From Rubrivivax sp. (GTDB lineage Bacteria > Pseudomonadota > Gammaproteobacteria > Burkholderiales > Burkholderiaceae_C): a DNA stretch of 64,000 nucleotides. The position numbers and the translations under genes are program-made. The first letter of the stretch is position 1, and the number at the start of each line of letters is the position of its first letter. The DNA lies in assembly GCA_020852865.1 (NCBI GenBank), contig JADYZZ010000053.1:22359-86358 (forward strand). The letters are read 5' to 3'. Below, piece after piece: positions 1 to 64,000 of the stretch. A model generated the notes under the pieces. It was not told the DNA's origin and ran no database searches. It saw only the letters and a list, made by a program, of their open reading frames with translations.

Positions 1-1
1 G

Positions 2-574
2 CTCGCGGAATACACCACCGTCATCCTGCGCGAGGCCGACCGCCTGCAGGCCATGGTCGACGCGCTGCTGGCGCCGCAGCGGCGCGCGCCGGTGCTGGGC
101 GAGGTCAACCTGCATGAGGTGTGCGAGCAGGTGCGCGCGCTCGTGCTGGCCGAGTTCGCGCGCGGCCTCGAGGTGCGGCGCGACTACGACGCCTCGCTGC
201 CCGAGTTCCGCGGCGACCGCGAACTGCTCGTGCAGGCGCTGCTCAACATCGTGCGCAACGCGGCGCAGGCGCTGGCCGCGCGCATCGCGGCGGGCGACGC
301 CTGCATCGTGCTGCGCACGCGCGTGGCGCGCCAGGTCACGCTCGGGCGCAGGCGCCATCGGCTGGCACTGCAATTGCAAGTCGAGGACAACGGCCCGGGT
401 GTGCCCGAGGCGATCCGCGAGCGCATCTTCCAGCCCCTGGTCTCGGGGCGCGAGGGCGGCTCGGGACTCGGGCTCGCGCTGGCCCAGGCCTGCGTGCAGC
501 AGCACGGCGGCACCGTCGCCTGCGACAGCGAGCCGGGCCGCACCCGTTTCGAGCTGCTGATTCCGCTGCCCTGA
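2..574 (+). CDS. glnL: Sensor histidine kinase C-terminal part, NtrB-like (5' truncated by window edge)
   Basis: HATPase motifs 'LLNIVRNAAQAL' and 'DNGPGVPEAIRERIFQPLVSGREGGSGLGLALAQ'; directly upstream of ntrC-like gene. Confidence 0.8.
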   Translation, partial: LAEYTTVILREADRLQAMVDALLAPQRRAPVLGEVNLHEVCEQVRALVLAEFARGLEVRRDYDASLPEFRGDRELLVQALLNIVRNAAQALAARIAAGDACIVLRTRVARQVTLGRRRHRLALQLQVEDNGPGVPEAIRERIFQPLVSGREGGSGLGLALAQACVQQHGGTVACDSEPGRTRFELLIPLP

Positions 575-600
575 CCTGCGCGAAGCCGCTGCCGCAACCC

Positions 601-2043
<1,443 letters not shown>

Positions 2044-2112
2044 CGCGCCGGCGCCGGCCGGCCGTGCGGGTCGAGCGGAGTCCGCGCGGGCGTGACTTGC
2101 GGCGTCGCAGGC

Positions 2113-2880
2113 TCAGCGCCCGAGCGTCAGCACCACCGGTGCGTGATCGCTCGGCCGCTCGGCGCGCCGCGGCGCCTTGTCGATGGTGCAGGCCTGCACG
2201 TGCGGCCCGAGCGCCTCCGATACCAGGATGTGGTCGATGCGCATGCCCTGGTTGCGGCGGAAGGCGAGGTTGCGATAGTCCCACCAGCTCCAGCTCCGGG
2301 GCGGCTGCTCGAACAGACGGAACGCGTCGTGCAGACCCAGCGCGAGCAGGGCGCGGAAATGCGCGCGCTCCTCGTCGGTGCAGTGGATCGTGCCGGCCAG
2401 CGCCGCCGGGTCCCAGACGTCGCGGTCCTCGGGCGCGATGTTGAAGTCGCCCATCAGCACCAGCTCGGGCGCGCCGGCGAGCTCGGCGCGCAGCCACTCG
2501 CGCAAGGCGTCGAGCCAGCGCATCTTGTAGGCGAACTTGTCGCTGCCCGGTTCCTGGCCGTTGGGGAAATAGGCGCCGACCACGCGCAGGCTGCCGACGC
2601 GTGCGGCGATGACGCGCGCCTGCTCGTCGGCAAAGCCCGGGATGTTGTGCACGATCTCGGTGGCCGGCTGGCGCACGAGCAGCGCCACCCCGTTGTAGGT
2701 CTTCTGCCCGAAGCAATGCGCCGTGTAGCCCGCGTTCTCGATCTCGCCGTGCGGGAAGCGCTCGTCGGTGAGCTTGGTCTCCTGCAGCGCGAGCAGATCC
2801 ACCGCATGCGTGTCGAGCCAGGCCAGCACCTGCGGCAGGCGCACGGCGAGCGAGTTGACGTTCCAGGTCGCGAGCTTCAT
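2113..2880 (-). CDS. xth: Exodeoxyribonuclease III
   Basis: MKLATWNVNSLAVRLPQVLAWL...LALQETKL...GDFNIAPEDRDVWDP...RIDHILVS...SDHAPVV. Confidence 0.92.
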   Translation of the reverse strand: MKLATWNVNSLAVRLPQVLAWLDTHAVDLLALQETKLTDERFPHGEIENAGYTAHCFGQKTYNGVALLVRQPATEIVHNIPGFADEQARVIAARVGSLRVVGAYFPNGQEPGSDKFAYKMRWLDALREWLRAELAGAPELVLMGDFNIAPEDRDVWDPAALAGTIHCTDEERAHFRALLALGLHDAFRLFEQPPRSWSWWDYRNLAFRRNQGMRIDHILVSEALGPHVQACTIDKAPRRAERPSDHAPVVLTLGR

Positions 2881-3008
2881 GAGCAGCAGCCGGCAAAGCG
2901 CCGCGCACGGGCGGCGGCGTGCAGCGCACAGATGACTTGGGGCCGGCCATCGTACAGGGCGCGCGGCAGGGGTCGCCCGCGTCCGCGCAGCGGCCGGCCC
3001 GGCGCGCT

Positions 3009-3491
3009 TCAGCGGCCCGGCGCGAGCGCGAACTGGTAGGTCGCGTGGCAGGCCACGCATTGCGCGAGCGTCGCCGCGAGCTGTTTCAGGGTGTGCTTCG
3101 GATCGCCCAGGCTCTGCGCGTCGAGCGCGATGGCATCGAACTCGCGGTGCACGCCGAAGCCCATCGTCTTGAACTCCAGCGGCAGCTTGGCCACCAGTGT
3201 CCCCGGCACGTCGTGCGCGGCCGCCATGCCCATCGAGGAGGCGGCCGCGGCAGCGGCCTTCATGTCGTCGCGGGCGAGCGCGTCGGTGAGCTTCTGCAAA
3301 CCGACGACGAAGCCGCGCATCTCGGCCAGCACGAAGGCGCGCTCGCCGTCGGCCAGCACGATCGTGCGCCGCCCGTCGGGCGCCGCGACGACCGAGCCGG
3401 CCACGATGAACTTGTACGCCATGCCCGCGATCACCAGCAGCAAGGCGGCAATCACGGCGAGCAGGGTGCGTTGGCGCGCAGCGGGTGTCAT
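3009..3491 (-). CDS. Membrane-anchored cytochrome c'-like protein
   Basis: N-terminal hydrophobic segment; single CVACH haem motif near the C-terminus (class II cytochrome-like layout). Confidence 0.6.
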   Translation of the reverse strand: MTPAARQRTLLAVIAALLLVIAGMAYKFIVAGSVVAAPDGRRTIVLADGERAFVLAEMRGFVVGLQKLTDALARDDMKAAAAAASSMGMAAAHDVPGTLVAKLPLEFKTMGFGVHREFDAIALDAQSLGDPKHTLKQLAATLAQCVACHATYQFALAPGR

Positions 3492-3726
3492 GCAGGCTCC
3501 TCGATCGGGCGCCGCTGCTGTGCGGCGCAACCGCTTCACAGCCGACCCGCATTGTCCGCGTATGGGACGCTTGCCACGTGCCGCTTGGGCGCTGTCCCCG
3601 CTCGATGGGTTCGCGCGCGCCAAGCACCAGAAGGGCCATGCCGATTGCGCTCGAATGGTATCCTGACGCGTGACTGCACGCCCGTTGTGCCCGAGCCGCG
3701 GTCCGTTTTCCAAAAGGATGTCCGTA

Positions 3727-3951
3727 ATGCGCGGGTCCGAACAGGTTACGCTGGAAGAGGTAAAGGAACGTGCACGCCTGGCGGGCCTCGAGATCCCGCC
3801 CGAGCGCCTGGAGCTGGTGCGGGGTTTCGTGAGTGACGCCCTGCGGCCGATCCGTACGCTCGACAGTGGACTGCTGCGTGAAGTAGAGCCGGCGGCAGTC
3901 TTCATGGCCAGGCCGCAGCCCGGGCCCGACGTCTCTGTTCATGAGTCCTGA
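3727..3951 (+). CDS. AtzG/GatC-like small amidase subunit (DUF4089-like)
   Basis: ~74-aa ORF, C-terminus 'REVEPAAVF'; stop overlaps amidase start; AAAGGA upstream of ATG 3727. Confidence 0.6.
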   Translation: MRGSEQVTLEEVKERARLAGLEIPPERLELVRGFVSDALRPIRTLDSGLLREVEPAAVFMARPQPGPDVSVHES

Positions 3952-5329
3952 GCTCTGCTGGGCGGGGATTCGTGAGCTCGGGGCGCTGTTCCGTCGGCGC
4001 GCGCTCTCCCCAGTGGACTACGTCAGCGAGATCCTTGGCCGCATCGGCGCAATCGACGAGCGGCTTCACGCGTACGTGACGGTCAGCACGGAGCGCGCAC
4101 TCGCCGATGCACGGGTCGCCGAAGCGGCGTTCCTTCGGGGCGGCGCGGGCCCCCTGACCGGCATACCGATGGCCTACAAAGATCTGTACGCGACGCAGGC
4201 CATCCGTACCGCCGCAGGCTCCGCGCTGTTGGCCGACTGGGTGCCTGACTTCGACAGCACCTGCGTGGCGCGGTTGCGGCAGGCCGGCACCGTGATGGTC
4301 GGCAAGTCGACTACCTATGAGTTCGCCTTCGGGATCCAGTTCGCCGGCCATCACTTCCAACCCGCCCGGAACCCTTGGAACCTCGAACACATTCCGGGCG
4401 GATCGAGCAGTGGTTCCGGTGCAGCCCTGGCCGCCGGGCTGTGCGTGGGCGCGCTCGGTTCCGACACCGGGGGTTCAATTCGCGGACCGGCGGCGTTCTG
4501 CGGCGTCGTCGGCCTCAAGCCGACCTATGGGCGAGTGAGTCGGGCCGGCGTCGTCCCGCTGTCGTGGTCGCTTGACCATACCGGGCCGATGGCGCGATCC
4601 GTCGAGGATTGCGCCTTCCTTCTCCAAGCCATCGCCGGGCATGACCCTGCCGATCCGAGCTCCGCGCGTGAACCGGTGCCGGATTACCTGGCTTCGCTCG
4701 AAGGAGGAGTGAGAGGGCTGCGGATCGGTGTGCTCGGCGACTACTTCTCCGAGCTCGTGGATTGCGAGACCGCAGCGGCCTTCGAGCGGGCCATCGCGGA
4801 ATTCGTGCGACAGGGGGCTGCAGCGCGGCGCGTGGTCATCCCGAGCATGCGTGCGACGCCGAGCTTCATGGTGATCCTCCTCGCCGAGGCCTTTGCCTAC
4901 CACGAGCGCGACTTGCGCGCACATCCTGAGCGCTACGGCGAGGTGCTGCGCGAGAAGCTGATGGCTGGCGGCCTGTTTCGAGCCGATGAGTACGTACAGG
5001 CGCAGAGGCTGCGTGCCCGCATTCGAGCCGACACGGCTCGGGCCTTGCAGGACGTCGATGTCCTTGTGAGTCCGACGGTGCTCGGGACGGCGCCTGCACT
5101 CGAGGCCGTGCTCGACCCCGACTATCCGTTCGCCAAGAGCAACATGGCGCCGTTCAATCTGTCCGGCTCGCCCGCCCTCGCTGTGCCTGTCGGCTTTGCG
5201 GCCAACGGGCTGCCCTTGTCGCTCCAGATCGCGGGCCGCCCCTTCGACGAGGCTGCCGTGCTGCGCGTGGGCCATGCCTACCAGCGCGTGACCGACTGGC
5301 ACTTGCGCCGGCCCTCTGTCGGCTCATGA
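3941..5329 (+). CDS. Amidase signature family hydrolase (AtzE-like)
   Basis: 'GIPMAYKDLYAT', 'PGGSSSGSGAALAAGLCVGALGSDTGGSIRGPAAFCGVVGLKPTYGRVS' = Lys/cis-Ser/Ser triad region. Confidence 0.9.
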   Translation: MSPELCWAGIRELGALFRRRALSPVDYVSEILGRIGAIDERLHAYVTVSTERALADARVAEAAFLRGGAGPLTGIPMAYKDLYATQAIRTAAGSALLADWVPDFDSTCVARLRQAGTVMVGKSTTYEFAFGIQFAGHHFQPARNPWNLEHIPGGSSSGSGAALAAGLCVGALGSDTGGSIRGPAAFCGVVGLKPTYGRVSRAGVVPLSWSLDHTGPMARSVEDCAFLLQAIAGHDPADPSSAREPVPDYLASLEGGVRGLRIGVLGDYFSELVDCETAAAFERAIAEFVRQGAAARRVVIPSMRATPSFMVILLAEAFAYHERDLRAHPERYGEVLREKLMAGGLFRADEYVQAQRLRARIRADTARALQDVDVLVSPTVLGTAPALEAVLDPDYPFAKSNMAPFNLSGSPALAVPVGFAANGLPLSLQIAGRPFDEAAVLRVGHAYQRVTDWHLRRPSVGS

Positions 5330-5646
5330 GCCGGTCTGCCTTCGGCGGTCTGGTCGCGCACGCAACGATTGCGACGGTGCCGTCGCAGACCACGTGCGCC
5401 GGGTCGGCCAGGGCGCCCTGGGCAAGGAACAGCGCGGCATCTCCGCGCCGCGCGCCGCCAGCCGCGTAGCTGTTCCCGTCGCGGCCGCTCTGCCGCGGCC
5501 GCCCAGGCCATTCCCGCAGGGTGCGGCGGCGCGTTGGCAATCGGGGGCTGTCGATCCTTGTCGCCCTGTGTCGCGACGGCGACAGACTGGGCTTCGCCGA
5601 CCGGGCTACATTGGCCTGCATCAGTGCACAAGGGTGCGGAAGAGCG

Positions 5647-6030
5647 ATGGACGTCATCAACCCAGCTTCGATCTGTGCGCCGGCCGGCCTCTATAGCCAC
5701 GGTGTCGTGGCACCGGCTGGCGGGCGCTGGCTGTACGTGTCGGGGCAGATCGGCATGCGGCCGGACGGCACGATGGCCGATGGCTTCGAGGAGCAGGCGC
5801 GCATTGCATGGCGCAATCTGATGGCGGTCTTGTCCGAAGCCGGCATGGGCATCGAACACCTTGTCAAGGTCAACTCCTATCTTGTCGAGCCCTCGCACCT
5901 GCCGTTGCTGGGTAGGGTGCGCGCCGAATTTCAGCCGCGTCCGCCGCCCGCATCCACCTTGGTTTTCGTAAAGGCGCTTGTCCGGCCGGAATGGCTGTAC
6001 GAGGTTGACGCCGTCGCGTTCCACCCCTGA
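5647..6030 (+). CDS. RidA (YjgF/YER057c/UK114) family protein
   Basis: 'LYVSGQIGMRPDG...QARIAWRNLMAVLSEAGMGIEHLVKVNSYL...KALVRPEWLYEVDAVAF'. Confidence 0.88.
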   Translation: MDVINPASICAPAGLYSHGVVAPAGGRWLYVSGQIGMRPDGTMADGFEEQARIAWRNLMAVLSEAGMGIEHLVKVNSYLVEPSHLPLLGRVRAEFQPRPPPASTLVFVKALVRPEWLYEVDAVAFHP

Positions 6031-6280
6031 CCGTGCGACATGGGTCGAGTGGATAACCTTTTCGCTGCCCCCGAGTACGTGCTGGAGCGCAGCGCTTCGC
6101 TTCGCCCTTCCGTTTGTTCGAAGGCGGTCCCTCCATTCGGCGATTCCGGCATTGCGGTGCGTCTGCGTGCACCCCTGCGGCTGTCCTTCGGCTTGCCGTC
6201 CCGCTTCGTGCGGCACCGCTCGGCGGGCGACCGCAAGCTGCTGATCTGGTCCCTTGTCGCCTAGCAGGAAGCCGAGGGCA

Positions 6281-7021
6281 ATGAACGGCAAGGTCGTCAT
6301 CGTCACCGGCGCGGCCAGGGGCATCGGCGCGGCGATCGCGGGGCGGCTCGCCGCCAGGGGTGCCCTATCCGTCATCGTCGACCTTGCGCTTCCGGCGGCA
6401 CAAACCGTCGCCGACGAAATCGTTCGAAGCGGGGGGCGTGCGCTGGCGCTGGCAATGGACGTTTCCGATCGCCGCCAAGTGGATGCAACGATGGCCGAAA
6501 TCGCGCAGCGATGCGGCAGTATCGATATCCTCGTCAACAACGCCGCGATCAACTATGCAACGCCGATAGAGGATGTGTCGGATGAGGAATGGGAAAGGAT
6601 TTTCGCGGTCAATGTCCGCGGCGTATACAACTGCTGCCGGGCCGCGCTCGGCCCGATGAAGGCGCGCCGCTGGGGGCGCATCGTGAACATCAGCTCCTCG
6701 GCGGGCAAGACGGGCGGGCCGATCTCGAGTGTCCACTACTCCGCCTCGAAGGCCGCAGTCATCAGCATGACCAAGTCCTTCGCGCGGCACCTGGCGGATT
6801 TCGGCGTCACGGTGAACGCGGTCGCGCCCGGCGCGGTGGAGACGGACATGGCCCTTCTGCTGTCGGAAGACGACAGACGTCGAGCCGCCCAGGCCATCCC
6901 GCTGCACCGCTTGGCGTCGCCCTCCGAGATCGCGCATTCCGTGGCCTTCCTGTGCTCGGACGAGGCGGCCTATATCACGGGCGAAGTGCTCGACGTGAAT
7001 GGAGGCGCCGTGATGGACTGA
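6281..7021 (+). CDS. Short-chain dehydrogenase/reductase
   Basis: VTGAARGIG, NNAA, ISS..YSASKAA, NAVAPGAVETDM. Confidence 0.92.
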   Translation: MNGKVVIVTGAARGIGAAIAGRLAARGALSVIVDLALPAAQTVADEIVRSGGRALALAMDVSDRRQVDATMAEIAQRCGSIDILVNNAAINYATPIEDVSDEEWERIFAVNVRGVYNCCRAALGPMKARRWGRIVNISSSAGKTGGPISSVHYSASKAAVISMTKSFARHLADFGVTVNAVAPGAVETDMALLLSEDDRRRAAQAIPLHRLASPSEIAHSVAFLCSDEAAYITGEVLDVNGGAVMD

Positions 7022-7087
7022 TCGCGGTTTGCCCTGCCGGCGTCGCCGATCGGCGAAGGCCGCGGCAGGAAGGACCCTGCAGTTCGA

Positions 7088-7121
7088 ATCGCAGCAGCTT
7101 CCCGATCGCAGCAGCTTCCCG
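7088..7121. repeat. 17-bp perfect tandem direct repeat (ATCGCAGCAGCTTCCCG x2)
   Basis: Read directly: 7088-7104 and 7105-7121 identical, followed by partial ATCGC. Confidence 0.9.
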
Positions 7122-7190
7122 ATCGCGCCGACCCCATGGGCATTGCTTTCAGACATCCTTGGCATTCCAGCCGTTCAGACACCTAGTGCG

Positions 7191-8090
7191 ATGACGACGA
7201 TGTCGAAGAAGGCGGACGAACGCGCACCAGCGGCCGGGCGAGTCGCGCTGATCACCGGCGGCGCGGGCGGCATCGGGCGCGCACTCGTCGAGGCATTCGT
7301 CGAGGCCGGCGCGACCGTCGTCGCGGTGGATGCCCATGACGTGGATTCCGGTTCGGGCAGTTCGGATCGACTCGTCTGGCGTCGAACCGATGTCTCGTCG
7401 CCCGACGAGATCGGGAGCTTGATCGACGCCGTGGTGCGGGAGTTCGGACGACTCGACATCGTCATAAACAACGCCGGCGTGGCCCACGTGGACCCGCTGG
7501 GTGCGATCGATTTCGGGCGCTGGGCCGAATTGATGGCCGTGAATGTCACGGGAGCCGTCGCCTGCGCCGATGCCGCCGCCCCGCACATGATGCGTGCGGG
7601 CTGGGGGCGCATCATCAACCTGTCCTCCGTATGGTCGCTCGTTGGTGCGCAGACGTACTCGGCCTACGGCGCTTCGAAAGCCGCGATCCGGCAGCTGACG
7701 AAGATCTGGGCCGCGGAACTGGCACCCTACGGCGTCACCGTGAACAGCATCTGCCCGGGCTGGGTCAAGACTCCGTTGCTGAGCCGCTTCGTCGATCGCC
7801 TGGCAGCGCTGCATCGACAGCCGGTCGAGAACGTGCTGCGTGAAGTCCTGCACCTGGTGCCGCAGAAACGCTTCCTCGATCCCGCGGAGATCGCGCATGC
7901 CGCGCTGTTTCTCGCGTCGGACATGGCGCAGGGCATCACCGGCACCGATCTCGTGATCGACGCCGGGATGTCCAGCACGCTGCCGGACGGCCTGTTCACT
8001 CGGCCGGTCCGGGGCGACGTGGATTATTCGAAGATCAAGAGTGAGATTTACGGCGAAGGTCTGCAATCCGATCAGGAGGCGAGCAAATGA
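7191..8090 (+). CDS. Short-chain dehydrogenase/reductase
   Basis: ITGGAGGIG, NNAG, YGASKAA; ATGA overlap with next gene. Confidence 0.9.
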   Translation: MTTMSKKADERAPAAGRVALITGGAGGIGRALVEAFVEAGATVVAVDAHDVDSGSGSSDRLVWRRTDVSSPDEIGSLIDAVVREFGRLDIVINNAGVAHVDPLGAIDFGRWAELMAVNVTGAVACADAAAPHMMRAGWGRIINLSSVWSLVGAQTYSAYGASKAAIRQLTKIWAAELAPYGVTVNSICPGWVKTPLLSRFVDRLAALHRQPVENVLREVLHLVPQKRFLDPAEIAHAALFLASDMAQGITGTDLVIDAGMSSTLPDGLFTRPVRGDVDYSKIKSEIYGEGLQSDQEASK

Positions 8091-9262
8091 GCACTACGTT
8101 TCGGCATGGGTGGTCGCGGTGGGCGGCTGTCGCGATGTTCCTGGTTCTGGCGGTGCCGGCGAGTTGGGCCCAATCGAACGCGCCGATCAAGGTCGGGAGC
8201 ATCTTCTCGGTGACGGGCGGCGCGGCGTTTCTGGGCGACTACATGAAGAAGACGGTCCAGATGTACATCGAAAAGCAGAACAAGGAGGGCGGCATCAACG
8301 GGCGGCAGATCGAATGGTATGTCTACGATGCGGCGAGTGACGTCACCAAGGGCGTCATGGCCGCGAAGCGGCTCGTCGAGCAGGACGGCGTGTCGATCGT
8401 CGTGGGGGACGGCAACAGCAGCGCCGTCGCCGTCGCACTCGCGCCGATCTTCGAGAATGCGAAGGTCCCCTTCGTCAGCCTGTCGGGATCGAAGCTGATT
8501 GCCACGCCGATCGAGAAGAAGCACTGGGTCTTCAAGGCGGTGCAAGAGGATACGGACGGCGTCATCAAGTCGATCCAGTTCTGGAAGAGCAAGGGCTACA
8601 AGCGGATCGCGTTCCTCACCGACACTTCGGGCTGGGGCAAGAGTGCGAAGGAGGAATTCGAGCTGCACCTGAAGGGCACCGGCATCGAAGGCGTTGCTTG
8701 GGAGGAATTCGATCCCGCAGCGACGGATCTCACGCCGCAACTCGTCCGCATCAAGGCGAAGAACCCCGAAGTGATCATCTGCTGGACCGTGACCCCGGCA
8801 GGCGTCGTCTTCCTGAAGAATGCCCAGCAACTGGGGATGGGCGATATCGTCTTCATGCACGGCCAGGGTTTCGTCGATGAACGCTACATGAAGATGGCCG
8901 GGAGTGCGGCGGAGGGCCTGTTGCTGGTGGGTTTCCGTTTCTCGGTGCTGGATCAGTTGCCGGCGAACGATCCGTTGCGCAAGTCCATCGAGAAGTACAT
9001 CGGCGAATACGAGGCGTACTTCGGGGCGAAGCCGACTTTCTACGGCACCAACGGCTACGACGGGATCCATCTCGCGCTCGCCGCCCTGAAGGCGGCCGGG
9101 GACGACAAGGCGAAATTGAGGGATGCGCTCGAGAACATCAAGGGGTTCGTCGGCACTCAGCGCATCCACAGCTTCTCGCCGACAAACCACCGAGGCGGCT
9201 CGCCGGATACGATGACGATCATCAAATGGGCGAACGGACGTTGGAACATGGTCTACTACTGA
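8087..9262 (+). CDS. Branched-chain amino acid-type ABC transporter substrate-binding protein (LivK-like, copy 1)
   Basis: Signal peptide; 'IKVGSIFSVTGGAAFLGDYMKKTVQMYIEKQNKEGGINGR'. Confidence 0.9.
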   Translation: MSTTFRHGWSRWAAVAMFLVLAVPASWAQSNAPIKVGSIFSVTGGAAFLGDYMKKTVQMYIEKQNKEGGINGRQIEWYVYDAASDVTKGVMAAKRLVEQDGVSIVVGDGNSSAVAVALAPIFENAKVPFVSLSGSKLIATPIEKKHWVFKAVQEDTDGVIKSIQFWKSKGYKRIAFLTDTSGWGKSAKEEFELHLKGTGIEGVAWEEFDPAATDLTPQLVRIKAKNPEVIICWTVTPAGVVFLKNAQQLGMGDIVFMHGQGFVDERYMKMAGSAAEGLLLVGFRFSVLDQLPANDPLRKSIEKYIGEYEAYFGAKPTFYGTNGYDGIHLALAALKAAGDDKAKLRDALENIKGFVGTQRIHSFSPTNHRGGSPDTMTIIKWANGRWNMVYY

Positions 9263-9293
9263 CCCGATCGTAGATTCTTACAGCGAGGTTCAT

Positions 9294-10169
9294 ATGATCA
9301 TCGATACCCATCTGCATGTCGGTTACGAGAAGGACTATGTCGGCGGCAGCGACGAGCGGCGGCAGTGGTGGAAGACGATGTTCTGCAATTTCGAGAAGCC
9401 GTACGGATACAGCACCGACGAGGCGCTCGAAATGACGGTCGACGATCATCTGCGCCGCATGGACGACCTCGGCATCAGCAAGGCGTTCCTGATCGGCATC
9501 GACGCGTCGGCGGCCCTGGGATTCCGGATCGACATGGGCGACATGGCGAAGATGGTTCGCGATCATCCGAGCCGCTTCATCGGGGTCCCCGGCATCGACC
9601 CGATGAAGGGCGTGAGCGAAGCTGTCGATGACATTCAACGTGCGAAGGATCTCGGGCATTCCGGCGTCAAGTTCTTCCCGTGCTTCGGCTGGGACCCGAC
9701 GGACTCCAAGTACGATCCGCTCTACCAGAAGCTGATGGACTGCAGCATGTTCTTCGTGATGCATGTGGGCAGCCAGATGATGCCGCGCACGCGTCTCAAG
9801 TACTGCAGTCCCTTGATGATCGACGAGGTTGCCTACCGCTTCCCGGATCTGCGGATCATCGAAACGCACCTGGGCTGGCCGTGGATCGGCGACGCGCTGA
9901 TCGTGGCGCGCAAGAACAAGAACGTGTACTGCGATTTCTCGGGTCTCGTTCCGAAGATCCACATCGGCGATGTCGATCACACCGCGAATGTCGGGTCCTA
10001 CCGCCTCGCCGAGATTCAGTTGCCCGACAAGCTCTTGTTCGGCTCGGATGCGCCGCACGGTTCGCAGAAGGACATCATCGACATGGTCCGCGCGCTGCCG
10101 GTCGCCGAAGGCGTGAAGCAGAAATGGCTCTACGACAACGCGGTGCGCTTTCTGGAGCTCGGATATTGA
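9294..10169 (+). CDS. Amidohydrolase (amidohydrolase_2 family)
   Basis: N-terminal 'IIDTHLHVG'; 'IIETHLGWPWIGDAL...CDFSG'; 'LLFGSDAPHGSQ'. Confidence 0.85.
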   Translation: MIIDTHLHVGYEKDYVGGSDERRQWWKTMFCNFEKPYGYSTDEALEMTVDDHLRRMDDLGISKAFLIGIDASAALGFRIDMGDMAKMVRDHPSRFIGVPGIDPMKGVSEAVDDIQRAKDLGHSGVKFFPCFGWDPTDSKYDPLYQKLMDCSMFFVMHVGSQMMPRTRLKYCSPLMIDEVAYRFPDLRIIETHLGWPWIGDALIVARKNKNVYCDFSGLVPKIHIGDVDHTANVGSYRLAEIQLPDKLLFGSDAPHGSQKDIIDMVRALPVAEGVKQKWLYDNAVRFLELGY

Positions 10170-10342
10170 GCATGAGCGCTGGTGAGCGGAGTCGACGTTC
10201 TTCGACGGCGGCGGGCGTGCCGGGGAGCGTGCCTCGGCGTTCCACGCCGACGAGGTGATCCGAACCGAACGGAACGCGTGGCGCGGCTGCAGCGTCTCGT
10301 GTGGGTTCTATTGTGATTTTTCGTTCCAGAGAAAAGGAGACG

Positions 10343-11527
10343 ATGACCATGATGTCCAGCATGCGCGGAATTCTTGCCGCATTGATCGGGGCCTCGATAT
10401 TGGCGAGCGGGCACGATGCGTCGGCCCAGGACAAGCGCCCGTACAAGATCGGCAGCGTCTTCTCGGTCACCGGCGCCGGCGGGCTGCTGGGCGAGCGGAT
10501 GAAGATGACCGTGGAGTTGATGGTCGAGCAGATCAACAAGAGCGGCGGCATCAACGGCCGTCCGGTGAAGCTCATCGTCTACGATGCCGCGAGCGACGTG
10601 ACCAAGGCCGTCGCGGCCACCAATCGCCTGATCACTCAGGACGAGGTCGACATCATCTCGGGGGCCGGGAACATGAGCGGCCTTTCGCTGGCGATGAAGC
10701 CGATCGCGATGCGCCACGGGGTACCGATGATCTCGAACGCCGGGGCGCGGTCGATCGTCGAACCCATCGACAAGAGCACCTGGGCGTTCAAGTCCCACCT
10801 GACCGACAAGGAGATCGTCGGGCGTGCGATCGATTGGTGGAAGTCCAAGGGCATCACGCGCGTTGCGCTGCTTTCGGACACGACGGGCTTCGGCACGAGC
10901 GCGCGCGACGAACTGAAGCTGCAGGCGCCCGGCGCAGGCATCAATGTCGTGGCCTGGGAGGAGTTCGACGCGGCCGCGAGCGACCTGGTCCCGCAGCTCA
11001 CGCGGATCCGTGCGGCCAATCCCGAGGTCATCCTGTGCTGGACCGTGGCGCCCTCGGGTGTCGTCTTCATGAAGAACGCGCGCCAGCTCGGCATGAAGCA
11101 GATCCTGATGCACGGCTTCGGCTACGTGGTGCCGAAGTACATGGAAATGGCCGGAGATGCGGCCGAAGGTACCGTGCTCGTGTCGCTGCGCTTCCCGGTC
11201 GGCCGGCAGCTGCCGGACTCGGATCCGGCGAAGAAGGTCATCCTCGAGTACATGAAGGACTTCAAGGCCAAGTACGGGCAGGATTCCGATGTCTACGGGG
11301 CAGAGGCCTACGACGGGATGCTGATGGCGTTCAAGGCGCTGGAGGCGGCGAAGAGCCTGGACAAGGAGAAGATCCGTGAAGCGCTCGAGCGCCTCAACTT
11401 CGTCGGCACGAACGGCGTCTATCGCTTCGGTCCGCAACGGCACTACGGCCTGACGAAGGACGACGCCGTGGTCATGGAGTGGCGCAACGGCGACTGGAAG
11501 CTGCTCATGGGGGCGGATACCAAGTGA
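10343..11527 (+). CDS. Branched-chain amino acid-type ABC transporter substrate-binding protein (LivK-like, copy 2)
   Basis: Paralog of the 8087 CDS: 'KIGSVFSVTGAGGLLGERMKMTVELMVEQINKSGGINGR'; AGGAG before ATG 10343. Confidence 0.9.
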   Translation: MTMMSSMRGILAALIGASILASGHDASAQDKRPYKIGSVFSVTGAGGLLGERMKMTVELMVEQINKSGGINGRPVKLIVYDAASDVTKAVAATNRLITQDEVDIISGAGNMSGLSLAMKPIAMRHGVPMISNAGARSIVEPIDKSTWAFKSHLTDKEIVGRAIDWWKSKGITRVALLSDTTGFGTSARDELKLQAPGAGINVVAWEEFDAAASDLVPQLTRIRAANPEVILCWTVAPSGVVFMKNARQLGMKQILMHGFGYVVPKYMEMAGDAAEGTVLVSLRFPVGRQLPDSDPAKKVILEYMKDFKAKYGQDSDVYGAEAYDGMLMAFKALEAAKSLDKEKIREALERLNFVGTNGVYRFGPQRHYGLTKDDAVVMEWRNGDWKLLMGADTK

Positions 11528-11639
11528 TGCGGGCCGTCCGGCGGGTGCGGGTCCGGTCGGCGCGGGCCGGCCGTCGCCTGCGGCCGGCGGAATTGCGGTG
11601 CCTGGCATCGCGGGCGACCCAGATGCGGACGGACATCCA

Positions 11640-12524
11640 ATGACAGAGTTCCTGCAGCTCCTGATCTCCGGCCTGACGATCGGCAGCGTCTACGGCCTGG
11701 TCGCCGTCGGCTTCTGCATCGTCTACAACACGACCGGGGTCATCAACTTCGCGCAGGGCGAGTTCGTCATGCTGGGGGGGATGATCGCCGCCGTCGTGGT
11801 CGCGAGCCTGGGCTGGTCGGTGCCCGTCGCACTGCTCTTTGCCACGGCTGCGGTCACGCTGATCGGCATGTTCGCCGAGAAGGTGACGCTCGGCCGCAGC
11901 CGCAAGCCCGACGTCTTGAACCTGATCATCGTGACCATCGGCCTGGCCATCGTGCTCAAGGGCCTGGTGATGATGATCTGGGGCAAGTTCCCGAAGGGCT
12001 TGCCGGCGTTTTCCGGCGAAACGCCGTTGAGCCTGCTCGGCGCCACGGTCACGCCGCAAGCGCTGTGGGTCGTCGGCGTGGCGCTCCTCGTGATGGCTGG
12101 CGTGGCCCTGTTCCTGCAAAAGTCGGTTACGGGCACGGCGATGCGTGCCGCCGCGTTCGACCGGGAAACGGCGGCACTCATGGGGATTCCGGTCACGCGC
12201 CTGCGCACCGTCTCGTTTGCCGTCGCCGCGGGTGTGGGCGCCCTGGCCGGCGTGATCATCACGCCCCTCACCATGACCTCCTACGAGCAGGGAACCATCC
12301 TCGGCCTCAAGGGATTCTGCGCCGCCATCATTGGCGGGATGGGGAATGTGTACGGGGCCTTCCTCGGTGGCCTCATCCTCGGTGCTGCCGAAGCCTTTAC
12401 CGCCGGCTGGGGCGGAAGCGGCTACCAGGACGCCGTGGCCTTCCTGTTGCTGATCATCCTGTTGCTGTTCAGGCCATCGGGCCTGCTCGGCGGAACCGGG
12501 GGCGAACGTGCCGTCAAGTTCTAG
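11640..12524 (+). CDS. Branched-chain amino acid-type ABC permease (LivH-like)
   Basis: 'LLISGLTIGSVYGLVAVGFCIVYNTTGVINFAQGEFVMLGG'. Confidence 0.92.
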   Translation: MTEFLQLLISGLTIGSVYGLVAVGFCIVYNTTGVINFAQGEFVMLGGMIAAVVVASLGWSVPVALLFATAAVTLIGMFAEKVTLGRSRKPDVLNLIIVTIGLAIVLKGLVMMIWGKFPKGLPAFSGETPLSLLGATVTPQALWVVGVALLVMAGVALFLQKSVTGTAMRAAAFDRETAALMGIPVTRLRTVSFAVAAGVGALAGVIITPLTMTSYEQGTILGLKGFCAAIIGGMGNVYGAFLGGLILGAAEAFTAGWGGSGYQDAVAFLLLIILLLFRPSGLLGGTGGERAVKF

Positions 12525-13491
12525 GCATCTTCAGCGCCCGCGCTGGCTCGCGCTGGGCATCTTCCTCGCGTTCGTCGCGGCGTTCCCCGCGACGTCGCCG
12601 AATGCGTATCTGCTCAATATCGTCGGCTTCGCAGGCATCCACATCCTGTTGAGCATGGGCCTGAACATCCTCATGGGATACGCCGGCCAGATTTCCCTCG
12701 GTCATGCCGCATTCTGGGGCCTGGGCGCCTACATCTCGGGCGTGCTCACCGCCAAGTTCGGGTGGCCTCCGGTGCTGGGGCTCGTCGCATCGGTGCTGGG
12801 AACCTGCGCCGTCGCGCTGGCGATCGGATTGCCGACCTTGCGTCTGAAGGGGCATTACCTGGCGATGGCGACCCTGGGCGTCGGCATCATCGTCCATACC
12901 CTGTTCGTGCAGTGGTCCGGGCTGACCGGGGGGCCCTCCGGACTGGTCGACGTCCCCAGTTTCTCGCTGGGAGGGTTCACGATCGCTTCGGCGGTCGGGA
13001 ACTATTACTTCATCTGGGCCTGGGTGGCCGTCGGTGCATGGGCGGCACTCAACCTCGGGACATCGCGCATCGGGCGTGCGCTGCGCGCCATCAAGGGCGG
13101 CGACGTTGCGGCCGAGTGCATCGGCGTCGATACCTACAGGTACAAGGTCATCGTGTTCGTCCTGTCGGCCGCCTACGCGGCGGTCGCCGGGACGCTGTAC
13201 GTGCACTACATCAACTTCGCGGCTCCCGACACCTTCGGCTTCATGCAGTCGGTTCTCGTATTGACGATGGTGGTCGTGGGCGGCATCGGGACGTTCTGGG
13301 GCCCGATCATCGGCGGCGCCATCCTCACCTTTCTGCCGGAATATCTCCGCGCCTACGAAGGGCTCGACGTCGTCCTGTACGGAGCGATCCTGGTCGGCGT
13401 GATGATGTTCATGCCCAACGGACTGGCGTCGCTGTTTCGCCGGCTGAGCCTCCGGCTCGGGGCGACGGCGGCGGCGAGAAAGGCGCGTTGA
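12508..13491 (+). CDS. Branched-chain amino acid-type ABC permease (LivM-like)
   Basis: 'LSMGLNILMGYAGQISLGHAAFWGLGAYISGVL'; overlaps LivH stop. Confidence 0.92.
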   Translation: MPSSSRHLQRPRWLALGIFLAFVAAFPATSPNAYLLNIVGFAGIHILLSMGLNILMGYAGQISLGHAAFWGLGAYISGVLTAKFGWPPVLGLVASVLGTCAVALAIGLPTLRLKGHYLAMATLGVGIIVHTLFVQWSGLTGGPSGLVDVPSFSLGGFTIASAVGNYYFIWAWVAVGAWAALNLGTSRIGRALRAIKGGDVAAECIGVDTYRYKVIVFVLSAAYAAVAGTLYVHYINFAAPDTFGFMQSVLVLTMVVVGGIGTFWGPIIGGAILTFLPEYLRAYEGLDVVLYGAILVGVMMFMPNGLASLFRRLSLRLGATAAARKAR

Positions 13492-13494
13492 GCC

Positions 13495-14262
13495 GTGGCC
13501 GGTTTCCTGTTGAGCGTCGACGAGGTCAGCAAGCGCTTCGGCGGCTTGTCCGCGATTTCGAAGCTGTCGTTCCGCGTGCGCGAGGGGAGTATCAAGGCGC
13601 TCATCGGGCCGAACGGCGCCGGCAAGAGCACCTTGTTCAACTTGATCACCGGAATCGATTCGCCCAGCGCCGGGCAGATCCGGTTCGACGGCCTGGACGT
13701 GACGGACATGGTGCCGAACCGCCGTGCGGCGCTGGGTATGGGGCGGACCTTTCAGACGCCGCAGATCTTCGGGGAGATGTCGGTGCTGGAGAACGTCCAG
13801 GTCGGATATCACCTGAGGGGGAAGGCGAGCTGGTTCGATGCCCTGCTGTTCACGCGGCGCTCGCGCCGGGAGGAACTGCATACGCGCGACCTGTGCGCAG
13901 CCGTCCTGGAGAAGGTGGGGCTGTCCGCGAAGTCGCACGAGCCCGCGGGCGGACTCGCCTGCGGGGAACTGAAGTTGCTCGAAATGGCGCGCGCCCTGGC
14001 CATGGGCCCGCGACTGCTGCTGCTCGACGAATTCGCGGCAGGCCTGACGCGCGCCGAAACGGAACACATGATGGCTTTGGTGCAGAGCGTGCGGGCGGAG
14101 GGCGTCACGGTGCTGTTGGTCGAGCACGACATGCACCTGGTGATGAACCTCAGCGATGAGATCGTCGTGCTGAATTTCGGCGAAAAGGTCGCCGAGGGGA
14201 CGCCGGAGGAGATCCGGCGCAACGAACGCGTCATCGAGGTCTACCTGGGCGCCGAGGTCTGA
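13495..14262 (+). CDS. ABC transporter ATP-binding protein (LivG-like)
   Basis: GPNGAGKSTLFNLITG; LLLLDEFAAGL; GTG start. Confidence 0.92.
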   Translation: MAGFLLSVDEVSKRFGGLSAISKLSFRVREGSIKALIGPNGAGKSTLFNLITGIDSPSAGQIRFDGLDVTDMVPNRRAALGMGRTFQTPQIFGEMSVLENVQVGYHLRGKASWFDALLFTRRSRREELHTRDLCAAVLEKVGLSAKSHEPAGGLACGELKLLEMARALAMGPRLLLLDEFAAGLTRAETEHMMALVQSVRAEGVTVLLVEHDMHLVMNLSDEIVVLNFGEKVAEGTPEEIRRNERVIEVYLGAEV

Positions 14263-14263
14263 C

Positions 14264-14992
14264 GTGCTTCGTATCGACAGGGTCAACGCCGGGTATGGTC
14301 AGCTGCACGTCCTGCACGACGTCGAGCTGCACGTCGGAAGCGGGGAAGTCGTCTGCGTGATCGGCCCGAACGGCGCCGGAAAGAGCACGCTGTTGCGCAC
14401 CATCTGCGGCATGCTGCCGGTCGGCTCGGGGGCGATCGGCTTCGAGGACAGGAGCCTGAACGGCTTGGCGCCGGCGGCGATCGTGGCCTGCGGCATTGCG
14501 ATGGTTCCCGAGGGGCGACGCGTGTTCGGCCCGCTGACGGTCCGGGAGAACCTGATGATGGGCGCCTACCTCAGGCGGGGTGCGGCCCAGCGGACCGAGG
14601 TGCGGCGCGACCTCGAGCGCCTGTACGACACCTTTCCGGTGCTGGGTCGGCGCGAGAAGCAGATGGCCGGGCTGCTCTCGGGTGGTGAGCAGCAGATGCT
14701 GGCGATCGCGCGGGCGATGATGGCGCGCCCGAAGCTCCTCCTGCTCGACGAACCCTCGATGGGGTTGGCGCCGCTGATCGTGAAGGACATCTTCCGCGTG
14801 CTCGATCAATTGCGGCGCGAGACGACGATATTGCTCGTGGAACAGAACGCCCGCATCGCGCTCCAACTCGCCGACCGGGGCTACGTGCTGGAGATGGGCA
14901 GGGTGGTGCACGGCGGCACCCGGGACGAGTTGCTGAAGGACGACCGCATCTTGCAAAGCTATCTCGGGGCGTCCGCGGTAGCAGCGAAATGA
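14264..14992 (+). CDS. ABC transporter ATP-binding protein (LivF-like)
   Basis: GPNGAGKSTLLRTICG; LSGGEQQMLAIARAMMARPKLLLLDEPSMGLAP. Confidence 0.92.
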   Translation: MLRIDRVNAGYGQLHVLHDVELHVGSGEVVCVIGPNGAGKSTLLRTICGMLPVGSGAIGFEDRSLNGLAPAAIVACGIAMVPEGRRVFGPLTVRENLMMGAYLRRGAAQRTEVRRDLERLYDTFPVLGRREKQMAGLLSGGEQQMLAIARAMMARPKLLLLDEPSMGLAPLIVKDIFRVLDQLRRETTILLVEQNARIALQLADRGYVLEMGRVVHGGTRDELLKDDRILQSYLGASAVAAK

Positions 14993-15112
14993 ACATGGTC
15001 ATGCGTTTGCGCTCACATTGCCGCTTGCGATCGGCGCGCGTGGTGAAGGTGCCGTCCGCCGGATCGGCGGCAGGTACGGGCGAGGCCGTTGGCTCGCGGC
15101 AGGGAGATTGAT

Positions 15113-16000
15113 GTGGTTCCTTCCTTCGACTACATGCGGCCGGCATCCGTGGAGGAACTGGTCGGCGGTCTGGCCGCGGCCGCTGCGGAGGCGGCTGTTC
15201 TGGCGGGCGGGACCGACCTGCACGTCAAGATGCGCATCGGCAAGATGCAGCCGCGCGTCCTGTTCGACATCAGCGAGCTCGAGCCGCTGCGCCGGATTCG
15301 CGTGCAGGACGGGCGCCTGCACATCGGCGCGGCCGTGCGGATGACGGAAATCGCCGCGTCGCAGGAAGTCCGGCGTGCCTTGCCTGCCATGGTGAGTGCG
15401 GTGAACGAAATGAGCTCGCGGCAGATCCGCAATCGGGCCACGCTGGGCGGCAACATCGTTACCGCCTCGCCGGCGGCCGACGCCGTTCCGCCGCTGCTCG
15501 CTGCGGATGCGGTTGTCGTCCTCGTCGGGCCCGAGGGCGACCGGGAGGTGGCGCTTGCCGATTTCGTCGTCGGACCAGGAAGGACCGCGAAGCGTCCGTC
15601 CGAGGTGGTTGCCGAGGTGGCCGTCCCCGTCGGCGCGATGAGCCGCCGCAGCCAGTTCGTCAAGATCGGGCGGCGCAAGGCGCAGGCCATCAGTGTCGTC
15701 AATCTCGCCGGATGCGTCGAAATGGAAGTCGATGGGCGCGTGCGCGACCTGCGCATCGCACTCGGCGCGGTGGCGCCGACGGCCATGCGTGCGCATCGGG
15801 CCGAAGCGGTGTTGCGCGGGCGCAGGCCGAGTGCCGGGAATCTGCGCGAGGCGGCGGCAATCGCAGCACAGGAGTGCCGGCCCATCTCCGACATCCGGGC
15901 GACCGCGGACGGCCGAAGGCGTCTGGTCGAGGCCTGGACATTGCGGATGTTGCAGACCCTGACGGGCCCGGCAAGCGTGGGCCGAGGAGCAGACCAATGA
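15113..16000 (+). CDS. Molybdenum hydroxylase FAD-binding subunit (CoxM/XdhB-like)
   Basis: 'AVLAGGTDLHVKMRIGKMQPRVLFDISEL', 'RNRATLGGNIVTASPAADAVPPLLA'. Confidence 0.88.
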   Translation: MVPSFDYMRPASVEELVGGLAAAAAEAAVLAGGTDLHVKMRIGKMQPRVLFDISELEPLRRIRVQDGRLHIGAAVRMTEIAASQEVRRALPAMVSAVNEMSSRQIRNRATLGGNIVTASPAADAVPPLLAADAVVVLVGPEGDREVALADFVVGPGRTAKRPSEVVAEVAVPVGAMSRRSQFVKIGRRKAQAISVVNLAGCVEMEVDGRVRDLRIALGAVAPTAMRAHRAEAVLRGRRPSAGNLREAAAIAAQECRPISDIRATADGRRRLVEAWTLRMLQTLTGPASVGRGADQ

Positions 16001-16467
16001 CGAAACGTCGTGTCGGGTTGACCGTGAATGGCTGCGGCCATTCCATCGAGATCGCCGAGCATCGGAGTCTGCTGGACGTCCTGCGCGAGGAACTCGGCCT
16101 TACCGGTACGAAGAAGGGCTGCAATGCCGGTGACTGCGGCGCATGCACCGTGCTCCTGGACGGCGAGCCCGTCAACGCCTGCCTCGTCCTGGGCGTGCAG
16201 GCCGAGGGCCGCGAGGTCAGGACGATCGAGGGCATCGGCGACGGCGATCGCCTGCATCCCTTGCAGGAAGCCTTCGTCAAGCACGGCGCCGTTCAGTGCG
16301 GTTTCTGCACGCCGGGCGTGGTCATGAGTGCCTATGCACTCCTGCAGGAGACGCCCAGGCCCAGCCGCGAACAGATTGCGGAAGCCCTGTCCGGGAACCT
16401 CTGCCGCTGCACCGGCTACTACCAGATCGTCGATGCGATCAGCGCTGCCGCTTTCGGCGAGCAATGA
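15997..16467 (+). CDS. Molybdenum hydroxylase [2Fe-2S] subunit (CoxS-like)
   Basis: 'GCNAGDCGACTVLLDG', 'CGFCTPGVVMSAYALL', 'CRCTGYYQIVDAI'; ATGA overlap. Confidence 0.93.
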   Translation: MTKRRVGLTVNGCGHSIEIAEHRSLLDVLREELGLTGTKKGCNAGDCGACTVLLDGEPVNACLVLGVQAEGREVRTIEGIGDGDRLHPLQEAFVKHGAVQCGFCTPGVVMSAYALLQETPRPSREQIAEALSGNLCRCTGYYQIVDAISAAAFGEQ

Positions 16468-16493
16468 AGGCAAGCGACGCAACGGAGGTCCGA

Positions 16494-18779
16494 ATGACCA
16501 CAGAGCGAATCGTCGGCAAGGGCGTCGAGAGGGTCGATGCGCGCACGAAGGTGACGGGGCAGACCCTCTACGCGAGCGACATCCGGATGCCCGGCATGCA
16601 TTTCGGGAAGATCCTGTTCTCGCCCCATCCCAGGGCGCGCGTGGCGGCGATCGACACGCGTGCGGCGGCGGCGCTTCCCGGCGTGCGCCGGGTCATCACG
16701 GCGCAGGATCTGCCCGGGACCAACCGCTACGGCTACGAAGTGGCTCATCGTCCCGTGCTGGTCGCGGTCGGCGACGAGATCCGCTACGTCGGTGATGCGG
16801 TCGCGATGGTCGTGGCCGAAAGCGAGGAGATCGCCGCGCAGGCGGCTGCCGCGGTGTCGGTGTCGTACGAGGTGCTGCCGCCGCTCACCTCTGCGGCCCA
16901 GGCCATGGCCCCGGGGGCCTACCTGATTCACGCCGACGCCCCGGGGAACCGGTGCATGCTCAAGCAGTTCGCGAGGGGCGACGTCGACGCGGCTTTCCGC
17001 GCGGCGGAAGTCGTCGTCGAAGGAACCTACTGCACGCCGCGGCAGGAGCAGGCCTTTCTCGAGCCGGAGGCCGGCGTCGCCTACCAGGATCCCCTGGGGG
17101 TGCTGCACGTGATGTCTTGTCTGCAGGATCCCTACGGCGTGGCCGAAGACATCCACATCGCCTTGGGCGTTCCGAGGTCGAAGATCCACATCAAGGGGAC
17201 GCCGGTCGGCGGCGGCTTCGGCGGGAAGCTGAACACGACGATTCAGGTCCATCTGGCGGCCATGGCCCTGCTGGCCGGCGTGCCGGTGATGCTGGTACTC
17301 GAACGCGAGGAGTCCTTCGCCTTCCACCCCAAGCGCCATCCCGCTGAAATCCACCTGCGCATCGGCACCGACCGCAACGGCGTGATCCAGGCGTTCGAAG
17401 GCCGGGTGATCGCGGACGCCGGCCCCTACTCAGGGCGGACGCCCGAGGTCGTGGGCCTGCTGATGTCTGCCCTGGTGGGCCCCTACAGGCTTGCGAACGT
17501 CAGGACACGTGCCGAAGCCATCTACACGAACAACCTCGATTCGGGCGCGTTCCGCGGGTTCGGGGCGCCCCAGGCCGCGATTGCGCGCGAATGCCTGCTC
17601 GACCGCCTGGCGCGCACCCTCGAGATGGATCCGCTCGAGTTGCGGCGCCGGAACTTCCTGACTGCCGACGATTCGCCGGCCAGTGCGATGCTGGGCGACA
17701 GCCCGGTCAGCATCGACAAGCTCGTTCAGCGCATCCTGGAGAAGATCGGACCCAGGCCGAGCCAGCCCGAGGATTCGACGAAGCGGATCGGCCGCAGCAT
17801 CTGCTTCGACATGCCGGTGTTCGACGTGGGCGCGATACCGGTTCTCGGCAAGTCGGGTGTCGGCGCCGCCGTCGAGGTGCAGGCCGACGGCAGCGTCTCC
17901 GTCTACGCCGGCGGAACCGAGTTGGGGCAGGGCATCTCTACGGTCCTGGCGCAGATTGCCGCCGAGGGTTTCGGCCTGTCGATGGCGTCCATCCAGGTCG
18001 AGATGAGCGATACATCGACTTGCCCGCGAGCCGGCAGAACCTCCGCGTCCCGGCTGAGTTTCGGACTGGGCAACGCGGTCTTGCGTGCCGTGGAGCCCGT
18101 GCGGGCGACGATTGCCGCGCGTGCCGCCAGGATGCTCGAGGTGCCGTCGGAGGAACTGATTTTCGAGGGCGGCAGGATTCGCGCCAAAGCCGACGCCGGG
18201 AAGTCGCTGGCTTTCGCCGACGTCGCCAAGGCCTGTTCGGACGTGGGCGACAAGCTGCGCGAGGAAGGCTGGTTCCGCGCCTCGGAGGGCCGCTACATGT
18301 ACGGCCACACGTTCATGGCGGCTGCGGCCGACGTCGAGGTCGACCTCGACACCGGCGAGACGCGGGTGCTCAAGATCGTCAACGTGCTCGATATGGGCCG
18401 GGTGCTCAATCCCGTCATGGCCTACGGCCAGATCTATGGCGGCGCAATCCAGGCGTTGGGGTATGCGCTGATGGAGGACATGACCACCGTGGACGGCTTG
18501 CCGACGAGCCCGTCGTTCGCTCAGTACATGATCCCCACCGCGCTCGACATCCCGGTGGAATTCGTTTCGGATGCCATCGAGACCCCGTACGCGTCCGGGC
18601 CCTTCGGTGCCAAGGGGATCGGCGAAGCGGCGCTCAATTGCACGACTCCGACCTTGCTCAATGCGGTTGCCGACGCCTTGGGTACCGAGGTGGCGGGCAT
18701 CCCGATTACGCAGGAGCAGGTCCTGAGCGCGTTGCGCGAGCACCGGCATTGCCGCGACACCATGGAGGAAGTCGCCTAG
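16494..18779 (+). CDS. Molybdenum hydroxylase molybdopterin-binding subunit (CoxL/XdhA-like)
   Basis: 'DARTKVTGQTLYASDIRMPGM', 'GTPVGGGFGGK', 'SGAFRGFGAPQA', 'GAKGIGEAALN'; GGAGG before ATG 16494. Confidence 0.9.
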   Translation: MTTERIVGKGVERVDARTKVTGQTLYASDIRMPGMHFGKILFSPHPRARVAAIDTRAAAALPGVRRVITAQDLPGTNRYGYEVAHRPVLVAVGDEIRYVGDAVAMVVAESEEIAAQAAAAVSVSYEVLPPLTSAAQAMAPGAYLIHADAPGNRCMLKQFARGDVDAAFRAAEVVVEGTYCTPRQEQAFLEPEAGVAYQDPLGVLHVMSCLQDPYGVAEDIHIALGVPRSKIHIKGTPVGGGFGGKLNTTIQVHLAAMALLAGVPVMLVLEREESFAFHPKRHPAEIHLRIGTDRNGVIQAFEGRVIADAGPYSGRTPEVVGLLMSALVGPYRLANVRTRAEAIYTNNLDSGAFRGFGAPQAAIARECLLDRLARTLEMDPLELRRRNFLTADDSPASAMLGDSPVSIDKLVQRILEKIGPRPSQPEDSTKRIGRSICFDMPVFDVGAIPVLGKSGVGAAVEVQADGSVSVYAGGTELGQGISTVLAQIAAEGFGLSMASIQVEMSDTSTCPRAGRTSASRLSFGLGNAVLRAVEPVRATIAARAARMLEVPSEELIFEGGRIRAKADAGKSLAFADVAKACSDVGDKLREEGWFRASEGRYMYGHTFMAAAADVEVDLDTGETRVLKIVNVLDMGRVLNPVMAYGQIYGGAIQALGYALMEDMTTVDGLPTSPSFAQYMIPTALDIPVEFVSDAIETPYASGPFGAKGIGEAALNCTTPTLLNAVADALGTEVAGIPITQEQVLSALREHRHCRDTMEEVA

Positions 18780-18911
18780 GAGCGGCGGCCGCGCTGTGCC
18801 TGGCGCGGCGGCCCTGACGCCGCGTCGAAGCAACCCGCACCGAGCGGGCTGCCTGGAGAACGAGCCGTTGCGGGGCCCTGCCGCCGTGGGCGGACTGCCG
18901 CGAGAAGTCAT

Positions 18912-19739
18912 ATGAAGGATTACGCGCTTCCCATCCTGATCGCCCCAGACGAGCTGCGCAGCCTCGTTGGCAGCGCGGGCGTGCAGTTGATCGACTGCCG
19001 TCCGACGGAGGCCTACGTCGCCGGCCATCTTCCCGGCGCCCTGCATGCCGATCTCTACGGGCTCAACCTGTGCGACTCCGATCCGGCGCCCCTGCGGGCC
19101 TTCCTGTGGATGATCGCCTACCTGTTCGGCATCAAGGGAATCGACCCGGCGCAGACGGTCGTTCTCTACGACGACACCACCGACTGGCGCGTCGCGCGGA
19201 CCTGGTGGTTGCTCGACTGCTTCGGACATCCTCGCGCGCGCATCCTGAACGGCGGCCTGCGCGCCTGGGCCAGCGCGGGGCTGCCGCTGTCCGCCGAGCC
19301 TGTCGCGCCCGTGCGCACGAACTTCGCGCTGCAACCGCAGGCCGATCGACTGGCGTCGTACCGCGAGGTCCTTGCCGGCCTCGGCCAGCCCGGGACGCGG
19401 ATCCTCGACGTGCGAACGCGACTCGAGCACCTGGGGCAGGATATCCAGGCCGCGCGCGGCGGCTCGATCCCCGGCGCGATCTGGATCGACTATCTCGAGA
19501 ATCTGGACGAACAAGGCGCCTTCAAGCCTGCGCACGTGCTCGCGCCCATCTACGAGGCCGCGGGGATCCGTCCGCAGTCCGAGGTCATCACCTACTGCCA
19601 GGGCGGCTACCGAGGCGCGCATACCTATCTCGCGCTCCGGCTCCTGGGGTATGCGCGGGTCCGCAATTACATTGGTGCTTGGAAGGAATGGGGCGATCGA
19701 CTCGATCTGCCGATTGACGTGTTTCCCGAAGGGGCCTGA
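18912..19739 (+). CDS. Sulfurtransferase with two rhodanese domains
   Basis: 'VQLIDCRPTEAYVAGHLPGALHAD'; active-site loop 'VITYCQGGYRGAHTYLAL'. Confidence 0.85.
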   Translation: MKDYALPILIAPDELRSLVGSAGVQLIDCRPTEAYVAGHLPGALHADLYGLNLCDSDPAPLRAFLWMIAYLFGIKGIDPAQTVVLYDDTTDWRVARTWWLLDCFGHPRARILNGGLRAWASAGLPLSAEPVAPVRTNFALQPQADRLASYREVLAGLGQPGTRILDVRTRLEHLGQDIQAARGGSIPGAIWIDYLENLDEQGAFKPAHVLAPIYEAAGIRPQSEVITYCQGGYRGAHTYLALRLLGYARVRNYIGAWKEWGDRLDLPIDVFPEGA

Positions 19740-19778
19740 ACCGGGGCCGCCGTTCATCACTAGCCGAGGAGTTCAATC

Positions 19779-20558
19779 ATGTTCACGATCACGCCCATGG
19801 TGGTGGCCAAAGGGCCGCAACGCGAGAAGAGCCGCTTCACCTACATGCATGGATGCGGCGAGAAAGTCGACATCCCCTACACGACCTGGCTGATCCAGGG
19901 ACGCGGTCTCAACGCGCTGGTCGATACCGGATGCAGCGCCGAGGACTACCGCACGCATATCTGCCGGAGCGGCCCCTTGATGTACGCCGGCGAGAAGTTC
20001 GCCGACGTGGAGGAGATCAAGCCGCTGGCCGAGCACCTGAAGGAGCGCGGTCTGACCTACGACGACATCGACCTGGTGCTGCAGACGCACGTGGACTGGG
20101 ACCACTGCATGAACACGCGGCACTTCACGAAGTCGAAGATCCTCGTGCAGCGCAACGAGTGGGCCAAGCTGCCGATCCACCCGCTCTTCAAGGGGACCTA
20201 CGCGCCGGACTACATCTACGAGGAGATCTCCAAGCGCGATCTTCAGCTGCTCGACGGCGACTACCACGTCACGACGGGGCTGGACTTGATTTACACGCCG
20301 GGCCACAGCCCCGGCGGCCAGTCGGTGGTCGTCGACACGAAGGATGGCCGCTACGTGATCGCCGGCATGTGCACGATCCGCGAGAACTTCTTCCCGCCCG
20401 AGGAAACGAAGAGGGCTACCGGTTTGCCGGTGATCCCGACCGGCTCGCACATGGACCCGATCCAGGTCTACGAGAGCATGATCCGAATCACGCAGGCGGG
20501 TGATCACGTGTTGCCCTTCCACGACCACGCCAACTTCACCATGGGAACGCTCGGTTGA
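19779..20558 (+). CDS. MBL-fold hydrolase (N-acyl homoserine lactonase-like)
   Basis: 'NALVDTGCS', 'LQTHVDWDHCMNTRHF', 'YTPGHSPGGQSVVVDT'. Confidence 0.75.
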   Translation: MFTITPMVVAKGPQREKSRFTYMHGCGEKVDIPYTTWLIQGRGLNALVDTGCSAEDYRTHICRSGPLMYAGEKFADVEEIKPLAEHLKERGLTYDDIDLVLQTHVDWDHCMNTRHFTKSKILVQRNEWAKLPIHPLFKGTYAPDYIYEEISKRDLQLLDGDYHVTTGLDLIYTPGHSPGGQSVVVDTKDGRYVIAGMCTIRENFFPPEETKRATGLPVIPTGSHMDPIQVYESMIRITQAGDHVLPFHDHANFTMGTLG

Positions 20559-20757
20559 TCCTGCGGCGGGGCAGGATCCCGCGGTCGATGGATGTCGGGT
20601 CAGGGCTGCCCTGGGACGCGCTCGGCGCGCGCGCCTGCGGTGCAGGCCGTCGGGCGCGCCGCTTGCCCACCCGCCGCATGGAGCCGCGCGTCGGCGCCGG
20701 CATGCGCGCGGTCGGCGGGGCCGAAATGAAATCTTGGAAAGGCGTCGTTGGCGATTC

Positions 20758-21672
20758 ATGAATACGAGTGCCGTTATCAGAAGCCCGGTCGAGGTCCGCT
20801 TCCCCCTGGATCTGGCGCCGCGCCTGGCGCCGATCCAGAGCCTGTATCAGGAGGCCAAGCTCGGCACCTGGTCACCCGACGAGGACATCGCTTGGGGCGC
20901 CTTCGATCCTGCCTCGTCGACAACGGCCCAGCGCGACGCGGCGTGCGCGGTCTGGAGCAGACGGACCTGGCTCGAGTACACGGGGATCGCCGAGACGCCT
21001 GCGTTGCTGCTGCGCTTTTGCCTGGAGCGCGCCCGCGAAGTCGATCCCAAGTACTTCCTCACCGTGCGCAATACCGAGGAAGCGATGCTGGTCGAGTGCT
21101 TCGAGCGTTACGCGGGGCTGCTCGGATCCGGCCCGGCGCGACCGGTCGATCCCGCCTGGGAGGCCGTGATCAACCGCGGCCTCTATCGCGATGCACTGAA
21201 TGCCGACGTGGATCTGGATGCGTACGTCGCGGTTCATTGCGCGATCGAGGACGGATTCGAACTGGAGCTGTTTCGCGCCTACCAGGCCAATGCCGCCGAG
21301 CCGGTGGCGCGCCGGATCCTCGACCGCAGCGTTCGCGTCAAGACGCGCCATGCCGCCTTCGGCTGGCATTATCTCGAGGGCCGCGCGGCCCGCTTCGACC
21401 CGCGTCGGCGCGCCGCGCTCGCCGACGCTGCCGCAGCGTGGCTGCAGGACGTGGCATTCGCCGGCTATCACGTTCCCTCGCTCGCGACCTCGATCGACAG
21501 CGCAGGCCTCCAGGAGGCGCAGGCGCTCGCTGCCGCGGGGGGATTGGGCGCGGCGACGGCCGCCGCCGAGGAGCAGATCCTGCGCGAATACCTGGCTGGC
21601 GTGCGCCCGCGCCTGCGTGCTCTGGGCCTGGATCTGCCGCAGCGGCCGCACGCGCGCCTGGGGCTGGTCTGA
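20758..21672 (+). CDS. Ferritin-like superfamily protein, substituted diiron ligands (paralog 1)
   Basis: Aligns by eye to the next CDS ('WSRRTWLEY', 'RHAAFGWHYL'), but EExxH reads EEAML and ExxH reads KTRH. Confidence 0.7.
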   Translation: MNTSAVIRSPVEVRFPLDLAPRLAPIQSLYQEAKLGTWSPDEDIAWGAFDPASSTTAQRDAACAVWSRRTWLEYTGIAETPALLLRFCLERAREVDPKYFLTVRNTEEAMLVECFERYAGLLGSGPARPVDPAWEAVINRGLYRDALNADVDLDAYVAVHCAIEDGFELELFRAYQANAAEPVARRILDRSVRVKTRHAAFGWHYLEGRAARFDPRRRAALADAAAAWLQDVAFAGYHVPSLATSIDSAGLQEAQALAAAGGLGAATAAAEEQILREYLAGVRPRLRALGLDLPQRPHARLGLV

Positions 21673-21740
21673 GACGCGCGCGGAGCGGCACGAGCCGAAG
21701 CGCGCTGGCACGAAGTGAATCGATCGATCGGAGGTCGCGG

Positions 21741-22670
21741 ATGAGCGCAGTGATGGACTCCTACAGAAGCATTCTGGACCAACCGGAGAGCCGTTTTCCG
21801 CTCGAACTCGGGACGCGCAATCCGAAGATCAGGAAGCTGTTCCACGCCTCGCTGACGAGCCAATGGAATCCGGTGACGGTGATCGACTGGGATGCGATCG
21901 ACCCGGCTGCGTATACCCCCGAGCAGCGCATGGCGCTGCGCACGCGCTGGAGTCGCCGGGCATGGGGAGAGTACGGCGCCATCTCGGAGAGTCCGGCGCT
22001 GCAGGTGCGCTTCTGCCACGATGCCGTCGACCCGGACGCACGGCTGTACTTCAGCATTCGCTCGCAGGAGGAGTCGCGCCATGCCGAGATCAGTTATCTC
22101 CTCGCGGAGAAATTCGGCGGCTACATCGATGCCCCGGCCGCCGACTACGAGAACTCGGTCTCGACCCATGGAGTGCGGCGCCTTGCGCTGGACCTGGACG
22201 TGCCGGTCGAATGCACCGTCGCGGCATTGGTGTGCGCGGCCGAGCAGGTGATCTTCAACCTGTTCAAGCATGTCGCCGAGATCACGACCCAGCCCGCGAT
22301 TCGCAAGACCTACCAGCTGATTCTTCGCGACGAAGCCAGGCACTGTGCCTTCGGCTGGTATTTCGTGGCGAGCCGGCTGCCCGGGCTCGGAGCGCAGGGG
22401 CGCCGGCGCATACGCGATGCGGTGGCCAAGATGGTCCAGGAAGTCGAGCTCAACGGCTATCAGATTGCATGGCTGGCGCCTGAAAGCGAGGCCTCGCGTG
22501 CCCAGATCGAGTCCGATCGGATCCTCTGGGAGGCGGGGCTGGGCGCCAGTGTCGAAGAGCTCGAGAAGCCGGTATTCGTGTCTTCGCTTCGCGACATTCG
22601 CGGGCGCATGAAGCGTGAATGGGACATCGAGCTGCCGGTCTTCCACCACCCGAAGACCGGAGACATCTGA
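21741..22670 (+). CDS. Ferritin-like superfamily diiron protein (paralog 2)
   Basis: 'WSRRAWGEY', 'QEESRHAE', 'CAAEQVIFNLFKH', 'RDEARHCAFGWYF' = two ExxH-type ligand sets. Confidence 0.75.
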   Translation: MSAVMDSYRSILDQPESRFPLELGTRNPKIRKLFHASLTSQWNPVTVIDWDAIDPAAYTPEQRMALRTRWSRRAWGEYGAISESPALQVRFCHDAVDPDARLYFSIRSQEESRHAEISYLLAEKFGGYIDAPAADYENSVSTHGVRRLALDLDVPVECTVAALVCAAEQVIFNLFKHVAEITTQPAIRKTYQLILRDEARHCAFGWYFVASRLPGLGAQGRRRIRDAVAKMVQEVELNGYQIAWLAPESEASRAQIESDRILWEAGLGASVEELEKPVFVSSLRDIRGRMKREWDIELPVFHHPKTGDI

Positions 22671-22791
22671 GCCGGACACGCCGCAGCGGGCATGCCGAAG
22701 CCGGCGTGCCGGACGCCCGGCCCGACATGGGGCGCGCGTCACGCACGCACCGCAGCGCGGCTCGGAGCCGGATCGTTTCAGGAGAAACCGT

Positions 22792-23775
22792 ATGAGGGCA
22801 TTACTGAGATCGCTTGCGGTGCTGGGCCTGCTCGGTCTGACAGCGGGCACGGGCCAGGCGAGCGAGGCAGCGGCGTCGTATCCGACGCGACCGCTCCAGC
22901 TCGTCGTTCCCTATCCTCCGGGCGGCTCGGCCGATGTGCTGGCGCGGACATTGGGCGATTACCTCGGCCGGGCGTTGAAGCAATCGGTCGTTGTTTCCAA
23001 CAAGCCCGGTGCGGGAACCGCAATCGGCGCCAGGGCAGTTGCGCAGAGCCCGGCCGACGGGTACACGCTGATGATCGGGACGGTCAGCTCGCACGCCATG
23101 AATCCGGCGCTGGCGCGCAATATCGGTTACGACCCGGTGAAGGATTTCACCGCCGTCGCGCCGCTGGCGACGATCCCGTTCGTTCTTCTCGCCCATCCCA
23201 AGCTGGAGCTGCGCTCGATGGCGGAATTGATCGACCTGGCGCGCAAGCAGCCCGGCAAGATCAACTTCTCCTCGGCAGGAAACGGCACATCGAATCATCT
23301 GGCCGGCGAGATGCTCAATGCGGCGGCCAAACTGCGGCTCGTCCACATCCCGTACAAGGGCAGTGCGCCGGCCCTGAACGCGCTGCTGGGCGGCGAAGTC
23401 GGGTTGATGTTCGACCTGATCGTGACGGCGGCGCCGCAGGTCAAGGCCGGCCGGGCGAACGCTCTGGTCATCACCACGAAGCGCAGGTCGCCGCTGCTGC
23501 CCGAAGTGCCTACGGTCGACGAGGTCGGGCTGCCTGCGCTCGAACTGAGTGCCTGGTTCGGGCTGTTCGCGCCGAGCGGGCTGCCTGGCGATCTGAAGGA
23601 GATCCTCGCGCGCGAGACCACCCGGATCGTCGCCTCGGCCGAATTCCAGGAGCGCCTGCGCAGCCTCGGTGCGATGAGCATGGATGTCACCGCAGCGCAG
23701 TTCCCGGGATACGTCGCCGCCGAGCGCGACCGCTGGGCCCAGGTGATCAAGGCCTCGGGCATCGAGCCGGAATGA
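22792..23775 (+). CDS. Bug-family (tripartite tricarboxylate transporter) substrate-binding protein
   Basis: 'YPTRPLQLVVPYPPGGSADVLARTL', '[32 protein letters not shown]', 'VHIPYKGSAPAL'. Confidence 0.92.
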   Translation: MRALLRSLAVLGLLGLTAGTGQASEAAASYPTRPLQLVVPYPPGGSADVLARTLGDYLGRALKQSVVVSNKPGAGTAIGARAVAQSPADGYTLMIGTVSSHAMNPALARNIGYDPVKDFTAVAPLATIPFVLLAHPKLELRSMAELIDLARKQPGKINFSSAGNGTSNHLAGEMLNAAAKLRLVHIPYKGSAPALNALLGGEVGLMFDLIVTAAPQVKAGRANALVITTKRRSPLLPEVPTVDEVGLPALELSAWFGLFAPSGLPGDLKEILARETTRIVASAEFQERLRSLGAMSMDVTAAQFPGYVAAERDRWAQVIKASGIEPE

Positions 23776-23793
23776 GCGGGGAGGGACGCGACG

Positions 23794-25221
23794 ATGGCAA
23801 AGGACCTGCGCTCTTTCATCGACGGGCTGCGCGCGAGCCGGTCGGCCGACCTGGTGGAGATCGAACGGGAAATCCCGCGCGATCTGTTCATGACCCTGAT
23901 TCAGGAGAAGCTCGCGAAGGAGGGGCGCTATCCGGCTGTCCTCTTCCGCAATGTCGCCGGGCACGGCTGGCCGGTCGTGACCGGCCTGTTCTCGAGCTAC
24001 AGCCTGTTGGCGCGCATGCTGGAAGTTGACCCGACAGACAAGAAGCGCGTGCTTTCGGAGTACATGCGACGTGAGGCCGGTCCGATCGCGCCCATTGCGT
24101 TCACCGGAACGACGGCACCGGTGCATGAAATCGTGATGACCGGCGATGACATCGATCTCGATCGGCTGCCCGTACAGAAGCACTGCGCCGGTGACTCCGG
24201 CCGGTACATCACCATCGGATGCATGATCTGCCGCGATCCGGTGAGCGGAGTCGCCAACGTCGGCACCTATCGGCACGAGCTCAAGGGGCGGACACGCATG
24301 GGGTGCATGATGAATCCGGTGCAGCATGCCGCCACGATCCGCAACCGGCACCACGGTGCCGGCAAGGCGATGGAGGTGGCCGTGTTCATCGGGCATCACC
24401 CCGCCTATCACGTCGGCGCCGCTTCGCGGGGCCCGCTCGAGCACGACGAACTCGCAGTGACGGGCGGGCTGCTGGGCGAGGCCGTCGAACTCGTGGCCTG
24501 CAAGACCGTCGACCTGAAGGTCCCTGCGCATGCGGAAGTGGTGATCGAAGGGCGGATCGCCCCTGATTCGTTCGAGAACGATGGCCCGTTCGCCGAATAT
24601 GCGGGCTATTACGGCGCGCCCATGAAGGTGCCCGTCATCGAGGTCACGGCGATCACGCATCGCAGGCAGCCCATCTGGCACGATCTGTTCCCGTCGTTCC
24701 GCGAACATACGCAGGTGGGCGTGCTGGGGCGCGAGGCGCAGTTGTTCCGGCGCGTTCGCGAGATCGTCCCGACGCTGGACGCCATCCATTTGCCGCCCTC
24801 GGGCGCCAATTTCTGGCACTGCTACGTCTCGCTGCGCAAGCGCGTGCAGGGCGAGGGGAAGCTGGCGGGCCTGGCCGTGCTCGGGTCGAACTACGACGTC
24901 AAGCACGTCATCGTCGTCGACGACGACATCGACATCTACGACGACCAGGAGGTGCTCTGGGCGGTTGCCACGCGTGTGCAGGCAGACGCGGATTGCTCGA
25001 TCGTCACGAACAGCTTCGGCGCGCATCTGGATCCGACCGCCTACGGCGAAACGCGCAGCGAACGCGGCCCCATGACCACCAAGGTGATCGTCGACACGAC
25101 GCGCCCGCTGAACCGGGAGTTCGCGCAGCGTGTGCGGCCCGCGGCGCAGCTGTGGGACGCCGTGAACCTGCGCGACTACCTCGGGCCCGGGGGCGCCGGC
25201 GCAGCAGACGGTAGGCCGTAG
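23794..25221 (+). CDS. UbiD-family (prFMN-dependent) decarboxylase
   Basis: 'RYPAVLFRNVAGHGWPVVTGLFSS', 'ENDGPFAEYAGYYGAPMKVPVIEVTAITHRRQPIWHDLFP'. Confidence 0.88.
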   Translation: MAKDLRSFIDGLRASRSADLVEIEREIPRDLFMTLIQEKLAKEGRYPAVLFRNVAGHGWPVVTGLFSSYSLLARMLEVDPTDKKRVLSEYMRREAGPIAPIAFTGTTAPVHEIVMTGDDIDLDRLPVQKHCAGDSGRYITIGCMICRDPVSGVANVGTYRHELKGRTRMGCMMNPVQHAATIRNRHHGAGKAMEVAVFIGHHPAYHVGAASRGPLEHDELAVTGGLLGEAVELVACKTVDLKVPAHAEVVIEGRIAPDSFENDGPFAEYAGYYGAPMKVPVIEVTAITHRRQPIWHDLFPSFREHTQVGVLGREAQLFRRVREIVPTLDAIHLPPSGANFWHCYVSLRKRVQGEGKLAGLAVLGSNYDVKHVIVVDDDIDIYDDQEVLWAVATRVQADADCSIVTNSFGAHLDPTAYGETRSERGPMTTKVIVDTTRPLNREFAQRVRPAAQLWDAVNLRDYLGPGGAGAADGRP

Positions 25222-25353
25222 CCGGCGCGGGGCGACTCGCCCGGCGGTTGCCGCGAACCCAGACCGGGGGCGCGGGTCCGGTTCAGGCACAAGGACGACG
25301 CGGCGTCGCGCGGCTCTGTTCGACGCGCGACGGCAGGAAGCAGGCAGACGCTC

Positions 25354-26970
25354 ATGAACATGGAACCCTACCTGGCCGCACGCGCGGCCAATCACGTGCC
25401 GCTGACGCCGGTCGATTTCCTGCTCCGGGCGGTGGAGGTTCACGGCGACCGCGCCGCCGTCGTCTGGGGCAGCCGGGCATGGACCTACGGCGCGTTCGCG
25501 CGCCTGGTCGGGCGCTTCGTGCGTTTCCTGAAGGCAAGCGGCGTAGGGCGCGGCGACGTCGTCTCCGTCATGGCGTCCAATCGCCCGGAAATGCTGGCCG
25601 CTCACTACGCGGTGCCGATGCTCGGAGCCGTGTTGAATACGATCAACATGCGGCTCGACGCGAGCACGGTCGGGTACATCCTCGGCCATTGCGAAAGCAG
25701 ACTCCTGATTTGCGACGCCGAATGCCTCGCGGTCGCGCTGCAGGCGGCGCCGCATGGCATGCCATGCCATGTGCTGCATGCGCCGTCGGGCGGCACGTCG
25801 GAACGCGGCGCGCTCGATATCCTGGGCGACGACGGCATCGAGATCGATTTCGATCTGTCGGCGATCGGCGATGAATGGCAGGCCCTTTGCGTCAACTACA
25901 CCTCGGGTACCACCGGGCGCCCCAAGGGCGCCGTCTACACCCACCGCGGGGCCTACCTGAATGCGATCGGCAATGTCCTGGCCCTGGGGCTGACATCGCG
26001 CTCGACCTATCTCTGGACCTTGCCGATGTTCCACTGCAACGGCTGGTGTCATACCTGGGCGGTGACTGCCGCCGGCGGCCTGCATGTCTGTCTCGACCGC
26101 CCGGATCCGGCGCTGATCTTCCAGGCATTGGAGGCGCACCGTGTGACGCACCTGGCTTGCGCACCGGTCGTCCTGTACATGATGCTGAACCATCCTGCGC
26201 GGGCGACGCGCGATGCCGGCAACCGCGTCAAGGTGGCTACCGGCGGCGCCTCGCCGTCCGAGACGCTGATCGAGCAATGCACGGCACTCGGCTTCGATCT
26301 GATCCACCTCTACGGACTGACCGAGTCCTATGGGCCGGCCACCTTGCGCGACCTGACGGACGAGGAACGCGCACAGCCTGCGGCCGATGTGGCGCGTGCG
26401 CTGGCCCGCCAGGGCATGCGGCATGCGACGGCGAGCCGGACGCTGGTGGTCGACGAGGACGGGAACGCCGTGCCCATGGACGGGGCGACCATGGGCGAGG
26501 TCGTGCTGGTGGGCAATACCTTGATGGCCGGCTACTACCGCGATGCCCAGGCTACGGCACACGCGTTCCGCGGCAACGCCTTTCACACGGGCGATCTGGC
26601 GGTGCGGCATCCGGACGGCAACATCGAGATCCGTGATCGCTCGAAGGACATCATCATCTCCGGGGGCGAGAACATCTCCAGCCTGGAGGTCGAGAATGTG
26701 CTGCAGCGCCACCCGGCCGTGCTGATCGCGGCGGTGGTGGCGCAGCCGCACGAGAAGTGGGGTGAAACGCCGGTCGCGTTCATCGAGTTGCGCGAGAACG
26801 CGCAGACGAGCGAAAGCGAGTTGCGGTCTTTCTGCGCCGCGCATCTTGCCGGCTACAAGATTCCGTCGCGCTTTTTTTTCAGCGAGCTGCCGAAGACCGC
26901 CACGGGAAAGATCCAGAAATTCGCGCTGCGCGAGCGCGCGCGGTCGCCGCAGCCCGCGGGGCCGGGGTAG
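25354..26970 (+). CDS. Acyl-CoA synthetase (AMP-dependent ligase)
   Basis: 'YTSGTTGRPKGAVYTHRGAYLNAIGN', 'HLYGLTESYGPAT', 'RDRSKDIIISGGENISSLEVENVL', 'PKTATGKIQKFALRE'. Confidence 0.93.
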   Translation: MNMEPYLAARAANHVPLTPVDFLLRAVEVHGDRAAVVWGSRAWTYGAFARLVGRFVRFLKASGVGRGDVVSVMASNRPEMLAAHYAVPMLGAVLNTINMRLDASTVGYILGHCESRLLICDAECLAVALQAAPHGMPCHVLHAPSGGTSERGALDILGDDGIEIDFDLSAIGDEWQALCVNYTSGTTGRPKGAVYTHRGAYLNAIGNVLALGLTSRSTYLWTLPMFHCNGWCHTWAVTAAGGLHVCLDRPDPALIFQALEAHRVTHLACAPVVLYMMLNHPARATRDAGNRVKVATGGASPSETLIEQCTALGFDLIHLYGLTESYGPATLRDLTDEERAQPAADVARALARQGMRHATASRTLVVDEDGNAVPMDGATMGEVVLVGNTLMAGYYRDAQATAHAFRGNAFHTGDLAVRHPDGNIEIRDRSKDIIISGGENISSLEVENVLQRHPAVLIAAVVAQPHEKWGETPVAFIELRENAQTSESELRSFCAAHLAGYKIPSRFFFSELPKTATGKIQKFALRERARSPQPAGPG

Positions 26971-26972
26971 TC

Positions 26973-27467
26973 TCAGCGTCGCCGGCGATAGGTGACGAAC
27001 GCCAGCGCCGTGCCGTCGGCCGCGCTGGCGCCGCGCCGCTCGATTTCCTCGAACTGCGCGCGCTCGAAGGCCGGGAAGAAGGCGTCGGCGTCCGGGTAGG
27101 TGCGGGCGACTTCGGTGAGCATCAGTTCGTCGGCCAGCGGCAGGGCCTGCGCGTAGAGCTCGGCGCCGCCGATCACGAACACCGTGTCGGCGTCGGCCAG
27201 GCGCGCGAGCGCGGCGTCCAGGCCGGGCGCCGTCTCCGCGCCGGGCGCGACGAACCCGGGATCGCGGCTCAGCACCACGTTGCGCCGGCCCGGCAGCGGG
27301 CGAAAGCGCGCGGGCAGCGACTCCCAGGTGCGCCGCCCCATCAGCAGCGCGTGGCCCAGGGTCGTGCGGCGGAAATGCTGCTGGTCGGCCGGGTCCCTGA
27401 ACAGCAGCTCGTTGCCGCGGCCGATGCCGCCGTCGCGCGCCACGGCGGCGATCAGCACCAGCTTCAC
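26973..27467 (-). CDS. folA: Dihydrofolate reductase
   Basis: [23 protein letters not shown]...[11 protein letters not shown]...[10 protein letters not shown]...[14 protein letters not shown]. Confidence 0.92.
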
Positions 27468-28297
27468 ACCGCCACCGGCGCCTTGATCGCCGGGTGGTGC
27501 CGGTAGTCGGCGATCTCGAAGTCCTCGTAGGCGTAGTCGAAGATCGTGGGCGGACGGCGCTTGATGACCAGGCTCGGGAACGGGTAAGGCACGCGCGCCA
27601 GCTGCAGCCGCACCTGCTCGACATGGTTGTCGTAGATGTGGCAGTCGCCGCCGGTCCAGATGAATTCGCCGGCCTCGAGCTCGCATTGCTGCGCCAGCAT
27701 GTGCGTGAGCAGCGCGTAGCTGGCGATGTTGAACGGCACGCCCAGGAAGACGTCGGCGCTGCGCTGGTAGAGCTGGCACGACAGGCGCGCGCGCCGGCCG
27801 GCTGCCGCCGGAGCGACCCAGAACTGGAAGAACGCGTGGCACGGCGCCAGCGCCATCTGCGGCAGCGCGGCGACGTTCCAGGCGCTGACGACGATGCGCC
27901 GGCTGTCGGGCTCGCAGCGCAGCTGGCGCACGACTTCGGCGATCTGGTCGATCTGGCTGCCGTCGGGGCAGGGCCAGCTGCGCCACTGCACGCCGTACAC
28001 GGGCCCGAGCTCGCCGTCGGCGCGCGCCCATTCGTCCCAGATCGTCACGCCGCGCTCCTGCAGCCAGCGCACGTTGCTCTCGCCGCGCAGGAACCACAGC
28101 AGCTCGAGCGCGATGCTCTTCCAGTGCAGCTTCTTGGTCGTCACGAGCGGGAAACCCGCGCCGAGGTCGAAGCGCATCTGACAGCCGAACACGCTGCGCG
28201 TGCCGGTGCCGGTGCGGTCGCCCTTGGCCACGCCATGCTCGAAGACATGGCGCATGAGGTCCTCGTAGGGACTGCAGGCCGTGCCGGGTGCGCTCAT
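27464..28297 (-). CDS. thyA: Thymidylate synthase
   Basis: '[20 protein letters not shown]', '[17 protein letters not shown]', '[24 protein letters not shown]'. Confidence 0.95.
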
Positions 28298-28395
28298 CGG
28301 CGCATTATCGGCGCGCGCGCCGTGGCGCAGCGCGCCGACGCCCGAGCCGCTGTGCAGGCCCGAAACACGCGGGTGCGATTGCGATCTTCTCGGGT

Positions 28396-30192
28396 TCAGG
28401 CCGTGGCCGACTCGAGCCCGAACTGCATCGCCGCGAGCCGCGCGTACAGGCCGCCGCGCGCCACCAGTGCGTCGTGGCGGCCGACGTCGACGATGCGCCC
28501 GCCGTCCATGACGACGATGCGCCCGGCGCGCTGCACGGTGGCCAGGCGGTGGGCGATGACGATCGTGGTGCGGTCCTGCATCGCCGCTTCGAGCGCGGCC
28601 TGCACCATGCGCTCGCTCTCGGCGTCGAGCGCGCTCGTGGCCTCGTCGAGCAGCAGCAGCGGCGGGTTCTTCAGGATCGCGCGCGCGATCGCGATGCGCT
28701 GACGCTGCCCGCCCGACAGGCGCACGCCGCGCTCGCCCAGGTGGGTGGCGTAGCCCTCGGGCAGCGCACGGATGAACTCGTGCGCGAAGGCCGCTTCGGC
28801 CGCGGCCTGCACCTCGGCCGCACTCGCCTCCGGGCGGCCGTAGCGGATGTTGTCGAGCGCGCTGGCCGAGAACACCGTGCTGTCCTGCGGCACGATGCCG
28901 ATGCGGCCGCGCAGTTCGGCCAGCGCGATGCGCTCGATCGGCACGCCGTCGAGCACGATGCGGCCTTGCTGCGCGTCGTAAAAGCGCAGCAGCAATTGCA
29001 GCACCGTGCTCTTGCCCGCGCCGCTCGGGCCCACCAGGGCCACCGTCTCGCCCGAGCGCACGTCGAGCGTGAAGCCGTCGAGTGCGTGCTGGCGCGGCCG
29101 CGACGGGTAGTGAAACCGCACCTGCTCGAAGCGCACGGTCGAGCCGCCGCTTGCCGGCGGCAGCGCCAGCGGCGCGGCCGGATCGGCCACGGGCGAGCGC
29201 GCGGCGAGCAGCTCCATCAGCCGCTCGGTGGCGCCGGCGGCGCGCAACATGTCGCCGTAGACCTCGCTCAGCACCGCCACCGCACTCACGAGGATGATGA
29301 CGAAGACCACCGTCTGCCCGAGGTGGCCGGCGCTGATGCGCCCGGCCAGCACCGCCTGCGTGCCCTGGTACAGGCCCCACAGCAGCGTGCCGAAGGTGGC
29401 GGTGATGACGAAGGCGACCAGCCAGGCGCGCACCGCGCTGCGCCGGCGCGCGGTCTCGAAGGCGCGCTCGGTGGCCTCGGCGAAGCGGCTGGCCTCGCGC
29501 CGCTCCTGCACATAGCCCTGGACGACGGGAATGGCGTTGAGCACCTCGGCGGCGATCGCGCTCGAGTCGGCGACGCGGTCCTGGCTGGCGCGGCTCAACT
29601 TGCGCACGCGCCTCCCGAAGTACATCGTCGGCAGCACGACCAGCAGCAAGATGCCCAGCACCTGCGTCATCACCCAGGGGTTGGTGACGACCAGGGCAAT
29701 CAGCGCGCCGAGTCCCATCACGCTGTTGCGCAGCCCCATGCTGAGCGAGCTGCCGACCACCGTCTGCACCAGTGTGGTGTCGGTGGTCAGGCGCGAGAGC
29801 ACCTCGCCGGTCTGGGTGGACTCGAAGAACTCGGGGCTCTGGTGCACGACATGGGCGTAGACGGCATTGCGCAGGTCGGCCGTGATGCGCTCGCCCAGCC
29901 AGCTCACCATGTAAAAGCGCGCCGCCGAGAACAGCCCGAGCGCGGCGCCGACCGCGAACAGCAGCAGGAACTGGCCGCGCAGCGCGAGCACGCGCGCGCC
30001 CGGGTCGGCGGCGACCAGGCCCTGGTCGATCAGCCCCTTGAGCGCGACCGGGAAGGCGAGCGTGGCGAGGGCCGCGAGCACGAGGAAGAGCCCCGCCAGC
30101 GCAATGCGGGCGCGGTACGGCCGTACGTAGGGCAGCAGGCCGCCGAGCGAGCGCGGCGTGGCGGACGGCGAACGTGGCGAACGATCGGACAT
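28396..30192 (-). CDS. ABC transporter, fused permease/ATPase (MsbA-like)
   Basis: TM region '[18 protein letters not shown]'; '[19 protein letters not shown]', '[32 protein letters not shown]'. Confidence 0.92.
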
Positions 30193-30332
30193 GACACGAG
30201 TCTATGCGGGGGCGCCGCAGCGCCGGCGCAGCGCGGGCGCAGCCCCTGGAACCGGGGGGTGCGCGGCACCGGCGGCACGCGTCGCAACACCGCAGGTGCC
30301 GGGTTGTGGTCGAATAGCGCTCCAGGCGTCGT

Positions 30333-31136
30333 GTGATGAGCCCTGCCGCTGCCGCCCCTTCCCGCTCCCGCATCGGTCTGCCGCTCGGGCTGCTGGCGCT
30401 GCTGCTGGTGGCCGCGTCGATCGTTCTGGCCGCGGGCCTCGGCTACGTGCTGGCCGCGGCGATCGGCGTGCGCGAGCCCTGGGTCGCCGCCGCCGCCGCC
30501 GCCGCCGGCATGACGCTGGCCGCGGCGCCGATCGGTGCGCTGCTGTACGGGCTGGCGCGTGCCGTCGAGCGCGGCGCGCCGGCCTGCGAAGCAGCGGCCG
30601 AGCCGGGCCCGGCGATGGCGCCGAGCCGCTTCATGGAGCTGGCCGAGCGCGAGTGGGCGCGCGCGCGCCGCTACGGCAGCGGCGCCGCGCTGCTCGTCGT
30701 CGAGATCGACCGCTACGCACGCCTGGTCGAGCGTCATGGCCGCGCGGCGGCCGAGGCGATGCGCACGGCGCTCGCGCGCGACATCGCGCCGACGCTGCGC
30801 GCCGCCGACGCAATGACCGAACACGGCGAGGGCCAGCTCGCCGTCTTCCTCGCGCACGCCGACGCACTCGGCTCGCTCGACGTGGCCGAGCGCATCCGCG
30901 AGCGCGCCGAGCTGCTCGAGATCGCACCGCGCGGCGAGACGCTGCGCGTCAGCATCGGCGTCGCGCACCTGCGTGCGGCGCACCTGCACCTGCAGGCGCT
31001 CGTCGAGGACGCCGGCGACGCCGTCGCCGCCGCGCGCCAGGCCGGCGGCAATTGCGTACGCGCCGCGCCGGTCGAGGTGAGCCGCTTTCCGGCGCCCGGA
31101 CCGCGCCGCGACGACCAGCGCGCGCCCAAGCGCTGA
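30333..31136 (+). CDS. Membrane protein with degenerate GGDEF-like domain
   Basis: N-terminal hydrophobic segments; '[24 protein letters not shown]', '[14 protein letters not shown]', '[10 protein letters not shown]'. Confidence 0.65.
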
Positions 31137-31237
31137 GCCTGCCCTGCCGGCACGAATCGCCCGACGCGATTCGTCTCCAGCCGGACGCCCTGCCCACCGC
31201 GCAGCCCGCGCGTCCGCGGTTCGTCAGGCGCTGCGGC

Positions 31238-32374
31238 TCAGCCCAGCCGCAGCCGCCCGGCGTAGCCCGTCATCTCGAGGTAGCCCAGGCCGACGCGCCG
31301 GCCCTGCGCGTCGAGCAGCTCCGACAGGCCTTCCCAGTAGATGGCGCCGAAGCCGGCGTTGCCGGCGAGTTCCTGCGCGTCGAGCAGGGCGCGCACGGCG
31401 TAGCGGCCCGCGGGCGTCGCAAGCTGCCACTCGAGCGGGTAGGCGGCCTGCGTCGCGGCGCTGCGCCAGCGCCGCCCCGGCGTGAAGGCAGGCGCGTGCG
31501 GCGCGAAGTCCTGCACGGCGTCGCCCGGGCCGGCGCGCCAGCTGCCGCCGGCCCATAGCGCCGAGCCGTCGGCACGCCGCAGCTGGAAGGCGGTGAGCGC
31601 GGCGCCGGTAAACAGGTTCATGCCGATCCAGTCCCAGCCCACGGCGTCGGGGTGCAGCAGTTCGTCGCTCCACTCGTGGTCGAGCCAGGCGTGCCCGCCG
31701 CCGGCGAAGCCCCGGTCGTCGACGCGGCCGTGCGCCGCCAGTGCGAGCTGCGGCATGCTGTAGTAGCGGCTGGCCTGCGAGACGTCGGGCCCCTTGCGTG
31801 AGCAGCCGGCGTCGCCCTGCAGCAGCAGCGGCTGCGTCGCCTGCGCGGTCAGCGTCACGGCCAGGCCGCGTTCGGCGACCTCGGCGCGCCAGTGCGTGCC
31901 GTCGCGGCGCAGCGACCAGGGGCCCAGGTGCAGCGCCGCGTCGTCGAGCGCAGCGGCGTCGGGCCGTGCATCGGGCAGGCCCGACCAGCGCGCGGCGCGC
32001 TGCACGTGCCGATGGCGCCCGGCTGCCAGATCGGTGAGCGCGGCATGCGCGAAGAGCAGGTGACGTGCGGCAAAGCGGCTTGCGCTGTCGGCGGCCAGAC
32101 CGGTGGCGCTGCGAAAGAAGGTCAGTTGCAGTCCGTGCGTCGGCGCCGCGGGCGTGCCGAGCCAGCCGGTGAGGTACCACCATTCGATGCGCGTGCCCGG
32201 GTGCGCGCCATGGTCGCGCGGGAAGGTCAGCGCGCGGCCGCGGCACACGCGGTCGCGATCGGGTTCGGGTTCGGGTTCGCGCCCGGGCCCGGGCCCAGGT
32301 CTGGTGCGCACGGCCTGAGCCCCGGCCTCGGCGGCCAGCGCCGTCGCGGCAAGCAGCCACAGGCGGCGTCTCAC
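31238..32374 (-). CDS. AttH/CrtC-like lipocalin-fold protein of an ABC cluster
   Basis: 'FPRDHGAHPGTRIEWWYLTGWLGT', 'GHAWLDHEWSDELLHPDAVGWDWIGMNLFTGAALTAFQLR'; GTGA overlap with permease. Confidence 0.82.
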   Translation of the reverse strand: MRRRLWLLAATALAAEAGAQAVRTRPGPGPGREPEPEPDRDRVCRGRALTFPRDHGAHPGTRIEWWYLTGWLGTPAAPTHGLQLTFFRSATGLAADSASRFAARHLLFAHAALTDLAAGRHRHVQRAARWSGLPDARPDAAALDDAALHLGPWSLRRDGTHWRAEVAERGLAVTLTAQATQPLLLQGDAGCSRKGPDVSQASRYYSMPQLALAAHGRVDDRGFAGGGHAWLDHEWSDELLHPDAVGWDWIGMNLFTGAALTAFQLRRADGSALWAGGSWRAGPGDAVQDFAPHAPAFTPGRRWRSAATQAAYPLEWQLATPAGRYAVRALLDAQELAGNAGFGAIYWEGLSELLDAQGRRVGLGYLEMTGYAGRLRLG

Positions 32375-35031
32375 CAGTCCTCCCGCACCGAGCGCAGCAC
32401 GCTGTGCCCGATGGCGCCGCGCGCGGCCAGCGCCGAGGCGGCCAGGCCGGTTGCCGTCACCGCTGCGGCGAGCGCCGCCAGGCGCGCCCAGGGCAGCACC
32501 AGGTCCATCGTCCAGTGAAAGCTCTGCGGGTTGACGACGAACACCAGCACCAGGCTCAGGCCGACGCCGAGCGCGAGCCCGACGAGGGTGCCGGCGGCAA
32601 GCCAGGCGGAGGCCTCGCCGCACACCAGCGCCAGCACCTGCCGGCGCGTCAGGCCGAGGTGCGCGAGCAGCCCGAACTCCTTGCGCCGCGCCAGCACCTG
32701 CGCCCCCAGGCTGGCGCCGACGCCGACCAATCCCACTGCGATGGCCACCGCCTGCAGGTAGTAGGTGACGGCGAAGCTGCGGTCGAACAGGTGCAGCGAC
32801 AGACGCCGCAGCTCGTGCGTGGAGACGATGTCGAGCAGCGTCGCATCGGGCAGCAGCGCGCGCAGGCCCGCTGCCACCGGGTCGGGCGCCGCGCCGTTCG
32901 TCAGCCACAGCGCGAGGTCGTTGACGCGCGTGTCGCCGGTGAGGGCGCGGTACTCGGCCGCGTCGATCGCGACGGCGCCGAACTGGCGCGCGAAATCACG
33001 CCACACGCCGCGCACGTAGACCTCGACGCCACCCAAGGCGCCGGGCGCAGTGCGGCCCGTGGCGGAGGCGAGCGGCAGCCGCAAGGTCGAGCCCGGCCGG
33101 GCGCCGTAGAGCATTGCTGCCGCCTCGCTGACGAAGACGCCCGGCAGGCCCGGCCGTGGCGGCAGCGGCGGCGCGCGCAACGGCAACGCGGCGGCCGGAT
33201 CCGGCAGCGGCCGCGCCAGCAGCGTCACCGCCGGCCGGCCGGGCGCCAGCTGCAGCGCACGCACGCGCGTGGCCTGCACGCGCGCCACGCCCGGCAGCGC
33301 CGCGGCGCGCGCGGCGATGTCGGGCGCCAGCCAGGCGTTCTCGGCGGCGGCCGCGCTGCCGGCACTGCGCGCGTAGAGGTCGGCCGGCAGCACGACGTCG
33401 AGCCATTGCGCGATCGCGGTGCGCAAGCTCGCCACCATCACGGTGATGGCGACACACAGTGCCAGGCTCGACACCACGCCGGCCACCGCCGCCGTCGCCG
33501 TGGCCCGCTGCCAGCGTGCGCGTCGCCAGGCCAGCAGCGGCAGCGCGCGTCGCGGCGCCGGCGCGAAGGCGAGCATTGCCTCGACCACCGCCGGAACCAG
33601 CGCCACGCCGCCCAGCAGCAGCGCTGCCACCGCGCCGTAGGCGGCCAGCGGCAGCCCGGCCAGCGGCGGCAGGTAGGCCAGCAGCACGCCCAGCGCGAGC
33701 AGCGCCAGCGGCAGCCAGGGTGCCCGCGGCGTGCCCGCCGCGCCGCCCAGACCCTTGAGCGCCTGCGCCGGTGCCAGCGCCTCGGCGGCGCGCGCCGGCC
33801 GCCAGCCGCCGACCAGCGCCGATGCCGTGCCCAGCAGCGCGAACAGCGCCGCGCCCGCGCTGCTCCAGTGCAAGGTGGGCGCGATGCCGGGAAAGAAACC
33901 GCCGCCCAGATCGCCGGCCAGCCAGCGCAGCGCCGCCGCGGCCAGCGCGCTGCCCAGCACAAGCCCGAGCGCGCTGCCCAGGGCGCCGAGCAGCGTGCAC
34001 TCGGCGAGCACGAGCGCGCGCCGCTCGTGTGCCGTCAGGCCCAGCACGCCCAGCAACGCAAACATCGGCGTGCGCTGCGCGACGGCCAGCGAGAGCACCG
34101 AGTACACGAGGAAGGCGCCGACGAACAGCGCCACCAGCGCGAGCGCGGTGAGGTTGACGCGGTAGGCGCGCGAGAAGCTCTCGACGCGCTCCGCGCTCTC
34201 GTCGGGCGGCAGCGCCGCCACGCCCGCGGGCAGCGCGAGCCGCGCGAGCAGCGCCTGCCGGTCGGCGCCCGGCGCCAGGCGCAGGTCGACGCGGCTCAGG
34301 CGGCCCGTCATGCCGAACAGGGTCTGCGCCGCGGCCAGATCGACGACGGCGAGCGGCGCGCCGCCGGCGGCGATGTCGCCGGCCACTTCGAGCCCTTGCC
34401 AGCCGGCGCCGGCGCGCAGCTCGAGCCTGTCGAGCGCGCCGCCGCCCCCGAGCCGCTCGCGCAGCGGCGCGTTGACGAAGGCGCGCGTCGGGTCGAGCAC
34501 GGCCAGCGGCGGCACGCCGGCGGCCGGTCGCGGCTGCAGCGCGGCCGCGAGCGTGCCCACGCGCAGCGCGTCGACGCCGACCACGCGCAGCCGCAGCGGC
34601 ATGCCGCCGGCGGTGCGTGCGTAGGTCTCGACCTCGATCACCGGGCTCGCGGCCTCGACCGCGGCGTCGCCGGCGGCGCGCTCGAACAGCCGCTCGTCCA
34701 GGCCGCTCTCGGGGCCGCGCAGCACGAGGTCGGGCGCGCCGCCGGCGCTGCGCACCGCGCCGGCAAACTCGGCCAGCGCCGAGCTGTTGATCAGGTGCAC
34801 CGACCAGGCGAGCGCGACGCCGAGCGCGACGGCCGCCAGGGCGAGCGCGTGTCGCCAGGGATGGTGGCGCCACTCGCGCACGATCAGCTGGCGCGCCAGC
34901 GGCACGAGCCGCACCAGCGGCACCGCCGGCGCGCGCGGCCGGTCGGCCCGCAGGGTCGGCCCCGGCGCACCCGGCGCTGCAGCCGGCGGACGTTGCGGCG
35001 GCTTGTCGGCGGCGCGGCCGAGCCGCTTCAC
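32371..35031 (-). CDS. FtsX/MacB-type ABC transporter permease (duplicated)
   Basis: Long multi-TM protein with two repeated FtsX-like halves; between ATPase and AttH-like gene; GTG start ~35031. Confidence 0.8.
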
Positions 35032-35041
35032 CGCGCCGCCC

Positions 35042-35689
35042 TCATGCCGCCACCACCCCGGACGCAGTGAGCCGCAGCACGCGGTCGGCCTGCGCGGCGG
35101 CGGCGGCCGAATGCGTGACCAGCAGGCAAGCGGCTGCGGCCTCGCGCACCTGGGCGCGCAGCAGCTCGAGCACGCGGGCCGCGGTACCAGGGTCGAGGTT
35201 GCCCGTGGGCTCGTCGGCAAGGATCAGGGCGGGCGCGTGCACTACGGCGCGCGCGATCGCCACGCGCTGCAGCTGCCCGCCCGAGAGCTGCGCCGGCATG
35301 CGCGCGCCCAGCCCGTCGAGCCCGACCGCGGCCAGCAGCGCGTCGACGCGCTGGGGGTCGGGGCGACCCAGCAGCAGCAGCGGCAGCGCGACGTTCTCGT
35401 GCACCGTCAGGTGCGGCAGCAGGTGGAAGGCCTGGAACACGAAGCCCACGCGTGCGCGCCGCAGCCTTGCACGCGCGTCGTCGTCGAGCTGCCCGAGCGC
35501 CTGGCCGGCGAGCACGATCGAGCCGCCGTCGGCCGGCTCGAGCCCGGCGATGCAGTTGAGCAGCGTCGACTTGCCCACGCCCGACTCGCCCAGCAGCGCG
35601 ACGAACTCGCCCGCGGCCAGCGCGAGCGTGACGTCGCGCAGCACGGGCGTGGCGCCGAAGCGCTTGGCGAGCGAGCGGACCTCGAGCAT
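35042..35689 (-). CDS. ABC transporter ATP-binding protein (LolD/MacB-like)
   Basis: '[30 protein letters not shown]', '[33 protein letters not shown]'. Confidence 0.92.
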
Positions 35690-35820
35690 GGACGCGGCGA
35701 TGATGCCGCAGCCGCCCGCCGCCGGCGCGCGGCGCGCGGCGCGCCAGCGCCGGGGCTGCGTGCTATCGTCGTTCGCAAGGGCGCGGTTCGGATCCTGCGC
35801 GTGCGAGGAGCTTGCGGTTC

Positions 35821-36603
35821 ATGGCGTACGAGATCGATCTTTCGGGCCGCGTGGCCCTCGTCACCGGCGCTTCGAGCGGGCTGGGCGCGCAGTTCGCGCG
35901 CGTGCTGGCGCGCGCCGGCGCCGGCGTCGTGATGGCGGCGCGGCGCGTCGAGCGCTTGAAGACCCTGCGCGCCGAGATCGAGGCCGACGGCGGCGACGCG
36001 CATTTCGTCGTGCTCGACGTCACCGACCCGGACAGCATCCGCGCCGCGGTGGCGCACGCCGAAACCGAGATGGGCGCGATCGACATCCTCGTCAACAACT
36101 CGGGCGTCGCCTCGACGCAGCGGCTGCTCGACGTGCGCCCCGAGGACTACGACTTCGTGATGAACACCAACACGCGCGGCGCCTTCTTCGTCGCGCAGGA
36201 GGTGGCGCGGCGCATGATCGCGCGCGCCCGGGGCGAGGCGCCGGGCACCTTCGCCGGCGGGCGCATCGTCAACGTCGCGTCGATGGCCGGCCTGGGCGTG
36301 GCACCGGGGATCGCGGTCTATTCGATGAGCAAGGCGGCCGTCGTGCACATGACGCGCGCGATGGCGCTCGAATGGGGGCGCTACGGCATCAACGTCAACG
36401 CGCTGTGCCCGGGCTACATCGACACCGACCTGAACCACCATGTCTGGCAGACCGAGGCCGGCCAGCGCATGATGCAGGGCTTTCCGCGCAAGCGCGTGGG
36501 CACGCCCGCCGACCTCGACGCGGCGCTGGTGATGCTGTGCGCCAACGAGAGCCGTTTCGTCAACGGCGCGGTGATCGCAGCCACCGACGGCCAGTACATC
36601 TGA
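35821..36603 (+). CDS. Short-chain dehydrogenase/reductase
   Basis: [40 protein letters not shown]. Confidence 0.92.
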
Positions 36604-36622
36604 GCGCGGCGGGTCCGGGCCG

Positions 36623-37270
36623 ATGCGCACGCTCACCCCGCTCGAGGCGCGCGTGCTCGGCGTGCTGGTGGAAAAGCAGGCCACGGTGCCCGACACCTAT
36701 CCGCTCAGCCTGAACGCACTCGTCGTCGGCTGCAACCAGAAGACGGCACGCGACCCGGTGATCGAGGCTGCGGACGCCGAGGCAACGACTGCGCTCGACG
36801 GCCTTAGGGCGCTGGCGCTGGTGTTCGAGACCAGCGGCGGGCGCGTCGTGCGCTACGAACACAACATGGCGCGCGCGCTGCAGCTGCCCGGCGCCGCGGT
36901 CGCGCTGCTGGCGACGCTGATGCTGCGCGGCCCGCAGACCGCCGCCGAGCTGCGGTTGAACTGCGAGCGCCTGCATCGCTTCGCCGACGTCTCTTCGGTG
37001 CAGGGCTTCCTCGACGAGCTCGCTGCCAAGAGCCCGCCGCGCGTGGTGCGGCTCGCGCGCGCGCCGGGCGAGCGCGAGGCGCGCTGGGCGCATCTGCTGT
37101 GCGGCGAGCCCGCGCCGGCACCGCCGCGCGGCGCCGCGCCGAGCGGCGACAGCGAGGTCAGCGCCGGCGAGCTCGCTGCGCTCCAGGCCGAGCAGAGGCG
37201 CCTGGCGGCCGAGCTCGAGGAACTGCGTGCGCTGGTGCAGCGGCTGGCGCGCGAGCTGGGCGTGTCGTAG
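36623..37270 (+). CDS. YceH/UPF0502 (DUF480) family protein
   Basis: '[43 protein letters not shown]'. Confidence 0.9.
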
Positions 37271-37343
37271 GCATGAGCCCGATGCGTGCCGGGTGAGCGC
37301 CAGGCGTGCGGCGGGCACGCCGACCACAACAGGAGGACGGTGC

Positions 37344-37766
37344 GTGCGCTTCCACATCCCCGAGGCCAAGAAGCTCGTACACGAGGCGACGATACCGATC
37401 CGCTGGGGCGACATGGACGCGATGGGCCATGTCAACAACACCGTGTACTTCCGCTACTTCGAAATCGCGCGCCTGGACTGGGTCTACAAGGTCTGCGGCG
37501 GCTGGCAGGGCAGCACGCAGGGCCCGGTCATCGTCAACGCCTTCTGCAACTTCCTCAGGCAGCTCGAATTCCCGGGTGACGTCCTGGCCCGCTTCTACGT
37601 CACGAACCCCGGCCGCAGCAGCTTCGACACCTACCTCACCATCGAGCGCACCGACCAGCCGGGCATCGTCTGGGCCGAGGGCGGCGCCAAGATGGTGTGG
37701 ACCGACTACGCGACGCGCAAGTCGGTGCCGCTGCCCGAGGCGCTGCGCGCGCAGATCGGCCCTTGA
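37344..37766 (+). CDS. Acyl-CoA thioesterase, 4HBT/YbgC-like
   Basis: 'IRWGDMDAMGHVNNTVYFRYFEIARLDW'; GTG start with GGAGG upstream. Confidence 0.88.
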   Translation: MRFHIPEAKKLVHEATIPIRWGDMDAMGHVNNTVYFRYFEIARLDWVYKVCGGWQGSTQGPVIVNAFCNFLRQLEFPGDVLARFYVTNPGRSSFDTYLTIERTDQPGIVWAEGGAKMVWTDYATRKSVPLPEALRAQIGP

Positions 37767-37793
37767 GCCGTCGCGCGGCCGCCGCGCCGCCGC

Positions 37794-38189
37794 TCACTGC
37801 AGGGTGTAGGTGGTGGTGGCGTGCGCCGCCAGCTCGTCGTCGGCGCTGATGATCTGGACCTCGCCGAAGCCCAGGCTGCGGCCCATGCGCAGGACGCGCG
37901 CGACGACGCGCGCCGCGCCGCTGGCACCGGAGATCGGACGCAGGAAGCTGGTCTGCAGCTGCACCGTCGTCATCGGCTTGAAGCCGCCCAGGCGCGTCAT
38001 TACGGCGAGCGTCATCGCCACGTCGGCGGCGGCCATCATCGTCTGCGCGCACAGCACGCCGGCGCTCTGCACGTGCACGCTGGTGATGGGCAGTGCCAGC
38101 GTCACTTCGCCGGCGCGCGCGTCGAGCACGCGCAGATCGAGCGCGCGCACCCAGGGCGCGAACAGGCGCGCGAGGGCGTCCTCGAGCAT
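37794..38189 (-). CDS. PaaI-type hotdog thioesterase
   Basis: 'VQSAGVLCAQTMMAAADVAMTLAVMTRLGGFKPMTTVQLQTSFLRPI'. Confidence 0.82.
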   Translation of the reverse strand: MLEDALARLFAPWVRALDLRVLDARAGEVTLALPITSVHVQSAGVLCAQTMMAAADVAMTLAVMTRLGGFKPMTTVQLQTSFLRPISGASGAARVVARVLRMGRSLGFGEVQIISADDELAAHATTTYTLQ

Positions 38190-38447
38190 GCTCGGGTCGG
38201 CGAGCGAGGCGTTCGGGTCGCTGCGTTCCAGGGGCCGCTCCTCGGCTGGGGTGTGCGGCCGATTCTACGGAACGCGCGCGCGATCGAAGCGTTGATCGAC
38301 CCGTGAGCGACGCCGCGTCGAGGACGAACGGGTGCGGACGGGCACACTCGGGTGCGGCGCTCGGGTGCGGCATTACGTAGTACGCTTGCCTGCCGGCGCC
38401 GGCAGCGTGCCGGCGCCGCGAAGCGCCACCCGTCGGAGAAGCTCTCG

Positions 38448-39155
38448 ATGCGCAAGATCTACCCCAGCGCCGCCGCCGCCCTCGAGGGCATCGTGCGCGA
38501 CGGCCAGCTGCTCGCCGTCGGCGGCTTCGGCCTGTGCGGCATCCCCGAGGCGCTGATCGAGGCGCTGCGCGCCAGCGGTGCGAAGAACCTCACCGTGGTG
38601 AGCAACAACGCCGGCGTCGACGGCTTCGGCCTGGGCAAGCTGCTCGAGACGCGCCAGATCAGGAAGATGATCTCGAGCTACGTCGGCGAGAACAAGGAGT
38701 TCGAGCGCCAGTTCCTTGCCGGCGAGCTCGAGCTCGAGTTCACGCCGCAGGGCACGCTGGCCGAGAAGCTGCGCGCCGGCGGGGCCGGCATCCCGGCCTT
38801 CTTCACGCGCACCGGCGTGGGCACGTTGGTGGCCGAAGGCAAGGAGACGCGCGAGTTCGACGGCAGGAGCTACGTCATGGAGCGCGCGCTCGTGCCCGAC
38901 GTCGCGCTCGGCAAGGCCTGGAAGGCCGACGAGAGCGGCAACCTCGTGTTCCGCCGCACCGCGCGCAACTTCAACCCGGCGGTCATCATGGCCGGCCGCG
39001 TGAGCGTGGTCGAGGTCGAGGAGATCGTGCCGCTCGGAACCTTCGACCCCGACGCCGTGCACCTGCCCGGCATCTACGTGCACCGGCTGGTGCTCAACGC
39101 GCACCCCGAGAAGCGCATCGAGAAGCGCACGCTGCGCGAGTCGGGCGCGGCCTGA
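38448..39155 (+). CDS. 3-oxoacid CoA-transferase subunit A
   Basis: '[39 protein letters not shown]', '[39 protein letters not shown]'. Confidence 0.95.
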
Positions 39156-39189
39156 GCCGCCGACGGCAGCAAGCGCAAGGAGCAAGCGA

Positions 39190-39828
39190 ATGGCCTGGAC
39201 CCAGGATCAGATGGCCGAGCGTGCGGCCCGCGAACTGCACGACGGCTTCTACGTCAACCTCGGCATCGGCATCCCGACGCTGGTGGCCAACTACGTGCCC
39301 AAGGACATCACGGTCTGGCTGCAAAGCGAGAACGGCATGCTCGGCATCGGCCCCTTCCCGACCGCGGACGAGATCGACGCCGACCTCATCAATGCCGGCA
39401 AGCAGACGGTGACCACCATCCCCGGCTCGTCGATCTTCGGCAGCCACGAGAGCTTCGCGATGATTCGCGGCGGCAAGATCAATCTGTCGATCCTCGGCGC
39501 GATGCAGGTCAGCGAGAAGGGCGATCTCGCCAACTGGATGATCCCGGGCAAGATGGTCAAGGGCATGGGCGGCGCGATGGACCTGGTGGGCGGCGTCAGG
39601 AGCGTCGTCGTCGTCATGGAGCATGTGGCGCGCAAGAAGGACGGCGGCTACGACCTCAAGATCCTGCCGCAGTGCACGCTGCCGCTCACCGGCGTCGGCG
39701 TCGTCGACCGCATCATCACCGACCTCGCCGTGCTCGACGTGACGCCGCACGGGCTCATCGTGGTCGAGCTCGCGCCGGGCGTCACGCGCGAGGAAGTGCA
39801 GGCCAAGACGGGCGTGCCGCTGCAGTAG
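39190..39828 (+). CDS. 3-oxoacid CoA-transferase subunit B
   Basis: '[16 protein letters not shown]', '[14 protein letters not shown]', '[39 protein letters not shown]'. Confidence 0.95.
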
Positions 39829-39849
39829 GGCGGTAGGGCGGTAGGGCGG
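39826..39849. repeat. Three tandem copies of octamer TAGGGCGG (first contains the subunit B stop codon)
   Basis: Direct reading: TAGGGCGG x3 then CGCGGC. Confidence 0.9.
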
Positions 39850-39938
39850 CGCGGCATGCACGCTGCATCGCACGCGCCGTCGGCGCCGGTCGCGGGCGAG
39901 GGCGCGGCGGCAGGTGCGACGGGCATGGCGCGCAGGCA

Positions 39939-41864
39939 GTGATCGGCGGCCGGATCGGCATGGGTACGCCCGGGTCTGGCGAGGGCATCGTGCAGACCCG
40001 GCGCCTGCTGTCGCGGCGGGTCCTGTTACTCGCGCTGCTGGCCGGCTGTGCCGGGCCGCCGTCGGTCGTGCCAGCCGATGCGCCTGCCGATGCGCCTGCC
40101 GATGCTTCATCGGCCGGCCCAGCCCTCGCGCCGCCCGTCGCGGCCGCCGACGCCGACAGCGGCGAGCTGCCCGAGCGCGGCTCGGGCCATACGCCCAAGC
40201 CCGGCTGGGCGTTGAGCCGCATGGCGGTGGCGGCGGCCAACCCGCTGGCCGCCGAAGCCGGCTGGCGCATGCTGCAGGCCGGAGGCAATGCCGTCGATGC
40301 CGCGGTGGCCGTGCAGATGGTGCTGGCGCTGGTCGAGCCGCAGAGCAGCGGCCTGGGCGGCGGCGCGCTGCTGCTGCTGTGGGACGGCCGCCGGACGAGC
40401 GCCTGGGACGGCCGCGAGACCGCACCGGCGGCCGCCGACGAGCGCCTGTTCCTGCGCCCCGACGGCCGGCCGATGCCGTTCGGCGCGGCCGCGGTCGGCG
40501 GCCGCGCCGTGGGTGTGCCGGGCGCGGTGCGCATGCTCGAAGCCGTGCAGCGCGCACACGGCCGGCTGCCCTGGGCGCGCCTGTTCGAGCCGGCGATCGC
40601 GCTGGCCGATCGCGGCTTCCCGGTCGGCGAGCGGCTGCATCGGCAACTCGCCGCCGATGTGCATCTGGCGCAGGACGTGCAGGCCAGGCGCTACTTCTTC
40701 GACGCCGCCGGCGCACCTTGGCCGATCGGCCACCGGCTCAGGAATCCGGCATTGGCCGAGGTGCTGCGTGCCATCGCCGCGCGCGGTGCCGACGCGTTGC
40801 ACCGCGGCGCTGTGGCGGCCGACATCGTCGCGCGCGTGCGCGGCCATGCCGGCAATCCGGGGCGTCTGAGCGAAGCCGACCTCGCCGCGTACCGGCCGCG
40901 GCAGCGCGCGCCGCTGTGCGCCGACTGGCGGCAGCGCTACCGCGTCTGCGGCTTCCCGCCGCCCTCGTCGGGGCAGATCGCGATCATGCAGATCCTGGGC
41001 ATGCTCGAGCGCATGGCGCCGGCGCCGCTGGCCGAGGGCGTGCCGACGCCGGCCTGGCTGCATGTCTACACCGAGGCGGCACGGCTCGCGTTCGCCGACC
41101 GCGACCGCTACCTCGCCGACCCCGACTATGTCGCGGCGCCCGGCGGCGACTGGCGCGCGCTGCTCGCGTCGGCCTATCTCGCGCAGCGCGCGGCGCTGAT
41201 CGGCCCGACGCGCATGCCGCGCGCGCCGGCCGGGCAACCGGCGGGCGAGGCCGGCGCGCGGGCCGCCATGCCGGCGCAGCCCGAATCCGGCACGAGCCAT
41301 GTCAGCATCGTCGATGCCGAGGGCCGCGCCGTCGCGCTGACGACCACGATCGAAGCGGAATTCGGTGCCCGCCTGATGAGCGACGGCGGCAGCGGCAAGG
41401 CCGGCGGCTTCCTGCTCAACAACCAGCTCACCGACTTTTCCTTCGTGCCCGCCGACGCCGCCAGCCGGCCGGTGGCCAACCGCGTGCAGCCGGGCAAGCG
41501 GCCGCGCTCGAGCATGAGTCCGACGTTGGTGTTCGACCTGCGCGACGGCCGGCTCGTGATGACGCTCGGATCGCCCGGCGGCGCGGCGATCATCCACTAC
41601 ACCGCCAAGACACTGCTCGGCACGCTGGCCTGGGGCCTGGACGTGCAGCGCGCGATCGACCTGCCCAACTTCGCCACCTTCGGCGGCGCGCTGCTGCTCG
41701 AAGCGGGGCGCTACCCGGATGCCACGGCAGCGGCGCTGCGCGCGCTCGGACACGAGGTGCGCGAGCTGGAGCTGACGAGCGGCGTGCAGGCGATCGAACG
41801 CCGGCCCGGCGGCTGGTTCGGCGGCGCCGACCCGCGCCGCGAAGGCGTGGTGGTGGGCGAGTGA
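39939..41864 (+). CDS. ggt: Gamma-glutamyltransferase, lipoprotein-type signal; start uncertain
   Basis: 'LLALLAGC' lipobox; 'AGGNAVDAAVAVQMVLALVEPQSSGLGGG'; 'SGTSHVSIVD...TTTIEAEFG'; 'KRPRSSMSPTLVF'. Confidence 0.88.
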   Translation: MIGGRIGMGTPGSGEGIVQTRRLLSRRVLLLALLAGCAGPPSVVPADAPADAPADASSAGPALAPPVAAADADSGELPERGSGHTPKPGWALSRMAVAAANPLAAEAGWRMLQAGGNAVDAAVAVQMVLALVEPQSSGLGGGALLLLWDGRRTSAWDGRETAPAAADERLFLRPDGRPMPFGAAAVGGRAVGVPGAVRMLEAVQRAHGRLPWARLFEPAIALADRGFPVGERLHRQLAADVHLAQDVQARRYFFDAAGAPWPIGHRLRNPALAEVLRAIAARGADALHRGAVAADIVARVRGHAGNPGRLSEADLAAYRPRQRAPLCADWRQRYRVCGFPPPSSGQIAIMQILGMLERMAPAPLAEGVPTPAWLHVYTEAARLAFADRDRYLADPDYVAAPGGDWRALLASAYLAQRAALIGPTRMPRAPAGQPAGEAGARAAMPAQPESGTSHVSIVDAEGRAVALTTTIEAEFGARLMSDGGSGKAGGFLLNNQLTDFSFVPADAASRPVANRVQPGKRPRSSMSPTLVFDLRDGRLVMTLGSPGGAAIIHYTAKTLLGTLAWGLDVQRAIDLPNFATFGGALLLEAGRYPDATAAALRALGHEVRELELTSGVQAIERRPGGWFGGADPRREGVVVGE

Positions 41865-42010
41865 ACGCGTGCGGGCAGGTCGGCCTGAGCCGCCAGGCCG
41901 CACGGAGTGGACGCGAGACGCGCGGGACGCGCAGGGCGCAAAGGGTGAACCGGGCGGCAGCCCGGCAGCGCAGCGCAGCCGCTTCGCAGCCGAGGGGGCC
42001 GAGCGGGCGA

Positions 42011-42178
42011 GCGGCATAGCGGCATAGCGGCATAGCGGCATAGCGGCATAGCGGCATAGCGGCATAGCGGCAGAGCGGCAGAGCGGCAGAGCGGCAGAGC
42101 GGCAGAGCGGCAGAGCGGCAGAGCGGCAGAGCGGCAAAGCGGCAGCGCGGCAAAGCGGCAGAGCGGCAGAGCGGCAGA
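42011..42178. repeat. Octanucleotide tandem array, 21 units of GCGGCANN
   Basis: Counted by hand: 7x GCGGCATA, 8x GCGGCAGA, GCGGCAAA, GCGGCAGC, GCGGCAAA, 3x GCGGCAGA. Confidence 0.95.
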
Positions 42179-42355
42179 GCGCAGCGGCATGCGGCGACGC
42201 CGAATTCCCGCAGTGCGTAGACTCGCGGCTCGCAGCGCACGGCCAATGGCGCCGGGCCTGCAGCGCAAGGTGCGCGGCTCGCGACGCGTCGTCGAGGCCG
42301 TGTCCGCCCTGGTGCCGGCAGGAGGCAGCCGCAACATGCCGCAAGGAGCAGATTC

Positions 42356-43873
42356 ATGAGCCGGTTGCCGATCGAAGCGCGCCCCGGGCTGGCCGCCGCG
42401 GTGACGGCGCTCGCGCTCGGCGGCTGTGCCGTCGGTCCGGACTTCGTGTCGCCGCCGGCGCCGCTGCCGGCCGACGCACCGCACCCGTACACCGCCGCGC
42501 CGCTGCCGGCACGCACGGCAAGCGCGCCCGGCCCGGGCGGCGCGGCGCAGCGGCTCGACGCGGCGCTCGACGTACCCGCGCTGTGGTGGGAGCTGTTCCG
42601 CTCGCCGGCCCTGGACGCGCTGGTGCGCTCGGCACTCGAACGCAGCCCGACGTTGGCGGCCGCCGACGCCGCACTGCGCCAGGCGCAGGCGTTGCAGGCG
42701 GCCGGTGCCGCGAGCGGCCTGTGGCCGAGCGTCGGCGGCAGCGCCGGCCTCGCGCGCCAGCGCAGCTCGCAGGCCGCGAGCGGCGTGCCGGGCGGCACCG
42801 TCTACACGCTGTACAACGCCAGCGTCGCCGTCTCGTACCAGGTCGATGCGTTCGGCGCCACGCGGCGCACCCTCGAGGCGCTGCAGGCCGTCGTCGACGC
42901 GCAGCGCTGGCAGCTCGAGGCGGCGCGCCTGGCGCTCAGCGCCAACGTCGTCACCGCCGCGATCCAGGACGCTGCGCTGCGTGCGCAGCTCGACGCCACG
43001 CGCTCGGTGATCGCGGCGCAGCGGCGCGCGCTCGCGCTGGTCGAGCGCCAGCAGGCCGCGGGCGCGGTGACGCTGGCTGCGGTGCTCGCGCAGCGCACGC
43101 TGCTGGCGCAGACCGAGGCCGCGTTGCCGCCGCTCGAAAAGGCGCGCGAGCATAACCGCCAGCTGCTCGCCGTCGTCGCCGGCCGCCTGCCCGCCGAAGC
43201 GGGCCTGCCCGAGTTCGATCTGGACGGTCTGACGCTGCCCGAGGCGCTTCCTCTCAGCCTGCCTTCGGCACTGGTGCGTCAGCGCCCCGACATCCGCGCC
43301 AGCGAGGCGCTGCTGCACCAGGCGAGCGCGCAGCTCGGCGTGGCGGCGGCGAGCCTGTACCCGCAGATCACGCTGTCGGGCAGCGCGGGCCTGCAGAGCC
43401 TCAGCGCCGATCGGCTGTTCGAGCGCTCGGCCGCGGCCTGGTCGCTGGGCGCCGGGCTGCTCGAGCCGATCTTCAACCGCGACGCGCTGCGTGCGCGCGA
43501 GCAGGCTGCGCGGGCCGCGCTCGAGCAGGCCGACGCGCAGTACCGCCAGACCGTGCTGCAGGCCTTCCTCGACGTCGCGCGCACGCTGCAGGCGCTGCAC
43601 AGCGATGCCCAGGCGCTGCACACGCAGGCCGAGGCGGAGACGCTGGCGCAGCGCACGCTCGAGCTGGTGGAGGCGCAGCATCGTGCCGGTGCCGTGAGCG
43701 TTCTGGCGCTGCTCGACGCCCAGCGCGCGCTGCAGCAGACGCGCATCGGCCGCGTGCAGGCGCAGGCCGCGCGCCTGGCCGACAGCGCGGCGCTGTTCCA
43801 GGCGCTGGGCGGCGGCTGGTGGAACCGCGCCTCCGCTGCCGCGGCTTCGGGCACGCAGGCCGCCTCGAACTGA
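42356..43873 (+). CDS. RND efflux outer membrane lipoprotein (NodT family)
   Basis: 'ALGGCAVGPDF' lipobox; 'LPSALVRQRPDIRASEALLHQASAQLGVAAASLYPQITLSGSAG'. Confidence 0.92.
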   Translation: MSRLPIEARPGLAAAVTALALGGCAVGPDFVSPPAPLPADAPHPYTAAPLPARTASAPGPGGAAQRLDAALDVPALWWELFRSPALDALVRSALERSPTLAAADAALRQAQALQAAGAASGLWPSVGGSAGLARQRSSQAASGVPGGTVYTLYNASVAVSYQVDAFGATRRTLEALQAVVDAQRWQLEAARLALSANVVTAAIQDAALRAQLDATRSVIAAQRRALALVERQQAAGAVTLAAVLAQRTLLAQTEAALPPLEKAREHNRQLLAVVAGRLPAEAGLPEFDLDGLTLPEALPLSLPSALVRQRPDIRASEALLHQASAQLGVAAASLYPQITLSGSAGLQSLSADRLFERSAAAWSLGAGLLEPIFNRDALRAREQAARAALEQADAQYRQTVLQAFLDVARTLQALHSDAQALHTQAEAETLAQRTLELVEAQHRAGAVSVLALLDAQRALQQTRIGRVQAQAARLADSAALFQALGGGWWNRASAAAASGTQAASN

Positions 43874-43967
43874 AAGCCGGGCAAGGGTTGAACCGCCTGC
43901 ACCGTCCATGCCCTCAACGGCTCCGGTTCCCGACACGAAATCGAAAAGGCAACGGAAGGAATCCGCG

Positions 43968-45083
43968 ATGGTCTCGCGTACCGCCAAACGCATGGGCTGG
44001 ATGCTGCTCGCCGTGCTTCTGCTCGTGGGCGCGCTGGCGGCGATCAAGTTCGCGCAGATCCGCACGATGATCGCCAACCTGCCCAAGCCGCAGCCGCAGG
44101 TGGTGAGCGCGATGGCCGCGCCGATGCTCGAATGGCAGCCGCAGCTCGCGGCCGTGGGCTCGCTCGTCGCGGTGCGCGGCGTCGACGTCGCCGGCGAGGT
44201 CGCGGGACTGGTGCGCGACGTGCGCTTCAAGTCCGGCCAGGACGTGCGCGCCGGAGACGTGCTGGTGCAGCTCGTCGCCGACGCCGACGTCGCGCAGCAG
44301 CAGGTGCTGCAGGCGGCGGTCGACCTCGCGGCCAAGGTGCTGGCGCGCGACCGCGAGCAACTCGCCGCACAGGCGGTGAGCCAGGCGCAGATCGACGCCG
44401 ACGAGGCCGACCTGCGCGCCAAGCGTGCCAGCCTGGCGCAGCAGACCGCGCTCGTGGCGCGCAAGACGATCCGCGCGCCCTTCGCCGGGCGCCTGGGCAT
44501 CACCAGCGTCAACCCGGGCCAGTACCTCAACCCGGGCGACAAGATCGTCACGCTGCAGACGCTCGACCCGATCCACGTCGGCTTCACGCTGCCGCAAAAG
44601 GAGTTCGGCCGCCTCGCGCTCGGCCAGCGCGTCGTGCTTGCCGGCGACGCCCACCCCGGCGAGCGCTTCGTCGGCCGCATCAGCGCGATCGCCCCGCGCG
44701 TCGACCCGGCGACGCGCAACCTGCAGCTCGAAGCGACCGTGCCCAACCCCGAGCGGCGGCTGCTGCCGGGGATGTTCGTGCGCGTCGAGATCGCCATCGG
44801 CGAGCCGCAACCCCGCCTCACGCTGCCGCAGACCGCGATCACCTACAACCCCTACGGCTCGACGGTGTTCGTGGTCGAGCCGGGTGAGCCGAAGAAGGTC
44901 AAGCAGGTGTTCGTCACCACCGGCGCGACGCGCGGCGACCAGGTCGCCGTCACCTCCGGCCTGACCGAGGGCCAGCAGGTCGTCACCAGCGGGCAGGTCA
45001 AACTCAAGAACGGCACCGAAGTGAAGATCGACAACAGCGTGCAGCCGGCCAACAGCCCGAACCCGAAGCCGCAGGAAAACTGA
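43968..45083 (+). CDS. RND efflux periplasmic adaptor subunit
   Basis: 'GEVAGLVRDVRFKSGQDVRAGDVLVQL', 'RAPFAGRLGITSVNPGQYLNPGDKIVTLQTLDPIHVGFTLPQ'. Confidence 0.92.
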   Translation: MVSRTAKRMGWMLLAVLLLVGALAAIKFAQIRTMIANLPKPQPQVVSAMAAPMLEWQPQLAAVGSLVAVRGVDVAGEVAGLVRDVRFKSGQDVRAGDVLVQLVADADVAQQQVLQAAVDLAAKVLARDREQLAAQAVSQAQIDADEADLRAKRASLAQQTALVARKTIRAPFAGRLGITSVNPGQYLNPGDKIVTLQTLDPIHVGFTLPQKEFGRLALGQRVVLAGDAHPGERFVGRISAIAPRVDPATRNLQLEATVPNPERRLLPGMFVRVEIAIGEPQPRLTLPQTAITYNPYGSTVFVVEPGEPKKVKQVFVTTGATRGDQVAVTSGLTEGQQVVTSGQVKLKNGTEVKIDNSVQPANSPNPKPQEN

Positions 45084-45095
45084 TCGGGTGCGGCC

Positions 45096-48000
45096 ATGAA
45101 GTTCACCGATCTGTTCATCCGCCGGCCGGTGCTGGCCAGCACGATCAGCCTGCTGATCCTCGTGCTGGGCCTGCGCTCGCTGTTCAGCCTGCCCGTGAAC
45201 CAGTTCCCGCAGACGCAGAACTCGGTCGTCAGCGTGACGACGGCGTATTTCGGCGCCGACGCGCAGACGGTGGCCGGCTTCATCACGCAGCCGCTCGAGT
45301 CGGCGATCGCGCAGGCGCAGGGCATCGACTACCTGTCGTCGACGAGCAGCGCGGGCGTCTCGACGATCACCGCGACGCTGCGCCTGAACTACGACGCCAA
45401 CCGCGCGCTCACCGAGATCAACACGCAGGTGGCCTCGGTGCGCAACCAGCTGCCGCCGCAGGCCCAGCAGCCGGTGCTCACGGTGCAGACCGGCGCCACG
45501 ATCGACGCGATGTACATGGGCTTTTACAGCCAGACGCTGCCCACCAACAACATCACCGACTACCTGGTGCGCGTCGTCAAGCCCCGGCTCGACGCCGTGC
45601 CGGGCGTGCAGACGGCCGAGATCCTGGGGGCGCGCCAGTTCGCGCTGCGCGCCTGGCTCGACGTCGGGCGCATGGCCGCCTTCGGCGTCACCGCAGCCGA
45701 CGTGAGCGCGGCGCTGGCGGCCAACAACACGCTGGCCGCGGTGGGTGCGACCAAGGGTCAGATGGTGACGGTGCCGCTCACCGCCGCCACCGACCTGCAC
45801 ACGGTCGACGAGTTCAAGCAGCTCGTCGTCAAGCGCAGCGGCGACAGCCTGGTGCGCCTGGCCGACGTGGCCAGCGTGACGCTCGGCTCGGAGAACTACG
45901 ATTTCAACGTCGCCTTCGACGGCAAGCGCTCGGTGTTCATCGGCATCAAGGTCGCGCCCGAGGCCAACATCCTCGAGGTCGCCAAGCGCGTGCGCGCCGC
46001 CTTCCCCGAGATCACGCAGCAGCTGCCTGCCGGCGTGAGCGGCGCGATCGTCTACGACGCCACCGAGTTCATCGACAGCTCGATCGTCGAGGTCGTCAAG
46101 ACGCTGGCCGAAGCGCTGGCCATCGTCACCCTCGTGATCTACCTGTTCCTGGGCAGCCTGCGCGCGGTCGCCGTGCCGCTGATCGCCATGCCGCTGTCGC
46201 TCGTCGGCGCCTTCTTCGTGATGCTGGCGCTGGGCTACTCGATCAACCTGCTGACGCTGCTTGCGCTCGTGCTGGCGATCGGGCTGGTGGTCGACGACGC
46301 CATCATCGTCGTCGAGAACGTCGACCGCCACATGAAGGAGGGCATGACGCCGATGGCCGCTGCGCTGCAGGGCGCACGCGAGCTCGGCGGCCCGATCGTC
46401 GCGATGACGCTGGTGCTGATCGCGGTCTACGTGCCGATCGGCTTCCAGGGCGGGCTGACAGGCGCGCTGTTCACCGAGTTCGCGTTCACGCTGGCCGGCG
46501 CCGTCACCGTCTCGGGCGTGGTCGCGCTCACGCTCTCGCCGATGATGGCCTCGCGCATCTTCCGGCGCGAGCAGGACGAGGGGCGCTTCGTCGAGGCCAT
46601 CGACCACGCCTTCGAGCGCGTGCGCCGCAGCTATCTGCGGCTGCTGCACGCGCTGCTCGACAGCTGGCCGGTGGTGGTCGTGATGGGTGCGCTGCTGCTG
46701 GCCGCGGCGGTGGCGATGTTCGAGTTCTCGAAGTCCGAGCTCGCGCCCGAGGAGGACCAGGGCATCGTCGCCGGGCTGATCGTCGGGCCGCCCACCGCCA
46801 CCGCCGAGCAGATGCTCGTCTACGGCGACCAGATGCATCGCGTCGCGGCGGCCACGCCCGAGTACGAGCAGATGTTCCAGATCACGGGTTTCCCGACCGT
46901 CAACCAGGGCATGGGCGGCGTCGTCTTCAAGCCCTGGAGCGAGCGCAGCCGCAGCGCGCATGCGCTGCAGCAGGACTTGCAGGCGCGCTGGAACGGCATC
47001 GCCGGCGTGCGCATCGCGGCCTTCCAGTTTCCGCCGCTGCCGGGGGCGTCGGGGCTGCCGGTGCAGTTCGTGATCTCGAGCACCGAGTCGTTCCGCAACC
47101 TCGACGAAGTGGCGCAGAAGGTGCTCGACAAGGCCAACGCGGCGCACCTGTTCTATTTCGCCGACACCGATCTGAAGATCGACAAGCCGCAGGCGACGGT
47201 CGTGCTCGACCGCGACCAGATCGCCGCGCTCGGCCTGACGCAGGCCGACGTCGCCGGCGCGCTCGGCGCGGCGCTCGGCGGCGGCTACGTCAACTACTTC
47301 TCGATCGCCGGGCGCTCGTACAAGGTGATCCCGCAGGTGCAGCAGGTCGACCGGCTCAACCCGTCCGACGTGCTCGACCTGTACCTGCGCACGCCGGCCG
47401 GGGCGGTGATCCCGGCGAGCACCGTCGCCGGCCTGCGCCACGAGGTGGTGCCCGAGTCGATCAACCGATTCCAACAGCTCAACTCGGTCACCTTGTCGGG
47501 CGTCTCGGGGCAGGCACAGGGGCAGGTGCTCGAATTCCTGCGCCAGGCGCTGGCCGAGGCGGCGCCGAGCGGCTACCAGGTCGACTACGCCGGCCAGTCG
47601 CGCCAGTACATGCAGGAGTCGGGCGGCTTCAGGCTGACCTTCGCGTTCGCCGTGATCATCATCTTCCTCGCGCTGGCGGCGCTGTTCGAGAGCTTCCGCG
47701 ACCCGGTGGTGATCCTGGTGTCGGTGCCGCTGGCGATGTTCGGCGCGCTGATCTTCATCTTCCTCGACTTCGCCAGCGTCAACATCTACACCGAGGTCGG
47801 GCTGGTGACGCTGATGGGTCTGATCAGCAAGCACGGCATCCTGATCGTCGAGTTCGCCAACGAACTGCAGACCAAGGGCCGCAGCAAGCGCGAGGCGATC
47901 GAGGAGGCGGCGGCGATCCGGCTGCGGCCGATCCTGATGACGACCGCGGCGATGGTCTTCGGCGTCGTGCCGCTCGTCGTCGCCTCGGGCGCGGGCGCCG

Positions 48001-48167
48001 CCGGGCGTCAGGCGATGGGCATCGTCATCTGCAGCGGCATGGCCATCGGCACGCTGTTCACGCTGTTCGTCGTGCCGGCGATGTACCTGTTCATCGGCAC
48101 CGACCACGCGCGGCGGCGTGCGGCGGCCGGCGCCGCGGCGCGCGCGCAGAGCCCCGAAGCGCCTTGA
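45096..48167 (+). CDS. RND multidrug efflux permease (HAE1-like)
   Basis: 'FTDLFIRRPVLASTISLLILVLG', 'ALVLAIGLVVDDAIIVVENVDRHM', 'LISKHGILIVEFANELQ'. Confidence 0.95.
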   Translation: MKFTDLFIRRPVLASTISLLILVLGLRSLFSLPVNQFPQTQNSVVSVTTAYFGADAQTVAGFITQPLESAIAQAQGIDYLSSTSSAGVSTITATLRLNYDANRALTEINTQVASVRNQLPPQAQQPVLTVQTGATIDAMYMGFYSQTLPTNNITDYLVRVVKPRLDAVPGVQTAEILGARQFALRAWLDVGRMAAFGVTAADVSAALAANNTLAAVGATKGQMVTVPLTAATDLHTVDEFKQLVVKRSGDSLVRLADVASVTLGSENYDFNVAFDGKRSVFIGIKVAPEANILEVAKRVRAAFPEITQQLPAGVSGAIVYDATEFIDSSIVEVVKTLAEALAIVTLVIYLFLGSLRAVAVPLIAMPLSLVGAFFVMLALGYSINLLTLLALVLAIGLVVDDAIIVVENVDRHMKEGMTPMAAALQGARELGGPIVAMTLVLIAVYVPIGFQGGLTGALFTEFAFTLAGAVTVSGVVALTLSPMMASRIFRREQDEGRFVEAIDHAFERVRRSYLRLLHALLDSWPVVVVMGALLLAAAVAMFEFSKSELAPEEDQGIVAGLIVGPPTATAEQMLVYGDQMHRVAAATPEYEQMFQITGFPTVNQGMGGVVFKPWSERSRSAHALQQDLQARWNGIAGVRIAAFQFPPLPGASGLPVQFVISSTESFRNLDEVAQKVLDKANAAHLFYFADTDLKIDKPQATVVLDRDQIAALGLTQADVAGALGAALGGGYVNYFSIAGRSYKVIPQVQQVDRLNPSDVLDLYLRTPAGAVIPASTVAGLRHEVVPESINRFQQLNSVTLSGVSGQAQGQVLEFLRQALAEAAPSGYQVDYAGQSRQYMQESGGFRLTFAFAVIIIFLALAALFESFRDPVVILVSVPLAMFGALIFIFLDFASVNIYTEVGLVTLMGLISKHGILIVEFANELQTKGRSKREAIEEAAAIRLRPILMTTAAMVFGVVPLVVASGAGAAGRQAMGIVICSGMAIGTLFTLFVVPAMYLFIGTDHARRRAAAGAAARAQSPEAP

Positions 48168-48192
48168 GGCGGCGCCCGCCGGGGTGGACAGC

Positions 48193-49254
48193 TCAGACCG
48201 CCTGCGCCCGCCTTGCGTCGCGCAGCGCCAGCGCCGCCTCGCGCACCAGCGCCGGCCCGCGGTAGACCAGGCCGGTGTAGAACTGCACCAGCGTCGCGCC
48301 GGCGTCGAGCTTGGCGCGCGCGTCGGCGCCGCTCGCCACGCCGCCCGCGCCGATGATCGGATAGGCCGTGCCGAGCGCGGCGCGCAGGCGGCGGATGACG
48401 CGATTGCTCGGCTCGGCCAGCGGGCGCCCCGACAAGCCGCCGCTCTCGCCGGCATGGGCCAGACCGGCGACGCCATCGCGTGCCACGGTGGTGTTGGTGG
48501 CGATCACGCCCTCGATGCCGTGGCGCCGCAGCGTCGCGGCGATGAGGTCGATCTGCGCGTCGTCGAGGTCGGGCGCGATCTTCACGAACACGGGCACGAC
48601 GCGGCCATGCCGCTGCGCCAGTTCGGCGCGCCGCGCGCCGAGCGCGGCGAGCAGCGCGTCGAGCGCGGCGTCGCCTTGCAGCGCGCGCAGGTTCGTCGTG
48701 TTCGGGCTCGAGATGTTCAGCGCCACGTAGTCGGCATGCGGGTACACGCCTTCGAGTCCGATCAGGTAGTCGTCGGCCGCCTGTTCGATCGGGGTGGCGG
48801 CGTTCTTGCCGATGTTCAGGCCCAGGATGCCGCCGCCGGCGCGAAAGCTGTGTGCGCGCGCGACGTGGGCCAGGCAGGCGGCCAGCCCCTCGTTGTTGAA
48901 GCCCATGCGGTTGACGAGCGCCTGCGCCGGCGGCAGCCGGAACAGGCGCGGCTTGGGGTTGCCGGGCTGGGGCCGCGGCGTCACCGTGCCGACTTCGATG
49001 AAGCCGAAGCCCATCGCGCCCAGGCCGTCGATGCAGCGGCCGTTCTTGTCCATCCCGGCGGCCAGCCCGATGCGGTTGGCAAAGTGCAGCCCGGCGACGC
49101 CGATCGGATCGTCGACGCGCGGCTGCGCCCAGAGGCATTGCGCGGGCGTGTTCTGCAGCCGCGCCAGCGCGCCCAGGGTCAGTTCGTGCGCGTGCTCGGC
49201 GTCCAGGCCGAAGAGGAAGGGGCGCGCGAGCGCATACGGTGGAGCGAGGGCCAT
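48193..49254 (-). CDS. pyrD: Dihydroorotate dehydrogenase (quinone)
   Basis: '[62 protein letters not shown]', '[12 protein letters not shown]'. Confidence 0.95.
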
Positions 49255-49292
49255 GCCGGGATTGTCTCAGCGCGGCGTCGATAATCCGCCGC

Positions 49293-49946
49293 ATGACGCA
49301 GGACGAACTGAAGGCGATGGTCGGGCGTGCGGCGCTCGCCTACGTGCAGCCGGGGGCGCTGGTCGGCGTCGGCTCGGGCTCGACCGTCGCCTTCTTCATC
49401 GACGCGCTGGCGGCGGTGCCGGTGGCCGGCGCCGTGTCCAGCTCGGAGGCCAGCAGCGCGCGGCTGCGCGCGCTCGGCATCCGCGTGCTCGATGCGGGCG
49501 AGGTCGAGCGGCTGCCGGTCTACATCGACGGCGCCGACGAGATCGACGCGCAGGGCTGCATGATCAAGGGCGGCGGCGCCGCGCTCACGCGCGAGAAGAT
49601 CGTCGCCGATCTGGCCGAGCGCTTCGTCTGCATCGCCGACGCCAGCAAGCGCGTGGCGGTGCTCGGGCGCTTTCCGCTGCCGGTGGAGGTGATCGCGATG
49701 GCCGCGCCGCAGCTCGTGCGGCGCTTCGCCGCGCTCGGCGGCCTCGCCGCGCTGCGCCCCGGCGTGCTCACCGACAACGGCCACCCGATCCTCGACGTGC
49801 GCGGACTCGAGATCACCGACCCGCTCGCGCTCGAGACCGAGATCAACCAGTGGCCGGGCGTGGTGACGGTGGGCATCTTCGCGCGCCGGCGCGCGCAGAC
49901 CTGCCTGCTGGGCACCGCCGCCGGCGTCGAGACGCTGGTGTTCTAA
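49293..49946 (+). CDS. rpiA: Ribose-5-phosphate isomerase A
   Basis: '[16 protein letters not shown]', 'YIDGADEID', '[16 protein letters not shown]'. Confidence 0.95.
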
Positions 49947-49981
49947 TCGGCACCGAACCCGCCCAGAACCGAGGACTGCAC

Positions 49982-50197
49982 GTGGCCAAGCCCAACTACG
50001 CCTTCGAGAAGCGCCAGCGCGAACTGGCCAAGAAGCACAAGAAGGAGGAGAAGGCCGCGCGCAAGGCGCAGCACAAGACCCACGGCGAAGGCGAGGCAGG
50101 CGCCGAGGCGCAGGCCGACACACCCGACGCGACGGACGCGACCGATGCGGCAGCCGGTCCCGATGCTGCACGGCCCGACCCGGCCGCGCCGCGCTGA
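49982..50197 (+). CDS. Small charged hypothetical protein (basic N-terminal half, acidic C-terminal tail)
   Basis: ORF 'VAKPNYAFEKRQRELAKKHKKEEKAARKAQHKTHGEGEA...'; GTG start. Confidence 0.6.
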   Translation: MAKPNYAFEKRQRELAKKHKKEEKAARKAQHKTHGEGEAGAEAQADTPDATDATDAAAGPDAARPDPAAPR

Positions 50198-52162
50198 TCA
50201 GCCGCCGGACCCGGTCTCGCCCGGCGCGATCGCAGCGCCTGCAGCGCCCGGTGCGCCCGACGCAGCCGCAGCGCCGGCTGCGCGCGCGAGCCAGCGGCCG
50301 GGGTCGACGGCCGCGGCGAGGTCGCGCTCGAGGGGCCAGGGCGCACCGTCGGCCATCGCGGCAACCAGTTGCCCGAGCAGCGGCGCCAGCGTCAGCCCGC
50401 GCGCCCCGAGCGCGGCCGCGACGAACAGCCCCGGCACGCGCGCCAGCTGGTGCAGGGCGCCCGCCCTTGCGGTCGGCTCGACCAGCGCACCGGCGATCGG
50501 CATGCGGTCGGGCGTCTGCAGGCGCCAGCCGACATGGCCTTGCCAGGCGTCGGCCGCCAGCGGCAGGTCGAGCCCCGTGAGCCGGCGCGCGCGCCCGGCG
50601 TTGAAGCGATGGTCCTCGGCGCGCACGCGCGCGTCGTCGTCGTCGGGCTGGCGTGTCGCGCCGCACAGCAGCGTGCCGTCGGCCAGCGGCAGCGCGTAGC
50701 CGTCGCCGGCCAGCGGCAGCGCCAGCGGGGTGCGCTGCGCCAGCACGCTCACCTGGCCGCGCGTGCGGCGCGTCGGCCAAGCGGCCTGCCCCAGCGTCGC
50801 GAGCAGCGGCAGGCTGCCCTCGGCCGCGCACAGCACGACCAGCGGCGCCTCGCCGACGACACGGCCGGAGCGCTCGACGAGGCGCCAGCGCGTGCCGTGG
50901 CGCTCGAGCCGCGCGACGTCGATGCCGCGGTGCACGCGCACCGGCCGCAACGCCGAGCGCACGACGCCGTCCGGCGCCACCCAGCCGCCGCCCGGATAGA
51001 ACCAGGCCGGCGCCGCGAGCGGCACGCCGGCGCGGGCCGCCGCCTCGGCGGGCGCGAGCGGCTGCACGTACTGCGGCGGCAGGCCGCAGCGCGCCGCCAG
51101 CGCCTGCAACGACTCGATGTCGCCGGCATGCCGTTCCAGGCGCAGCAGGCCGCCTGCCTGGCCCGCCGCTGCGCCCTGGGCGATCGCCTCGCCGTGCACG
51201 CGCGCGGCGTGCAGCGCGGCCGTGCGCAGCAGCCGCGCGTGCGGGCCGTCGTCGGCGTGCAGGCTGCCGTGGAAGATGCCGCCGACGGCGTCGCTGCCGG
51301 CCTCGGCCGCACGACGCTCGTACAGCGTGACGTCCCAACCCGCGGCGTGCAGCGCCGCGGCGGTGCAGGCGCCGGCGATGCCGCCGCCGACCACCAGCGC
51401 GCAGCGTTCTTCGCCGGACACGCGCAGATCGGGCGGCGTGCGCAGCCCCGGCCGCGCCAGGTGGCGCGCGACGCTGATCTCGCACTTGCCGCCGATGCCC
51501 TCGGCGCGCTCGACCGCGAAGCCGGCGCGCGCAAGGCCGTCGCGCACGCTGCGCGCCACGCTCCAGGTGGCCGCGCGCGCACCCGGAGCCGCGCGCCGGC
51601 GCAGCGCCTCGAACAGCGCCGGGCTCCACATGGCCGGATTGCGCTGCGGCGCGAAGCCGTCGAGGTAGAAGGCGTCGGCGTGCAGCTGCAGCGCCGGCAG
51701 CACGCGCGCCACGTCGCCGAAGGCGAGCAGCAGCCGCAGGCTTGCGTGCGCGAACGTGAGCAGATGCAGGTTGGGGGTGAGCGGCGGCCACTGCGCCTGC
51801 AACTCGGCAGCGGCCGCGGCCAGCTCCGGCGGCACGAGGGCGGCGTGCGCACGCTGCAGGTCGGCCAGCACGGGCGGGTGCTTGTCGATCGCCACGTAGT
51901 GCAGCCGCGCGCAGCGCCGGGGGTCGTCGCGCCACGCGGCCCAGGTGGCGAGGAAATTCAGACCGAGCCCGAAGCCGGTCTCGACGATCGTGAAGCGCTC
52001 GCGCCCGTGCCATCTCTCGGGCAGGCCGTTGCCGCGCAGGAACACGTGCGCGGCCTGGGCGAAGGCGCCGATGCGCGGGTGGTAGAGGTCGCCGAAATCG
52101 GGCGCGCGCGGCGCACCGCCGTCCCAGTCGATGCGCGCCGGAGCGATCGGTTCGGTCTTCAC
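50198..52162 (-). CDS. mnmC: Bifunctional tRNA 5-methylaminomethyl-2-thiouridine methyltransferase / FAD-dependent oxidoreductase
   Basis: 'FTIVETGFGLGLNFLATW', 'DAFYLDGFAPQRNPAMWSPALFEALRR', 'ALVVGGGIAGACTAAALHAAGWDVTLYER'. Confidence 0.92.
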   Translation of the reverse strand: MKTEPIAPARIDWDGGAPRAPDFGDLYHPRIGAFAQAAHVFLRGNGLPERWHGRERFTIVETGFGLGLNFLATWAAWRDDPRRCARLHYVAIDKHPPVLADLQRAHAALVPPELAAAAAELQAQWPPLTPNLHLLTFAHASLRLLLAFGDVARVLPALQLHADAFYLDGFAPQRNPAMWSPALFEALRRRAAPGARAATWSVARSVRDGLARAGFAVERAEGIGGKCEISVARHLARPGLRTPPDLRVSGEERCALVVGGGIAGACTAAALHAAGWDVTLYERRAAEAGSDAVGGIFHGSLHADDGPHARLLRTAALHAARVHGEAIAQGAAAGQAGGLLRLERHAGDIESLQALAARCGLPPQYVQPLAPAEAAARAGVPLAAPAWFYPGGGWVAPDGVVRSALRPVRVHRGIDVARLERHGTRWRLVERSGRVVGEAPLVVLCAAEGSLPLLATLGQAAWPTRRTRGQVSVLAQRTPLALPLAGDGYALPLADGTLLCGATRQPDDDDARVRAEDHRFNAGRARRLTGLDLPLAADAWQGHVGWRLQTPDRMPIAGALVEPTARAGALHQLARVPGLFVAAALGARGLTLAPLLGQLVAAMADGAPWPLERDLAAAVDPGRWLARAAGAAAASGAPGAAGAAIAPGETGSGG

Positions 52163-53193
52163 GCCTCGGGCACTGCCCCGGCGGCCGGCGCTGCAGGCGG
52201 GGTGGCCTCGGTGGCCCCGGTGGCGCCGGTGGCCCCGGCGGTTCCGGTGGCGTGAGCGGCGCGCCTCGCGAGCCACTCGAGCAGCGCGTCGCGCACCGGC
52301 ACGAGGCCGCGGTAGGCGAGCACCTGCGGGCTCATCGAGGTGACCGCGGCGTGCAGCCGCGCGGCACGCTCGGGTGTCGACACGATGTCGGCCAGCGGGC
52401 TCACGCCGACGCGGATCGTGAACAAGGCCTGGCGCAGCGCAGGCAGCGCGATGAAGGTCTGGCGCTCGTGGCGCAGCCAGGCGCGCTCGACCGGCGTCGC
52501 GCACCAGCGCTCGCGCTCGGTGCGTTCGGGGTGCGCGTGCAGCCGGGGCTGGTCGGTGACGTTCCAGACGAAGCGCTCGCAGCGTCCGGCGCCGGCAACG
52601 AGTCCGACCAGCGCCTGGCCGGCGCGCTGCAGCAGCGCGGTCTCTGGCACGGCGGCGTGGATCTGTGCGAAGTGCAGGCCGAGCACGCGCTCGGGCGCCC
52701 AATGGCTGGGCAGCGCGACCGCGAGCCAGGGCACGCTGCCCGCGCCGGCTCCGGGGGCGGCGTCGACGAGCGCGAAGTCCTCCGCGAAGGCCAGGCTCAG
52801 CAGCGCGGTGCGGCGCCAGGCGGGCGGCAGGCCGTGCAGGCAGCGCGCGACCTCGTCGCCGAGGCCGAAGCGGCCGGGCGCGGTCTGGTGCACCTCGCCC
52901 GCCTCGACCGCCGTGCCCAGCAGCGGCGCCTCGACGCGCCCGGCCGCGTGGCGCCAGGCCTGTGGCTGCTCGGCCGCGGCGTGGGCGCTCAGAGCGTCGA
53001 GCGCCGGCTCGGCGTCGAAGTCGGGCCGCCGCAGCAGCGCCTGCGGCCAGTACGCCGACAGCACCGCCAGCTTCTCGCGCTGGTGGCGCGAGCCGGGCGC
53101 CAGCGGCGTCAGATGCGGCGCTGCAGGCGCGAGCCGGCGCAGTCCGGGTTGCATGCGAAACGGCGCCTGGACCGCGGCTTCGAAGTCGAACAT
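52159..53193 (-). CDS. DUF3445 / haem-dependent oxidative N-demethylase-like protein
   Basis: 'LRHERQTFIALPALRQALFTIRVGVSPLADI' and 'NVTDQPRLH'; GTGA overlap with mnmC. Confidence 0.72.
   Translation of the reverse strand: MFDFEAAVQAPFRMQPGLRRLAPAAPHLTPLAPGSRHQREKLAVLSAYWPQALLRRPDFDAEPALDALSAHAAAEQPQAWRHAAGRVEAPLLGTAVEAGEVHQTAPGRFGLGDEVARCLHGLPPAWRRTALLSLAFAEDFALVDAAPGAGAGSVPWLAVALPSHWAPERVLGLHFAQIHAAVPETALLQRAGQALVGLVAGAGRCERFVWNVTDQPRLHAHPERTERERWCATPVERAWLRHERQTFIALPALRQALFTIRVGVSPLADIVSTPERAARLHAAVTSMSPQVLAYRGLVPVRDALLEWLARRAAHATGTAGATGATGATEATPPAAPAAGAVPEA
52202..52255. repeat. Imperfect 9-bp tandem repeats (GTGGCCCCG-like), in frame in the DUF3445-like 3' end
   Basis: Direct reading; encodes TG-TAG-ATG-ATG-ATE-type tail. 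Confidence 0.8.
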
Positions 53194-53279
53194 CGTGCGG
53201 CTGCCTGGTGGAAACGGCTGCGCCGGCGGCGGCTGCCCTCGGAACCTGGGAAGGGACGAATCAGGCGCGATTCACACCT

Positions 53280-53684
53280 TCACACGCTCTCGCCCGGTTC
53301 GTGGCAGACCGCCTCGACGTTGTTGCCTTCGGGGTCGATGACGAAGGCGCCGTAGTAATGCGGGTGGTAGTACGCGCGCAGCCCGGGCGCGCCGTTGTCG
53401 CGGCCGCCGGCGGCCAGCGCGGCGCGATGGAAGGCGTCGACGGCGCCGCGGTCGCGCGCGCGCCAGGCCAGGTGGCAGCCGGTGGTCACCGGGTGGCCGC
53501 CGTGGGGCGATGGTCCGTCGACGAACCAGGTGTCGGTGTTGCCGTCGCGGCCGAAGCCGACGATGTGCACGCCTTCGTGCACCGTGTCGAAGGTCGTCGC
53601 GTAGCCCAGCGGCGCCAGCGCAGCGGCGTAGAAGGCGCGTGTGCGCGCGATGTCGGCGACGCGGAAGGTCATGTGGTCGATCAC
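53280..53684 (-). CDS. VOC (glyoxalase/bleomycin-resistance-like) family protein
   Basis: 'DHMTFRVADIARTRAFYAAALAPLGY', 'YYGAFVIDPEGNNVEAVCHEP'; GTG 53684 preceded by GAGGAG. Confidence 0.88.
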   Translation of the reverse strand: MIDHMTFRVADIARTRAFYAAALAPLGYATTFDTVHEGVHIVGFGRDGNTDTWFVDGPSPHGGHPVTTGCHLAWRARDRGAVDAFHRAALAAGGRDNGAPGLRAYYHPHYYGAFVIDPEGNNVEAVCHEPGESV

Positions 53685-53734
53685 GGCGGGCTCCTCGAAG
53701 CGGACGCCCAGCATAAGGCCGACCCCAATGCGAA

Positions 53735-53757
53735 GGGCACCCGCAGGTGCCCTTTTT
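53735..53757. terminator. Stem-loop GGGCACC-CGCA-GGTGCCC-TTTTT between efp and the VOC gene
   Basis: Perfect 7-bp stem, 4-nt loop, T5 on + strand; T tract weak on the minus strand. Confidence 0.55.
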
Positions 53758-53865
53758 CGTGCTGTCGACGCGGTCGGCGCGGACTGCGCTCGAGCCCCTG
53801 CGGCCTTGCGGCTTTGCGCGATCTGCCGCAGCGCGCGGGCCGGGCGCGGCCCGGTCCCGGGGCGC

Positions 53866-54420
53866 TCAGACGCGCTTGCGGTACTCGTGCGTGCGCGTGT
53901 CGATCTCGACCTTGTCGCCGCTCTCGACAAACAGCGGCACCGCGATCTCGAAGCCGGTGGCGGTGAGCTTGGCCGGCTTCATCACCTTGCCCGAGGTGTC
54001 GCCCTTGACGGCCGGCTCGGTGACGATCTCGCGCACGACGGTGGTCGGCAGTTCGACCGCGATCGCCTTGCCGTCGTAGAAGGTCACTTCCACCGCCATG
54101 CCGTCGTCGAGGTACTGGATGGCGTCGCCCATGTTGTCGGCCTCGACCTCGTACTGGTTGTACTCGCCGTCCATGAAGACGTACATCGGGTCGGCGAAGT
54201 ACGAGTAGGTGCACTCCTTCTGGTCGAGGATGATCTGCTCCATCTTGTCGTCGGCCTTGAAGACGACTTCGGCGCCCGCGCCGTTGAGCAGGTTCTTCAT
54301 CTTCATGCGCACCGTCGACGCGCCGCGGCCGCCGCGGCTGTATTCGGTCTTGAGCACGACCATCGGGTCCTTGCCCTGCATGATCACGTTGCCGGCACGG
54401 ATTTCCTGAGCGAGTTTCAT
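53866..54420 (-). CDS. efp: Translation elongation factor P (arginine-32 type)
   Basis: '[35 protein letters not shown]...[17 protein letters not shown]'; residue 32 is Arg. Confidence 0.96.
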
Positions 54421-54516
54421 GGCTGTTCCCTGGAGGAGCCGGCGGTCCCCATGCCGCGGCTTGGGCTCGGCGCGCTGGCGCAAAGCCCCACATTCTACTT
54501 CGACCGCGGGAAAACG

Positions 54517-54792
54517 CTAGGAGCGTGGGCGGCAGAAACCCAGCCCCGCGTCGGCCCCGGCTGAAGGCCCAGGCAAGGCGCGGCGCGCAGCCCGGGCCGG
54601 ACGCCCGGGCCAGCGGCGCAACGCCGCATGGGCCTTCGGTCGGGGCCGACCCTTCGGGTCGCGGCGATGCGCGGCGCCGGGCGGTGTTGCACGCTCGTTG
54701 CGTGGCACGCACCACGCGCCTCGCGCGCGCCTTGCCCGGCAGCGCGACTCGCCACGGCGTGGGGCCGGATTTCTGCTACCCACGCTCCTAGG
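54517..54792. repeat. ~275-bp palindromic intergenic element with 34-bp terminal inverted repeats
   Basis: 54517-54550 vs reverse complement of 54758-54791: 29/34 identical by hand alignment. Confidence 0.85.
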
Positions 54793-55828
54793 TTCGCATC
54801 CGCTTGCCGAGCACGAAACGGCGCAGCTGCGTTGCCAGATCGTCCTGCGCCAGCAGCGTCGCGCGCCAATCCCGCAGTGCGGCCTGCCAGCGCGGCCACA
54901 GCGCGGCCGGAGGCAGCCCCGGCCAGGGCGCCAGGCCGTTCCAGGCGCGCATCAGCGCGGCGGCCGCGGCCGGCAGCGCCAGCCGCGCCAGCAGGGCTTC
55001 GACCTTGGCGCGGTGCGCGCCGTCGTGCTGCGGGTAGGCCTGCCAGACGAACGGGGCGCCGGCCCAGACGGCGCGCACGAGCGAGTCCTCGCCGCGCACG
55101 AAGTTCAGATCGGCGCTCCACAGCAGGCGGTCGTAGCCGCGCTGGTCGAGCCAGGGCAGACGCAGCGTGCGCGTTGCCGGCGGCAGCGCGGCGTCGTCCA
55201 CCTGGGCCTGCGCCGCCCCGGGCGTGAGCAGCAGCAGCGTCGGCGCGGCGGCGAGGTCGCGCAGCAACGCCGGCAGTGCGGCGTTGGCGTAGCAGAACAG
55301 GCTCACCACCCGCTCGCCCGGACGCGGCGTCGCGCCCTGCGCGGCCAGCCAGGGCGCGCGCTCGAAGGCCGAGCGCTCGGCAGCGACAGCGTCCTCGCGC
55401 AGCAGCCCGCCGGTGCGCGGCGTGAAGCCGGGGTAGAAGAACCACTTGGTCTGCCCGTCGCGCTGCGGCGAGGGCAGGCCGTGCGAGCGCTCGACGTAGT
55501 CCTCGGCGCTCAGGTACTCGAGGTTGATCCACACCGGCGGGCGCGCCGCCGCGCGCATGGCAGCGACGAATGCGTCCGGCGGATCGCAGCCGAAGGCCTC
55601 GACCACGACGTCGCCCGGCAGGGCCGGGCCCGGCCAGTGCAGCAGCTCGACGCCGCCGTTGCCCCGCGTGCCGCCCGGCGCCATCCAGGCCAGCGCCGCG
55701 TGGTCGTCGAGCACGAGCCGGACCGCGTCGCCGCGCGCCGCCAGCTGGGCGGCCAGGCGCCAGCACACGCCGGCGTCGCCGTAGTTGTCGACGACGCGGC
55801 CGAAGATGTCCCAGCGCAGCGCGCCCAT
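54788..55828 (-). CDS. earP: Elongation factor P maturation arginine rhamnosyltransferase EarP
   Basis: '[25 protein letters not shown]', '[20 protein letters not shown]', '[13 protein letters not shown]', '[33 protein letters not shown]'. Confidence 0.93.
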
Positions 55829-55861
55829 CGCGCGATTATCGAAGGCGCGACAATCCTGCCC

Positions 55862-57994
55862 GTGAGCAAGCCGCCGCGTGAGCCCGCCGATGCGACCGCC
55901 GCCGATGCGGCCGCCGCCGATGCGGCCGCCGCCGTGGCGACCGCCGCCGGTGCCGGCAGCGCGGCCGACACGGCCGCCCCATCCGACGCCGGGGGCGTGC
56001 GCGCGCGGCTGCTCGCGGAAGTGGCGACGCTGCCCGGCCTGCCCGGCGTCTACCGCTGGTACGACGCCGCCGGCAACGTGCTCTACGTGGGCAAGGCGCG
56101 CAGCCTCAGGAAGCGCGTGGCGAGCTACCTGCACCGCGCGCACGACGGCACGCGCATCGGCCAGATGGTGGCACGCATCGCGCGGCTCGAGACGACGGTC
56201 GTGCGCAGCGAGGCCGAGGCGCTGCTGCTCGAGAACAACCTCATCAAGACGCTGGCGCCGCGCTTCAACATCCTGTTTCGCGACGACAAGAGCTACCCGT
56301 ACCTCAAGCTGGTGACGCACGAGTTCCCGCGCGTCGCCTACTACCGCGGCGCGGTCGACCGCCGGCACCGCTACTTCGGCCCCTATCCGAATTCGTGGGC
56401 GGTGAAGCAGACGATCGAGCTCGTGCAGAAGGTGTTCCGGCTGCGCACCTGCGAGGACACGGTGTTCGCCCACCGCACGCGGCCCTGCCTGCTCTACCAG
56501 ATCGGGCGCTGCAGCGCGCCCTGCGTGGGCTTCATCGGCGCGGCCGACTACGCGCGCGACGTGGCCGACGCCGAGCGCTTCCTGCGCGGCGATGCCGCGG
56601 AGGTGATCGCCGACCTGCAGGCGCAGATGATGCAGCTGGCCGAGACGCTTGCGTTCGAGAAGGCCGCGGCCGTGCGCGACCGCATCGGCTCGCTGGCGCG
56701 CGTGCTGCACCAGCAGGCGGTGGAAGCGAGCAGCCTGTCGGCAGCCGACAAGGACGTCGACATCCTCGCCGTGAAAGCGGCCGGCGGCCGCGCCTGCGTC
56801 AATCTGGCGATGGTGCGCGGCAGCCGCCACCTGGGCGACCGTGCCTACTTCCCGAGCCACGTCGACGAAGGGGCCGCGCTGCGCGCCGAGCGCGACGAAG
56901 CGGGCGGCGCGGGCGGTACGGGCGACGTGCCCGATGCCGCGGGCGCAGCCGCCGCGCCCGAGGTGGCCGTGCTCGAGGCCTTCGTCGCCCAGCATTACCT
57001 CGCGCACGCGCTGCCGCCGCAGCTCGTCACCAGCCATGCGGTGAGCGCTGCGCTGCTCGATGCGCTCGCCGAGCATGCCGGCACGCGCCTGCGCGCGACG
57101 CACCAGCCGCGCGAGCAGCGCCGCATCTGGCTCGAGATGGCCGCGCGCGGCGCGGAGCTGGCGCTGGCGCGCCTGCTGGCCGAGGAGGGCTCGCAGCAGC
57201 AGCGCACGCGCGCGCTGCTCGAAGCGCTCGACCTCGACCTGACCGATCCGGCCGCGCTGCGCGTCGAGTGCTTCGACGTCAGCCACACCGGCGGCGAGGC
57301 GACGCAGGCCTCGTGCGTGGTCTACGAGGACCACCGCATGCAGAGCGCGCAATACCGGCGCTTCAACATCGAGGGCATCAAGGGCGGCGACGACTGCGCG
57401 GCGATGCGGCAGGTGCTGGCGCGCCGCTATGCCCGCCTGGCCGAAGCCGTGGCCGCGGGCCGCAGCGACGACGACGGCCGGAGCGACGCGACACCGCCTC
57501 CCGCCCAGGCCGATGCGAAGGCGCGGCGCGCGCGCGGCCCCGCGCGCCTGCCCGATCTCGTGCTCGTCGACGGCGGCCGCGGGCAGGTCGCGGCGGCGCG
57601 CGAGGTGTTCGAGGAGCTCGGCCTCGACATCGGCCTCATCGTCGGCGTCGAGAAGGGCGCGGGACGCAAGGTCGGGCTCGAGGAGCTGGTGTTCGCCGAC
57701 GGGCGCGCCAAGATCTCTCTCGGGCATGATTCGGCCGCGCTGATGCTGGTGGCGCAGATCCGCGACGAGGCACACCGTTTCGCCATCACCGGCATGCGCG
57801 CGCGACGCGCCGGCGTGCGCACCGGCGGCAGCCGTCTCGAGGAGATCCCGGGCGTGGGGCCGCGCAAGCGTGCGCGGCTGCTGCAGCGCTTCGGCGGCGT
57901 GCGCGGCGTGGCCGGCGCCGGCGTGGCCGACCTGGCGAGCGTCGAAGGTATTTCGAAGGAACTGGCCGAGGAGATCTATCGTGCCATGCACTGA
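55862..57994 (+). CDS. uvrC: Excinuclease ABC subunit C
   Basis: '[34 protein letters not shown]', '[18 protein letters not shown]', '[19 protein letters not shown]'. Confidence 0.96.
55886..55945. repeat. Four tandem 15-bp units (GCCGATGCGRCCGCC-like) inside the 5' end of uvrC
   Basis: Direct reading of 55886-55900, 55901-55915, 55916-55930, 55931-55945. Confidence 0.9.
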
Positions 57995-58514
57995 GCGCGT
58001 GCAGCCGCCGACCCGCGGCGCGGCACCGTCGCGCGCGGCGACGCGCCGTGCGCTGCTGCTCGGCGCCCTGCTCGGCGCCATCGGCGCGGGCCCGTTCGGG
58101 CTGTCGGGCTGCGCGACGCGCGCGCCGACACCGCCCGGCGCCGCGCCGGCACCGGGCGCGGCCAGGCCGTCGGCGCCGCAGGCGGCGCGCAGCTGGGACG
58201 AATTCAGGCACAACGCCGGCCTGCGCCTGGTGGCCGCGCAGCCGGCGCGCGCGTACACCGGGGCGGTGCCCGACGTGCTGTTCGGCATCCCGATCATCGA
58301 GACCGAGCTCAACGCCGACGGCACGATCCGCGGCATCGTCGTGCTGCGCCGTCCGAGCAATCCCGCGGCGGCCGACACCGTGCAGCTGGCCGTCGACGCC
58401 ATCCGCCGCGCCGCGCCGTACGGCGACATGACGCGCCTGCCCAGGCCGTGGAAGTGGGTCGAGACCTTCCTCTTCAACGACGCGCGTCAGTTCAAGCCGC
58501 GTTCGCTCGATTGA
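57981..58514 (+). CDS. Conserved hypothetical exported/lipoprotein
   Basis: '[28 protein letters not shown]' signal/lipobox; GTG start overlapping uvrC end. Confidence 0.65.
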
Positions 58515-58531
58515 ACACGCAGCCCGCGACG

Positions 58532-59098
58532 ATGTTCCTCACCATCCCCACGCTGCTGACCTGGGCGCGCATCGCCGCGATCCCGCTCATCCTGGCGGTG
58601 TTCTACCTGCCCTGGACGACGGCGACGCAGAACCTGATCGCGACCGTGCTGTTCGTGCTGTTCGCGCTCACCGACTGGCTCGACGGCTGGCTGGCGCGCA
58701 AGCTGCACCAGACCTCGGCCTTCGGCGCCTTCCTCGATCCGGTGGCCGACAAGTTCCTCGTCTGCGCCAGCGTGCTCGTGCTCGTTCACCTCGGGCGCGT
58801 CGACGTGTTCGTCGCGCTCATCATCATCGGCCGCGAGATCGCGATCTCGGCGCTGCGCGAGTGGATGGCGCAGATCGGCGCCGCGGCCAGCGTGGCCGTG
58901 CACATGGTGGGCAAGGCCAAGACGATGGCGCAGATGGTCGCGATCCCGTTCCTGCTCTACGACGGCCGCCTGTTCGGCCGCATCGACACCCGTGCCTGGG
59001 GCGTGGTGCTGATCTGGCTGGCTGCCGTGCTGACGATCTGGTCGATGGCCTACTACTTGCGCCGGGCTGTGCCCGAGATCCGGGCGCGCGCGCGATGA
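58532..59098 (+). CDS. pgsA: CDP-diacylglycerol--glycerol-3-phosphate 3-phosphatidyltransferase
   Basis: 'TIPTLLTWARIAAIPLILAVFY', 'LTDWLDGWLARKLHQTSAFGAFLDPVADKFLVC'. Confidence 0.94.
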   Translation: MFLTIPTLLTWARIAAIPLILAVFYLPWTTATQNLIATVLFVLFALTDWLDGWLARKLHQTSAFGAFLDPVADKFLVCASVLVLVHLGRVDVFVALIIIGREIAISALREWMAQIGAAASVAVHMVGKAKTMAQMVAIPFLLYDGRLFGRIDTRAWGVVLIWLAAVLTIWSMAYYLRRAVPEIRARAR

Positions 59099-59988
59099 GC
59101 GGGCCCGCGCCCGGCGCGGCCGCGCCGCATGCCGCGCTGCTGGCCGCGATGCCGGGCGTGTTCGTCCTCATCTGGAGCACGGGCTTCGTCGTCGCGCGTC
59201 TGGGCATGCCGCACGCTCCGGCGCTCGGCTTCCTCGCCTGGCGCTACGCCCTGTCGATCCTCGCCTTCTGGCTCTGGGTGCGCTGGGCACGCGCCGCCTG
59301 GCCGGCGCGCGCGCAGTGGCCGCACCTGGCGGTGACGGGGTCGCTGATGCACGCCGGCTACCTGGGCGGCGTGTGGCTGGCCGTCAAGCACGGCATGGGC
59401 GCGGGGACCTCGGCGCTCATCGTCGGCCTGCAGCCGCTGCTGACGGCGCTGTGGATCAGCGCGACCGGGCAGGAGCACCGTGTGCGCGCGCACCAGTGGC
59501 TCGGGCTCGTGCTCGGTCTGGCCGGTCTCGTGCTCGTCGTCTGGCGCAAGCTCGGCGTCGGCGAGGTGGGCGCGTTCAACTTCGCCTGCGCGCTCGTCGC
59601 GCTCGTCTCGATCACCGTCGGCACGCTGTACCAGAAGCGCTTCGTGCGGCCCTGCGACGTGCGCAGCGCCAATGCGGTGCAGCTGCTGGCGGCGCTCGCC
59701 GTCACGCTGCCCCTGGCCTGGCTCGAGGGCGGTGCGTTCGACCTGCAGCCCGCGCTGGTGGGCGCCATGGCCTGGTCGGTGCTCGGGCTCACGCTCGGCG
59801 GCAGCTCGCTGCTGTACCTGCTGATCCAGCGCGGCGCCGCGATGCGCGTGACGAGCCTGATGTACCTGGTGCCGCCGTGCACCGCGCTGCTCGGCTGGCT
59901 GCTGTTCGACGAGGCGCTGGGCCTGCTCGTGCTCGCCGGTCTGGCGCTCGCCGCGCTCGGCGTCGCGCTCGTCGTGCGCCGGCGCTGA
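59095..59988 (+). CDS. DMT-superfamily EamA transporter
   Basis: 'FVLIWSTGFVVARLGMPHAPALGFLAWRYALSI', ~10 TM, 'MYLVPPCTALLGWLLFDEAL'; ATGA overlap. Confidence 0.9.
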   Translation: MSGPAPGAAAPHAALLAAMPGVFVLIWSTGFVVARLGMPHAPALGFLAWRYALSILAFWLWVRWARAAWPARAQWPHLAVTGSLMHAGYLGGVWLAVKHGMGAGTSALIVGLQPLLTALWISATGQEHRVRAHQWLGLVLGLAGLVLVVWRKLGVGEVGAFNFACALVALVSITVGTLYQKRFVRPCDVRSANAVQLLAALAVTLPLAWLEGGAFDLQPALVGAMAWSVLGLTLGGSSLLYLLIQRGAAMRVTSLMYLVPPCTALLGWLLFDEALGLLVLAGLALAALGVALVVRRR

Positions 59989-60021
59989 ACGCCTTCCCTG
60001 CACCCGACGGAGGAGTGAGAG

Positions 60022-61113
60022 ATGACCACGCACCGCATCGCCGCGATCGCCGGCGACGGCATCGGCCGCGAAGTGATGCCCGAAGGCCTGCGCGTGCTCG
60101 ATGCCGCGGCACGCCGCTTCGGCGTCGCGCTCGAGGTCGACGCGTTCGACTTCGCGAGCTGCGCCTACCACGAGCGCCACGGCACGATGATGCCGGCCGA
60201 CTGGAAGGAGCGCATCGGCGGCCACGATGCGATCTTCTTCGGCGCGGTCGGCTGGCCGGCCACGGTGCCCGACCATGTGTCGCTGTGGGGCTCGCTGCTG
60301 AAGTTCCGGCGCGAGTTCGACCAGTACGTCAACCTGCGCCCGGCGCGCCTGATGCCCGGCGTGCGCTCGCCGCTGGTCGACCGCGCCGGCCAGCCGCTGG
60401 CGCCCGGCGCGATCGACATGTGGATCGTGCGCGAGAACACCGAGGGCGAGTACTCGAGCGTCGGCGGGCGCATGTACGAGGGCAGCGACCGCGAGATCGT
60501 GATGCAGCAGACCATCATGTCGCGCCACGGCGTCGACCGCGTGCTCGCGTTCGCCTTCGAGCTGGCGGCTTCGCGGCCGCGCCGCAAGCTCACCTCGGCC
60601 ACCAAGAGCAACGGCATCGCGATCACGATGCCGTACTGGGACGAGCGCGTCGAGGCCATGGCCCGCGCCTACCCGCAGGTGGCGGTGGATCGCTTCCACA
60701 TCGACATCCTGTGCGCGCACTTCGTGCAGCGCCCGCAGCAGTTCGACGTCGTCGTCGCGAGCAACCTGTTCGGCGACATCCTGTCCGATCTCGGCCCGGC
60801 CTGCACCGGCACGATCGGCATCGCGCCTTCGGCCAACCTGAACCCGACGCGCGCGTGGCCCAGCCTGTTCGAGCCGGTGCACGGCTCGGCGCCCGACATC
60901 GCCGGCCAGGGCGTCGCCAACCCGATCGGCCAGATCTGGAGCGCGGCGCTGCTGTTCGACTTCCTCGGCCGGCGCGACGCGCACGACGCGGTGCTGGCGG
61001 CGATCGAGGCCGTGCTCGCCGACCGCGAGGCGCCGCGCACGCCCGACCTGGGCGGCCATGCGGGCACCACGGACGTCGGCCGCGCCATCGCCGAGACGGT
61101 GCAACGCGGCTGA
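60022..61113 (+). CDS. Tartrate/D-malate dehydrogenase-like (isocitrate/isopropylmalate dehydrogenase family)
   Basis: 'IAGDGIGREVMPEGLRVLDAA', 'WIVRENTEGEYSSVGGRMYEG', 'LFGDILSDLGPACTGTIGIAPSANLNP'. Confidence 0.88.
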   Translation: MTTHRIAAIAGDGIGREVMPEGLRVLDAAARRFGVALEVDAFDFASCAYHERHGTMMPADWKERIGGHDAIFFGAVGWPATVPDHVSLWGSLLKFRREFDQYVNLRPARLMPGVRSPLVDRAGQPLAPGAIDMWIVRENTEGEYSSVGGRMYEGSDREIVMQQTIMSRHGVDRVLAFAFELAASRPRRKLTSATKSNGIAITMPYWDERVEAMARAYPQVAVDRFHIDILCAHFVQRPQQFDVVVASNLFGDILSDLGPACTGTIGIAPSANLNPTRAWPSLFEPVHGSAPDIAGQGVANPIGQIWSAALLFDFLGRRDAHDAVLAAIEAVLADREAPRTPDLGGHAGTTDVGRAIAETVQRG

Positions 61114-61298
61114 AGGGGCTGCCGCGGCGCGCGCACGGATGCACGCACGACGGCGGCGCAGCGGCCCTAGAATCGCGCCTTCGCGCGGCCGGGCCTTGCC
61201 GCCATCGGCGCGGCGGACGGCAGGGGCGGCCGCCGGCCGGGGTGCCGGTGCCGCAGCACGAATCGAAGATCGATCCACCTCGAGAGGGGGGCAGTGGC

Positions 61299-61571
61299 GT
61301 GAACAAGAGTGAACTGATCGAACACATCGCCGTTCAGGCCGACGTGTCCAAGGCCGCCGCCGGCCGCGTCCTCGAGGCGATGCTGGGCGCGGTGAAGACG
61401 ACGCTCAGGAAAGGCGGCTCGGTCACGATCACCGGCTTCGGCACCTTTGCTGCGAGCAAGCGTGCGTCGCGCACCGGACGCAATCCGCGTACCGGCGCGC
61501 CGATCAAGATCAAGGCCGCGCGCGTCGTCAAGTTCCGCCCCGGCAAGGGGCTCAAGGACGGCGTGCGGTAG
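61299..61571 (+). CDS. HU-family DNA-binding protein
   Basis: 'NKSELIEHIAVQADVSKAAAGRVLEAMLGAV...ITGFGTFAASKRASRTGRNPRTGAPIKI'; GTG start. Confidence 0.93.
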   Translation: MNKSELIEHIAVQADVSKAAAGRVLEAMLGAVKTTLRKGGSVTITGFGTFAASKRASRTGRNPRTGAPIKIKAARVVKFRPGKGLKDGVR

Positions 61572-61625
61572 CGGCGCGCAGAGTCGGCCGCGGCGGGCGT
61601 GCAGGCGCGCGCGCCACGGCGTGCC

Positions 61626-61701
61626 GGGTGCTTAGCTCAGCCGGTAGAGCGGCGCCCTTACAAGGCGTAGGTCGGCGGTTCGAACCCGTCAGCACCCACC
61701 A
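61626..61701 (+). tRNA. tRNA-Val (anticodon TAC)
   Basis: GGGTGCT acceptor paired with AGCACCC; loop CTTACAA; GGTTCGAAC T-loop; encoded CCA. Confidence 0.95.
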
Positions 61702-61821
61702 CGGCGCACTACAATCGCGCGGCATTGCGCGCGGCCGCCGCTGCGGCAGCGGCGGCCGTGCAGGGCCGGCAGCGAAGCCGCCGGTTGGGTGGCGCCGGCG
61801 GCACGACCGCCGGCGGGCGAG

Positions 61822-61845
61822 GCGAACCGCGGTTCGCTTTTTTTT
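61822..61845 (+). terminator. Rho-independent terminator (GCGAACCGCGGTTCGC + T8)
   Basis: Palindromic 16-mer followed by eight T, downstream of tRNA-Val. Confidence 0.85.
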
Positions 61846-61891
61846 CGGCCGGATGCGGCGCCGCGCGCCGCTCCGGCGAAGGTGATCCGAG

Positions 61892-63787
61892 ATGTTCGAT
61901 TTCGTCCGCAACCACTCCAAGCTCACGCTGGCCTTCCTGCTGCTGCTGATCATTCCGTCGTTCATCTTCTTCGGCATCGAGGGCTACTCGCGCTTCACCA
62001 GCGGTGCCAACGAGACCGTGGCCAAGGTGGGCGGGCACGCGATCACGCGCGCCGAATGGGACCAGGCCCAGCAGCGTCTGCTCGAGCGCGTGCGCCGCCA
62101 GCCGGGCGCCGACACGGCGGCGTTCGACACGCCCGAGGCGCGCCTGCAGACGCTGGACGCGCTGGTGCGCGAGCGCACCTTGCTTGCGGCGGCGCAGGAC
62201 ATGCACCTGGCGCCCTCGGACGCGCGGCTGCAGCGCCTGTTCGCGAGCGACCCGCAGTTCGCCGCCCTGCGCAACCCGGACGGCTCGGTGAACCGCGAGA
62301 TCCTGTCGCTGCAGGGCATGAACTCGGAGATGTTCGCCGCCCAGCTGCGCCAGGACTACGCGATGCGCCAGGTGCTGGCCGGCGTCGAGCAGTCGACGCT
62401 GGCGCCGGCGGGCGACGCCGAGCGTGCGCTCGACGCGCTCTTGCAGCGCCGCGAGATCCAGTACCAGCGCTTCGAAGCCGCCGCCTACGCGGCCAAGGTC
62501 GCGCCGAGCGACGCCGACATCGAGGCCTACTACAAGGCGCACGAGGCCGAGTTCCGCGCGCCCGAGCAGGCGCAGATCGAATACGTGGTGCTCGACTTCG
62601 ACGTGCTGGGCAAGGGCGTCACGGTCAGCGAGGCCGATGCGCGCAAGTACTACGACGCCAACGCCGCGCGCTACACCACGCCCGAGGAGCGCCGCGCCAG
62701 CCACATCCTGGTGAAGGCCGACAAGGACGTACCGGCGGCCGAGCGCGCCAAGGCCAAGGCCAAGGCCCAGGCGCTGCTCGAGCAGGCGCGCAAGGATCCG
62801 GCCGCCTTCGCCGAGCTGGCCCGCAAGAACTCCGACGACACGGGCTCGGCTGCCAACGGCGGCGACCTCGACTTCTTCGGCCGCGGCGCCATGGTCAAGC
62901 CCTTCGAGGATGCCGTCTTCGGCCTCCAGCCCGGCCAGCTGAGCGGGGTCGTCGAGAGCGATTTCGGCTACCACATCATCAAGCTCACCGGTGTGCGCGG
63001 CGGCGAACGCAAGCCCTTCGATCAGGTCAAGGGCGAGATCGAATCCGAACTGCGCAAGGAACTGCTGGCCAAGCGCTGGCCCGAGGCGGCCGAGCAGTTC
63101 ACCAACACCGCGTACGAGCAGCCCGACAGCCTGCAGCCGCTCGTCGACAAGTTCAAGCTCGACAAGCGCAGCGCCACCGTGCAGCGCCAGCCGGCGCCCG
63201 GCGCCACCGGCGCGCTCGCCTCGGCCAAGCTGCTCGATGCCGTCTTCTCGGCCGACGCCCTGCGCAACAAGCGCAACACCGACGCCGTCGAGGTCGGTCC
63301 GAACCGGCTCGCGGCGGCCCACGTGATCGCCTACCAGCCCGTACGCACGCTGCCGCTGGCCGAGGTGAAGGAGCGCGTGCGCGCCAGCGTCGTCGTGCAG
63401 CAGGCCGCCGCGCTGGCGCGCAAGGACGGCGAGGCGCGCCTGGAGGCGCTGCGCAAGGCGCCTGCCGAGAGCCTGCCGGCGACGGCGGTGATCTCGCGCG
63501 CGCAGGCCGCGGGCGTGCCGCGCCAGGTGCTCGACGCCGTGCTGCGCGCCGACGCAGCCAAGCTGCCGGCACTGCTCGGCGTCGACCTGGGCGCGGCCGG
63601 CTACGACGTCGTGCGCGTGATCAAGGTGCTGCCGCGCGAAGCGGCACCGGGCGGCGACGCCGGGCTGCGCCGCCAGTACGCGCAGGCCTGGGGCGCAGCC
63701 GAGGCCGAGGCCTATCTGGCCGCGCTCAAGAAGCGCTACAAGGCCGAGATCCTGCCGGCCGCACGCGCCGCTTCGGCCGCGAACTGA
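61892..63787 (+). CDS. ppiD: SurA-N-terminal / parvulin peptidyl-prolyl isomerase (PpiD-like)
   Basis: 'MFDFVRNHSKLTLAFLLLLIIPSFIFFGIEGYSRF', 'RRASHILVKADKD...GGDLDFFGRGAMVKPFEDAVFGLQPGQLSGVVESDFGYHIIKL'. Confidence 0.93.
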   Translation: MFDFVRNHSKLTLAFLLLLIIPSFIFFGIEGYSRFTSGANETVAKVGGHAITRAEWDQAQQRLLERVRRQPGADTAAFDTPEARLQTLDALVRERTLLAAAQDMHLAPSDARLQRLFASDPQFAALRNPDGSVNREILSLQGMNSEMFAAQLRQDYAMRQVLAGVEQSTLAPAGDAERALDALLQRREIQYQRFEAAAYAAKVAPSDADIEAYYKAHEAEFRAPEQAQIEYVVLDFDVLGKGVTVSEADARKYYDANAARYTTPEERRASHILVKADKDVPAAERAKAKAKAQALLEQARKDPAAFAELARKNSDDTGSAANGGDLDFFGRGAMVKPFEDAVFGLQPGQLSGVVESDFGYHIIKLTGVRGGERKPFDQVKGEIESELRKELLAKRWPEAAEQFTNTAYEQPDSLQPLVDKFKLDKRSATVQRQPAPGATGALASAKLLDAVFSADALRNKRNTDAVEVGPNRLAAAHVIAYQPVRTLPLAEVKERVRASVVVQQAAALARKDGEARLEALRKAPAESLPATAVISRAQAAGVPRQVLDAVLRADAAKLPALLGVDLGAAGYDVVRVIKVLPREAAPGGDAGLRRQYAQAWGAAEAEAYLAALKKRYKAEILPAARAASAAN

Positions 63788-63861
63788 TCGCGCGCGCTGC
63801 GCGCCCGGGCTGCAGCGCACGAGGCACCGGCCGTGCAAGGGCCGGCCCGAAGGCCCGTCGC

Positions 63862-63867
63862 TATAAT
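63862..63867 (+). promoter_or_regulatory. Candidate -10 box TATAAT upstream of tRNA-His
   Basis: Perfect TATAAT 14 nt before the tRNA; no convincing -35 seen. Confidence 0.55.
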
Positions 63868-63880
63868 CGGCGCCCGCGAC

Positions 63881-63957
63881 GGTGGCTGTAGCTCAGTTGG
63901 TAGAGTCCCAGATTGTGATTCTGGTCGTCGTGGGTTCGAGTCCCATCAGCCACCCCA
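63881..63957 (+). tRNA. tRNA-His (anticodon GTG)
   Basis: Extra 5' G opposite C73, loop TTGTGAT, GGTTCGAGTCC T-arm, encoded CCA. Confidence 0.95.
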
Positions 63958-64000
63958 TCCCAGCGTTTCATCAGGTCCCATGCCGGACCGAACTTCCCGC

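Follow-up and report, generated by a model that had tools for sequence, protein, structure and literature searches.

The window, a 64,000-nt stretch of a Rubrivivax sp. contig (JADYZZ010000053.1, forward-strand positions 22,359 to 86,358), contains two adjacent genes for ferritin-like paralogs, which we call B and A. They lie within a run of genes on the + strand, listed below by position in the window. Cluster numbers refer to gene clusters shared among the A/B loci, and the names of the Liv permeases and ATPases and of the small xanthine dehydrogenase (XDH) subunits derive from sequence resemblance and cluster membership rather than from separate profile matches.

10343-11527, + strand: LivK-type periplasmic binding protein (PF13458)
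11640-12524, + strand: LivH-type permease (cluster 2; by resemblance)
12508-13491, + strand: LivM-type permease (cluster 3; by resemblance)
13495-14262, + strand: LivG-type ABC ATPase (cluster 6; by resemblance)
14264-14992, + strand: LivF-type ABC ATPase (cluster 5; by resemblance)
15134-16000, + strand: XDH-type FAD subunit (cluster 20; by resemblance)
15997-16467, + strand: XDH-type 2Fe-2S subunit (cluster 17; by resemblance)
16464-18779, + strand: XDH-type molybdopterin subunit (cluster 19)
18912-19739, + strand: rhodanese/sulfurtransferase (PF00581; cluster 51)
19779-20558, + strand: metallo-beta-lactamase-fold hydrolase, lactonase-like (PF00753; cluster 29)
20758-21672, + strand: B, ligand-degenerate R2/ferritin-like paralog, 304 aa (from the open reading frame, alignment to A and predicted fold)
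21088-21090, + strand: B codon 111, CTG (Leu), aligned with A His114
21250-21252, + strand: B codon 165, GAC (Asp), aligned with A Glu168
21340-21342, + strand: B codon 195, AAG (Lys), aligned with A Glu198, at the presumed bridging-Glu position of the R2 fold
21741-22670, + strand: A, intact diiron-site paralog, 309 aa (from the open reading frame, Pfam, alignment and predicted fold)
22789-23775, + strand: TctC/Bug-type solute-binding protein (PF03401; cluster 10)
23794-25221, + strand: UbiD-family decarboxylase (over the TIGR00148 cut-off; cluster 50)
25354-26970, + strand: AMP-dependent acyl-CoA ligase (PF00501; cluster 13)

Both open reading frames are present where the original prediction had placed a tandem of ferritin-like paralogs, and all the motifs quoted there were found. 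The two proteins align end to end with 31% identity over 304 residues (E = 1e-42), and a GGAGG sequence lies just upstream of the start ATG of A at 21741. A search of the window genome at E ≤ 0.01 returned no further copy of either. A has the complete set of six diiron ligands expected of the second paralog, E83, E111, H114, E168, E198, and H201 (E111xxH114 and E198xxH201). The corresponding residues of B are E79, E108, L111, D165, K195, and H198. The His-to-Leu and Glu-to-Lys changes already reported for the first paralog are residues 111 and 195, and a third substitution that had gone unmentioned replaces E168 of A with Asp165, leaving E79, E108, and H198 of the six. We take position 195 to be the bridging Glu by its correspondence with established R2 numbering.

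AlphaFold2 models built from family alignments (mean pLDDT of 93.0 for A and 94.7 for B) matched R2-type chains in the PDB, with ribonucleotide reductase R2 and R2lox on top, which bears out the ferritin-like fold proposed for each protein. The best full-length fold match by TM-score was R2lox for both models (0.65 to 0.68, rmsd of about 4 Å), and the A-family profile gave a collinear match to R2lox and R2 sequences. By model and alignment, A has the four-helix R2/AurF-like core of the ferritin superfamily with its E, ExxH, E, and ExxH elements, and B has the fold without the diiron site. R2lox is homodimeric and has no degenerate partner. In contrast, A is accompanied by one, and the score against the R2lox NCBIfam model (18.9 bits) was far under the cut-off of 274. 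The class I ribonucleotide reductase R2 family (PF00268) likewise gave 16.2 bits against a cut-off of 33.6, and we rejected membership in either family on these profile scores. The statement that these are not Paa proteins also held, as neither A nor B matched PF05138 (PaaA/PaaC) at E ≤ 1, and Paa membership was ruled out.

Like AurF, CmlI, and DnfA, the window A protein exceeds the cut-off of the Pfam AurF family (PF11583; 34.4 versus 29.6 bits) and has a similar helical core. However, the A protein of an Achromobacter locus (L017) scores 23.8 bits and falls under that cut-off, and window B matched no Pfam family at E ≤ 1, and so not AurF, and no NCBIfam model. AurF has a seventh ligand, an extra His located four positions ahead of the final ligand Glu. 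At the equivalent position 194, all 52 of 52 A proteins have Ile (42) or Val (10), and plain AurF membership was therefore rejected despite the Pfam score of window A. The same evidence bears on whether A/B might N-oxygenate its substrate as AurF does, from amine to hydroxylamine, nitroso, or nitro. AurF (2jcd) is among the structural matches of A, at rank 42, and the azoxy synthase VlmB is among those of B. In Alcaligenes, DnfA, a homolog of AurF, takes part in the oxidation of hydroxylamine and ammonia (PMC11440038). Against this, the extra His is missing and the operons described below hold amide and ester hydrolases rather than nitro-processing genes. AurF, CmlI, and DnfA, moreover, are not known to depend on a degenerate paralog. 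N-oxygenation therefore seems quite unlikely, and the surrounding operons suggest the breakdown of an imported compound without singling out this chemistry.

The ligand pattern was compared across the 78 loci that a single scan of the GTDB species genomes yielded, with six aligned homologs as the query; genes in the related loci were called with a simple codon-score script. The A ligands E, E, H, E, E, and H are invariant (52/52). Among 54 B proteins, position 195 is Lys in 45, Arg in 6, Tyr in 3, and Glu in none, counts that may carry a sampling bias because one of the two scan patterns permitted only E, K, or Y there; the Arg-bearing proteins must stem from the other pattern or from their neighbour. 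Position 165 is Asp in 47 of the 54, and position 111 is His in 37, Gln in 7, Leu in 6, Ala in 3, and Ser in 1. E79 and E108 are each kept in 51 and H198 in 52, and nearly all proteobacterial B proteins retain all three. Degeneration goes furthest in the Acidimicrobiia, where the six positions read E, R, S, A, K, and M in L087 and L103, with only the first Glu left, E, K, A, A, K, and Q in L071, and E, K, A, D, K, and H in L086 and L104. With these residues the Acidimicrobiia B proteins cannot hold the cluster, and A is intact in the same loci. The pattern of an intact A and a degenerate B recurs in dozens of other genomes and is thus not due to chance; the asymmetry is a conserved system and no quirk of the window genome.

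Lys or Arg in place of the bridging Glu should prevent a dinuclear centre in B, and its side chain could occupy the pocket by forming a salt bridge. The frequent retention of E79, E108, and H198, often with H111 and D165, would also suit a B that is itself a metalloprotein with a rearranged mononuclear or mixed site, so that both subunits would be redox active. We regard this as very unlikely, as none of the 54 B proteins retains the bridging Glu and most have a basic residue in its place, window B additionally lacks His111, and the B proteins of L087 and L103 keep a single ligand. Alternative ligands in the first paralog had been named as grounds for refutation. The alignment revealed no compensating ligand, and some Acidimicrobiia B proteins are without five of the six.

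A and B form two clades in the tree, each on one side of a starred branch (SH-aLRT of 96 and 99). Each clade spans Proteobacteria, Rokubacteria, and Actinomycetota with a similar branching order, indicating that the pair is old. The two genes are adjacent on one strand in 59 loci from these three phyla, 47 in the order A-B and 12 in the order B-A, with intergenic gaps mostly below 30 bp. The B-A order occurs in loci of the window type, in Rokubacteria, and in L086. Loci without an adjacent pair are mostly contig ends; in L060 the genes lie 3.7 kb from each other, and in L064 the B gene is broken. The distance matrices of A and B correlate with an r of 0.83 (best of 1,000 permutations, 0.23), and with LivH of the same loci taken into account the partial r is 0.50. 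The partnership suggested in the original prediction looks obligate. The system is rare: matches were found in 4 of 299 genomes of the order, a count that includes single A-like genes, in 3 of 296 genomes of the class of L087, and in 1 of 369 genomes of a class-wide draw, namely the window genome itself. Among annotated plasmids there was one close match, in a stretch without annotation, and no function could be taken from it.

A could instead act as a homodimeric oxygenase or oxidase without forming a complex, with B as a separate apo-protein that binds, for example, substrate or product. R2-type relatives such as R2lox are homomeric, and B evolves faster than A (mean distance of 0.56 versus 0.43). 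Two alphaproteobacterial loci have two tandem A genes and a single B (L029:2725-4673 and L032:3409-5310), and the family includes A-like proteins that stand alone, with their ligands intact and without a B (cluster 11; L074, L076, L078, L080, and L083). The genes for these single proteins, which are possible homomeric relatives, often adjoin genes for TctC/Bug-type binding proteins. However, adjacency and co-inheritance persist in the 59 loci through changes of gene order, and the A and B trees match in shape, so we consider independent action of the two proteins unlikely.

From homology, fold, ligand pattern, co-inheritance, and operon context, as established computationally, we infer that A and B are subunits of a heteromeric diiron oxygenase in the R2/AurF-like branch of the ferritin superfamily that catabolizes an imported small molecule, with a probability of roughly 0.65. 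A would bind two irons on its six carboxylate and His ligands, activate O2, and oxidize the substrate. B would be an ancient duplicate that kept the fold and lost the metal site, its Lys or Arg probably salt-bridged to the leftover carboxylates, and would be an obligate partner of A in a structural or regulatory role, comparable to that of PaaC toward PaaA and of Rnr4 toward Rnr2. In the likely order of steps, a LivK/HMGF-type ABC importer would bring in the small molecule for A/B to oxygenate, and a serine hydrolase would then cleave the product; this hydrolase would be kynurenine-formamidase-like in most genomes and another amide- or ester-cleaving enzyme elsewhere.

The likeness to PaaA/PaaC drawn earlier stands as a working analogy, with A of the catalytic type and B poor in ligands, though not as family membership. 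In phenylacetyl-CoA epoxidase, PaaA carries the ligands E42, E72, H75, D126, E155, and H158, and PaaC is a structural subunit of the same fold (PMC4498308); the ligand pattern of A/B would fit such an arrangement. The six E/E/H/(D or E)/E/H ligands are similarly spaced (42/72/126/155 in PaaA and 83/111/168/198 in A), whereas A and B share 31% identity compared to 17% for PaaA and PaaC (PMC4498308). The operon also differs, with no PaaB- or PaaE-like gene recognized beside A/B, and the related loci share no conserved reductase or ferredoxin gene next to the pair, in contrast to PaaE of the Paa system, which counts against the oxygenase reading. Yeast Rnr2 and Rnr4 are active and ligand-degenerate R2 paralogs in a heterodimer, in which a Glu ligand was lost to a basic residue. 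A/B resembles them in fold, in the asymmetry, and in the Glu-to-basic change, but it lies in a catabolic operon with no NrdA among the nameable neighbour genes. Pairs of a working and a dead diiron subunit are thus already known from the epoxidase and from yeast ribonucleotide reductase. We found none described for the AurF/R2lox branch, and searches of the literature on AurF-type heterodimers, the A/B operon, and thiamine catabolism turned up no matching system. The B proteins range from slightly to almost fully degenerate and so form a natural series in which to ask why an inactive partner of a metal enzyme is retained.

In most proteobacterial copies the layout is GntR/UTRA regulator, LivK, A, B, LivH, LivM, LivG, LivF, alpha/beta hydrolase, and Rid-like protein, some lacking the last gene or two. 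Hosts include Achromobacter, Candidimonas, Variovorax, Comamonas, Ottowia, Azospirillum, Xanthobacter, and Bradyrhizobium. With importer and hydrolase genes in the same operons, growth tests offer a way to look for the substrate of the pair. The hydrolase has the motif HGG(Y/F)W and, in most copies, GHSAGG, which we take to be a kynurenine-formamidase-type pattern. Reduced units in L026, L029, L032, L042, and L069 consist of A, B, and the kynurenine-formamidase-like hydrolase without Liv genes, which suggests that this hydrolase acts on the A/B product. Amidase genes follow the pair in L047 and lie further on in L048. The Rid-like protein has Ser or Ala at the position of the RidA catalytic Arg105 (E. 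coli numbering) in 27 of 27 aligned clustered members, and the copy at L103:14864-15274 does not have Arg there either; the copy of L017 is at 15228-15620. This Arg is the criterion for imine hydrolysis by RidA (PMC4433059), so imine hydrolysis is not to be assumed and the case for an imine product from this neighbour is weakened. N-nitroglycine was also considered as a substrate, as its degrader Variovorax JS1663 carries the operon (L012), and was dropped because nothing ties the pair to it. Downstream of the operon, genes for a short-chain dehydrogenase (SDR), an acyl-CoA dehydrogenase, and an APH-type kinase are present in Achromobacter (L017:15655-18685) and Comamonas (L077:16791-20876), the latter with an additional CoA ligase. 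This set recalls levulinate-type 4-hydroxy-acid catabolism but is too narrowly shared to support that reading.

The window belongs to a type (with L010, L011, L013, and L016) that has the B-A order, an XDH-like enzyme, a metallo-beta-lactamase-fold hydrolase, and mostly a UbiD decarboxylase. This gene set would suit the oxidation and decarboxylation of a heteroaromatic acid. In Rokubacteria, the B-A pair is followed by another XDH-type subunit. Window-type clusters also encode a protein of 136 to 141 aa just after the XDH genes (L010:5018-5428, L013:5034-5444, and L016:6277-6702), which has no significant Pfam match and no member clustered in the window.

The strongest hint to the substrate comes from the Acidimicrobiia. 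A TenA-family protein adjoins the pair in five of six loci (L064, L071, L087, L103, and L104), which represent about two arrangements; the sixth, L086, ends shortly after the pair. The L087 protein exceeds the NCBIfam thiaminase II cut-off (TIGR04306; 157.1 versus 130 bits), that of L071 falls under it (90.3 bits), and those of L103 and L104 match PF03070. Alignments to PDB entries indicate that Cys and Glu, at what we take to be the TenA active site, appear to be kept. L071 and L104 also hold NMT1/THI5-like binding proteins, a Thiamine_BP protein, and TRZ/ATZ-type amidohydrolases, a creatininase-family enzyme directly follows B in L071, L087, and L103, and alcohol and aldehyde dehydrogenase genes are present as well. 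TenA acts in thiamine-pyrimidine salvage (PMC10470507), but the combination of an oxygenase, a deaminase, and dehydrogenases would fit breakdown better than salvage. A TenA gene in L053 was not counted, as it lies about 7.4 kb from A beside a ferredoxin and an MnmA-like gene and looks like housekeeping.

The substrate is probably a nitrogen heterocycle, and in the Acidimicrobiia branch a pyrimidine appears most likely. More specifically, A/B could be the oxygenase that attacks the ring in a so far undescribed route for degrading the pyrimidine half of thiamine, or of a closely related compound, a tentative proposal that we consider doubtful. TenA, the NMT1/THI5-type importer, the deaminase, and the alcohol and aldehyde dehydrogenases would make the pyrimidine ready for oxygenation by A/B, and the opened product would then be cleaved by creatininase-type or kynurenine-formamidase-like hydrolases, while the proteobacterial operons would handle related N-heterocycles. 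If the thiamine link is true, these would be genes for environmental vitamin B1 breakdown. However, the link to TenA is missing from most proteobacterial loci, and the window cluster has XDH, UbiD, and CoA-ligase genes instead, so that substrates may differ between branches.

Two further gene families were observed near the pair. Many loci encode a protein of about 410 to 430 aa divergent to the GntR regulator, as at L017:5475-6764 (-), L012:5352-6581 (-), and L026:1543-2829 (-); the copies in L017 and L012 gave no Pfam match at E ≤ 0.01. MetE-like genes (PF01717) lie near the pair in several unrelated loci, at L012:18664-19785 (-), L036:15598-16632 (-), and L050:6429-7625.
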